Shown here: in pieces, positions 1 to 45,217 of the stretch
Layout of the letters: each line of letters starts with the position of its first letter
Numbering within the stretch: position 1 is the first letter of the stretch
NCBI GenBank assembly: GCA_012799825.1
Contig: JAAZKK010000120.1
Span: forward strand, 1-45,217
Direction: 5' to 3'
DNA length: 45,217 nucleotides
From: Clostridiaceae bacterium
Lineage (GTDB): Bacteria > Bacillota > Clostridia > Saccharofermentanales > DTU023
Made by a program: the position numbers and the translations under genes
Notes under the pieces: generated by a model
Database searches by the model: none
The model's input: the letters and a program-made list of their open reading frames with translations, nothing else
Told to the model about the DNA's origin: nothing

Positions 1-171
1 ATAGATCCTCCAAGTGCAAGGGTTTTCCTCAATATCCTGCATTTTGCTTGCACCTATTATACTGGATATAAACCGCTAATCGCCTTATCTCAAGCATTTG
101 ATGCCTGCGCAGTAGGCTCTAAAATAAGTATCAATCTTGAGTATTAAGCAGTCGGAAGCAACTAATAAATG

Positions 172-230
172 AAACAAAAAACGAGGCGTCGATAGCGAGT
201 TGACTTACCCACGATCGGCGCCTTGTTTCT
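172..230. terminator. Inverted repeat, candidate bidirectional terminator
   Basis: gaaacaaaaaacgaggcgtcgat ... atcggcgccttgtttc inverted arms, downstream of the minus-strand oxidoreductase stop. Confidence 0.45.
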
Positions 231-378
231 ATTAGATTTAGGCGTCAAAACGATACTTTTTTGTTTTCGTCATGCGCGGTCGATTGACATGCTGTATTTT
301 GATTTATTTGCATGACATCATGCGTGGCAACTTTGGGTTGCCATACCTGCTGTCGGTTGCTGCGTTAGACTCAATCGG

Positions 379-2430
379 TTAAATGGCCATTGCGACATCC
401 CACGCACGCCAGATGACCGTGCGGAGATTGCCCACTTGTTTGCAATCGCCCACGAGATGAACTTTTCTGGATGAGTTCAGCGGGGCGGGTTCATAGCCGA
501 CCGACATCAGGACTGTGTCCCCCTCAATCGAAAATGTCCGGCCGTCTTCGTGTTTTACGGTGACACCGGTATCCGTTACTTCCATAAGTTTGCTGTTCAA
601 GTGCACTTCAACATCGTGAAGAGCGAAATATTCACGTAAGTACGATGAGTTTGCAAGACAGACACCACGGACGGCAATAAGGTCATTCATCATTTCAACG
701 ATGATGGGCTGTTTTCCCTTTTGGTGAAGATCGAGTGCGATCTCACAGCCGGAAAGACCGCCGCCGATAACGATGACGCGATTTCCGACTTCTTTCGTGC
801 CATCGAGATATTCACATGCTTCGATCGTCTTCTCGATGCCGGGCACTTGGAGTTGACGCGGTTTTGCGCCGGTTGCAACAATGACTTCGTCGGCGACGAT
901 GGAAGCCGTATCGGTGACATTGGAGTTAAAATGGATCGGAATAGAAAGATCTTGCATTTCCTTGTCGTACCAAGCGAGGAGATCGCGGTCTTTTTCCTTG
1001 AAAGACGGCGCAGCTGCTGCGTTGAAAATGCCGCCGAGCCGGTCCGTTTTTTCATAAATGACGGGTTTGTGACCGCGGAGTTTCAAAACACGGGCAGCCT
1101 CCATGCCGCCGATGCCGCCGCCGATGATGGCAACATCTTTCGGCTGAGATGTAGGCACAATTTTATATTTTTTGGACTGCATCGTTTCCGGGTTGACGGC
1201 GCAGCGCGCCATGCCCGCATTGTCACTAAGTAGCTGGTCGTTGCCGATGCCTTTGTAGCTTGCCATGTTGAAGCAAGCGTTGTGACAGCAAATACAAGGG
1301 CGTATCGACGCCATATCATCGTTCATGAGTTTTGTCACCCATTCAGGATCGCTCAAGAAAGAGCGTGCGACTCCCATGGCATCAATTCTGCCCTCAGCGA
1401 TGGCTTGGGCGCCGACATCAGGCTCCATGCGTCCGGCGCAAACGACGGGGATGTCAACATAGGGTTTGATTTGCTCCACATCCGACAGATTGCAATTCAG
1501 TGGCATATAAGGCGCCGGATGCGACCAATACCACGCGTCGTAAGTGCCATTATCGCAGTTGAGCATATTGTAACCGGCGTCTTGCAGGTATTTTGCTGCC
1601 CGCTTGCTTTCCTCCATATCTCGGCCGACTTCAACATAGTCTTCTCCCGGAAGAGCACCCTGACCAAAACCCTTTGTTTTCGACACGACAGAATAACGCA
1701 GCGAAACGGGAAAATCGTCCCCGCATGCCGCCTTAACCGCCTGTACGATCTCAACAGGGAAGCGGTAACGGTTCTCAAATGATCCGCCATATTCATCAGT
1801 GCGCATATTTGTGTATTTCATCGTAAACTGGTCAAGCAGATACCCTTCATGTACTGCATGCACCTCAATTCCGTCCACGCCGGCATCTTTGCAGCGCTTA
1901 GCCGTCTTCGCGAAAGCATCCACCATTTCATGAATCTCTTCGACAGTCATTGGGCGCGAATAGACCTCATCGAACCAGCGATTCGGCGTTACACTAGCGC
2001 TCGCAGTAAGATAACTCACATCAATCACCGGCTTCACAAGTGCGCGAAGGACTTTATTCTGCAATGCCTTAATCATAATGTCGTTGATGGCAAGCGAACG
2101 TCCAAATCCTGCCGTCAGTTGGATGAACAATTTGCATCCCGTCTTATGAAAATCCTTCATATAATCGGCAAGGCGTTCAAATTTTCGATCCCCCTTATAA
2201 AGCCACTGACCAAAAAGGATATTTCGCACGGGCGCAATACCGGGCAGAATCAACCCAACATTGTTCTTCGCGCGCTCAAGCAGAAAATGAGCCGCCTCTT
2301 CATCAAAATGGTTTGGCTCCATCCATCCGAAAATAGAGGTGCCGCCCATCGAGGTCATGACAATGCGATTCTTAATTTCGAGATTGCCGATATTCCACGG
2401 CGTAAATAAAGGTTTATAAATTTCTTTCAT
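379..2430 (-). CDS. NADH:flavin oxidoreductase, Old Yellow Enzyme / 2,4-dienoyl-CoA reductase type (FMN TIM barrel + Fe-S + FAD/NAD(P) domain)
   Basis: N-term YKPLFTPWNIGNLEIKNRIVMTSMGG; DGIEVHAVHEGYLLDQF; CICCHNACF cluster; GGGIGGMEAARVLKLRGH and GGGLSGCEIALDL dinucleotide motifs. Start placed at MKEIY (ORF track starts 14 codons upstream), preceded by ggggggtg RBS-like sequence. Confidence 0.9.
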   Translation of the reverse strand: MKEIYKPLFTPWNIGNLEIKNRIVMTSMGGTSIFGWMEPNHFDEEAAHFLLERAKNNVGLILPGIAPVRNILFGQWLYKGDRKFERLADYMKDFHKTGCKLFIQLTAGFGRSLAINDIMIKALQNKVLRALVKPVIDVSYLTASASVTPNRWFDEVYSRPMTVEEIHEMVDAFAKTAKRCKDAGVDGIEVHAVHEGYLLDQFTMKYTNMRTDEYGGSFENRYRFPVEIVQAVKAACGDDFPVSLRYSVVSKTKGFGQGALPGEDYVEVGRDMEESKRAAKYLQDAGYNMLNCDNGTYDAWYWSHPAPYMPLNCNLSDVEQIKPYVDIPVVCAGRMEPDVGAQAIAEGRIDAMGVARSFLSDPEWVTKLMNDDMASIRPCICCHNACFNMASYKGIGNDQLLSDNAGMARCAVNPETMQSKKYKIVPTSQPKDVAIIGGGIGGMEAARVLKLRGHKPVIYEKTDRLGGIFNAAAAPSFKEKDRDLLAWYDKEMQDLSIPIHFNSNVTDTASIVADEVIVATGAKPRQLQVPGIEKTIEACEYLDGTKEVGNRVIVIGGGLSGCEIALDLHQKGKQPIIVEMMNDLIAVRGVCLANSSYLREYFALHDVEVHLNSKLMEVTDTGVTVKHEDGRTFSIEGDTVLMSVGYEPAPLNSSRKVHLVGDCKQVGNLRTVIWRAWDVAMAI

Positions 2431-2569
2431 AGATTTCACCCCCCTCCGCAAGAAAGCGATACACCTACTCATAATACTGAAAAGTATGAATAGTGTAGCT
2501 ATTCATCTTCTTGATAGATCTAAACACCATTATACTGAAATACTCAAAAAACAGTACGACAACATGTGT

Positions 2570-2755
2570 GCCCGAAGATCTCAAAAAACATTAAAAATCA
2601 TGTGTCTTGAAAATCTCGAAGAAACAGTACAAAAGCATGTGCGCTAAAGATCTCGAAGAAACAGAGCAAAACATGTGCGCAGAAGATTTCAAAGAAACAG
2701 TGCAAAAACGCTTGTCTTGAAGATTTCAATGAAACAGTGCAAAAAATGTGCTTAA
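2570..2755. repeat. Degenerate tandem array, ~36-bp period, ~5 units
   Basis: Core gaagatctcgaagaaacagtacaaaagcatgtgcgc-like units starting near 2574, 2609, 2646, 2682, 2719. Confidence 0.75.
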
Positions 2756-2868
2756 CCATGCAGAACTATAAAATGTCAGGAACACGCCCCCACAGAAAAC
2801 ATCACTTAAAAAGTACAAAAGCATCCAGTCAACCCTTTTCTTCCCTTTAGCTGCTATCAAACAATCTC

Positions 2869-3425
2869 AATGACAATTTTTCAATTAGCTTTGATTTTTT
2901 AGTTTTTAGCGTTTGTTTAATGACTCTTGGCGCCATTTTTTCAATTAATACTGATCATTGTTAACCCGAAGTCTCTGACTAACATCCCCGATGCCAATTT
3001 TTCACTTTTAACAGAAAATGATATTTCGGCGGAGACGTTTACTAGAAATATGTGGTCATTTTTTTCACTTTTTATAGACTAACTAACCATAGTGATCTCG
3101 CGCCGTTCCTTTTTTCTCAATTAACTGAAATTTTAACCTTGATCAATTTAGTAAAGCGCGCCTTTTCTCAATTAACTGAAAAACTGACAACTTTGTTTTA
3201 TGTGCTGCCGCTTCTGCTCTATGAAATCGTGAGATTGACACTGAGGAAGTGTGTGCATTTGCAATTAATCTGAATTAACTGAAAAACTGACTTCACTCAC
3301 GGCATGGCAAAATAAGTTTATCTATATTAATTGAAAAATTGGCGTAAGTAACCCTGTTGCTTTGAATTTGTCATCTTTTATTATCCTACTCGATTTCAGT
3401 TTTCTCTTTTAATTGAAAAAATGGT
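2869..3425. repeat. Array of short motif gccattttttcaattaa / ttaattgaaaaatggc spaced ~60 bp, both orientations
   Basis: Copies near 2872, 2931, 2991, 3051, 3110, 3157, 3272, 3317, 3403 separated by largely non-repeated sequence. Confidence 0.6.
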
Positions 3426-3599
3426 CATCAAAGGGGAATTACTGCCATTCAAGATTACCTGCCTGCGCTTGGAAGGTAAATTGCCTCAGCGTTAAATATT
3501 TTGCAAATGGAGTGATTTTGAATGAGTCGGTATCGGCTGTTCGTGTTATTATTAAATACAACTTGCACGCATGGATTGCGCTGAACGTGCATTCAATGT

Positions 3600-3830
3600 G
3601 AAGACTACTGAAGTTGCGCCTGATGCGAGTGTTATTGAAGCCACATCTAATGTGAAGGTTTCTGACGTTGCGTCTGATCTAGTGGATGCTGAAGATGTAT
3701 CCAATAGAAGATTACTAATGTTGTGCCTAATGCGAGGTGTTGTTGAAGCCACATCTAATGTGATGGTTTCTGACGTTACATCTGATCTGGCGGATGCTGA
3801 AGATGTATCAATTGTGAATACTTATTGAAG
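3600..3830. repeat. 108-bp tandem repeat (2 units plus degenerate remnants)
   Basis: gaagccacatctaatgtga..gtttctgacgtt..tctgatct..gcggatgctgaagatgtatc at 3637 and 3745; translated in + frame as EATSNVxVSDVxSDLxDAEDVS twice. Confidence 0.75.
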
Positions 3831-4154
3831 TTGCGTTTGTTGCGAGAGGTTGCTGAAGCCACAACAGCCACAACTGATATGAGGGATTGCTGAGGCCGCA
3901 TCTGATGTGAAGACTGCTCAAATCGCATTGATACGATGCCTGCTGCAGTCATGCATGATAGGAGGGCTACAAAAAACACATTGTGTCCAAATCAGCGTGA
4001 AGATTGTACAGGCAGGGGTTGTCGCGGTTATATAGTTAGGGGTTGTTTCGATTCTTTCTATGGGTCGAAACCAAATCTTTTAATAGTTAGCGGAAATAGA
4101 ACGCCGCCTAGGCGCCAAAACCCGCACGGACAATTTAGATGAAGGAGTTTTACG

Positions 4155-4799
4155 ATGATTCAAGTTAATGCTATGGGTGACGCTTGCCCACTTCCGGTTG
4201 TTAAAACGAAGAACGCGCTTGAATATTTGACAAGTGCTGATGTGATTGAGACGCTTGTTGACAATGATGTAGCTGTTCAGAATCTGTTAAGGTTCGCGAA
4301 GAACAGAGGTTTAAATGCCGAACAAAAAACATTGGGAGAGAGCGCTTTTGCTGTAGTCATCGACGTCCCGGCATCCTTTTTTGAAGGGAGTGATGCCGAA
4401 AGCGATAAGGAAGTTCCTGAAGAGTATCTGTCGTGTGTTCCTCTCGTCGATGAGAACAAGTCCAAGAAAATTGCTGTCGTGATTTCATCGGATCGGATGG
4501 GGTCAGGCGATGACGCGCTTGGCGAAACGCTCATGAAAAGTTTCATCTACGCTTTAACTCAACAGGATCGCCTTCCTGATCTCATTATTACGTACAATGG
4601 CGGCGTAAAACTAGCCTGTGAAGGTTCGCCTGCACTCGAGGATTTGAAAGATCTGAAGTCTCGAGGCGTGACGATTTTCAGTTGCGGTACTTGTCTCAGT
4701 TTTTATAACCTTACTGATAAATTAGGCGTTGGTGAGGCGACCAATATGTATGAAATCGTTGCGATGATGTTGGAAGCAGATCGAATTGTCAAACCTTAA
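4155..4799 (+). CDS. yedF: YedF-like selenium metabolism protein (SirA/TusA-like N-terminal domain + DsrE-like C-terminal domain)
   Basis: MIQVNAMGDACPLPVVKTKNAL (CPxP sulfurtransferase motif), C-terminal half KIAVVISSDRMGSGDDALGETLMKSFIYALTQ...GVTIFSCGTCLSFYNLTDKL; RBS gaaggag upstream. Confidence 0.88.
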   Translation: MIQVNAMGDACPLPVVKTKNALEYLTSADVIETLVDNDVAVQNLLRFAKNRGLNAEQKTLGESAFAVVIDVPASFFEGSDAESDKEVPEEYLSCVPLVDENKSKKIAVVISSDRMGSGDDALGETLMKSFIYALTQQDRLPDLIITYNGGVKLACEGSPALEDLKDLKSRGVTIFSCGTCLSFYNLTDKLGVGEATNMYEIVAMMLEADRIVKP

Positions 4800-4802
4800 T
4801 TT

Positions 4803-5039
4803 ATGAGACTTAAAGAAGATTGCGTCGTCATCACTTTCGCATCTACAACGGATGCGATGGCGGCGGAGCTTTATTTTAATAAAAAAGCGCTCCGCGGGCG
4901 TCTCATTCCGGTGCCGACGTCAATTACGGCAGGCTGTGGAATGGCATGGAAAGCCCCGGCAGAGGATCGTGATGTGCTTGTGACCGCACTTAGCTGTAGG
5001 GGGCTTCGCTACGATAAGGACTACCGCATGCTCCTTTAA
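4803..5039 (+). CDS. DUF3343-type small putative Se/S carrier protein
   Basis: 78 aa, immediately downstream of yedF; CVVITFASTTDAMAAELYFNKKALRGRLIPVPTSITAGCGMAWKAP. Confidence 0.75.
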   Translation: MRLKEDCVVITFASTTDAMAAELYFNKKALRGRLIPVPTSITAGCGMAWKAPAEDRDVLVTALSCRGLRYDKDYRMLL

Positions 5040-5059
5040 CATCAAAGCGACTGGATCGG

Positions 5060-5225
5060 ATCTAGGATGTTGGATGCACATGCTAATTTAAACACTGTTG
5101 CATCTGTGTTGGATCGTTGTTGATGGATACACAAGCCAATTTAACACTGTTGTGTCTGTATCGGATTTTGGGCGTTAGATGCACATGCTAATTTAACAAC
5201 GTAGCATCTGGATCGGATTTTAGAA
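5060..5225. repeat. ~53-bp degenerate tandem repeat, 3 units
   Basis: gatgcacatgctaatttaa(ca)ctgttgcatctg at 5073, 5126 (gatacacaagccaattta), 5178. Confidence 0.75.
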
Positions 5226-5452
5226 GTAAGATGCGCTCGATGTCGGCCAGAACGTTCCACGGATGAATTTCCCGAGTTAGCTGAGAATATTGAATATTTT
5301 TCATCGTTTGCAGGTCATATAGGTTGTAGATAATTGACAAACGGCTGACAGATGGGATGTAGATGATTTGAAAGACAACAGGCCAGATGAGTTATAGATG
5401 GTCAGATGATGGACATGCACCTATGATCATAGGCAGATGTGAGGTAGTTTCG

Positions 5453-6613
5453 ATGGTTTATCTTGATAATGCGGCGACGACAATGCGCAAGCCTCGTGAA
5501 GTAATCGAAGCGGTTATCCATGCAATGGAAACTGCAGGAAATGCTGCACGGGGCATGGGAGAGGCGGCATTGTGGTCATCGCGTTCTATATTCGAAGCGC
5601 GAATGCAAGTGGCCGATTTTTTCAATGTCAAGCGACCCGATCACGTCATTTTTACATCAAACGCAACCGAAGCGCTCAATATCGCGCTCAACGGATTATT
5701 CGAGAAAGGTGATCATGTCATAACGACAGCACTTGAGCACAACGCGGTGCTTCGACCGCTCTACCGGTTGGAAGAACGTGGAGATATCGCGCTGAGCATT
5801 GTGCCTGCTGACTCTTACGGCAATATTGATATGGATGCGTTTGAGGCTCTGATACGCCCTTTAACGCGCGCGATCGTGGTAACACATGCGTCCAATTTAA
5901 CCGGTAACGTTGTCGATGTGCGCCGTATCGGTCGTCTTGCGCAATCGAGAGGCATTCTCTTCGTTGTTGACGCGGCGCAGACGGCAGGCTCAGTACCTAT
6001 AGATATGGAAAATATTGCCATCGATGTGCTTTGTGTAACGGGACATAAAGGGCTTTTCGGACCGCAGGGCACAGGATGCCTTTGTCTTCGTGATGGTGTC
6101 GATGTTCGTCCTTTCAAAGTCGGCGGCACCGGTGTTCAGTCTTTTAGCAAAACTCAGCCTAAGATGTATCCGGAGCGCCTAGAGGCAGGAACGCTTAATA
6201 CTCACGGTATTGCAGGTCTTGTAGCGGGCATTAACTTTATTCGAAGTGTCGGCATTGAAGAAATTCATCGGCACGAAATGTCTCTTACGCACCGTTTTTA
6301 TGACGGCGTCGTCTCGATCCCTGATATACAGATCTACGGTGACTTTTCAGCTGACGATCGTGCGCCCATTGTGGCGCTTAATTTGGGCGATATTGATTCG
6401 GCGATTGTGGCGGACATGCTGAGCACGTCATACGGTATTGCAACGCGTGCCGGTGCCCACTGCGCCCCAAGAATGCATGAAGCGTTAGGTACGGTATCAC
6501 AAGGTGCCGTTCGTTTCAGTTTTTCTTGGTTCAACACGGAAGATGAGATTGATCGAGCGATTGCCGCGCTGCATGATATCTCGCGGCACGTGGCGTCCGG
6601 CACGCAAGATTAG
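5453..6613 (+). CDS. Aminotransferase class V / cysteine desulfurase (selenocysteine lyase-like)
   Basis: MVYLDNAATTMRKPREV...FTSNATEALNIALNGL...HNAVLRPLYRLEERG...CVTGHKGLFGPQGTGCL (PLP Lys). Start at MVYL with gaggt RBS upstream; ORF track start at 5387 is upstream. Confidence 0.9.
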   Translation: MVYLDNAATTMRKPREVIEAVIHAMETAGNAARGMGEAALWSSRSIFEARMQVADFFNVKRPDHVIFTSNATEALNIALNGLFEKGDHVITTALEHNAVLRPLYRLEERGDIALSIVPADSYGNIDMDAFEALIRPLTRAIVVTHASNLTGNVVDVRRIGRLAQSRGILFVVDAAQTAGSVPIDMENIAIDVLCVTGHKGLFGPQGTGCLCLRDGVDVRPFKVGGTGVQSFSKTQPKMYPERLEAGTLNTHGIAGLVAGINFIRSVGIEEIHRHEMSLTHRFYDGVVSIPDIQIYGDFSADDRAPIVALNLGDIDSAIVADMLSTSYGIATRAGAHCAPRMHEALGTVSQGAVRFSFSWFNTEDEIDRAIAALHDISRHVASGTQD

Positions 6614-6628
6614 CCTACAAGTCTCAGA

Positions 6629-6741
6629 AAGGTGCCGTTCGTTTCAGTTTTTATTGGTTCAATACGGAAGGATAAGATTGATCGAGCGATTGCCGCGCCG
6701 CACGATATCTCGCGGCACGTGGCATCCGGCGCGCAAGACTA
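6629..6741 (+). pseudogene. Partial tandem duplicate of the 3' end of the aminotransferase gene (frameshifted)
   Basis: ggtgccgttcgtttcagttttt.ttggttcaa.acggaag...gcgcaaga.ta(a/g) matches 6501-6613 at +128 bp with a 1-bp insertion (cggaaggataagattg vs cggaagatgagattg). Confidence 0.9.
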
Positions 6742-6901
6742 AAGCTTATGCCTAAGCTGTCATCTTCAAGTTTTTCAGACTAGTGCATAAGCTTAGGTCG
6801 TTAGCTTCTATTTCTACAGACCAGCACCTTGCGCGCAAGACTAGCACTTATAGATCTCAGGAACAGCAACGGGAACCAAGGCTAGCGTCCAGCGATCAGG
6901 A

Positions 6902-8173
6902 CTAGCGCATAAGCCTAATCAGGCGTTGTCCGAGTTTATCTTTCATAAAACGGTAGAGGCGGTATAAGACCGGCCGAACGGGGAGGTCGAACTCTCCCAA
7001 ATAAGAGACGATGTGCGGGTCAAAGTGGCTTTTATATTCGAGAAGGCCGTCCTCTAAATCGCCCGAAATACCGCCCATACCGACGTAATCAGTACCTTTT
7101 CGAAATGCTTCGTTCATCGTTGCTACATAAGCCGCGTCCTGTGCGGCAAAGCGTGTGTAATCGCGGTTAAAGCCTGCGTACAGCAATTCGCAGGAACGTC
7201 CGAAAAGCACTGACAAACAACCTGCAAGCAGCGCTCGATCACCTTCTTTTTCGCGCATTTCTTGATAGAAACGCAACGATGATTCACAGGCGTCGAGCTG
7301 TTCTTGGTAGACGCGCCTTTTTTTTGGCGCATTTTCAGGAAGATCAGCAATTCGAGTCTCGATATTCAGTTTTTCTTTTTCTACTCGGGCGACGGCAGTG
7401 GAAAGATCGATGCGCGCAATGTAGAGGATGGAGCCATTACCATAGAGATCCATGAGCCTCTTAAAATATGTTTTATCACGCAAAACGAGGTCTTTAGCTT
7501 CTTCTGTCTTTTCAATGAGATAACAGAAGTCATCGAGATCGTCCGTGTTGCCTCTGTGCACTTCAAGCATTCGCTTTTCAGCATTTTTGAGTGCACGGCG
7601 GCGTCGAGATGTGAGGCGATCCTCGATCAGACGTCCATCGTCGAATGTGATTGCTTGATAACGCGGTTGGATCGTGTCGTATAATCCCTTGGTAAATCCC
7701 TGATGTTGAAATCCGATCGATTCCAAAAGCGCTTTTGCATCGAGTGCCTCAGGATCGACAACATCCTCAAATGTCGCAATAGGCGCAGCATGCGCAACAA
7801 CAGGAGGATCTATCTTAAGAAAAACGCAGCGGTCAGCATGAGCCTGATTTCTTAATTCCGTCATGTAGAAAGCAACAGCCTCGCGCTGTCGGTAGTCCAT
7901 AATAGGACCGCGCGGGATATACCAGAGCGTATGGCCGGACTTGATGCGACGGATGAGAACAAGCGCCGCTGCGATAAGATTATTCCGTTCGTCGTGCAAG
8001 CCGGTAAGTCTGTGCTCCCAGTTGGATTTAACTTCGCCCCATTTAGAGGATTGCAAAAGATTGCAGTGGACGTGCTGCTTTACGAATTCGTCGTATTCAT
8101 AAGGATCGACGTGATCGATATACGTGTAAGCTTTGTGAGCGTTTCTATTAATGATGATTCCCTTTCTCGTCAT
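6902..8173 (-). CDS. FemAB-family peptidoglycan interpeptide bridge aminoacyltransferase
   Basis: VHCNLLQSSKWGEVKSNW; LWYIPRGPIMDY; RALKNAEKRMLEVHRGN; YVGMGGISGDLEDGLLEYKSHFDPHIVSYLGEFDLPVRPVLYRLY typical of FemAB proteins. Start uncertain (M at 8173 or upstream). Confidence 0.88.
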   Translation of the reverse strand: MTRKGIIINRNAHKAYTYIDHVDPYEYDEFVKQHVHCNLLQSSKWGEVKSNWEHRLTGLHDERNNLIAAALVLIRRIKSGHTLWYIPRGPIMDYRQREAVAFYMTELRNQAHADRCVFLKIDPPVVAHAAPIATFEDVVDPEALDAKALLESIGFQHQGFTKGLYDTIQPRYQAITFDDGRLIEDRLTSRRRRALKNAEKRMLEVHRGNTDDLDDFCYLIEKTEEAKDLVLRDKTYFKRLMDLYGNGSILYIARIDLSTAVARVEKEKLNIETRIADLPENAPKKRRVYQEQLDACESSLRFYQEMREKEGDRALLAGCLSVLFGRSCELLYAGFNRDYTRFAAQDAAYVATMNEAFRKGTDYVGMGGISGDLEDGLLEYKSHFDPHIVSYLGEFDLPVRPVLYRLYRFMKDKLGQRLIRLMR

Positions 8174-8290
8174 CGGCTTTCCCAATGTTCGCGCGACGGG
8201 ATGATGCTCTTCTCGTCGTCGATTTCCCAAAGTTTTCGCAGGAGAGCTCTGTCTTACCTGTCGTCTGTTTTCAAATGTCCTCGCGATGGA
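8163..8290. repeat. 46-bp degenerate tandem repeat, ~3 units, overlapping the femAB start region
   Basis: tctcgtcatcggctttcccaatgttcgcgcgacgg / tctcgtcgtcgatttcccaaagttttcgcagg / ctgtcgtctgttttcaaatgtcctcgcgatgg near 8165, 8211, 8257. Confidence 0.6.
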
Positions 8291-8369
8291 ATACTCATAT
8301 TCTGGTGAGTCGACCGGCTCTTATACTTTAAACTATTTTTTCTTCAAGCGGTTCTAACAGTTCTTCCTG

Positions 8370-8585
8370 AGTTTCGTCCAGTGGCTCTTTCTGCATCTTA
8401 TTTAGCAACTCTTCCTGCATCTAATTTAGAAACTCTTCCCGTGTTTCATGCAGCGGTTCTTTCGGCATCTTATACAGTAACTCTTCCTGAGCTTCATGTA
8501 GCGGTTCTTTCGGCATCTTATACAGTAACTCTTCCTGAGCTTCATGCAGCGGTTCTTTCGGCATATCTTACAATGGTTCTTCCCT
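8370..8585. repeat. 48-bp minisatellite
   Basis: gcggttctttcggcatcttatacagtaactcttcctgagcttcatgta repeated exactly 48 bp apart with flanking degenerate units; + frame encodes AVLSASYTVTLPELHx repeats, - frame HEAQEELLYKMPKEPL repeats. Confidence 0.9.
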
Positions 8586-8632
8586 CGTTATTTCGCTGAA
8601 TACGCCACATATTTTGCTGTTCAGAAGCTTGT

Positions 8633-10399
8633 CTACTTTTCGTTCGGTGGATCATCGCTCATCGTTTCTTCAACGGCTGTTTTTCCAGAGCGAGGGCGGC
8701 GGCCGAGCAAAAGCGCAAAGGGCTTGAATTTTAAAAGACGCACAGCAACAGGATGTGTAAGTAGCGGGTCGAGAACACCGGTACGTCCTGCAAGCGGGAG
8801 ATAGACGGCGATCCCGGCAAGAGCAAATACGACCATTTGCAGTGTTTGGAAGAGTCGGCTATGTCCCTCGGTTGGCCAGATACATCTCAAGAGCAAAAGG
8901 ACAGCGGTCATCGCAACAATGGGGACTGACATTTTTTTCGCCATTTGAAAAGACGGTTTCGCACTAAAATGAACTTCGCGATGGAGCGAACGTATCAGGA
9001 GAGCTAAAACGATGGATTGACCCAAAATACTTGAAGCCGAAGCGCCAAGATAAGGACGAAGTTCTATCCGGTGGAACAGAAAAATCAACGGAAGATCACA
9101 TGCCGCGTTAAGCACAATGCCGATAATCGTATACTTGATGATCGTCCTCCCTTTTCCCATACTCTGTCCCGCCATACTGAACACGTTGACAAAGCTGTTA
9201 ACCATGGTCAGAAGAAGCGTCATGATGAGGATGCTGGGACCGTGCGGACTCGCTCCGTAAAAAATAGTGTAGACCGTTGGCGCGAAAATAATTAGGCCGA
9301 TCGTGAGGGGAAGATTGATACAAAAAATCACAGCGATGGCCTGATTCAGCTTGACGTTGACATCGAGCAAATCGCGTTTCGCGTAGCTGTTCGCGATATG
9401 TGGAGCGATGCTGTTGGCCATGCCAATCGGAAGCGCGGCAGTGATCATGGCGATCTTAGGCGCCCAATTGGAGGCGATGCCGACGACTGTTTGCGTTTCG
9501 ACGACGGAATAGCCGATTTTATCCAGTCCGTAAAGCAAAAGTTTCATGTCGACGACAGTGTAGATATGGATGGAGATGGTATAAATAACGACCGTACTGC
9601 AGTAGCGTATCAGTTTTTTTACGATAACGTTTGAAGGATCAGCGTGTTGTTCGAGCGGAGGTAATGATGCGTCTGAAGGATTAAAGTCGTTGATTTTTTT
9701 CTGAGAGAAACTGCGGAAGGCGTCTTTGTTGGAACGCTTTTTGACAACAACGTAAATCCAGGCAATAAACGCGGCAAACGCGGCGCCAAAAAGCGCAACG
9801 AAGACGGCGTGTACTTGGCTTTGATGGAATATATAAAGAGTCACATAGGCGCCAATCAATACAAAGGCGATGCGCACTGCCTGCTCAATAACTTGGCTTG
9901 CCGAAGAGACGCCGATGAATTTGTGTCCTTGCATATAACCGCGCTCAACACTCAGAAAAGGGACGATTAAAAGGCACAGCGCTACTACGCGAAAAGCGAA
10001 TGTGAGATCTGATGCCTGCGCGCCCGTGTCGGAAGCGCTGATGAAAAACCGGCTAAGAGCGGGGGCGAAAATCTGAATGAGAATAAAGGAAACAAAAGAG
10101 ACGAGTGTGACATAACGCCGTCCAAGACGATAGGCGCTCTGCGTCGATTTAAACTTGCCAAGAGCATTATATTCGCCGATTAGGATGCTTATTGCAACGG
10201 GTATTCCCGAAGTAGAGACGGAAAGAAATAGGACATAGATGCTATAGGCGCAGGAGTAAATAAACCCGCCTTCGTCGCCAATCATCTGATAGAAGGGGAT
10301 ATTATACAAAAGTCCCATCACTTTAGTGATGATGATGGCAAGATAGGCAATGAGCGAGCCTTCTACAAAACTATTTTCCCTAAGCCTTTTTTTGCCCAC
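8633..10399 (-). CDS. Polysaccharide / lipid II flippase family protein (SpoVB/MurJ/MATE-like, MOP superfamily)
   Basis: 588 aa multi-TM; SFVEGSLIAYLAIIITKVMGLLYNIPFYQMIGDEGGFIYSCAYSIYVLFLSVSTSGIPVAIS characteristic of SpoVB-like proteins. Confidence 0.88.
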   Translation of the reverse strand: MGKKRLRENSFVEGSLIAYLAIIITKVMGLLYNIPFYQMIGDEGGFIYSCAYSIYVLFLSVSTSGIPVAISILIGEYNALGKFKSTQSAYRLGRRYVTLVSFVSFILIQIFAPALSRFFISASDTGAQASDLTFAFRVVALCLLIVPFLSVERGYMQGHKFIGVSSASQVIEQAVRIAFVLIGAYVTLYIFHQSQVHAVFVALFGAAFAAFIAWIYVVVKKRSNKDAFRSFSQKKINDFNPSDASLPPLEQHADPSNVIVKKLIRYCSTVVIYTISIHIYTVVDMKLLLYGLDKIGYSVVETQTVVGIASNWAPKIAMITAALPIGMANSIAPHIANSYAKRDLLDVNVKLNQAIAVIFCINLPLTIGLIIFAPTVYTIFYGASPHGPSILIMTLLLTMVNSFVNVFSMAGQSMGKGRTIIKYTIIGIVLNAACDLPLIFLFHRIELRPYLGASASSILGQSIVLALLIRSLHREVHFSAKPSFQMAKKMSVPIVAMTAVLLLLRCIWPTEGHSRLFQTLQMVVFALAGIAVYLPLAGRTGVLDPLLTHPVAVRLLKFKPFALLLGRRPRSGKTAVEETMSDDPPNEK

Positions 10400-10544
10400 A
10401 AAGCCTCCTAAAATCTTTTTAATTATAGCCCATTCCGGAGTTATAGCCCATTCCGAAGAACTGAAAGCGATTGCATATTATGAATATCTGAAAACGATTT
10501 CTGAAAACGAGAAAATGCAGATGAATGCCTAAAAAACTGATCTG

Positions 10545-11609
10545 TCACAATACATCCGATGAAGTCGCGTCTGCTTTCGTATGCCTGATGGACAAATCAG
10601 GCTGAAAAACCACTCCGAAAACGTGCTCAGCGAGCCGACGAATGCCGGCGTGAGGTTTTCCATAAATGTCCGCAAAATAATAATTCTGGTGAAGATCGAT
10701 GCCGGGATCATCATTAAACTCGACAAGATCGGGACCTTCCGGCGTCATCGCGATATCCCATCCGATCATTTTCAGCTCAGGAATCAGCTTTGCCATTTTG
10801 CTGATTTGATCGAGAGCTTCCTTGAAATATGGAACACGTGAGCCCTTCGGACTAAATCCTGTCAACGGATGTTCAGGTACCAACAAGTCGTATCCGTATT
10901 TCGTGCCGGGATACGGCTGAAAATACCCATCTGATCGGATGATGCCGTCATCATCCAAAAGAAGAAGGAACAGACCGTAATGATTATCCGTTCTAGACGT
11001 GTCGCTGCTTACTCGCATCACCGGCGGCAAGAACACAAGGTCGCCCGAATCGTTCGCAAATGTGACGATACGGAGAGTATTGACGGAATGGACGGAGAAG
11101 CGCGCGACATCCGGGTGCTGAACAATCGCTTCTTCCAGCATAGTCAGTCCACTGTCGCGCAGGCGTTTCGCAACCCCTGGTTCCTGTTTTTCTTGCTCAA
11201 TATAAACCACCTGATGGCCGCAGCGGCCGGTGACGTCTTTGGCGAAAAAAACAGGATGGCGGCCGAGAAAGTCCTGAATTTCTTCTTCGCTCGACTCTGT
11301 AAGACTGACGCAATCTCTCCTGTAGAAAGCTCGAAGTCGTTGATAGCCCACCCATTTATCTTCTAAAGGGCTTTCTTTGCCATTGACTGCCGGTTTCAAC
11401 GCTGTCAACATGTGGCTTGTGATGTACTCAGATTTCAATGAGTCATCCTGCATGGAAAATCCGAACTCAAGATAATCCGTCGTTGTTGCCCCATAACGGC
11501 GTCGGCACTTAATCATATCCAAATAAAGAGAAAGGCGGCTCTTACCGGAACGGCGCGCTTCTGCGCATGCAACATTTCTCATGCTTTGAATGGTGGACCA
11601 AGTGATCAT
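10545..11609 (-). CDS. ATP-grasp protein (sugar-transfer-associated ATP-grasp type)
   Basis: FFAKDVTGRCGHQVVYIEQ; HPDVARFSVHSVNTLRIVTF; MIGWDIAMTPEGPDLVEFNDDPGIDLHQ. Confidence 0.8.
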   Translation of the reverse strand: MITWSTIQSMRNVACAEARRSGKSRLSLYLDMIKCRRRYGATTTDYLEFGFSMQDDSLKSEYITSHMLTALKPAVNGKESPLEDKWVGYQRLRAFYRRDCVSLTESSEEEIQDFLGRHPVFFAKDVTGRCGHQVVYIEQEKQEPGVAKRLRDSGLTMLEEAIVQHPDVARFSVHSVNTLRIVTFANDSGDLVFLPPVMRVSSDTSRTDNHYGLFLLLLDDDGIIRSDGYFQPYPGTKYGYDLLVPEHPLTGFSPKGSRVPYFKEALDQISKMAKLIPELKMIGWDIAMTPEGPDLVEFNDDPGIDLHQNYYFADIYGKPHAGIRRLAEHVFGVVFQPDLSIRHTKADATSSDVL

Positions 11610-11707
11610 AGATGCAAGGAAAAGTCCCTCTTGTAAGATGTTTCACATTGTATCACATCTCCCTTTAACCGTTCATGTGGGATGTCCGCTTGCTACCCTT
11701 TTATTTG

Positions 11708-11925
11708 TCCTCGCGTTATTCCTCTTCGAAGTGGAAAATCAACAGTTTAGTGGCTTCCGCGTTATTTCTCTCCGAAGTGGAGAATCAACAGTTTAGTGGC
11801 TTCCGCGTTATTTCTCTCCGAAGTGGAGAATCAACGAGTTCTAGTCCTCACACTATTCCTCCCTGAAGTGAAAAAACAACAATTTAGTGTCCCCACGCTA
11901 TCCATCTTCGAAGTGGAGAATACTT
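11708..11925. repeat. ~46-bp minisatellite, ~5 units
   Basis: gtggagaatcaacagtttagtggcttccgcgttatttctctccgaa; gtgg/gtga anchors at 11731, 11777, 11823, 11868, 11913. Confidence 0.9.
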
Positions 11926-11973
11926 ACGCGGCAAGATAAACAAAGAAAACAAGTCTTAAAAAGCAAACAAGTC

Positions 11974-12666
11974 TTAAGAGAAGAAAGCCTGACTTAAAAA
12001 ATCATCGACGGCACGGTTAAATGCGGCAGAGTTTTTTAAAGCAATCGCATGATCGCCTGGAATCAAAACTTTGACGGCACCTGGGATACTTTTGGCGATG
12101 AGATCAGTATGCTCTGGCTTGATGAGGTCCTCAGTTCCTGCAATGACCAAAGTAGGCACACGTATCGCCCGTAGATCTTTGGGATGAATGTTGGGGTCAA
12201 AAATCATCAGACGTTGAAGCTCAAGAATACGTTTTTCACGTTCCGAATTGCGGGAACGAAAAAATGCTTTGATGTACCGTTTTGCGATTTTACGACGAGT
12301 AGATGCTTCGAGTCCCCAGACGTTGAGATTGCCGGCATTCAATATTAGCGCGCACACACTCTCCGGATAGTTGAGAGCGAACGACATCGCGATATTTGCG
12401 CCATCAGAAAAACCTAATATGATAGCTTTTTCAAGATTATGCTCTTGCATAAACCCTTGAAGATCATCTGCGAATTGTCTGATTGTAAAGGGCGCAGTTC
12501 CCCTCGGTGATTGTCCATGTCCGCGCGTATCAACTGCAAAAACGCGATAGCTTGCAGCAAAATAATCAATCTGATGAACGAAATAATCTGAATTTTCACC
12601 GTTTCCATGGAGCAAAATCAGAGGTTTACCGTTCCCATAAGAATTATAGTTAAGAGAAATATCCAT
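11974..12666 (-). CDS. Alpha/beta hydrolase
   Basis: LILLHGNGENSDYF; VFAVDTRGHGQSPRG; AIILGFSDGANIAMSFA (GxSxG); final GDHAIALKN. Confidence 0.88.
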   Translation of the reverse strand: MDISLNYNSYGNGKPLILLHGNGENSDYFVHQIDYFAASYRVFAVDTRGHGQSPRGTAPFTIRQFADDLQGFMQEHNLEKAIILGFSDGANIAMSFALNYPESVCALILNAGNLNVWGLEASTRRKIAKRYIKAFFRSRNSEREKRILELQRLMIFDPNIHPKDLRAIRVPTLVIAGTEDLIKPEHTDLIAKSIPGAVKVLIPGDHAIALKNSAAFNRAVDDFLSQAFFS

Positions 12667-12844
12667 ACGTTTAACTTTCTTTCAAAAAGCGTTTATCTTT
12701 CCTTGATAATAGGCGGAAATGAAAATCCTTCGCATATAAGGAAATGAAAATCCTCCGTTTTCGCTAGATCATACGTATCTAAGGAATATTATAGTAAAGT
12801 TGCAAGTGCTTTGGCTACGGGGAATAACAGTAGCAACAGAAAGT

Positions 12845-13025
12845 TTGAATTGAAAAAATATGTTCTGTTAACAAGAGTTCAGAGTTGAGAAATTTGTTTT
12901 GCAGCTACAAAGAACGTTAGACCTGAGAAGTTCATTTTACCGCGGCAACGGGAGGTCGGTATCGAGAATTCTATTTCGCAATTACAAAGAAATGTTAGAG
13001 CTGAAAAGTATGTTTTACAGCTCGA
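12845..13025. repeat. ~35-39-bp degenerate tandem repeat, ~5 units
   Basis: ttgaattgaaaaaatatgtt / agttgagaaatttgttttgcagctacaaagaacgttag / acctgagaagttcattttaccgcggcaac / tatcgagaattctatttcgcaattacaaagaaatgttag / agctgaaaagtatgttttacagc. Confidence 0.65.
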
Positions 13026-13073
13026 TTTTCTGATCTTGCCGCTATACCATCTAGTGTCATTAAAACAAATTAT

Positions 13074-13565
13074 TTACGTATAAGACAAATTTAGATTATT
13101 TTTCAAATAGTCGAGATACTTTGCGTCAGTTCCGCTAAAAAATTGCGGGTCTTCCATTTTGTAGGCGTGCCACAAATGATCAATGGCTTCATCATGCCTC
13201 CCTGTTTCCAATAGACACGCTCCAAGTCTCATCTGAAGGTAGGAGTTTGATTTTCCCTTTCCGGATACATTCGAATAGGCCGATCGATAATACGGCAACG
13301 CTTCCTCGTATGCGTTTGAACTGAAAAACACGTCGCCAAGAAAAATCTCGAGCCATACAGATTGCTCGAATTGGTTTTTTGGTTCAGGAATCGCGTCATA
13401 GGCACGACGCCAGATTTTTTCAGCACGTTTTGCATAACCATAGCTCTCAACCCGATTTCCTTTTGCTGTTTTTTGGATCACCTTCCTTGCCAAATCAGGT
13501 GAGAGCATGCCATTCACTGTTTTATTCTTTCTGCGACCGTTGCGCAACCTTGCGAACAATGCCAT
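13074..13565 (-). CDS. Tetratricopeptide-repeat-like protein
   Basis: Helical repeats: ESYGYAKRAEKIWRRAYDAIP...SNAYEEALPYYRSAYSN...LLETGRHDEAIDHLWHAYKMEDPQ. Confidence 0.65.
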   Translation of the reverse strand: MALFARLRNGRRKNKTVNGMLSPDLARKVIQKTAKGNRVESYGYAKRAEKIWRRAYDAIPEPKNQFEQSVWLEIFLGDVFFSSNAYEEALPYYRSAYSNVSGKGKSNSYLQMRLGACLLETGRHDEAIDHLWHAYKMEDPQFFSGTDAKYLDYLKNNLNLSYT

Positions 13566-13849
13566 AAGCCGTCATCACTCCTTTTTTGTATTGCGCTCAT
13601 TGAATTAAAATATTCATAGATCGATCAAATTTATTATATCAAGCAACCGTCCTGCGTTGTCTGTAAACCGTTATAAGAAAGTAAAAATCCAGTAAACAAG
13701 ACATCATGACGTGACAAAAAGAACCACACTTTTTGCAGTCAGGTGAAAAATCAGCTTAAGAAGGCCCCGTCAATAAACGAATCGATGAAGAGCGCGCACT
13801 TTAGCACCATTATCTGCTCCTGCTTAAACCTCCGCTTCTCCGGGTCAGA

Positions 13850-14155
13850 ATTTCAACTTTGATAGAAAAAATTTTCATTTCCCAACCCTCTTAGGACAAT
13901 TTTTCAACATTTACAGCAATATAAGGTTTTAATCAATCGCGGCCTTCAAACACGAGAGATGAAGTCAAAAAATCAATTATTTTAGTCAACCAGACTCTGT
14001 ATTTGTCTCTCAAAACAGTTTTTCAATTTTTTGAGTGAAAGTGTCTTGATAAGGAAGCTCTGCCTTGGCAATATTTCAGGTTTGGTAGAAAAACTGCCTA
14101 AGAGGGTTGTCATCTTATCAGCATTTCAAAAAAAGTTGAAATTTTGTCTTGGCCT
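13850..14155. repeat. Cluster of dispersed motif (ggacaatttttcaac / gttgaaattttgtc class)
   Basis: Copies: gacaatttttcaacatt (13915 region), acagtttttcaattttt (14018 region), aaaagttgaaattttgtc (14130 region). Confidence 0.45.
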
Positions 14156-14368
14156 GAAAAGAAAAAAAGCGAGGGTATGTTGTGGTGCTTGTGGAGTAGA
14201 ATTATAGTTCCACAATATTAGATTACTGAGGCATAATTGATACAACAAATATATTTTCGCAATGGGCATGTTTGTCTAGCGTACTAGGTCTATCTAATTG
14301 CGGACAGCTCTCTAGACTGTGTCGCGTGAAGCGATCTGTCGCTTGCCATTCAGAGAGGAAAGCAAGAT

Positions 14369-15964
14369 ATGAAAATCTACGAACGAAATAAGCGATGGCT
14401 GGCCTATGCTTTGCCAGCCGTGTTGCTTATAGCTTGTGTACTCATTTTTCTTCCCAAGGAAGATTTAGTGATTAAGCCGGGTACTTGGGAAGGCGATTTC
14501 GATTTTGATGAGGCTGTTATCTACTTTCTTCTGACAGATCGTTTTTATAACGGGGACTCGTCGAACGATGATCCGAATGGTGAAAACTATGACGTGTCAC
14601 ATCCGGAGACATACCATGGAGGGGATTTGCAAGGAATTATCGATAAACTGGATTATATTCAGGCACTTGGGGTCAATACTATTTGGGTGACTCCGATTGT
14701 CGATAACATTAATTTCAATGTGCGACATGGAAAGGACGCGCAGTACGGATACCATGGGTATTGGGCGAAGGATTTTACGGCGGTTGACGAGCATATTGGA
14801 GATATTGAGACGCTCAAAATGCTTGTAGACGCGGTGCACGATCGCGGCATGAAACTCATGGTGGATGTAGTGATCAACCACACCGGCTACGGGATGAAAA
14901 AAACGGATAGAAACCCCGGAATCCCAAATTATCCAACAAAAGAAGAACAGGCGGTGTTCAAAGAGATGCTCCGCCTCAAGCCCGGTTCGGGCGCAATAGA
15001 AGGAGAACTTTCCGGACTGCCCGATTTTATTACGGAAGATCCGAATGTCCTCAATCAGGTGATTGATTGGCAAGTCGGGTGGATTGAGAAAGCGAAAACA
15101 CCACAAGGCGGCACGATTGATTATTTTCGAGTTGACACGGTAAAACATGTGAGACTCGAAGAACTCAAGGCTTTCAAAGACGCCGCCACGCTTGTCAAAC
15201 CGGATTTCAAGATGATTGGTGAATATTTTGACGGAGATATTGTGTCAAACGGAAAAGTACTCGAGCTCGGAGGCATGGATTCTGTGCTCGATTTTTCCTT
15301 TAAAAACACCGTACGCGAGTATCTTCGCGGAAATTTTGAACAGTGTGAAAAAATCCTCCAAAATCGCAATCGCATGTTAACGCCTCAGAAAACAGTCGGT
15401 CAATTCTTATCGTCACACGATGAAAATGGTTTTTTGGCTGTCAGGCTCGGTGGGGACACGGGACTTTTTAAAGTCGCTGCGACTTTGCAAATCACAGCCA
15501 AGGGTCAGCCAGTAATTTACTATGGTGAAGAAATCGGTCTTTCCGGGAAAACGGCACGAGATATGGATAAAGGTGAGTTTTCAGAAAATCGTTATGACTT
15601 TGACTGGGAGAAAACGATAAATAATCCGATGTTGGAACACTACCGTACATTGCTAGCCATTCGACGCCAATATTCAGATCTGTTTAGCAAAGGGGATCGT
15701 GAAACGGTCTTTTTCGACGAAGACGCCGGGATCAGTTTTTTCTCGCGCTCCTATGAAGGAGAGAAAATCGTTGTTGGCGTGAATATTGCGACTGAAGCGC
15801 AGGATCATGCGCTATCCCTCGGTCTTGACAAGGACGTTAAAATTGTCGATCTTTATAGTGGGAAAAAGTACAGTGCCGATGCAGAAGGGAAAATTCCCGT
15901 CACGATTCCCTCAAAAGATGACGGCGGCACGGCGATTTTGAAAATAGAAACGAAAACGAAATAG
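14369..15964 (+). CDS. Alpha-amylase family glycoside hydrolase (GH13), N-terminal membrane anchor/signal
   Basis: RWLAYALPAVLLIACVLIF hydrophobic N-term; DEAVIYFLLTDRFYNGDSSND; GVNTIWVTPI; VDVVINHTGYG; DYFRVDTVKHV; FLSSHDENG. RBS agaggaaag. Confidence 0.93.
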   Translation: MKIYERNKRWLAYALPAVLLIACVLIFLPKEDLVIKPGTWEGDFDFDEAVIYFLLTDRFYNGDSSNDDPNGENYDVSHPETYHGGDLQGIIDKLDYIQALGVNTIWVTPIVDNINFNVRHGKDAQYGYHGYWAKDFTAVDEHIGDIETLKMLVDAVHDRGMKLMVDVVINHTGYGMKKTDRNPGIPNYPTKEEQAVFKEMLRLKPGSGAIEGELSGLPDFITEDPNVLNQVIDWQVGWIEKAKTPQGGTIDYFRVDTVKHVRLEELKAFKDAATLVKPDFKMIGEYFDGDIVSNGKVLELGGMDSVLDFSFKNTVREYLRGNFEQCEKILQNRNRMLTPQKTVGQFLSSHDENGFLAVRLGGDTGLFKVAATLQITAKGQPVIYYGEEIGLSGKTARDMDKGEFSENRYDFDWEKTINNPMLEHYRTLLAIRRQYSDLFSKGDRETVFFDEDAGISFFSRSYEGEKIVVGVNIATEAQDHALSLGLDKDVKIVDLYSGKKYSADAEGKIPVTIPSKDDGGTAILKIETKTK

Positions 15965-15989
15965 TTTTCCTTATCCTCTCGCGCTTGTA

Positions 15990-16802
15990 CTAGTCTCTTT
16001 TGCGATGACAGAAAAAGATGAGACAGGAGAAGAGGACGCCTCCCATAATGTTGCCCAGCGTGACTGGAAGCATATTATTTAACAGAAATCCGCGCGTTGT
16101 CAGCGTGGAAATATCCATACCGGCTGATATTGCCAGCTCTTTATAAAACGGCTGGACTCTTAAGAAAAGTCCGGCAGAAATGTAGTACATATTGGCGACG
16201 CTTTGTTCGAAACCTGCAATAACGAAGAAGGCGACCGGGAAATACGCCGCCGCAGCACGGCTGATGCCGTCCTTATTCATAAGAGCGCCCATCACGGCAA
16301 TACAGACCAGAATGTTGCAGAAAATACCGAGAACGATAGCCTTCGTAAAAGGAAGTGCCGTTTTGTATGCAGCGGTATCCATAATGGCGAGGGCAAGATC
16401 ATTATTTCCGAATTCGAAAAATATTCCTGCATATATATAGCCTGCTGCTAGGATAATGGAGCCGGCGAAGTTTCCGAGATATACAAACAACCAACTGCGA
16501 AGCATTTTGCTGACGGTGGTTTTGCCATTCAACACGGAAATGGTGATCAAGTTGTTGCCCGTAAATAACTCAGCACCGGAATAAATAACCATAATCAGCC
16601 CGAAAGGAAAGAGCAGGCCACCTGCGAGTCTTGCTGCAGAAACAGATTCCTGAGAATACGATGCGATACCGTAGACGATGCCGGCCATCCCATTCAAAAA
16701 ACCTGCAAGCATACCAAGCGGGAAAAGCTTTCTGAAAGGTGAAGACGCCTTCTTCGCTCCAAGTTCTGTATAAAAATCAATAAACTCCGTTGCTGAAATC
16801 AT
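15990..16802 (-). CDS. Formate/nitrite transporter (FNT) family protein
   Basis: YSGAELFTGNNLITISVLNGKTT; GIFCNILVCIAVMGAL; PVAFFVIAGFEQSVANMYYISAGLFL; LPVTLGNIMGGVLF. Confidence 0.93.
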   Translation of the reverse strand: MISATEFIDFYTELGAKKASSPFRKLFPLGMLAGFLNGMAGIVYGIASYSQESVSAARLAGGLLFPFGLIMVIYSGAELFTGNNLITISVLNGKTTVSKMLRSWLFVYLGNFAGSIILAAGYIYAGIFFEFGNNDLALAIMDTAAYKTALPFTKAIVLGIFCNILVCIAVMGALMNKDGISRAAAAYFPVAFFVIAGFEQSVANMYYISAGLFLRVQPFYKELAISAGMDISTLTTRGFLLNNMLPVTLGNIMGGVLFSCLIFFCHRKRD

Positions 16803-17540
16803 ATCTAGCCTCCCGGATTAGACCAATCCAACGTGCGAATAACAAACGAAGTTGGTTTGTTATTTTATTGCATATTCAACAAGCAATGTTATCAATATTT
16901 ATCTGTACCCAACAATCTACTGTGTCCATCAATCCATGCGCTCAACTACGCGCTCTAACCATACCATGCAAAAGATCGAAGTTTCAATAATATTTGAATA
17001 TTTGCATGTCGTCATCAAAAAGAAAGTGCGTTCCTGCTCAGTAATGTCAACTAGTAATTTCAACTAATAATGTCAACTAATTGTACTGTCAAGTAATGTT
17101 CGCATGCTTCGGTTATTCGTTCTATAATAAACGAAAAGATATAAAAGTTGAAAAACTGACTTTAGTTGTGAACTTTGTTCGCGAAGTCTCATGCAAGTAG
17201 TCTCCGTTAGGTTTTATGCTTTAATTTCAAAAGGAATAGCATTAAGCAAAAGGTCACTTGAAGATAATTGCAGGCAAGATTTGTGTTTATATTTGCAAAA
17301 GGGACGGCACTAAACACAACGCTACGTGCGAATGATTGCCGCCAATCATGTGTGTTGACCGGATGATGAGATGTCTGTTTTAGAGAAAGAAAAACACGCG
17401 AGGTTCTAAACTGTACGCATCTATTATTCTGCGCAAACTACGCGCAACTAATTAGATCAAAACAAAAACTGCCAATATGTCACGCTCCGAGCGAACATCA
17501 ATAAATAAGAATAATTAAAGAATACGAGGTAATATAAAGA

Positions 17541-18530
17541 ATGGAAAAATTATTGACGATTTTCCGTGGAAAGATTGCAGATATTTTCGTTTTCGGAAGC
17601 TTGGTTGTAGTGGATTCTACAGGAAAAATCATTTACGCAAAAGGAGATCCGAATGAATCAGCATTTCCTCGGTCAAGCGAGAAGCTTATACAGGCGCTTA
17701 CTACACTCAGTCTTGGAGCGAAGGAAGCTTTTCAAATGACTAAGCAGGAGATCGCCCAGATCTGTGCGTCACATCGCGGAGAAGCTTTCCACATCAGTAC
17801 GATTCGAGGACTTTTAAAGAAAGCGGGTCTCGATGAAACCTATTTGAAGTGCGGCGCTCACTATCCCTTTAAGCCGGATGTCGCATTAGAAATGCAAAAA
17901 AATGGCGTTGAGGCAACTGCAATTCACAACAATTGTTCAGGCAAACATACAGGCATGCTACTCGGCACAAAGTTGCTCGGAGCTTCGCTTGACGACTACT
18001 ATAAACCGGAACATCCTATCCAGCAACATATTCTTAAGATGCTCACCACGCTCTGTGACTACTCAGTTACAGAAGAGAAAATCGCAATCGACGGGTGTGG
18101 CGTCCCTGTGCACGCGCTGCCCTTACAACGTTTTGCGTATGGTATGGCGCGGTTCGCCGACGACGAGCGACTTCCAGAAGGTTTAGCGCCTCATACAAAA
18201 GACATTATGGATGCCATCACGCGCTATCCGGAATACATATGCGGCACCGACGGCACAGAAAATTACATCATCAAAAAATACCCTGATGGATTAGTTCTAA
18301 AGGGTGGGGCAAACGGTTATTTCACAGGCATCCTCACTCATCACAAATACGGTTTTGCGCTCAAAACCTATGATGGAATCTCCGAATACAGGGATATCAT
18401 ACTCCTTGAACTTTTGAAGAAAATGGATATTGTCCAAGAAAAAGATGAGGATTATTTTGACCGGATATTTGACAAAAAAATCCGCAATCATCGCGGCGAG
18501 ATCGTAGGCGAGATTAAGGTCAATTTTTAA
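17541..18530 (+). CDS. Asparaginase (L-asparaginase II, thermolabile type)
   Basis: RGKIADIFVFGSLVVVDSTGKIIYAKGDPNESAFPRSSEKLIQAL; ASHRGEAFHI; HNNCSGKHTGML; DGCGVPVHALPL; RBS gaggtaat. Confidence 0.93.
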   Translation: MEKLLTIFRGKIADIFVFGSLVVVDSTGKIIYAKGDPNESAFPRSSEKLIQALTTLSLGAKEAFQMTKQEIAQICASHRGEAFHISTIRGLLKKAGLDETYLKCGAHYPFKPDVALEMQKNGVEATAIHNNCSGKHTGMLLGTKLLGASLDDYYKPEHPIQQHILKMLTTLCDYSVTEEKIAIDGCGVPVHALPLQRFAYGMARFADDERLPEGLAPHTKDIMDAITRYPEYICGTDGTENYIIKKYPDGLVLKGGANGYFTGILTHHKYGFALKTYDGISEYRDIILLELLKKMDIVQEKDEDYFDRIFDKKIRNHRGEIVGEIKVNF

Positions 18531-18589
18531 AGAATCTATTTTGGACAAAAAGTCAATATTTTTTGAAAATAGTTATTAGGCACATCTAA

Positions 18590-19015
18590 ACAATTTTTCA
18601 ACTAATTTTGAAAACTGTTTTCCGGAGAGTGTTTCAAACGGTTTCTGGAAAAAATAAGTGATCCACAGGTGCTGATATTTGTTGTTTTTCTACCTAAACG
18701 AGTAATTGACCAGTTCGCAACTGTGCACACCAGCAATTATCCTGCTAAAGTCAAAAATTTGTCCCGCTGCCTTTGTTCTCTCATTTAATTATCCGAAAGA
18801 GCTGATAAATTGCCAACTTAATACTATATCTAGATGATTTTTCTGCTAAAGCTGAAAAATTGTCCTGTTATATTTGCCTTCTCATTTAATTATCTAAAAA
18901 AGTTGTAAAAATGTTTTGTAGCAGATAAGATCCATTAAGTTATCCAAACAAAGTCGAAAAACTGTCTAACTTCTGTGGGCTCAGCGTAGTTTTCTAATAA
19001 AGTTGTGTTTTTGAC
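18590..19015. repeat. Cluster of ctaaagtYgaaaaaYtgtc motif, ~50-60 bp spacing
   Basis: Copies near 18591 (caatttttcaacta), 18740 (gctaaagtcaaaaatttgtc), 18793, 18844 (gctaaagctgaaaaattgtc), 18894, 18955 (caaagtcgaaaaactgtc), 18996. Confidence 0.65.
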
Positions 19016-19086
19016 AGGTCAATAAATAAAGATCAATTGCAAAGAGTGGTCATGTGCACAACCGGATGTCATGTTGTCATTTCATC

Positions 19087-20184
19087 TTAAGCGTGCATAT
19101 CAAGAAAATCAATGATGTCTCGTATAACATCGTCTCGGTTCAATTCATTCAGAATTTCATGACGTGCGCCGGAATATAATTTAATACTCACATCTTGGAC
19201 ACCTACGCTTCGATAACGATTGTAAAGCTCTTTGACTCCTTTTCCAAAAGAACCGACCGGATCTTGGTCTCCGGAAAGGATGATAATCGGGGTGGATAAT
19301 GGAATTTTATGAAAATGCTTTGGATTTTCTATGTAAAGAAGGGTGTCGAAAAAGCCGGCAAAAAAGCTGGTTGGGAAAATTGCACCACACCAAGGATCGG
19401 CGATGTAACGATCAACGGAGGTCTCATCGCGAGAAAGCCAGTCGTAGGATGTTCGATTTGGTGCGAATTTCTTATTGTAAGCTCCAAAGGAAAGGCGGTT
19501 CAGTAGATTTGATTCGGCGCGGTCGCCACGAAGCGCGCACTCAATGCCGGCAATCCAGCGACCGAGCGACAGCACGGCACCTTGTTTTCCATTAGAACCG
19601 CTAAGAATCAATCCGTCTATCAAACCGGGATATTCCATCAAGAAACGTTGAGACGCGAAAGATCCCATGCTGTGTCCGAATAGGAATAAAGGGATATCCG
19701 GGTGATTTGTGTGTGCGATTTGTGCTAGATGTGCCATATCGGCGATGAGATGATCAAATCCGTCTTTTCCGCCGAGGTAACCTTGTTGTGATTCGCTTTC
19801 CGCCGAGCGACCGTGCCCTCGGTGATCATTTGCGTAAACAGCGTAGCCTGCTTTGTTTAAACAATGAGCGAAATGAGCGTATCGTGTCGAATGTTCTGCC
19901 ATGCCGTGCGCAATCTGTACAACTCCCTTAAGCGGAGGTAATGAATCTATGGACGAGGAACAATCGTTTTCGTTGGGATCCCTGTTTTGGACGATGGTAA
20001 CTTCAGGCAATAACCTGCTAGTTGGATCGCTCCCTTTATCTATCTTATTTGCATTTTTGTCTTCAAAGGCTGACTTTAATATGCCCGCAGAAAACGGATT
20101 AGGAAAAGAAGATGGAAGCCAGCAGTAACAGAAAATTGCAAGGCCGTCGTCTGACTGGAAAGTAAAATTTAATGTAGCGTCCAT
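19087..20184 (-). CDS. Alpha/beta hydrolase (monoacylglycerol lipase / lysophospholipase type) with internal linker insertion
   Basis: GVVQIAHGMAEHSTRYAHFAHCLNKAGYAVYANDHRGHGRSA; LFLFGHSMGSFASQRFL; IILSGDQDPVGSFGKGVKELYNRYRSVGV; YSGARHEILNE. Confidence 0.92.
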   Translation of the reverse strand: MDATLNFTFQSDDGLAIFCYCWLPSSFPNPFSAGILKSAFEDKNANKIDKGSDPTSRLLPEVTIVQNRDPNENDCSSSIDSLPPLKGVVQIAHGMAEHSTRYAHFAHCLNKAGYAVYANDHRGHGRSAESESQQGYLGGKDGFDHLIADMAHLAQIAHTNHPDIPLFLFGHSMGSFASQRFLMEYPGLIDGLILSGSNGKQGAVLSLGRWIAGIECALRGDRAESNLLNRLSFGAYNKKFAPNRTSYDWLSRDETSVDRYIADPWCGAIFPTSFFAGFFDTLLYIENPKHFHKIPLSTPIIILSGDQDPVGSFGKGVKELYNRYRSVGVQDVSIKLYSGARHEILNELNRDDVIRDIIDFLDMHA

Positions 20185-20346
20185 GGCAAGTCACCCTTTC
20201 TTTTGAGTCATTGTATGTCTCCTGTCATGCCTGGCATTAGAAATCGTAGAAAAAATCCTTTGGTATCTCATATTTTACGTATTGAACGAAAAAGACCGTT
20301 CAAGAGTTCCGCCAAACAAATAGATCATTGAACTAAGATGTCCTTG

Positions 20347-20376
20347 CGTCTAGTCAGCATATGCTGGTTAGACGCT
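20347..20376. other. 30-bp palindromic hairpin
   Basis: gcgtctagtcagcatatgctggttagacgc folds end to end with only two G-T wobble pairs and no loop excess. Confidence 0.7.
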
Positions 20377-20473
20377 AAAAAGCTGCCTCATTACAAAAGA
20401 TGATTAGTTTCATTGTACTCAACCATGAGGCTTGAGAAGTGTATCTTTCCCACAAAAAAGGGTTAGACTAATC

Positions 20474-20560
20474 AACTGGCCGGGCACATACAAAAAAGTC
20501 TTTTAACGGACGAAAACCGACAGGTAAAGTCCCTAACTGGCCGGGCACATACGAAAAAGC
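20474..20560. repeat. Direct repeat aactggccgggcacatacRaaaaag, two copies 61 bp apart
   Basis: Copies at 20474 and 20535. Confidence 0.85.
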
Positions 20561-20596
20561 CAATTTTTCACTGCGAAGCGCCACCTAACACAAAAA

Positions 20597-21973
20597 TTAC
20601 GTGAAAAGATTGGAGAGCAAAATAACCACGAGGATAGGTACCGCTACCCACTTAATCATGATTTCGTAAGCTCGTTTAGCGCGGAATTTTCCCGACTTGA
20701 GAACCTCATGTTCGATGTAATCCGGTTTCACCACATGACCTACCAAAACACAGGTAAATATCGCGATAATGGGCATCATGACTGAATTGGTAATAAAGTC
20801 AAAGAAGTCGAGGAAAGCGCGTCCCAATAATTGAATGCCCGCCATCGGCCCATATCCAAGGCAAGATAAAGTACCTAATAGTACTGAGACTCCTAAGACA
20901 GCTAAAGTCGCCGTCTTGCGTTTCGCTTTTGTTGCGTCCATAACGATCGAAACGACGGCCTCCATGAGAGAAATAGAGGAGGTGAGTGCTGCGAAGAAAA
21001 CAAGGATAAAGAATGCAGCGCCAACGATGTTACCGGCCGGCATACCCGCAAAGACTTTGGGCAACGTTACGAACATCAAGCCGGGTCCTGCCTGTGTGCG
21101 TATCAGCGTGGGATCACCGCCGCTATACGCGACAACTGGCGGTACGATCATTAAGCCGGCTAAGAACGCCACAAAAGTGTCCAACGCAACGATTTGAACT
21201 GATGATTTCTGCAGATCGTCTTCCTGCCTCATGTAGGAGCCATACGTAATCATGATGGCCATCGCTAGCGAAAGCGAGTAAAAAAGCTGCCCCAATGCCG
21301 ATAGCAGTAAATCTGTAAAATCTTTGAATGATGAGATAGATGAAAAATCGGGAACGAGGTAATACTTTAGGCCGTCTGCCACACCGGGAATAGTAAGTAC
21401 GTAGATTACAATGCCGACGGAAAGAATAATGAGCAGAGGCATCATGATTTTACTTGCCGCTTCAATTCCCTTTTGAACTCCAAGCAGGATAATCACTGCC
21501 GTCACGCCAAGAAAAATAAAAAACCAGAATTCGGAGTTATTGAGGAGTCCTCCGCTGTCCATTTTAATGAAAGTATTGAAATAATCTTCCGATTGTTCGG
21601 CAATCTTTTGGCCGGATCCCTTAAAAAATTCGAAGCCGTATTTCGTTACCCAACCACCAATTACACAGTAGTAAGAGAGAATAATTGTCGGAACAAACAT
21701 TGTCAGCACTCCGAGAAAAGAAAATTTCGGATGCATTGCAGTGTATGCTCCCATTGCAGACAATCTTGTGCGCCTACCGATGGCTACTTCTGTAATCAGT
21801 AAAGACAGGCCGAATGTTAGGGCAAACAGAATATAAACTAGCAGAAAAACACCGCCGCCATACTTCGCCGCAAGATAAGGAAATCTCCATAAATTCCCAA
21901 GACCGACCGCAGAGCCTGCTGCCGCCAACACAAACCCAATTCTGCCCGTAAACGACTCACGTTGCTGTGACAT
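20597..21973 (-). CDS. Neurotransmitter:sodium symporter (NSS/SNF) family transporter
   Basis: FTGRIGFVLAAAGSAVGLGNLWRFPYLAAKYGGGVFLLVYILFALTFGLSLLITEVAIGRR. Confidence 0.95.
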   Translation of the reverse strand: MSQQRESFTGRIGFVLAAAGSAVGLGNLWRFPYLAAKYGGGVFLLVYILFALTFGLSLLITEVAIGRRTRLSAMGAYTAMHPKFSFLGVLTMFVPTIILSYYCVIGGWVTKYGFEFFKGSGQKIAEQSEDYFNTFIKMDSGGLLNNSEFWFFIFLGVTAVIILLGVQKGIEAASKIMMPLLIILSVGIVIYVLTIPGVADGLKYYLVPDFSSISSFKDFTDLLLSALGQLFYSLSLAMAIMITYGSYMRQEDDLQKSSVQIVALDTFVAFLAGLMIVPPVVAYSGGDPTLIRTQAGPGLMFVTLPKVFAGMPAGNIVGAAFFILVFFAALTSSISLMEAVVSIVMDATKAKRKTATLAVLGVSVLLGTLSCLGYGPMAGIQLLGRAFLDFFDFITNSVMMPIIAIFTCVLVGHVVKPDYIEHEVLKSGKFRAKRAYEIMIKWVAVPILVVILLSNLFT

Positions 21974-22019
21974 AAACTCTCCTCATAGGTTAACAGTAGT
22001 ATTATCTAAAACTACATAG

Positions 22020-22310
22020 TTCCCAGCAGGGTTCCATCAAGATCCATTACATTTAATTTGTTCTGCTCGGCAATGTTTGAAACATGCAAGTGTCCCCTTT
22101 AGAAAGAATTACCGAAAAGCAGGATTCCGTCAAGGATCATTACACATTTATCCTGCTCGATAATGTTGAAATATGCAATAGTCCTTTTAAGAAAGGATTA
22201 CCTAAGCAGAGGGTTCCGTTAAAAACCTTTACACATTATTTGTCACGCTTGGCAATGTTATAAGATAAGCAGTAATCCTTTCTGGAAAGAATTACTGAAT
22301 AGTAAACTGA
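22020..22310. repeat. ~90-bp degenerate tandem repeat, 3 units
   Basis: agcagggttccatcaagatccattacat..tgctcggcaatgtt; agcaggattccgtcaaggatcattacacat..tgctcgataatgtt; agcagagggttccgttaaaaacctttacacat..cgcttggcaatgtt at 22025, 22118, 22205. Confidence 0.8.
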
Positions 22311-22351
22311 GATGACAATGATGTGCAAAGTCGAATAGATGTCGCCTAAAA

Positions 22352-24517
22352 TTATGTGCGACTTCTGGCTAAATCGGAATGAATGTTTTTCTTTGATGGA
22401 TCAGGCCTCAATATCAAGAAGAGCGTAATGGCGAATATAACAAAAGCAAAGATAGTCTGCCACGAAAACGGAACTTGTCCGATTAAAAGCCCCCCAATTT
22501 GATAGATCTGCAGAGCAATTGCGTAAGCGCCTAGATTTTGAAATAAAATCGCGAAGGCGAATCTTCTTTTGCTGCTGATTTCGCGATAAAGAGTGGCGAC
22601 AGCTCCTAAACAGGGAGAGTTAAAAAGATTAAAGATCAGGAAAGATATGGCAGCGATCGGCATGGGGAAAAAAGTTTGAAAGGCGTTGTGCATCGTATCT
22701 GTGTAGGATTCAATCGGTCCTAACCCTGCCAAAACTCCCATAGTAGATACAATAGCCTCTTTTGCAGTAAAACCTGCAAAAGTGGCAGCAACCGATTGCC
22801 AATTGCCGAATCCCAGCGGGATGAAAATCCATGCGATAGCGCCTCCGATGGCGGCAAGAAGACTTTGCTCGGAATCGACTTGTGCAAACCGTCCATCAGC
22901 GAAGCCGAAACTAGCTAAGAACCACATGATGACACTCATGGCGAAGATAAGGGTGCCTGCTCTTTTAAGAAATGAAGAAACTCGAGTCCACACGTGGCGA
23001 GCCAGCCCTTTTAAGGTTGGCCAACGATAGGCAGGAAGTTCCATCACAAAAGGCGCTGGTTCACCTGCAAACATGCGGAGTTTTTTCATTATGATGCTGG
23101 CCAAAATGACAACTGCGATGGACATAAAATAGACAAGTGGTGCGAGCCACCAAGCGCCGCTGATGTAGCTGGCTATCAAACCGATGACTGGCAGCTTAGC
23201 GCTGCAGGGGATAGCAGTGGTGGTAATCATCGTCATGTCTCGATCTCTTTGGTTGGCGATGGTGCGTGTCGCCATAATGCCGGGAACGCCGCACCCGGAA
23301 GACACCAGAAAAGAAAGAAAACTCCTTCCTGACAAGCCAAAATGACGAAACAGGCGATCCATGATGAATGCGATTCGAGCCATATAGCCACAGTCTTGTA
23401 AAAAACCAAGAGACAGGAAAACCAAAGCCATTTGAGGTACAAAACCGATGGGTGCTGCCAGCCCGGAGAGTACACCGTCAACAACAAGCGAATGAACACT
23501 TTCGCTGGCGCCGATTGAAGTGAGAACCTTTGATACGCCGCCAAAGATCCATTCTTCGAAAAGCACATTATTGACCCAGTTGGACAGCACCATACCAACG
23601 CCTGCAATGGAAATGTAGTACATCAATGTCATAACCAAAGCAAAAACAGGTAACGCGAGCCACCGGTTGGTTACCACTTTGTCGATTTTATCTGAAAAAG
23701 TGTCAAGAGTATCGTTGCGGCGGTGAGAATGTGTCAAAAATTCAGTTATTGTTTTGTAACGTGCGTCTACGACAATACTTTCCGCGTCATCGTCCAGGGC
23801 AACTTCGACATCTTGAATAATTTTCTCAATTAATTGCTTTTTTGCCAATGAAAGGGAGAGCTCTTTTCTAATTCCTTCGTCGCGCTCAAAAAGTTTAATT
23901 GCGTACCAATACCTTTTCTCGTCTGGAATTGCATCAGGGACACATGATTCAATATTTCGAATCGCCTTAGAAATGGGCTCTTTAAAAACTTGTACCGGTT
24001 TTTGCGCCACTTCTCCCGCCGCAGCCGCTTTGCAAGCGTTGACCAGCTCATCTAAACCGGTTATTTTTAACGCAGAGATCCCAATAACAGGACAACCTAG
24101 CGAACGACTTAAAGTTATGAGATCAATTTTGTCGTTTTGCTTTTCGACTTGATCCATCATGTTGATAGCAACAACCACTGGAACATTCAATTCTGTAAGT
24201 TGTGTCGTCAAGTACAAATTTCGTTCTAAATTACTGCCGTCTACAATATTCAAAATAACGTCCGGTGGATTGGTAACGAGATAATTACGAGCAATAACTT
24301 CTTCAGCCGTGTAAGGTGACAGCGAATAAATCCCCGGAAGATCTTGGAGGACAATATTGTCATTATTTTTGATTTTGCCTTCTTTTTTCTCTACCGTAAC
24401 GCCCGGCCAGTTCCCTACATACTGATTTCCACCAGTAAGCGCATTAAAGAGTGTGGTTTTGCCGCTATTAGGATTGCCGGCTAAGGCAATAACGACGGAT
24501 TTTTGTTCTTGTTCCAT
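22352..24517 (-). CDS. feoB: Ferrous iron transport protein B
   Basis: VVIALAGNPNSGKTTLFNALTGGNQYVGNWPGVTVEKKEG; DLPGIYSLSPYTAEEVIARNYL; Gate domains GCGVPGIMATRTI, CSAKLPVIGLIA, GFTAKEAIVSTMGVL. Confidence 0.97.
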   Translation of the reverse strand: MEQEQKSVVIALAGNPNSGKTTLFNALTGGNQYVGNWPGVTVEKKEGKIKNNDNIVLQDLPGIYSLSPYTAEEVIARNYLVTNPPDVILNIVDGSNLERNLYLTTQLTELNVPVVVAINMMDQVEKQNDKIDLITLSRSLGCPVIGISALKITGLDELVNACKAAAAGEVAQKPVQVFKEPISKAIRNIESCVPDAIPDEKRYWYAIKLFERDEGIRKELSLSLAKKQLIEKIIQDVEVALDDDAESIVVDARYKTITEFLTHSHRRNDTLDTFSDKIDKVVTNRWLALPVFALVMTLMYYISIAGVGMVLSNWVNNVLFEEWIFGGVSKVLTSIGASESVHSLVVDGVLSGLAAPIGFVPQMALVFLSLGFLQDCGYMARIAFIMDRLFRHFGLSGRSFLSFLVSSGCGVPGIMATRTIANQRDRDMTMITTTAIPCSAKLPVIGLIASYISGAWWLAPLVYFMSIAVVILASIIMKKLRMFAGEPAPFVMELPAYRWPTLKGLARHVWTRVSSFLKRAGTLIFAMSVIMWFLASFGFADGRFAQVDSEQSLLAAIGGAIAWIFIPLGFGNWQSVAATFAGFTAKEAIVSTMGVLAGLGPIESYTDTMHNAFQTFFPMPIAAISFLIFNLFNSPCLGAVATLYREISSKRRFAFAILFQNLGAYAIALQIYQIGGLLIGQVPFSWQTIFAFVIFAITLFLILRPDPSKKNIHSDLARSRT

Positions 24518-24574
24518 AACGTTTCATCTATATTGAGATGTCCATGCTTGGGCACTCATAATGGAAGGCAGAGA

Positions 24575-24796
24575 TTACTCAACCTCGATTTGCTCAGCCT
24601 CGGATTTACGAAGAGACAATTCATATCCCCGCACGGTGACTTCCATCGGATCACCAAGTGGAGCCATTTTACGGACATATATATCAACGCCTTTCGTTAT
24701 ACCCATATCCATAATGCGGCGCCGCAAAGGCCCTTCGCCATGCAGCTTCTTAACGCGAACAATATGACCGATCGGCGTGTCTTTTAATGTTTTCAC
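24575..24796 (-). CDS. feoA: Ferrous iron transport protein A (FeoA, SH3-like)
   Basis: MKTLKDTPIGHIVRVKKLHGEGPLRRRIMDMGITKGVDIYVRKMAPLGDPMEVTVRGYELSLRKSEAEQIEVE; just upstream of feoB. Confidence 0.95.
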   Translation of the reverse strand: MKTLKDTPIGHIVRVKKLHGEGPLRRRIMDMGITKGVDIYVRKMAPLGDPMEVTVRGYELSLRKSEAEQIEVE

Positions 24797-25094
24797 TATA
24801 TTCTCCTCTTAACCTAGCAGATGCTCATGTAGTGGCACACATATTGATTTAAAAAACATACAGAAAGATGAGGCAATGAATTTAACAGCTACATCAAACT
24901 TAGGCCATCGACAGCATTCATTGATGAAAATTGACATGCATTATTTGATTTTAACTGTCAAATTGCAAAAAACACTCATAACATATATTTGAAGCGTTTG
25001 TTCTCAACAAATGAAAATATTCTCAAATCAAATAATGTTGTTTTTACCATTACAATTTTTACAATATTAATGTTGTTATCTTCATAATTTATCA

Positions 25095-25265
25095 GCAGTA
25101 ATCGTTTTGCTACTTCTTGGTGGAACTGTCTTTGCGTCACATAGCTCGGCGCTTGCCAGAATCGGTGTTATCTCTCCTAGGCGGAACTGCCTTTTCGCCA
25201 TATAGCGCGATGCTTGCAAGAATCGGTGTTCTCTATATTCGGCGGAAGTGCTTTGAGAGGTGAAT
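25095..25265. repeat. 61-bp tandem repeat, ~2.5-3 units
   Basis: ggYggaactgYctttKcg.ca.atagc.cg.tgcttgc.agaatcggtgtt.tct anchors at 25119, 25180, 25241. Confidence 0.85.
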
Positions 25266-25716
25266 CTCAAGCCGGCAACGCCGAAAAATACTCATTACAT
25301 ACCTGTGGTTATTCTTAAAGTTAGAATTACCAAACCTAAAAAAGCTTAATGCCTTTGTTCTAAAAAGTCAATCGGTGAAACTAAATCACACGTAATCAAC
25401 AAGATCAAGCAAGATCAACAAGATCAACAAGATAACAGGACTAACACCAAACCACAGTTCTAAGACACTGACAACAAGACTTCCGGCCAAATACTTTTAT
25501 AAACAAAAACTAGAAGTACTTTTAAGAACTAAAGGAACAGGACTAAGAGAACAATAATTCTAAAATACTTGCAAAAATTACGAGAGCCGCATACAGGTCA
25601 TTATTGGGAAAAAAGTAAGCACAGAGAACAGAATCTTTCGACAATTTGTCGCTTAAAAGCAGGTAAAGGTGAAAACATCTAGCAGGGTTCACTCTTTGCA
25701 CAACTAGAATATACGT

Positions 25717-26691
25717 ATGAATACAAAGCTGGAAAAATATTTATGTGGACGGGCAGCACTTGAGTATTGGCAAGTGCCTAACCTAAAAGGCGGTCTCGAA
25801 CCGAGCGATGTTGCTATCCCGGAAGAACATGTGATTTTTACCGATCAAACGGTTTACAGACCGCAGGGCATTATATTGCACACCTGTCGGATAAAGGGAG
25901 CAGAAAAGTACACTCAAGATGGAGTATGTACACTGCCTCTCGTTTTTCTGCAAATGGCGAACGAGTACAGCATACACAAACTCATTTTTCTAGGTCTTCA
26001 AATCTGTTCATATCAACAAAGTCAACGTCCTCTTTGCTCCAAGAAAGAACTTGCCAGTTGTGCCAAAGAACTTTGCGGTCATCGTGGGCGAAGGAAAGCC
26101 CTTCGTGCATTGCGTTACATCGAAGAAGGATCGCGCTCCCCGATGGAATCATATTTGTATATGTTTCTCCGACTTCCGAATGCGCTCGGGGGATGCGGGA
26201 TTACAACCCTGCAATTCAACACGCGCATAACAACTAAGAAGACTGGAAAACTATATTATGCTGATTTATATGTGCCTTCTCACAAACTCATTATTGAGTA
26301 TGACAGCAGGGATTTCCACAATAACGAAAAATCTTTTTCTCGTGACAAAATACGAGCGACGAGTCTTTCAGCTGAAGGATATCAAGTTGTATCTGTATGT
26401 TTTGAACAGCTCGCAAAGATACATCACTTCGAAACGCTTGCACTCGACATCGCGTCTCGCGTTGGCAAAAAAATTCGCATCCGAGCTCGGAAATTTTTTG
26501 AAGGTTTCACTGCTCTCATGGATTTATTGCTACAAGGTGCCAAAGCGTGTCGGACACGAGCGCAAAAAGTACTATTTCATGAAGTCCCGAAATTCTCTGG
26601 TGTTCGGAAAGTCTATGATATCTACGAAATAGCATGGAACAAACTACACAATTACCCGAAACGCAGCCTTCTTTTAACACGGGCACCGTAG
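25717..26691 (+). CDS. AbiEi-like / DUF559-like protein with putative PD-(D/E)XK-type C-terminal domain
   Basis: YADLYVPSHKLIIEYDSRDFHNNEKSFSRDKIRATSLSAEGYQVVSVCFEQL resembles Vsr/DUF559 endonuclease-like core; N-term resembles proteins annotated as AbiEi-type. By-eye assignment. Confidence 0.5.
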   Translation: MNTKLEKYLCGRAALEYWQVPNLKGGLEPSDVAIPEEHVIFTDQTVYRPQGIILHTCRIKGAEKYTQDGVCTLPLVFLQMANEYSIHKLIFLGLQICSYQQSQRPLCSKKELASCAKELCGHRGRRKALRALRYIEEGSRSPMESYLYMFLRLPNALGGCGITTLQFNTRITTKKTGKLYYADLYVPSHKLIIEYDSRDFHNNEKSFSRDKIRATSLSAEGYQVVSVCFEQLAKIHHFETLALDIASRVGKKIRIRARKFFEGFTALMDLLLQGAKACRTRAQKVLFHEVPKFSGVRKVYDIYEIAWNKLHNYPKRSLLLTRAP

Positions 26692-27234
26692 CAACTTAGA
26701 GATATTATTTATGTTTATTATGAAAACACCTTCCTCTTGGCTGATCCTTCAAAAAAATAAAAGATTGATAAAATAAGCAAATTTCCTACTTGCCCCATTT
26801 TTTGCGTCAAAAACTCGAGTCAAAACGATTGTAACTGTGGAGAAATGAAAGATTATAATCTATTTTTGAAAATATCGCTGCGATCAACATCTCAAAGGAA
26901 GTACCGTAAATCTTACTCATATGTCAGAAAAGCAATTTTTCAATTTTTTCAGAGATTAACGTTTCAGAGAATTACCAAATCGATTGAAGTAAAATAAAAT
27001 GAGTGTCGCAACAGATGAAACGAGTCAAATTTTCAAAATATTGGCTCTACCTTCAATGAAAAGCGAAATAATTTTAAATAATATTATGTAAAAATTGAAA
27101 TTATGTTTTTAAAGGGTAACCTCGCCTCTGAGTCAACTCCTATCGAATAGAAATTAGTTCCTACTACTTCTTTTTTCAATGTAACTTGAAAAATGACTAT
27201 GAGTATGGAAAAAGTATTAATATGGTTTCAGATA

Positions 27235-28557
27235 TTACGCGATTAATGTTGTTCCTGTAGGGCGCAATCTAACGCGATGTATTGCATGATCACCAAACAA
27301 TCTGTTCATGCCACTTTGAAAATCATTGATTAAATTGACCGGAACAAAAACTTGGAGCATGCCGCCAAACCCTCCGCCTTGTAAGCGTTGTGCGCCTTGT
27401 CCTTTTAGGATTGCTTCGGTAGCCATGAAAGCAAGGCTTAACGGTTGCTCACGCCACATATGATTCGGATAGATGTTCTGACAATACATAAAAGAGGAGC
27501 GAGCACTTTCATTTATAAGTTCCAAGAAAAGTTGCATGCTTCCTGCTTTTAGTGCTCTAACTTGAGATTGAACACGCTCATTTTCATTGAAGTAATGGTA
27601 GGCGCGAAGCAAGGCACGATCGTTGAGTTGTTCTCTTAAGTTGAATAATTGACTAAAGAACTCTTCTTTAGTACATTGCCGGAGTAACGGTTTTCCCAGT
27701 ACATTAGCTACTTGCTTCATTTCACGCTCCACAGCTGCGTATTCTTCTGTTAGTCCTGAATGAGACGCCCCAGTCTCAATCAAAAAAAGTGCAATCTCAA
27801 ACATTTCAAAATCAAAGTTATTAGGCGTTCTGTCAGAATTGCTGTTTTTGTTGCAATTGGGGATGACTTGCGTAATTTTAGGGCGCTCAAAATCTTCAAA
27901 ATCGATGAGTATCAAACCTCCGACCGAGCAAGCAAGTTGATCCATCAGGCCACAGGGTTTCTCAAAAAATTGATTTTCTGCGTACTGGGCGATTTTTGCG
28001 ATAGTAATATGATCTATCGAACCTTTATTGTAGAGGTGACTGAGAATAGAACACATTTCGACTTCAAACGCGGCGGACGATGAAATCCCAGCGCCTTGCC
28101 ATATGTTGGATGTCAACCAGCAGTCAAAACCGCCGATGCGATATCCTAATTGCCGCATTCGAGCAGCAACACCGCGAATCAGTGCTGAGGAGGAATGTCG
28201 TTCCTCCAAAATTGGAAAAAGGTGAGATAATTCCACTTCAATAGGATCGTGGTTATCACTAAGTACACGGATAACATTGTTATTATTTTTTGCAGCTATG
28301 CCGATCATGTCAAGATCAAGAGATGCTGCTAAAACCAAGCCGGCATTGTGATCTGTGTGATTGCCGCTAATTTCCGTGCGTCCCGGTGTTGATATGACAA
28401 CGATATCTTTATTTCTCGGAAAATAATATTCAAATTTCGAGAGTGCGTCGCGGTAGCGACGAACATTTTGATCGATCGCATCCTTTCCATAAAGGTAGGC
28501 AAGGCGATCTCGAAACGATTTTTCCGACATTAAAGATCGAAAGGCAACACAATTCAT
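27235..28557 (-). CDS. galK: Galactokinase
   Basis: VVISTPGRTEISGNHTDHNAGLVLAASLDLD; WQGAGISSSAAFEVEMCSIL; GLMDQLACSVGGLILIDF; LQGGGFGGMLQVFVP. Confidence 0.93.
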   Translation of the reverse strand: MNCVAFRSLMSEKSFRDRLAYLYGKDAIDQNVRRYRDALSKFEYYFPRNKDIVVISTPGRTEISGNHTDHNAGLVLAASLDLDMIGIAAKNNNNVIRVLSDNHDPIEVELSHLFPILEERHSSSALIRGVAARMRQLGYRIGGFDCWLTSNIWQGAGISSSAAFEVEMCSILSHLYNKGSIDHITIAKIAQYAENQFFEKPCGLMDQLACSVGGLILIDFEDFERPKITQVIPNCNKNSNSDRTPNNFDFEMFEIALFLIETGASHSGLTEEYAAVEREMKQVANVLGKPLLRQCTKEEFFSQLFNLREQLNDRALLRAYHYFNENERVQSQVRALKAGSMQLFLELINESARSSFMYCQNIYPNHMWREQPLSLAFMATEAILKGQGAQRLQGGGFGGMLQVFVPVNLINDFQSGMNRLFGDHAIHRVRLRPTGTTLIA

Positions 28558-28775
28558 AATCGACTCCCATCATTATATGCACCAAAATCTTCTGAGTTAC
28601 GGTTGACAGACAATAGTATAAACCACAGGTAAAGCGTTGGAAGCACGTCGCGCAATTAACGCTACCATAAACCGGCGAATAAAGGCAAAAATTCGAGTTT
28701 AATTATTTAAGTGGGTTATAATTAGACATCGCACTAATTAATCTAAAAAAATTGAAATTTTGCGGGTGGTGAACT

Positions 28776-30662
28776 ATGAAACGAAACTGGTGGCAAGACA
28801 AAGTTGTTTATCAAATCTACCCAATGAGTTTTTGTGATACTAACGGGGATGGAATTGGTGACATCTCTGGAATTATCAACCGGTTAGATTATCTGGAACA
28901 ACTCGGTGTAGACCTCTTATGGATTTCGCCGCTTTATCCATCTCCTAATCGTGATAACGGTTATGACATCAGTGATTATTGTGCAATTCATCCCAACTAT
29001 GGCACGATAAAAGATTTTGATCGTTTGGTTAAACTTGCTGGCGAACGTGGTATTAATATTTTGATGGATCTTGTAATTAATCACACTTCTAATCAACACG
29101 AATGGTTCCAAAAAAGCCGTCAACGCATTGATCCTTATACAGACTATTACATTTGGCAAAAGGCACGGAATGGCAAAAAAGCAACTTTGACAGATATTGA
29201 TGATGAGCGAAGAGAAACAGAGAAGTTAGACAATAATTCACCTTTACAAGACATTACTTCGCAACAATATAATGGCGACAAAAATACAGCTTTAGCAGAC
29301 GATCGGTCCGATGACATATCTAAGGATACAAAAAATAAATCTAAAGTTGAAAAAGTGCCATTTGGCAAAATTCCGAATAATTGGGGTAATTTTTTTGGCG
29401 AAATTCCTTGGACATACGATGAGGTGCGCGGGGAGTACTATCTTCATTTGTTTGCGAAAGAACAACCAGACCTTAATTATCGAAATGAGAAAGTGATTGA
29501 GGCAGTTGAAGAGGTTATGAAGTTTTGGCTGGATCGCGGTGTCGTCGGTTTTCGGTGCGATGTAATTAACATTCTTTACAAAGAGTCGCTGGAAAACGGG
29601 AAGCCGAAACCTGCATTGACGGGTATAGAACACTATTTATCGACGCCCGGTTTGCATCGATTGCTTCAGCGTTTCAACCAAAATGTGTGGTCTAAGTACG
29701 ATGCGTTTACGGTAGGAGAGACCGTTTTTATTACGACAAAAATGGCAGATGATTTGGCTAATCCGGCGCGAAAAGAGCTGAGTGCTGTTTTTTCATTTGA
29801 ACATATGGAAACTGACTGTTTTAAGATTAAATGGTTTTTGCGTCCATTTTCGCCAAATAGACTTTTCAAAACACTTACGAAATGGCAGAAAAACCTGTTC
29901 TGGAACACGCTTTATTTTGAAAATCATGACCAGCCCAGATCGGTATCACGCTTCGGTGATGCAGATCGCTATCATCGGGAGAGCGCCAAGGCTTTAGCTA
30001 TTCTGCTGATGAGTTTAAGGGGTACAGTATTCCTCTATCAGGGTCAGGAAATCGGCATGACGAATTTTGATTTTGACTCGATGGACGAGTTGCGCGATAT
30101 AGAATCACACAATATTTGGAAAATTGGCAAACGGTTGCGGCTACCTAAAAGGCTTCTTTGGAAAATGATGACGACAAAAAGTCGTGACAATGCGCGAACG
30201 CCGATGCAATGGAGTGATGAGCCAAATGCCGGCTTTACGACGGGAAAACCGTGGCTAGGGATCAATCGTAATTACAAAAAAATTAATGTTAAAAGTGAAA
30301 AATTGGACCCCGAGTCAATTTTGCAATTTTATCAAAAGTTGATTCGTTTCAGGAAGAAAAGCAAGGCAATGCGTTGTGGAGATTTTAGGGAACTATATAG
30401 ACGCGGATCCGTCTATGCTTTTGAACGTGTTTATTCACCGGCAGATCAAAAGCCAACCGATATTTTTGGATTAACTAAAGACATCGAAAATGCGTTGCTC
30501 GGAGAAGATGATCAAAGAGAGAAACTGATTATAGTTGTAAATTTGTCAGGAAAACGCAGGAAAAACCCTTATCAGGGAGCGTGTCTTTTCTCTTCTTATG
30601 AACGAGATGAGGTTGGCAGCATGCTGGATCCTTATGAAGCTGCGATCCTTAAGGTTTTATAA
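28776..30662 (+). CDS. Alpha-glucosidase / oligo-1,6-glucosidase (GH13) with ~60-aa insertion
   Basis: MKRNWWQDKVVYQIYPMSFCDTNGDGIGDISGIINRLDYLEQLGVDLLWISPLYPSPNRDNGYDISDY; GFRCDVINILYKE; FENHDQPRSVSRFG; NARTPMQWSDEPNAGFTTGKPWL. Confidence 0.95.
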   Translation: MKRNWWQDKVVYQIYPMSFCDTNGDGIGDISGIINRLDYLEQLGVDLLWISPLYPSPNRDNGYDISDYCAIHPNYGTIKDFDRLVKLAGERGINILMDLVINHTSNQHEWFQKSRQRIDPYTDYYIWQKARNGKKATLTDIDDERRETEKLDNNSPLQDITSQQYNGDKNTALADDRSDDISKDTKNKSKVEKVPFGKIPNNWGNFFGEIPWTYDEVRGEYYLHLFAKEQPDLNYRNEKVIEAVEEVMKFWLDRGVVGFRCDVINILYKESLENGKPKPALTGIEHYLSTPGLHRLLQRFNQNVWSKYDAFTVGETVFITTKMADDLANPARKELSAVFSFEHMETDCFKIKWFLRPFSPNRLFKTLTKWQKNLFWNTLYFENHDQPRSVSRFGDADRYHRESAKALAILLMSLRGTVFLYQGQEIGMTNFDFDSMDELRDIESHNIWKIGKRLRLPKRLLWKMMTTKSRDNARTPMQWSDEPNAGFTTGKPWLGINRNYKKINVKSEKLDPESILQFYQKLIRFRKKSKAMRCGDFRELYRRGSVYAFERVYSPADQKPTDIFGLTKDIENALLGEDDQREKLIIVVNLSGKRRKNPYQGACLFSSYERDEVGSMLDPYEAAILKVL

Positions 30663-30692
30663 GCAAGTCTTACGAGAAGAAGGGAGTGCAAA

Positions 30693-33623
30693 TTGTCAGC
30701 AATTGAAATTCGTGACCGGACGTTTTTATTGAAAACAAAAAATACGTCATATTTATTTATGGTTAACGAGTACGGCCATGTTGAGCACATTCACTATGGA
30801 AAAAAAGTGAGGATTGAGGATGCTGAAGCTTTGCGCTACAAACGGACGATTCCCTATGGATCTCTGTTAGTTTATCCTTGTGCTGCATCGCACAACTCCA
30901 CACATAGCGGAGCAAGCTCTGATTCGGCACATGAGGCATTTTCCGATAATGTGGCCATCTCTTTTTCGTCTTTTGATTCGCATTCCGAAGCGACTGACTC
31001 TTGGAGAGATAAACCCTACACAAGTTCTCGTCCTGAAAAAATACCATATTTTAGTTCTGTCGATAATTCACGCGAACGTTTTCGTTCTGATCGATTACAG
31101 TCTTTGTCAAAAAAACAGGACTACCCATCCTCGGAATATCTGGAAAATGTAGATCGAATATCCGATCAAACGTATAGTCTTGACAACGTGCTTCTCGAGT
31201 GGTCAGGTAGCGGTCGAGGTGATTTTAGAACATCGCCTATTGAAATTGAATTTTTGGACGGTACCTTTACCACAGATTTCTTGTTTCATCGCTATGAAAT
31301 AAAAATGGGTGTGATTCCGGCGGAGACGTTACCTACGGCATATGATGATGCCGGAGGAAATAAATACGATGTTACCGGTTGTAATGGGTGTGACGATGGT
31401 GTTTTGGACTGCTCTAGAGACTGCGGCAGAAGCGAAGTTGATGGCGCTTCTTGGAAGGGCTCTAGCAATGCAGGCAGAACTGAGTGCGATGCCGATGTTT
31501 GGAACGATTCTATTGATGCCGGCAGAGCCGAATTGAAGGTCGCCAGTTTGAATGGCCATAGTAATGCTGGCAGTAGCAGATTTGATGGTGCTGCTATGAA
31601 CGGCTTTAGCGATGCCTGTCAAGATAGTTGTTTTTCAGGAGCTGAAACGCTAAGTCTTTTTCTGAAAGAGGCACTCTGGCCGCTTGAATTGCAACTGATT
31701 TATACCGTTTTCCCGGAGGAAGATGTAATTACCAGGCGTGCTGTGCTGTGGAACAGAGGCTCAGATCCGGTAATGTTGCACAAAATGATGAGTCAAATGA
31801 TTGACTTGCCGGGGCGTGAGTTTAATGTGTTAACGTTACATGGTGACTGGAATGCGGAGGCAAACACGAATGTTACACCGCTGACGTATGGGCGATTCGT
31901 TAATGAGAGTCGTACTGGAAGTTCGTCTAATCGTCACAATCCGGCTCTCGCCCTAGCGGATCAGCGTGCGACGGAACACCATGGAGAAGTGTACGGCTTT
32001 AACCTAGTGTACAGCGGCAATCATCAAACTTCCGTGGAGCGCTCAAGCCGCGGTTTTGTGCGCGTGATATCGGGAATCCAACCGGAAAATTTCCACTGGC
32101 AACTTCAGCCAAAAACGTGTTTTGAAACGCCTGAAGCGGTGCTCACCTATTCCAATCAGGGCTTTAATGGTATGAGTCATCAATTCCATCGCTTTGTTCT
32201 GCGTCACATCGTTCGAAGCCCTTGGCGCAATCGAGAACGTCCCATTTTAATCAACAATTGGGAAGCTTATATGTTCGATTTCAATGAGCGAAAGCTTATG
32301 AAACTTGCTCGTCAGGCAAAGGAGCTCGGAATAGAACTATTTGTGCTTGATGACGGATGGTTCGGCACGAGGAATAATGACCTTGCTGGGTTGGGCGATT
32401 ATGAGGTCAATCGAAAAAAGCTGCCGTCCGGTTTAAAAGGTTTTTCTAAAAAAATTGAAAAATTGGGGATGAGCTTTGGCCTTTGGTTTGAGCCGGAATC
32501 CATAAATCCGAATAGTGTGCTTTACAGAGTCCACCCGGAATATGCGATTCAAATACCCGGTCGAACACCGGTTCAGGGGCGCCATCAACTGTTATTAGAT
32601 TTTACGAACCCTGCCGTACAAGATTACGTTGTCGATAATATAACGAGGATTCTAGATGGAGCACCCATAAAGTATGTCAAATGGGACATGAACCGCCACA
32701 TGAGCGATATTTTTTCAAAGCAAACGCATCCGGGAGAATTTGCGCATCGGTACATGATCGGACTTTATCAGGTATTAAAACGAATATTTGGGCCGCGCCC
32801 GGAGATTCTTCTTGAAATGTGCTCGTCCGGGGGTAATCGCTTCGACTTGGGTATGCTCTGTTTTGCTGCACAAATATGGGCCTCAGACGACACAGATCCG
32901 ATAGAACGGCTGAGAATACAAAAGGGTCTTTCATATTTTTATCCGCAAAGTTCAGTGGGCGCGCATGTGTCTGCTGCTCCGCACACACAAACACTGCGAA
33001 ATACGCCGCTTAGCACACGATTTAATGTGGCGGCGTTCGGTGCCTTCGGATATGAGATGGATCTCACTGCGTTAAATCATGTTGAGCGCGAGGAGATCAA
33101 GGATCAGATCATATTTTATAAAGAACGCAGGGCACTTTTTCAATTTGGACGGTTTTATCGTTATGACTGGCCACGGCCGAATCAAGAAGCTTTTTCAGTC
33201 GTTTCGGAAGATCAACGACAGTCGATTGTGGTTTTTGCGACAACACTCACAAAGTCCGGGGAAGAAAATGATTGGCTGCGGGTTGCCGGGCTAGATGCGG
33301 ATACGGTGTATAAGATGCGGACGCGGCCACAAAAAGTACATATCGCCCGGTTCGGTCATTTAATCAATTATGTGTCACCTATTAAACTGAAAGCGGACGG
33401 GTTGGCGCTTACGCTAGCCAATCGCTATTACGCGCTACCGGACGGTTCGCTCGATTTAACGGCATGCGGCTCTGCTTTTGAAAGCGGCATTGGCTTGAAT
33501 AACCAGTATATTGGCACCGGTTATAACTCTGATATACGTATGTGGGGAGACTTTGGATCGCAAATGTATGTCATTATGGCGCAGCCGTTCGAGGAGGTTT
33601 CTAACGAAGTCGACATATCCTAA
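30693..33623 (+). CDS. Alpha-galactosidase (GH36) with two low-complexity insertions; TTG start
   Basis: LLEWSGSGRGDFRTSPIEIEFLDG; FVLDDGWFGTRNNDLAGLGDYEVNRKKLPSGL; KWDMNRHMSD (nucleophile); CSSGGNRFDLGML; ASDDTDPIERLRIQKG; SVGAHVSAAPHTQT. ttg at 30693 preceded by gaagggag. Confidence 0.95.
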   Translation: MSAIEIRDRTFLLKTKNTSYLFMVNEYGHVEHIHYGKKVRIEDAEALRYKRTIPYGSLLVYPCAASHNSTHSGASSDSAHEAFSDNVAISFSSFDSHSEATDSWRDKPYTSSRPEKIPYFSSVDNSRERFRSDRLQSLSKKQDYPSSEYLENVDRISDQTYSLDNVLLEWSGSGRGDFRTSPIEIEFLDGTFTTDFLFHRYEIKMGVIPAETLPTAYDDAGGNKYDVTGCNGCDDGVLDCSRDCGRSEVDGASWKGSSNAGRTECDADVWNDSIDAGRAELKVASLNGHSNAGSSRFDGAAMNGFSDACQDSCFSGAETLSLFLKEALWPLELQLIYTVFPEEDVITRRAVLWNRGSDPVMLHKMMSQMIDLPGREFNVLTLHGDWNAEANTNVTPLTYGRFVNESRTGSSSNRHNPALALADQRATEHHGEVYGFNLVYSGNHQTSVERSSRGFVRVISGIQPENFHWQLQPKTCFETPEAVLTYSNQGFNGMSHQFHRFVLRHIVRSPWRNRERPILINNWEAYMFDFNERKLMKLARQAKELGIELFVLDDGWFGTRNNDLAGLGDYEVNRKKLPSGLKGFSKKIEKLGMSFGLWFEPESINPNSVLYRVHPEYAIQIPGRTPVQGRHQLLLDFTNPAVQDYVVDNITRILDGAPIKYVKWDMNRHMSDIFSKQTHPGEFAHRYMIGLYQVLKRIFGPRPEILLEMCSSGGNRFDLGMLCFAAQIWASDDTDPIERLRIQKGLSYFYPQSSVGAHVSAAPHTQTLRNTPLSTRFNVAAFGAFGYEMDLTALNHVEREEIKDQIIFYKERRALFQFGRFYRYDWPRPNQEAFSVVSEDQRQSIVVFATTLTKSGEENDWLRVAGLDADTVYKMRTRPQKVHIARFGHLINYVSPIKLKADGLALTLANRYYALPDGSLDLTACGSAFESGIGLNNQYIGTGYNSDIRMWGDFGSQMYVIMAQPFEEVSNEVDIS
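31392..31631 (+). repeat. In-frame 48-bp tandem repeat (5 x 16 aa) inside the GH36 gene
   Basis: DDGVLDCSRDCGRSEV / DGASWKGSSNAGRTEC / DADVWNDSIDAGRAEL / KVASLNGHSNAGSSRF / DGAAMNGFSDACQDSC. Confidence 0.9.
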
Positions 33624-34007
33624 CAAGCATCCGTCAAATTTTCAATTGTTTTAGGTTTTTATGTGTGGGAAAAATTTCTACGACGTCGAAATGCCTAACA
33701 AAATTTAATAACTAACAGAAATGAGGGCAATAAACGATGGCCGTAAAGGAAACAACCAAGATAATTTCAAATTAATTGAAATTTTGACATTAAGATTGGA
33801 TCATCCTGAGAATGGCGAAGGAAAGATAGAAATAGCTCTTAGGATAAATAGCAAATAGGATTGAACAGAAATGAATGATACGCATCATTTGTTAAAAAGG
33901 GTCAGTTTCACAATTACAGAACACAAACAGGGGGAGAAGAGTTGGAATCGGAGCGCCTGATCTGAGCATGGCGTGTTAATTCCACAAAATAGAGGGAGAA
34001 GAGGATT

Positions 34008-35471
34008 ATGACAAATTTTCAATCTGAAAAGGGGAAATCGGAAAGCCCAGCTGCTGAGCCAAAAGCAGCAGCAAGCGCCACGCTTCTGACCGGCAATAAA
34101 ATGTCGGCCTTTGATCGCCGGAATATGATCTATTTCGGGCTTGGAACAGTCGGAAGAGATATGTTTTATGCGTTGGAGGCTAACGCTCTGATTTATTATC
34201 TCTCCAACGTGCTGGACTTGCCACAACCGATTTTTGTTGCGACAAGCCTAGTGTTCACTGTTTTGCGCATATTTGACGCATTGAATGACCCCGTAAGCGG
34301 TCTCATAATCGACAATGTGCGATCACGTTTCGGAAAATTCAAACCTCCAATGCTGGTCGGCGCGGTTGTTGGAGCACTGTGTTACATGGTGTTTTTTACT
34401 GATTTCGGCCTTCGGGATTACCGCTTTGTTGTCGTCTTCGGTATAGCCTACATTCTGTGGGATATTTTCTATGGATTAAACGATATCGCTTACTGGTCGA
34501 TGTTGCCTTCATTAAGTCTTGATCAAAAAGTGCGCGAAAAAATGGGCGCTTTTGCGAGGATTTGCGCGAATATCGGAATGTACATCGTTATGGTTGCATG
34601 GCAGCCGGTAACCACGGCGCTCGGCAACACGCCAAAGGCATGGACGAGCGTCGGACTTGTCGTGACCATCCTCATGCTCCTTTTTCAACTTTTTACGATT
34701 TTTGGTGTTCGCGAAAAGCGCGATGTTTTTGAGTCTAAACAGGAGAAAACTACATTTAAAGACATGTGGCATATCCTGACGAAAAATGATCAACTGCTTT
34801 GGACGACGATTTCTATGTCGCTTTTTACGATCGGTTATATCACAACAGCAACCGTTTCCATCTATTTCATGGAATACGTGTTCGGCAACAAAGATCTTTA
34901 TCCGATTCTAGCTGCGGTGGTAGGCGTTGCTCAAGTGTTAGCTCTCATCATTTTCCCTGCTGTTTCTAAACATTTCAAACGAGCAAAATTGTATTTTTGG
35001 TCTACGGTATTAGTGATTTTCTCATACGGACTATTCTTTTTTGCGGCGTCAAATTTCATTATTTTATTGGTGGCGGCCCTTTTCTTATTCATTGGAGAGG
35101 CATTCATTCAACTTCTGATGCTGATGTTCCTTGAAGACACGATTGAATACGGACAGTGGAAATTGGGTATGCGCAATGAAAGCATTACACTTTCGGTGCA
35201 ACCGCTGATCAATAAAATTGGAGGCGCGATTTCAACAGGAATTGTGAGTGTTGCACTCATTATTTCCGGCATCAAACATGGTGATACGGCGGCGACGGCG
35301 ATCGATGCTTCCGGGAAAATGGTCATCCGAACCGTTATGGTCGTAATTCCTCTCATTTTAATCGTAGTTGGCTATTTGATTTATCGCTGGAAATACAAAA
35401 TTGACGAAGAGATGTACGCTAAGATGCTGCAAGATCTGAGTGATCGAGGTGAACTTAATCTAGACGCGTAA
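34008..35471 (+). CDS. GPH-family sugar:cation symporter (MFS; melibiose-carrier-like)
   Basis: NMIYFGLGTVGRDMFYALEANALIYYLSNVLDLP; LNDPVSGLIIDNVRSRFGKFKPPMLVGAVVGAL; MFLEDTIEYGQWKLGMRNESITLSVQPLINKIGGAISTG. Confidence 0.93.
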   Translation: MTNFQSEKGKSESPAAEPKAAASATLLTGNKMSAFDRRNMIYFGLGTVGRDMFYALEANALIYYLSNVLDLPQPIFVATSLVFTVLRIFDALNDPVSGLIIDNVRSRFGKFKPPMLVGAVVGALCYMVFFTDFGLRDYRFVVVFGIAYILWDIFYGLNDIAYWSMLPSLSLDQKVREKMGAFARICANIGMYIVMVAWQPVTTALGNTPKAWTSVGLVVTILMLLFQLFTIFGVREKRDVFESKQEKTTFKDMWHILTKNDQLLWTTISMSLFTIGYITTATVSIYFMEYVFGNKDLYPILAAVVGVAQVLALIIFPAVSKHFKRAKLYFWSTVLVIFSYGLFFFAASNFIILLVAALFLFIGEAFIQLLMLMFLEDTIEYGQWKLGMRNESITLSVQPLINKIGGAISTGIVSVALIISGIKHGDTAATAIDASGKMVIRTVMVVIPLILIVVGYLIYRWKYKIDEEMYAKMLQDLSDRGELNLDA

Positions 35472-35500
35472 AATGAAGGGGTTACGAATTCGTCTTTTTG

Positions 35501-35610
35501 CCTGAATTGTTTAAGTGTTTCTGTGATCCTGAGTTGTTTAAGCGATTCTGTGATCCTGAGTTGTTTAAGTGATTCTGTGATCATGAATTGTCTGAGCGTT
35601 TCTGTGATAA
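35501..35610. repeat. 27-bp tandem repeat, 4 units
   Basis: cctgagttgtttaagcgattctgtgat at 35501, 35528, 35555, 35582; - frame encodes ITESLKQLR repeats. Confidence 0.92.
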
Positions 35611-36012
35611 TGTCCCGCATGTAAATGAGGTGCGACATCTTACGCTGATTGCGAAAGTAAAAGATCGTGTCACAATGGTGGCGCAGTATTAGGAACTAGG
35701 ATGTCCAAAATCTGTCAAGTCGTGGTAAGGATGGTACGACAATTTCATAAACTGTTCGTTACACACAAATAATTGGAAAAGCAATAAATGTTGAAAAAAT
35801 GGCACAACTTGTAAGATGTGACCGTATAAGAGCGAACTTAAATATAACGAGGATGGAATATAAACTTACTTGAATATGAAGAGTGTGAATCAATAACGAC
35901 ATGATCTTTTTGTAAAACAGCCAATGCACGGTCCATTGAATAATAAAGAATAAAAATATTGCCAAGATGGCGACTGTAAGAAAGACATTAATATTTGAAG
36001 AGAGGTGAACAT

Positions 36013-37338
36013 ATGACAAAAGCGTTTCAATTTAAAACGGGGTTTCAGTTAGGTGTTGCGACAGCAGCGGCGCAGATTGAGGGCGGCAAGGTCGATTCCA
36101 ACTGGTTTCATTTTTCAGAGATACCGGGGGCTATCTTAGACGGATCCCACGTTCAGCGCGCCAACCAGCACTGGGAGCTTTATGAAGAAGATATCGCGCT
36201 GTTGGACGAGCTTGGCATCCGGCATTATCGGATGAGCCTTGATTGGGCGAGAATTGAGCCCGAAGAGGGCGTTTTTGATGAAACGGTACTTGAACAATAC
36301 AGGACAGAAATTCAAAAAATGTGCGATTTAGGCATCAACGTTTTTCTGACTTTCCATCATTTCAGCCATCCGCAATGGTTTGAGGAAAAAGGCGCATTTT
36401 TGCATTATGAAAACGTGGACGCTTTTCTCCGATACGTCGAAAAAAGCCTTCACTATATCGCCGATTTGGTGTCCGATTACTGCACGGTGAACGAGCCGAA
36501 TGTGTACGCCGTCAATACGTATTTGTTCGGGGAATGGATGCGGTACAAAAAAAGTCTGCGGAAGACGCTCCAAATGATGGATGTGTTTATCGCGCTGCAT
36601 ATTCTCACATACGAACTCATTCATAAATTCCGAAAAGAGAGGGGATATACGAACACGCGCGTAAGCTTTGCCCACCATGTGCGCCATTTTACGCCGGCAA
36701 CAGCCTGGCCGCACGATCGGTGGGGTGCGCGATTGCTCTCCTATCTTTTCCAAGAAGGACTGTTCCGAGCCGCGGCGACGGGTGAGTTTTCTTTTCCCTT
36801 CAAGAATTTGGCAAATGTGGAAAAAGGCCAGTATATCGATATTATCGCGCTGAATTATTATTCGCGGGGCGCTACGCGTTGCTTTCAAGACACGACGTTA
36901 GGCGATGTGCCAAAAAACGATCTTGGATGGGAGATTTACCCGGAAGGACTCATTGAAGAAGCGCGGCGTTGTTACGCGCTTTTGGCACTACCCATTGTAG
37001 TCAGTGAGAATGGTTGCTGCGACAACGAAGATCTTTTCCGCCCGCGTTATATTTATGATCACTTGCGTCTGATAACAGAATCTGAGTTGCCGTTTGAAGC
37101 GTATTATCACTGGTGTTTTCTCGATAATTTTGAATGGGCGGTCGGCGAGTTGGCACGATTCGGTCTTGTACATTGTGATTACAAGACCCAGAAGCGCACG
37201 CTCAAGAAAAGCGCGTATTTCTACGCTCAAATGATCCGCGATCATGGTGTCACGGCATCCTCTTATGATACCTATGTTGAACCGTGCCGTTATCATCGAG
37301 ATGAGGTCAATATCTTAAGAGATTATGTGAACGATTAG
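36013..37338 (+). CDS. Glycoside hydrolase family 1 (beta-glucosidase / related)
   Basis: FQLGVATAAAQIEGG; RHYRMSLDWARIEPEEG; VFLTFHHFSHPQWF; CTVNEPNVYA (acid/base); PIVVSENGCCD (nucleophile). Start MTKAFQF with agaggtg RBS. Confidence 0.94.
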   Translation: MTKAFQFKTGFQLGVATAAAQIEGGKVDSNWFHFSEIPGAILDGSHVQRANQHWELYEEDIALLDELGIRHYRMSLDWARIEPEEGVFDETVLEQYRTEIQKMCDLGINVFLTFHHFSHPQWFEEKGAFLHYENVDAFLRYVEKSLHYIADLVSDYCTVNEPNVYAVNTYLFGEWMRYKKSLRKTLQMMDVFIALHILTYELIHKFRKERGYTNTRVSFAHHVRHFTPATAWPHDRWGARLLSYLFQEGLFRAAATGEFSFPFKNLANVEKGQYIDIIALNYYSRGATRCFQDTTLGDVPKNDLGWEIYPEGLIEEARRCYALLALPIVVSENGCCDNEDLFRPRYIYDHLRLITESELPFEAYYHWCFLDNFEWAVGELARFGLVHCDYKTQKRTLKKSAYFYAQMIRDHGVTASSYDTYVEPCRYHRDEVNILRDYVND

Positions 37339-37476
37339 TTACTTTATAACGGTCTGGATACCTCGTGAGGAAGCGCATCTGAAATCGTACTGTGTCAATC
37401 AGAATGTAGAGTTTATTGTTGACTTTATGTGATTCAAATAGCCCTGCATTACGATTTTAAAACCGTCCGCTTGACG

Positions 37477-37600
37477 TTCTGCTACCGTTCAGCATGCCTA
37501 AGACCTACTGCCGCTCAGTGTGCCTAATGGCCTACTGGCACTTGCTGTGCTTAGTGCCCTGCTTCCGCTCAGTGTACCTAATTGCCCAACTTCCATTTCG
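37477..37600. repeat. 27-bp tandem repeat, ~4-5 units, running into the 3' end of the aldo/keto reductase gene
   Basis: cctactgccgctcagtgtgcctaatgg-like units at 37477, 37504, 37531, 37558 and partial at 37585. Confidence 0.8.
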
Positions 37601-38717
37601 CTCCGAATTTGCTCATGGTCTCCGCGATGAGAATGTTTTGCGGGCATGCGCTTTCGCAAGATCTACAGGCTATACAGCGTCGCGGATCTCCGGCGTCGCC
37701 GAGGGGCTGAAGTCTTCTGGGGATGTTCGTGATTTGCTTGATAAAGGCGTACATATTGCAGGTTTCTAAAATCTCAGGTATGTCGAGTTCTTGCGGACAC
37801 TCGGATACGCAGTAACGGCAAGTGGTACACGGAACGACCAATTCTGCGAGTTTGTTTTTAGCTAAGGTGAGAAGCGCCTCATTTTCCTTCTCAGAAACCG
37901 GTTTGAATTGAGAAAAAGTTTCGATATTATCCTTGAGCTGCTCCATCGTTGACATTCCGGACAAAATGACGCCTATTTCTGAAAATTGCTGCAAGTAGCG
38001 AAAGGACCAAGCAGGTATGCCTTCATTTGGACGCATTGCTCTCAGCGTCGCCTCTTCTTCTTCGTCAAGCGACGCAAGATAACCGCCGCGCAAAGGTTCC
38101 ATCACCCACACAGGAAGATCGTACCCCCTAAGGATGTCCATCTTTTCCTTGGCGTTCTGATACGACCAATCGATCCAATTGATCTGAATTTGGCAGAACT
38201 CAAAGGCGTCTTGATATTTTTCTAGGAAAAGACGAAGATTGCCAATACTGGAATGTGTCGAAAACCCTAGATGCCGAATACGCCCCGCCTTCTTTTCTTT
38301 CAATAAATAATCCATCAAACCGAGCTCGTCATCCATATACAAAGCGATATTGTTATCCGAGACGGAATGCATCAAATAAAAGTCAAAATAATCGACCTGA
38401 CACTTGTCGAGCTGTTCTTGAAAAATTTCAGGCGCCCGCAAGAATCGCTCGCGTTCAAAACCGGGGAATTTCGTCGCCAGATAAAAACGCTCGCGAGGAT
38501 ATTCATTCAGGAGCTTGCCTGCGATCCGCTCCGATTCGCCGTCATGGTACGTGTAGGCGGTGTCGTAGTAGTTGATGCCGTGTTCCATCGCGTAATACAC
38601 CATCTCGCGTACCTTCTTCATGTCGAGTTGTTTTCGGTCATCATTTAGGCAAGGAAGGCGCATCAGTCCAAATCCGAGTGCTGAAACATCAATGTCTTTA
38701 AATTTTCGATAAAGCAT
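37578..38717 (-). CDS. Aldo/keto reductase with C-terminal 4Fe-4S dicluster-like cysteines
   Basis: MLYRKFKDIDVSALGFGLMRLPCL; GINYYDTAYTYHDGESERIAGKLL; RIRHLGFSTHSS; CTTCRYCVSECPQELDIP; RRCIACRSCESACPQNI. Confidence 0.93.
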   Translation of the reverse strand: MLYRKFKDIDVSALGFGLMRLPCLNDDRKQLDMKKVREMVYYAMEHGINYYDTAYTYHDGESERIAGKLLNEYPRERFYLATKFPGFERERFLRAPEIFQEQLDKCQVDYFDFYLMHSVSDNNIALYMDDELGLMDYLLKEKKAGRIRHLGFSTHSSIGNLRLFLEKYQDAFEFCQIQINWIDWSYQNAKEKMDILRGYDLPVWVMEPLRGGYLASLDEEEEATLRAMRPNEGIPAWSFRYLQQFSEIGVILSGMSTMEQLKDNIETFSQFKPVSEKENEALLTLAKNKLAELVVPCTTCRYCVSECPQELDIPEILETCNMYAFIKQITNIPRRLQPLGDAGDPRRCIACRSCESACPQNILIAETMSKFGAKWKLGN

Positions 38718-38979
38718 AACCGCCTCCTTTTAGTGATGTTTTTATCGTATCACACGACATGCAGTAGTGCTTGTTTAAGATTTTCATCGCAATATAGCTT
38801 GTGAAAATCGCGAAGCCGAGATTGTGTGCGTTTGAGATTTACCCTCCGTATTTTTTCTACAAATGCCATGCCCGAAACGGGCGCGCAGCATGAGATTCAA
38901 GCGTCATCTGTCGGAACGGCGATTACTGAGGTGCGGTTGATAGGTATGTCAGAAATTTTATAGGCGCCTCATGCGCGAA

Positions 38980-39720
38980 TTAATATTTCAGTGGGGCGTT
39001 TAAGATTTTTTTTGCCTCTCTCCAATTTGGATAGTGGCGTTCAACAAGAGCGTGAAAGCGTTCGTTGTGTTTATTTTCTACAAGATGGGCGAGCTCGTGT
39101 GTAATAATATAGACAAGGCATTCTACCGGTTTTTTCGCGAGTTGAAGGTTAATCCATATCCGCTTTTTTTCGACGTTACAGGTGCCCCACCGCGTTTTCA
39201 TATTTTTTATTCGGTACTCATGGGCGTAAAGTCCCATTTTTTCTTCAATGGATCGGGCGACTTTCGGCAATACACTTTTTAGTTCTTGTCGATCCCATGC
39301 GTTAAAAGCGAGCTCTTTAGTTGCCATTGTGGCGTCCTGAGGAACGGTAAAAATGAGCTTGGACGATTCCTTTTGAATGTGGTAGCGGTGCCCCTCTGTC
39401 ACGACTTCAAGTGTGTAAGGTTTGCCCCACAGATAATGCGTTTCTCCTGAGATAAACTCACGGTGCGCATGGCGGAATTCCGACCGTATACGTTGCTGAG
39501 CCGCTTTGATCATCGGAAGTTTTTGCAAAACAAAGGAATTAATGCTTTCATCCGGAAAATGTGATGGCGCCGAAACGGTCACCTTTCCTTCAGGTGGATG
39601 CACTCTCACATAAAGATTTTTCTGACGGCGTCTTTTCGTGATTTCTACAAGAATGCCGCCGATCAAGCGCTGGCTTGATGTCGTGCTTGATGCTTTTTTC
39701 CGGTTGCGGGCAGATGGCAT
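38980..39720 (-). CDS. M48/YgjP-type (DUF45) zinc metallopeptidase
   Basis: ILVEITKRRRQKNLYVRVHPPEGKVTVSAP; RIKNMKTRWGTCNVEKKRIWINLQLAKKPVECLVYIITHELAHLVENKHNERFHALVERHYPNWREAKKIL. ATG at 39720 preferred over TTG 39768. Confidence 0.92.
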   Translation of the reverse strand: MPSARNRKKASSTTSSQRLIGGILVEITKRRRQKNLYVRVHPPEGKVTVSAPSHFPDESINSFVLQKLPMIKAAQQRIRSEFRHAHREFISGETHYLWGKPYTLEVVTEGHRYHIQKESSKLIFTVPQDATMATKELAFNAWDRQELKSVLPKVARSIEEKMGLYAHEYRIKNMKTRWGTCNVEKKRIWINLQLAKKPVECLVYIITHELAHLVENKHNERFHALVERHYPNWREAKKILNAPLKY

Positions 39721-39811
39721 TTGATTTACTCTCAGACTTTTCTGTATTAAATCTTTTCCTCGGAGCAAGAAAAGGCTTCACATTTACACTTAGACATTTC
39801 GCCATGATGGA

Positions 39812-40134
39812 GATGCCTTCACACGTGTGCGGGAAAAAACTTTATCGGCTGGTGAAATCAGTGCAATTTTAGGATGCCTTCACACGTGTGCGGGAAAAAG
39901 TTCTCGGTCACGCCTCCATTGCAACAACAGAAAGATGCCTTCACACGTGTGCGGGAAAAAGGCCTACATGCCACATCATGCAGTTGCTCCCATGGATGCC
40001 TTCACACGTGTGCGGGAAAAAGGTCTCCGGCAGATTCAGGAAACGCTCTACCCCCGCTGAATGCCTTCGCACAGAGTATTAAGTGGAATGCAAAACGGGG
40101 ATATTGGATGTTTTCGCACGTGTGCGGGAAAAGT
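39812..40134. CRISPR. Small orphan CRISPR array, I-E-like 28-bp repeat, 61-bp period; 4 near-identical repeats plus 2 degenerate repeats on the right
   Basis: gatgccttcacacgtgtgcgggaaaaa(g) at 39812, 39873, 39934, 39995 (exact 61-bp spacing, unique ~33-bp spacers); degenerate aatgccttcgcac at ~40060 and gatgttttcgcacgtgtgcgggaaaag at 40107. Confidence 0.9.
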
Positions 40135-40191
40135 GTTTGATTTACTCCGACTTATTAAGCCGTGATGCTTTTTCCCGGGAGAACGACGGCA

Positions 40192-40695
40192 TTATGTAAA
40201 GCTTTCTGGTTTTCTAATATCCGCAAGGAGCAAATTCTCAAAAAGGTACCACGTTCCGTCTTTGTTTTGTCTTAAAACGATCGGGCGAGGGCTATCAGCG
40301 CCACTTGAACGGATGTATAGTTTCGCAGAACCGTCGTTTGCAAAACTATAAGGATTTTCAAGAATCTCAATGACGTAGGGTTTAGAGGGCTCATAGTCAT
40401 TTTCCGGTGATGTGCCTTTAAGGTAGGATCTTGGCACATAATCTTTTCCGGTCAGACGGTCTCTTAAAAACTGTTTGTCAAACGCATTAAGCGGCTTAGG
40501 CCCCTTGAGTACGTTGAGCATCTCTTCACCTTCAACAGGATCGTCGACGTAACGCAGACAGGCGAGCACCGTCATCGCTGCAACTTCATACGGTGTCCGG
40601 CAGCCGGACTCAGGAATATTCATGAATTCCTCAATTGTCTCAGGCAAAAAATCAAATGTAATCATCGTACTCATCGGTTTTCTCCTTGTGTTCAA
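40192..40695 (-). CDS. Conserved hypothetical protein (resembles DUF6935-type proteins)
   Basis: TFDFLPETIEEFMNIPESGCRTPYEVAAMTVLACLRY...LRDRLTGKDYVPRSYLKGTSPENDYEPSKPYVIEILENPYSF...IRSSGADSPRPIVLRQNKDGTWYLFE; start ambiguous (40695 or 40674). Confidence 0.75.
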   Translation of the reverse strand: MNTRRKPMSTMITFDFLPETIEEFMNIPESGCRTPYEVAAMTVLACLRYVDDPVEGEEMLNVLKGPKPLNAFDKQFLRDRLTGKDYVPRSYLKGTSPENDYEPSKPYVIEILENPYSFANDGSAKLYIRSSGADSPRPIVLRQNKDGTWYLFENLLLADIRKPESFT

Positions 40696-41207
40696 AGTTA
40701 ATTTTGCGCATTTTTGTGCGACACAGATACGTTTCCCCTTCTAATTATACAAAAAATGAGCGCATCAAATCATCTATGGGACATCGTTTGAGTCGTGGCG
40801 AACCGATTAACCGATTAGCAGAACCGAGTGAACATAAACCGTGTGGTATGTACTGTGTCAAGTTAACTTTTCAATCGGGCAACTGCCTTTTGAATTGATC
40901 AAGTAGATGTCATTTCGAGAACTCATACTAAAAAATTAAAATCTATGGGGAAAACGCAGGTAGTCAAAAGATTTTAAGAAAAGAGATAAACTAGCGCCTT
41001 CTGTTTCGTACGATTTTTACCATAAAGTAGAAACTCAAAAACTCAACTCAGAAACTCAACTGAGGGCAAACCAACCATTACCGAAGCATAGAGGTTGGTT
41101 CAAAGGTCAAGTGCATGATAAAATTAATTTAGAATTAATTTCGATGAAAGCATGGAACCTCATTAGTAATTTGTTGGTATTAATTAATTGAATAGAAAGG
41201 CCACAGA

Positions 41208-41402
41208 ATGTCGCTAGTTGATGATCTAATCCGTAGAACAAAGCTCAAGAGGCAAAGCACTGAAGAATGGATAACGATATTCAATGAAATTGAAGCCTTC
41301 TTGGAGGGCGATTATCCTGAGGCCGATAAAGAGCGATTGAAAAAAGAAGGATGGATGGAACCGCTTGCCATGATTGTCGTGTGGGCGGGGTATATTGAAT
41401 GA
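41208..41402 (+). CDS. Small hypothetical protein
   Basis: MSLVDDLIRRTKLKRQSTEEWITIFNEIEAFLEGDYPEADKERLKKEGWMEPLAMIVVWAGYIE; good composition, gaaagg RBS-like upstream. Confidence 0.5.
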   Translation: MSLVDDLIRRTKLKRQSTEEWITIFNEIEAFLEGDYPEADKERLKKEGWMEPLAMIVVWAGYIE

Positions 41403-41469
41403 ATACTTAGGACTTGATGTAGTTGAGGCGCGGCGGTCGAGAGGCCGCTTTTTTACGCCCGAGAAGGAA

Positions 41470-41625
41470 TGCGCCCTATAAGATGCAGGGTGGGTGGGAC
41501 TCGCTAGGAGCCTCTTTGATAATATACGAGTGTGCCCCCACATAAGATGCGGGATGAGTCCTATTGATAGCGCGATATGGATTCCTACAGAGGAGCACCA
41601 CATAGGATGCGGGGAGGGTGGTGTA
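41470..41625. repeat. ~60-64-bp degenerate repeat, 3 units
   Basis: cataagatgcgggatgagtcc-like cores at 41478, 41542, 41602. Confidence 0.7.
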
Positions 41626-41695
41626 AGTTCACTTAGCGGAAGTTGATCAGCGAGGGTGTAAGGGGTTTCAAACCTTGGCGCTCTTCTTAATTGTT

Positions 41696-41788
41696 AAAAA
41701 AGAGCAACTTGTGAATGAATAAGGCTGGGTTCCCGAATGGGAGTAGGTGAATGTTAAGAATCCTTTGTCTTAGTGGTTGCTCTTTTTT
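41696..41788. other. Long inverted repeat, possible structured RNA / bidirectional terminator
   Basis: aaaaaagagcaac (41696-41708) and gttgctctttttt (41776-41788) are perfect 13-bp inverted arms enclosing tgggttcccgaatggga-type internal hairpin. Confidence 0.5.
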
Positions 41789-42000
41789 AAATGCCGTCGA
41801 GTCTTTGCCAATGGACACACCAAAAGAGGGAAAATTGAGCAGTACACGTTGCAGCATTGGCTTGACGAGGTTAAAAGGTTTATTGTTTTCTCGAAAGCTA
41901 CGTTTTCTGCAATAGTATTATTGATGATGGACATCGGTACTATCCTTCTGGAAGTCCCGGAGCAGGAAGAGTAAGCTTTTTCAAACACCTTCTTTAAGAT

Positions 42001-42028
42001 GTCCCCGGCTTCGGACGGGGGCTTTTTT
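42001..42028 (+). terminator. Rho-independent terminator
   Basis: gtccccg gcttcgga cgggggc tttttt. Confidence 0.8.
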
Positions 42029-42135
42029 ATTTATGAAAAAATTGAGGGCAAAATTGAGGGCAAATCTATTCAAAAAGCGCTTTATGTTTAGAAAGCAAAA
42101 CCCCTGTAAGCCTAGAGCCACAGAGGTTTCATATA

Positions 42136-42181
42136 TGGTTGCGGAGAGAGGATTCGAACCTCTGACCTCCGGGTTATGAGC
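42136..42181 (-). tRNA. 3' fragment of tRNA-Met(CAU) (anticodon loop to CCA), probable integration att site
   Basis: Reverse complement ctCATaacccggaggtcagaggttcgaatcctctctccgcaacca: anticodon CAU, variable loop, TTCGAAT T-arm, acceptor strand, CCA. No matching 5' half (expected ~TGCGGAG...) upstream; sequence beyond the anticodon diverges (attaacgcg). Confidence 0.85.
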
Positions 42182-42311
42182 GCGTTAATCGCCTGATAAT
42201 CATTTATATTAAAATTCTTGTAAGTGTGTGATATCAATGTTTTCAGAGTTTTCGTCATTCAGCAACCAGGCTTAAATATCAAATATCTTGCAAACCTATT
42301 GCATACAAAAA

Positions 42312-43445
42312 TCATACATTTTGAGCGCTCATCAGCGTTCGAGCCTGTTCCATCATATTGTCTGTTACACCGATATAATATTTTAACGTGATCGATATAT
42401 CCGTGTGTCCCATGATCGCTTGTAGTGCTGTTTGATGCATTCCGGCTTCTGCCATTCTCGTCGCGAAGGTGTGCCTAAAATCATATAAAGAACATTTTAC
42501 CGGAGGACGGATAATAGCGATTTTCTTCTGATTAGTCTTCCCTCCTTTTTTCCATTCCGCTGTTTGCTTCAGTATGTGTTTAAAAGCACACTGCAGAGCG
42601 TTCATAGAAGGTTTTTTATTGGCTGCAGGAAAAAGCCAACCTTCTTTCGTGACAAAAGCGTACTTTTCTCTTTGGTCGAGCAAAATGCATTTTAGATCTG
42701 TTGTGAGCGGTATGTCTCGTTTAGCTGCTTTAGTTTTAAGGGGTGAGTATCCGTCAATAGTCCATCCTCTACGAATTTCTAAAAAATCATCTTTTATGTC
42801 GCGAATTTGTAGTCCTAGGGCTTCCGATGGACGTAAGCCGGTTGATGCAAGAATTTTGAAGTAGTTAAAGTATTTGGACCTACTCGCTGCTTTCATTATC
42901 CGCTCCATATCTTCGTCAGATATGATTCTAGATCTTTTTTCTACGTCTGCAGCCTCATCATCTGATGTTGCTCGGAATACTAATCCTTGGGTTGGAGCAA
43001 CGAGTTCATAACCTAGTGTGTTTATTGCCCAGTTATAGGGGCGAGAAATGGCGCCCCGGATCTTTTTAACAAAGGAAGAGCTTAGTCCGGCTTTTGAGGC
43101 TGTTGAAAGCACAGTGTAAACATCTGCTCTCTTAATGTCAGTTAGTTTTCTATGTCCAATAAAGGGCCTCACATGGTTTTCATAAACGGGTACTTGCACT
43201 CGTAATTCCGCAGGAGATAAATGCACCTTGACATGATTCTCTATCCACAGATAAAAGAGGTCATCCATAGTATCTTTGGTGGATGGTCCTTCCGCTTCCT
43301 TGTCAAGTGCATCACAACGCGCTCTGAAAGATCCAGATGACTCATTCTTCCGTGACTTCAATTGTCGCCTCTTACCTTGGGAGTCGGTCACGTAGTAGAG
43401 ATATCGTCCATCTTTTTTACTTTTGTGAATTCTGTTTTTTGGCAT
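42312..43445 (-). CDS. int: Tyrosine recombinase / phage-type integrase
   Basis: ASTGLRPSEALGL (Arg I), CSLYDFRHTFATRMAEAGM (HxxR region), IMGHTDISITLKYY (His/Trp and Tyr). Confidence 0.96.
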   Translation of the reverse strand: MPKNRIHKSKKDGRYLYYVTDSQGKRRQLKSRKNESSGSFRARCDALDKEAEGPSTKDTMDDLFYLWIENHVKVHLSPAELRVQVPVYENHVRPFIGHRKLTDIKRADVYTVLSTASKAGLSSSFVKKIRGAISRPYNWAINTLGYELVAPTQGLVFRATSDDEAADVEKRSRIISDEDMERIMKAASRSKYFNYFKILASTGLRPSEALGLQIRDIKDDFLEIRRGWTIDGYSPLKTKAAKRDIPLTTDLKCILLDQREKYAFVTKEGWLFPAANKKPSMNALQCAFKHILKQTAEWKKGGKTNQKKIAIIRPPVKCSLYDFRHTFATRMAEAGMHQTALQAIMGHTDISITLKYYIGVTDNMMEQARTLMSAQNV

Positions 43446-43572
43446 AGAAAAACCTCCTTAATGCCGGAGGCTGTGGTACAATCAGATCACTGCCTTCGGG
43501 CTGGTATAGCAGCCGCCTCAAAATCGTTTTCCGACGAATTATTCATGTCACGAGGCGGCTGGTTTTTCATTA

Positions 43573-43848
43573 TCATCGTTTATTGTTTATTTTCGTTATT
43601 TCTCTTTCCATGAAAATAAAGTGATCTATCATCAAATTAATAACGCGGTAAGCAACAAGCACAATTAGGCTCCAAATAATTCCATTTCCTAGAGGAACAG
43701 CGCTTATGTTAAAAGGCACCGACTTCTCTTCGAGGAGCCTAGAAGTGCCCATTATGCCACCAATTAGCAGCGATGCAACTAAAAATACAGTTACCCAAAA
43801 GACCCAACTTTTTGTTGATTGAACTTGTTGCTTATCCATACAAAACAC
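43573..43848 (-). CDS. Small membrane protein (two predicted TM segments)
   Basis: VFWVTVFLVASLLIGGIMG and GNGIIWSLIVLVAYRVINLMI hydrophobic stretches; same strand and position as lysogeny-module accessory genes. Confidence 0.55.
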   Translation of the reverse strand: MFCMDKQQVQSTKSWVFWVTVFLVASLLIGGIMGTSRLLEEKSVPFNISAVPLGNGIIWSLIVLVAYRVINLMIDHFIFMEREITKINNKR

Positions 43849-43878
43849 CTTCTGTCATTCTATCTGCAACACCTATTT

Positions 43879-44142
43879 TCATAGATTTAGATGCTCCATC
43901 AATTCTCTAACTTCACATTCTTTCACATCTTCTGACAAATCTACATGTTCGTCCAGATGTCCTAGTTTTATGTGGCACAGTTCATGGATAATTGTTCTTC
44001 TCTGTTCCTCATCGGAAATTTGTGAGTTCACCATGACCACATAGCCGTTGCTATTCTTAGTGGCAAAGCCCTTACATCCTAACAGCCTTATCCTGCGAAT
44101 TGTAATGTTTCGCGAGCAAATAAAATCATCCAAAATAATCAT
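43879..44142 (-). CDS. ImmA/IrrE-family metallopeptidase-like protein
   Basis: RRTIIHELCHIKLGHLDEH (HExxH). Confidence 0.82.
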   Translation of the reverse strand: MIILDDFICSRNITIRRIRLLGCKGFATKNSNGYVVMVNSQISDEEQRRTIIHELCHIKLGHLDEHVDLSEDVKECEVRELMEHLNL

Positions 44143-44232
44143 GCAGCACTCCCATTCGTAGTAGACAAATGATAATCGAACATATGTTCTTTTTCAATCC
44201 CTGCATCCTTTGGTTTGTTGAGTGCAGCGGCT

Positions 44233-44592
44233 CTAATTTAATTCTTCTTTCTTTATGCGTTTCGCAATAGATGCGATAAACTTTTTATCGTCATCCGTCA
44301 TGCTGTCCCAAGCGTCATAAACGATAGCAAGGTTAGGGTCAATAGGAGGAATCGTTGTATCTAAATTATGGTTTAGTACATCACCGACGCTATACTTGTT
44401 ATTTATCAAAAGAGACAGTTCTACACCAAGCTTCTTGGAAAAATCAGCAACCGTATCTATGCGGGGCGAATTAATGCCTGTTTCATATCTACTAATAGAT
44501 TGCTTTGTAGTCCCTAATACCTTAGCCAAATCTTCTTGTGACATGTCCCTGCTTAATCTGATTGCTTTTAGTTTTTCACCGAAAGTAGCCAT
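44233..44592 (-). CDS. XRE-family (cI-like) repressor
   Basis: FGEKLKAIRLSRDMSQEDLAKVLGTTKQSISRYETGINSPRIDTVADFSKKLGV HTH_3. Confidence 0.92.
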   Translation of the reverse strand: MATFGEKLKAIRLSRDMSQEDLAKVLGTTKQSISRYETGINSPRIDTVADFSKKLGVELSLLINNKYSVGDVLNHNLDTTIPPIDPNLAIVYDAWDSMTDDDKKFIASIAKRIKKEELN

Positions 44593-44634
44593 AAGAACTC
44601 CTTGTCACATTATTTATTACGTTCATATTACGAT

Positions 44635-44701
44635 GTCACGCAACAGTTGACAAGTGCCTTTCTGGCGATTATACTAAAGACGTCACGGAAGTGATGACAA
44701 G
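44635..44701. promoter_or_regulatory. Two operator-like sites in the divergent cI/cro intergenic region
   Basis: gtcacgcaacagttgacaag (44635-44654) and gtcacggaagtgatgacaag (44682-44701) match at 16 of 20 positions by eye. Confidence 0.7.
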
Positions 44702-44718
44702 AAAGAAGGAGGGAGAGC

Positions 44719-44934
44719 ATGAAAGAAGCGACAATTCTAGATTATATCTTAGAAAAATACGGTTCACAGTCTGCTTGCGCGTCGGCCCTTGGATGGCCAA
44801 GACAGAAACTTAACCGTATTGTGCATGGACAAACCATGCCTTCACTGGAAGACACGCAACTACTCGCGGAAAAGCTTAATGAGCCTATCGAAATTATCGC
44901 AGATCTTTTTTTAGTCCAGACGTCACGGAAGTGA
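44719..44934 (+). CDS. Cro-like HTH (XRE) protein
   Basis: MKEATILDYILEKYGSQSACASALGWPRQKLNRIVHGQTMPSLEDTQLLAEKLNEPIEIIADLF; aaggaggga RBS. Confidence 0.85.
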   Translation: MKEATILDYILEKYGSQSACASALGWPRQKLNRIVHGQTMPSLEDTQLLAEKLNEPIEIIADLFLVQTSRK

Positions 44935-44939
44935 TGACA
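44918..44939. promoter_or_regulatory. Third operator-like site, identical 22-bp copy of the 44678 site
   Basis: agacgtcacggaagtgatgaca at 44678-44699 and 44918-44939, identical. Confidence 0.75.
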
Positions 44940-44967
44940 TGAGAGCGACTGCAGGAAGGAGCAAGCA

Positions 44968-45217
44968 ATGGAAAAGAAACACTACTGCATGATAACTACT
45001 TTTTTCATGGATGGGAGCAACGCAAGAAGGTTAGAGCAGGTTGAGGAAATGCGTTTGCCGTACCGTATCCCACATTCCACTCACGGCGACGATGCGGAAG
45101 AAGGCGTCTATTACTACGACATCGAGCAAGTTAAGGACATTCTTTTGATTGAGTTTCTGAATGAGCAATTTGAACCAATGGATATGTATGTACGGCGCTG
45201 TACTGTGACGCCAGACA
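44968..45217 (+). CDS. Hypothetical protein, truncated by window end
   Basis: ATG at 44968 after ggaaggagcaagca RBS; open to the end: MEKKHYCMITTFFMDGSNARRLEQVEEMRLPYRIPHSTHGDDAEEGVYYYD... Confidence 0.65.
   Translation, partial: MEKKHYCMITTFFMDGSNARRLEQVEEMRLPYRIPHSTHGDDAEEGVYYYDIEQVKDILLIEFLNEQFEPMDMYVRRCTVTPD

Follow-up and report, generated by a model that had tools for sequence, protein, structure and literature searches.

A GH36 alpha-galactosidase gene (30693-33623, forward strand) in the stretch of 45,217 nucleotides analysed here, hereafter the window, carries a degenerate in-frame tandem array of five 48-bp units, encoding five units of 16 residues, at 31392-31631. Our preferred reading, to which we give a probability of roughly 0.8, is that this repeat is an old, in-frame and largely neutral tandem expansion in a permissive, surface-type loop of the enzyme's N-terminal beta domain. 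Head-to-tail duplication of a short stretch, with a unit of 48 bp (or perhaps 24 bp at first), would have taken place in an ancestor shared with a sister species whose genome we refer to as G006, presumably by replication slippage or unequal recombination. Reading frame and enzyme fold would have survived the duplication because 48 is divisible by three and the loop is tolerant of length, and the copies would then have drifted apart under weak constraint to leave a disordered loop rich in D, G, S and N. The array would be one case of a lineage-wide process of short tandem duplication that acts mostly between genes.

The enzyme and its two inserts

The gene starts with TTG and encodes a protein of 976 residues, for which Pfam, alignment and a structure model were all considered. 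The catalytic Melibiase domain (PF02065, E 4e-140) was found together with the GH36 N-terminal domain (PF16875, Glyco_hydro_36N, E 3e-72) and C-terminal domain (PF16874, E 5e-7), supporting the assignment to GH36, and the KWDMN and SDDTD motifs, with D665 and D732, show no variation across a 42-sequence alignment. These two residues align to the D478/D548 region of AgaA and, going by the titles of the 4fnt and 4fnu entries and by general knowledge, we take D665 to be the nucleophile and D732 the acid/base. The nearest solved structures are AgaA and AgaB from Geobacillus (E 9e-176 for the match to 4fnr). An AlphaFold2 model of the protein averages 79 in pLDDT and exceeds 90 over most of the chain, and its top structural match in Foldseek is again AgaA 4fnr, with a TM score of 0.93 by target length. 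The protein is like Geobacillus stearothermophilus AgaA and AgaB (4fnr, 4fnq) in domain order, catalytic motifs and predicted fold, but unlike AgaA it has two long inserts, predicted to be disordered, in its N-terminal beta domain. Apart from these inserts the model gives a confident and otherwise ordinary GH36 fold, and the enzyme has presumably kept its activity despite the repeat.

The repeat lies in an insert of residues ~220-314 (approximately 31350-31634, forward strand), which sits between two strands of the beta domain and replaces AgaA residues ~124-128. Here the alignment jumps from residue 217 (AgaA 123) to residue 316 (AgaA 129), placing ~98 residues where AgaA has ~5, and the pLDDT falls to 24-36. 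An earlier reading of this DNA, made from the sequence only, had proposed that the repeat interrupts the N-terminal region between ordinary GH36 segments, and the alignment and the AlphaFold2 model agree on this point. The second insert, which the earlier reading did not mention, is Ser-rich, covers residues ~65-156 (30885-31160, forward strand) and has no significant internal repeat (72/300 shuffles). Both inserts are modelled at pLDDT below 50 and are predicted to be unstructured, and the repeat insert itself has no match in Pfam. According to a census of protein tandem repeats (PMC7230257), such repeats are enriched in disordered regions; the GH36 repeat similarly coincides with a predicted disordered segment, but differs in that the segment is a loop of a bacterial enzyme and specific to one lineage.

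A decayed array in an open reading frame

The five 16-residue units listed by the sequence-only reading are present at 31392-31631 as quoted, in frame with the ORF, and the ends it gave were accurate to ~15 bases, with self-alignment placing the repetitive part at ~31385-31616. Mean identity at a lag of 48 over 31392-31631 is 0.5625, compared with 0.318 +/- 0.033 at the same lag in codon shuffles, and in none of 5000 such shuffles did the best value over in-frame periods from 6 to 120 match it. Pairs of units have 24-32 of their 48 bases in common, and an independent repeat finder reported four copies of 47 nt at spacings of 48, 48 and 48 (31425-31615). Tandem Repeats Finder, run down to a score of 40, did not detect the array because the copies are too diverged. 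With its head-to-tail copies, a period that is a multiple of three and an open frame, the array can be classed as an in-frame coding tandem repeat; with copies ~56% alike and no Tandem Repeats Finder call at score 40, it does not look like a copy-number-variable minisatellite (VNTR), whose copies are near-identical and able to slip. Because it is so decayed, its copy number is unlikely to be varying now or between strains.

Repeats are prone to misassembly and this genome is a MAG in 129 contigs, so an assembly or frameshift artefact needs to be considered. However, copies that are ~56% alike would not be confused at the level of reads, and no stop interrupts the frame over 240 bp, where the two other forward frames contain 3 and 11. 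The sister MAG, a separate record, likewise carries an insert at this position. An artefact is scarcely credible.

The palindromic elements of Rickettsia are dispersed coding repeats, and they offer a model in which a mobile or dispersed element would have been inserted into the GH36 gene. A tolerant site within a coding sequence is where such an element might be expected to lie, but protein and DNA searches of the assembled genome revealed no second copy of the array and there are no inverted repeats of note beside it. We reject this origin on account of the array being single-copy, and consider it very improbable.

Coding satellites, tandem arrays that occur within coding DNA and have a repeat length divisible by three, are already known in prokaryotes (PMC6749651, PMC8161180; Subirana and Messeguer 2019, 2021), and the GH36 array adds another example. 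It resembles them in its coding location, in its period and in being unique, and the arrays of Clostridioides difficile described in the same studies are likewise unique and not transposed. It differs from them in being decayed and in interrupting a conserved metabolic enzyme. Bacillus satellites are reported to have a constant size of 52 or 20-21 nt (PMC8161180), whereas many array sizes coexist in the genome studied here.

Age of the array and constraint on it

Homologues were collected from loci of 80 GTDB species genomes and relatives, and among the 90-odd that were aligned, a long loop at the repeat site is found outside the window protein only in the syntenic sister species G006. Between the anchors flanking the repeat there are 131 residues in the window and 99 in G006, compared with 33-51 in the other homologues covering the region; the equivalent values for the second insert are 121, 61 and ~25-33. 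These lengths bear out the earlier suggestion that the repeat is a local expansion and not an ancient domain conserved in distant taxa, and on the evidence of the alignment neither insert is an ancient domain. GH36 of this type was detectable in two of the 14 genomes of the genus, G006 and G000 (the genome of the window); named isolates aside, all the genomes compared are assemblies from uncultured organisms, and relatives were sampled in small stretches. The assembly of G003, a close relative, breaks at this place, with contig C309 ending inside the insert of the adjacent GH13 gene and C236 resuming close to where GH36 ends; repeats there may be the cause.

The G006 contig (JAAZJH010000037.1, from the MAG Clostridiaceae bacterium AS21ysBPME_217) runs collinear with the window over its full length, with ~78-88% nucleotide identity in each block. 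Where the window protein carries the repeat, the GH36 of G006 has an insert of 62 aa, with two Cys and with a different sequence and length. Within it, the sole lags with identity above 0.40 are 24, 48, 72 and 96, and the mean over these four (0.425 compared with 0.322 +/- 0.020) was matched in 0/5000 codon shuffles. The inserts of the two species do not align convincingly, their DNA local score being reached by 32/2000 shuffles and their protein score by 280/2000, as might be expected if there had been independent expansions at the same permissive site. Since a faint 24/48-bp period nevertheless persists in the G006 insert, the array is probably older than the split between the two species and would then have decayed separately in each without homogenisation. 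An ancestral 24/48-bp array with separate decay is the simplest reading of these data, with independent expansion as the alternative.

Compared unit to unit, the five units pooled give a pN of 0.40 and a pS of 0.57, while the main part of the GH36 gene compared between the two species gives 0.05 and 0.55; these are uncorrected proportions near saturation and should be taken as a rough guide only. They point to a constraint on the array that is much weaker than that on the enzyme, and the similarity of the pS among units to that between species argues against recent homogenisation of the units. The array is presumably close to neutral, although a pN/pS below 1 leaves room for some selection on it.

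Could the repeat instead be a functional module, selected for binding, oligomerisation or metal binding? The insert is rich in Cys (7 in ~95 residues, or 7.4% vs 0.5% in the remaining gene), an insert has been retained at the same site in G006, and the neighbouring GH13 enzyme also carries one, all of which would fit such a role. A further point in its favour comes from the GH36 enzyme AgaSK, where neighbouring subunits contribute their N- and C-terminal regions to the substrate pocket (PMC7688924). If the insert were a selected module, however, its divergence in sequence and length from the G006 insert, which has two Cys, and the high pN/pS among its units would be harder to accommodate, as would its predicted lack of structure and of any Pfam match. 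We regard a functional module as unlikely.

One observation sits less easily with a largely neutral tandem expansion: among the orthologous pairs compared in the window, internal indels of at least 5 aa occur only in the two adjacent glycosidases, GH13 and GH36, and these two might therefore be special in some way. The GH13 gene (28776-30662, forward strand) has a hydrophilic loop insert of ~60 residues (29160-29360) that is lineage-specific and is also present, and variable, in the relatives. The length of this loop varies across the genus, with a total protein length of up to 748 aa in G007.

Tandem arrays in the wider genome

The equal 48-bp period of the GH36 array and of a non-coding minisatellite at 8370 had been taken to link the two. 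The minisatellite (8385-8564, intergenic) does show related 24/48-bp lags, but its best match to the GH36 array, on the opposite strand, scores 18 bits (E 0.2). Its copies are 89% alike and therefore young, and the corresponding syntenic gap of G006 holds no such period. In a sample of the genome the periods of non-coding arrays range from 12 to 129 bp, one of them being 48, with no preference for 48 bp and no 24/48-bp excess among 52 arrays. The unrelated sequences rule out a link at that level and, given also the differing ages and the absence of the 8370 array from G006, the shared period looks like a coincidence; that the two arrays reflect one event or mechanism connected by period seems to us quite improbable.

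The broader idea, that the process behind the non-coding arrays also acts in coding DNA and is tolerated there when it stays in frame, fares better once the match with 8370 is set aside, as a filter by frame is apparent at the level of the genome. A standard search of a 361-kb sample of G000, which together with smaller samples of relatives underlies the genome-wide figures, found 22 coding and 52 non-coding arrays of period at least 10. Periods are multiples of three in 20/22 of the coding but 20/52 of the non-coding arrays (Fisher p 3e-5), bearing in mind that some of the coding arrays are ordinary linkers or repeat domains (TPR-like, Pro- or Thr-rich) which inflate the coding count.

Conserved enzymes interrupted or extended by arrays in this sample include an AddA-like helicase, DnaG, TopA, an ABC transporter and a GH2 enzyme. 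The AddA-like helicase-nuclease (L104:470-5674) has 1735 aa, compared with 1604 in G006 and ~1250-1460 in most full-length members from the genus. It is longer than all relatives searched and contains three in-frame arrays (51, 60 and 21 bp), at residues ~526-561, 691-758 and 873-887, in or beside stretches that do not align in relatives.

In the G000 sample, lenient tandem repeats cover 18% of the non-coding sequence, compared with 7% in G006. Coverage is also low in several other relatives, but it equals that of G000 in some small samples from the order, and so the richness of G000 is not unique. Genes for MutS and MutL were found in G000, as in all relatives searched, and we therefore rejected loss of mismatch repair as the cause of the arrays; another repair defect may yet be involved. 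A tentative extension of our reading, which we consider somewhat less likely than not, is that the lineage has an unusually high birth rate of short tandem duplications with working mismatch repair genes. This would swell intergenic DNA and steadily add disordered inserts to the loops of conserved enzymes, among them proteins of DNA replication and repair, with the GH36 insert as one fossil of the process.

The comparison with G006 shows a related difference in the window itself. Of 19 syntenic gaps outside genes, 18 are longer in the window than in G006 (sign test p 8e-5), and the gaps total 6154 bases in the window and 2563 in G006 when those over 1 kb, which hold extra genes, are left out. 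Tandem arrays account for 2923 of 14310 intergenic bases in the window and for 171 of 4088 in G006. FeoB (22355-24517), an ATP-grasp gene (10548-11609) and a phage-type integrase (42315-43445) lack orthologues at the corresponding positions of G006.

The GH36 array is a clear and datable case in which local duplication has made a conserved enzyme's loop longer without disrupting the enzyme. The wider repeat load of the genome nonetheless merits more attention than this single array, and the comparison with G006 is the more useful one. Two syntenic sister species that differ more than twofold in the length of their intergenic DNA, the longer being rich in arrays, represent a natural test of what governs the rate at which tandem duplications arise in bacteria and of how they are filtered by frame in coding sequence.

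The intergenic arrays of the window are unrelated to one another and have many periods; besides that at 8385-8564 they include those at 2535-2750, 3595-3809, 5051-5218, 11712-11845, 22025-22237, 25122-25255 and 35501-35608, and those starting at 11712 and 35501 count, like the one at 8385-8564, as young. The ORF at 5387-6613 has a 129-bp tandem duplication (6501-6738) across its 3' end, with 92% identity between copies; the second of them falls immediately beyond the gene and corresponds to the single gene end in G006.
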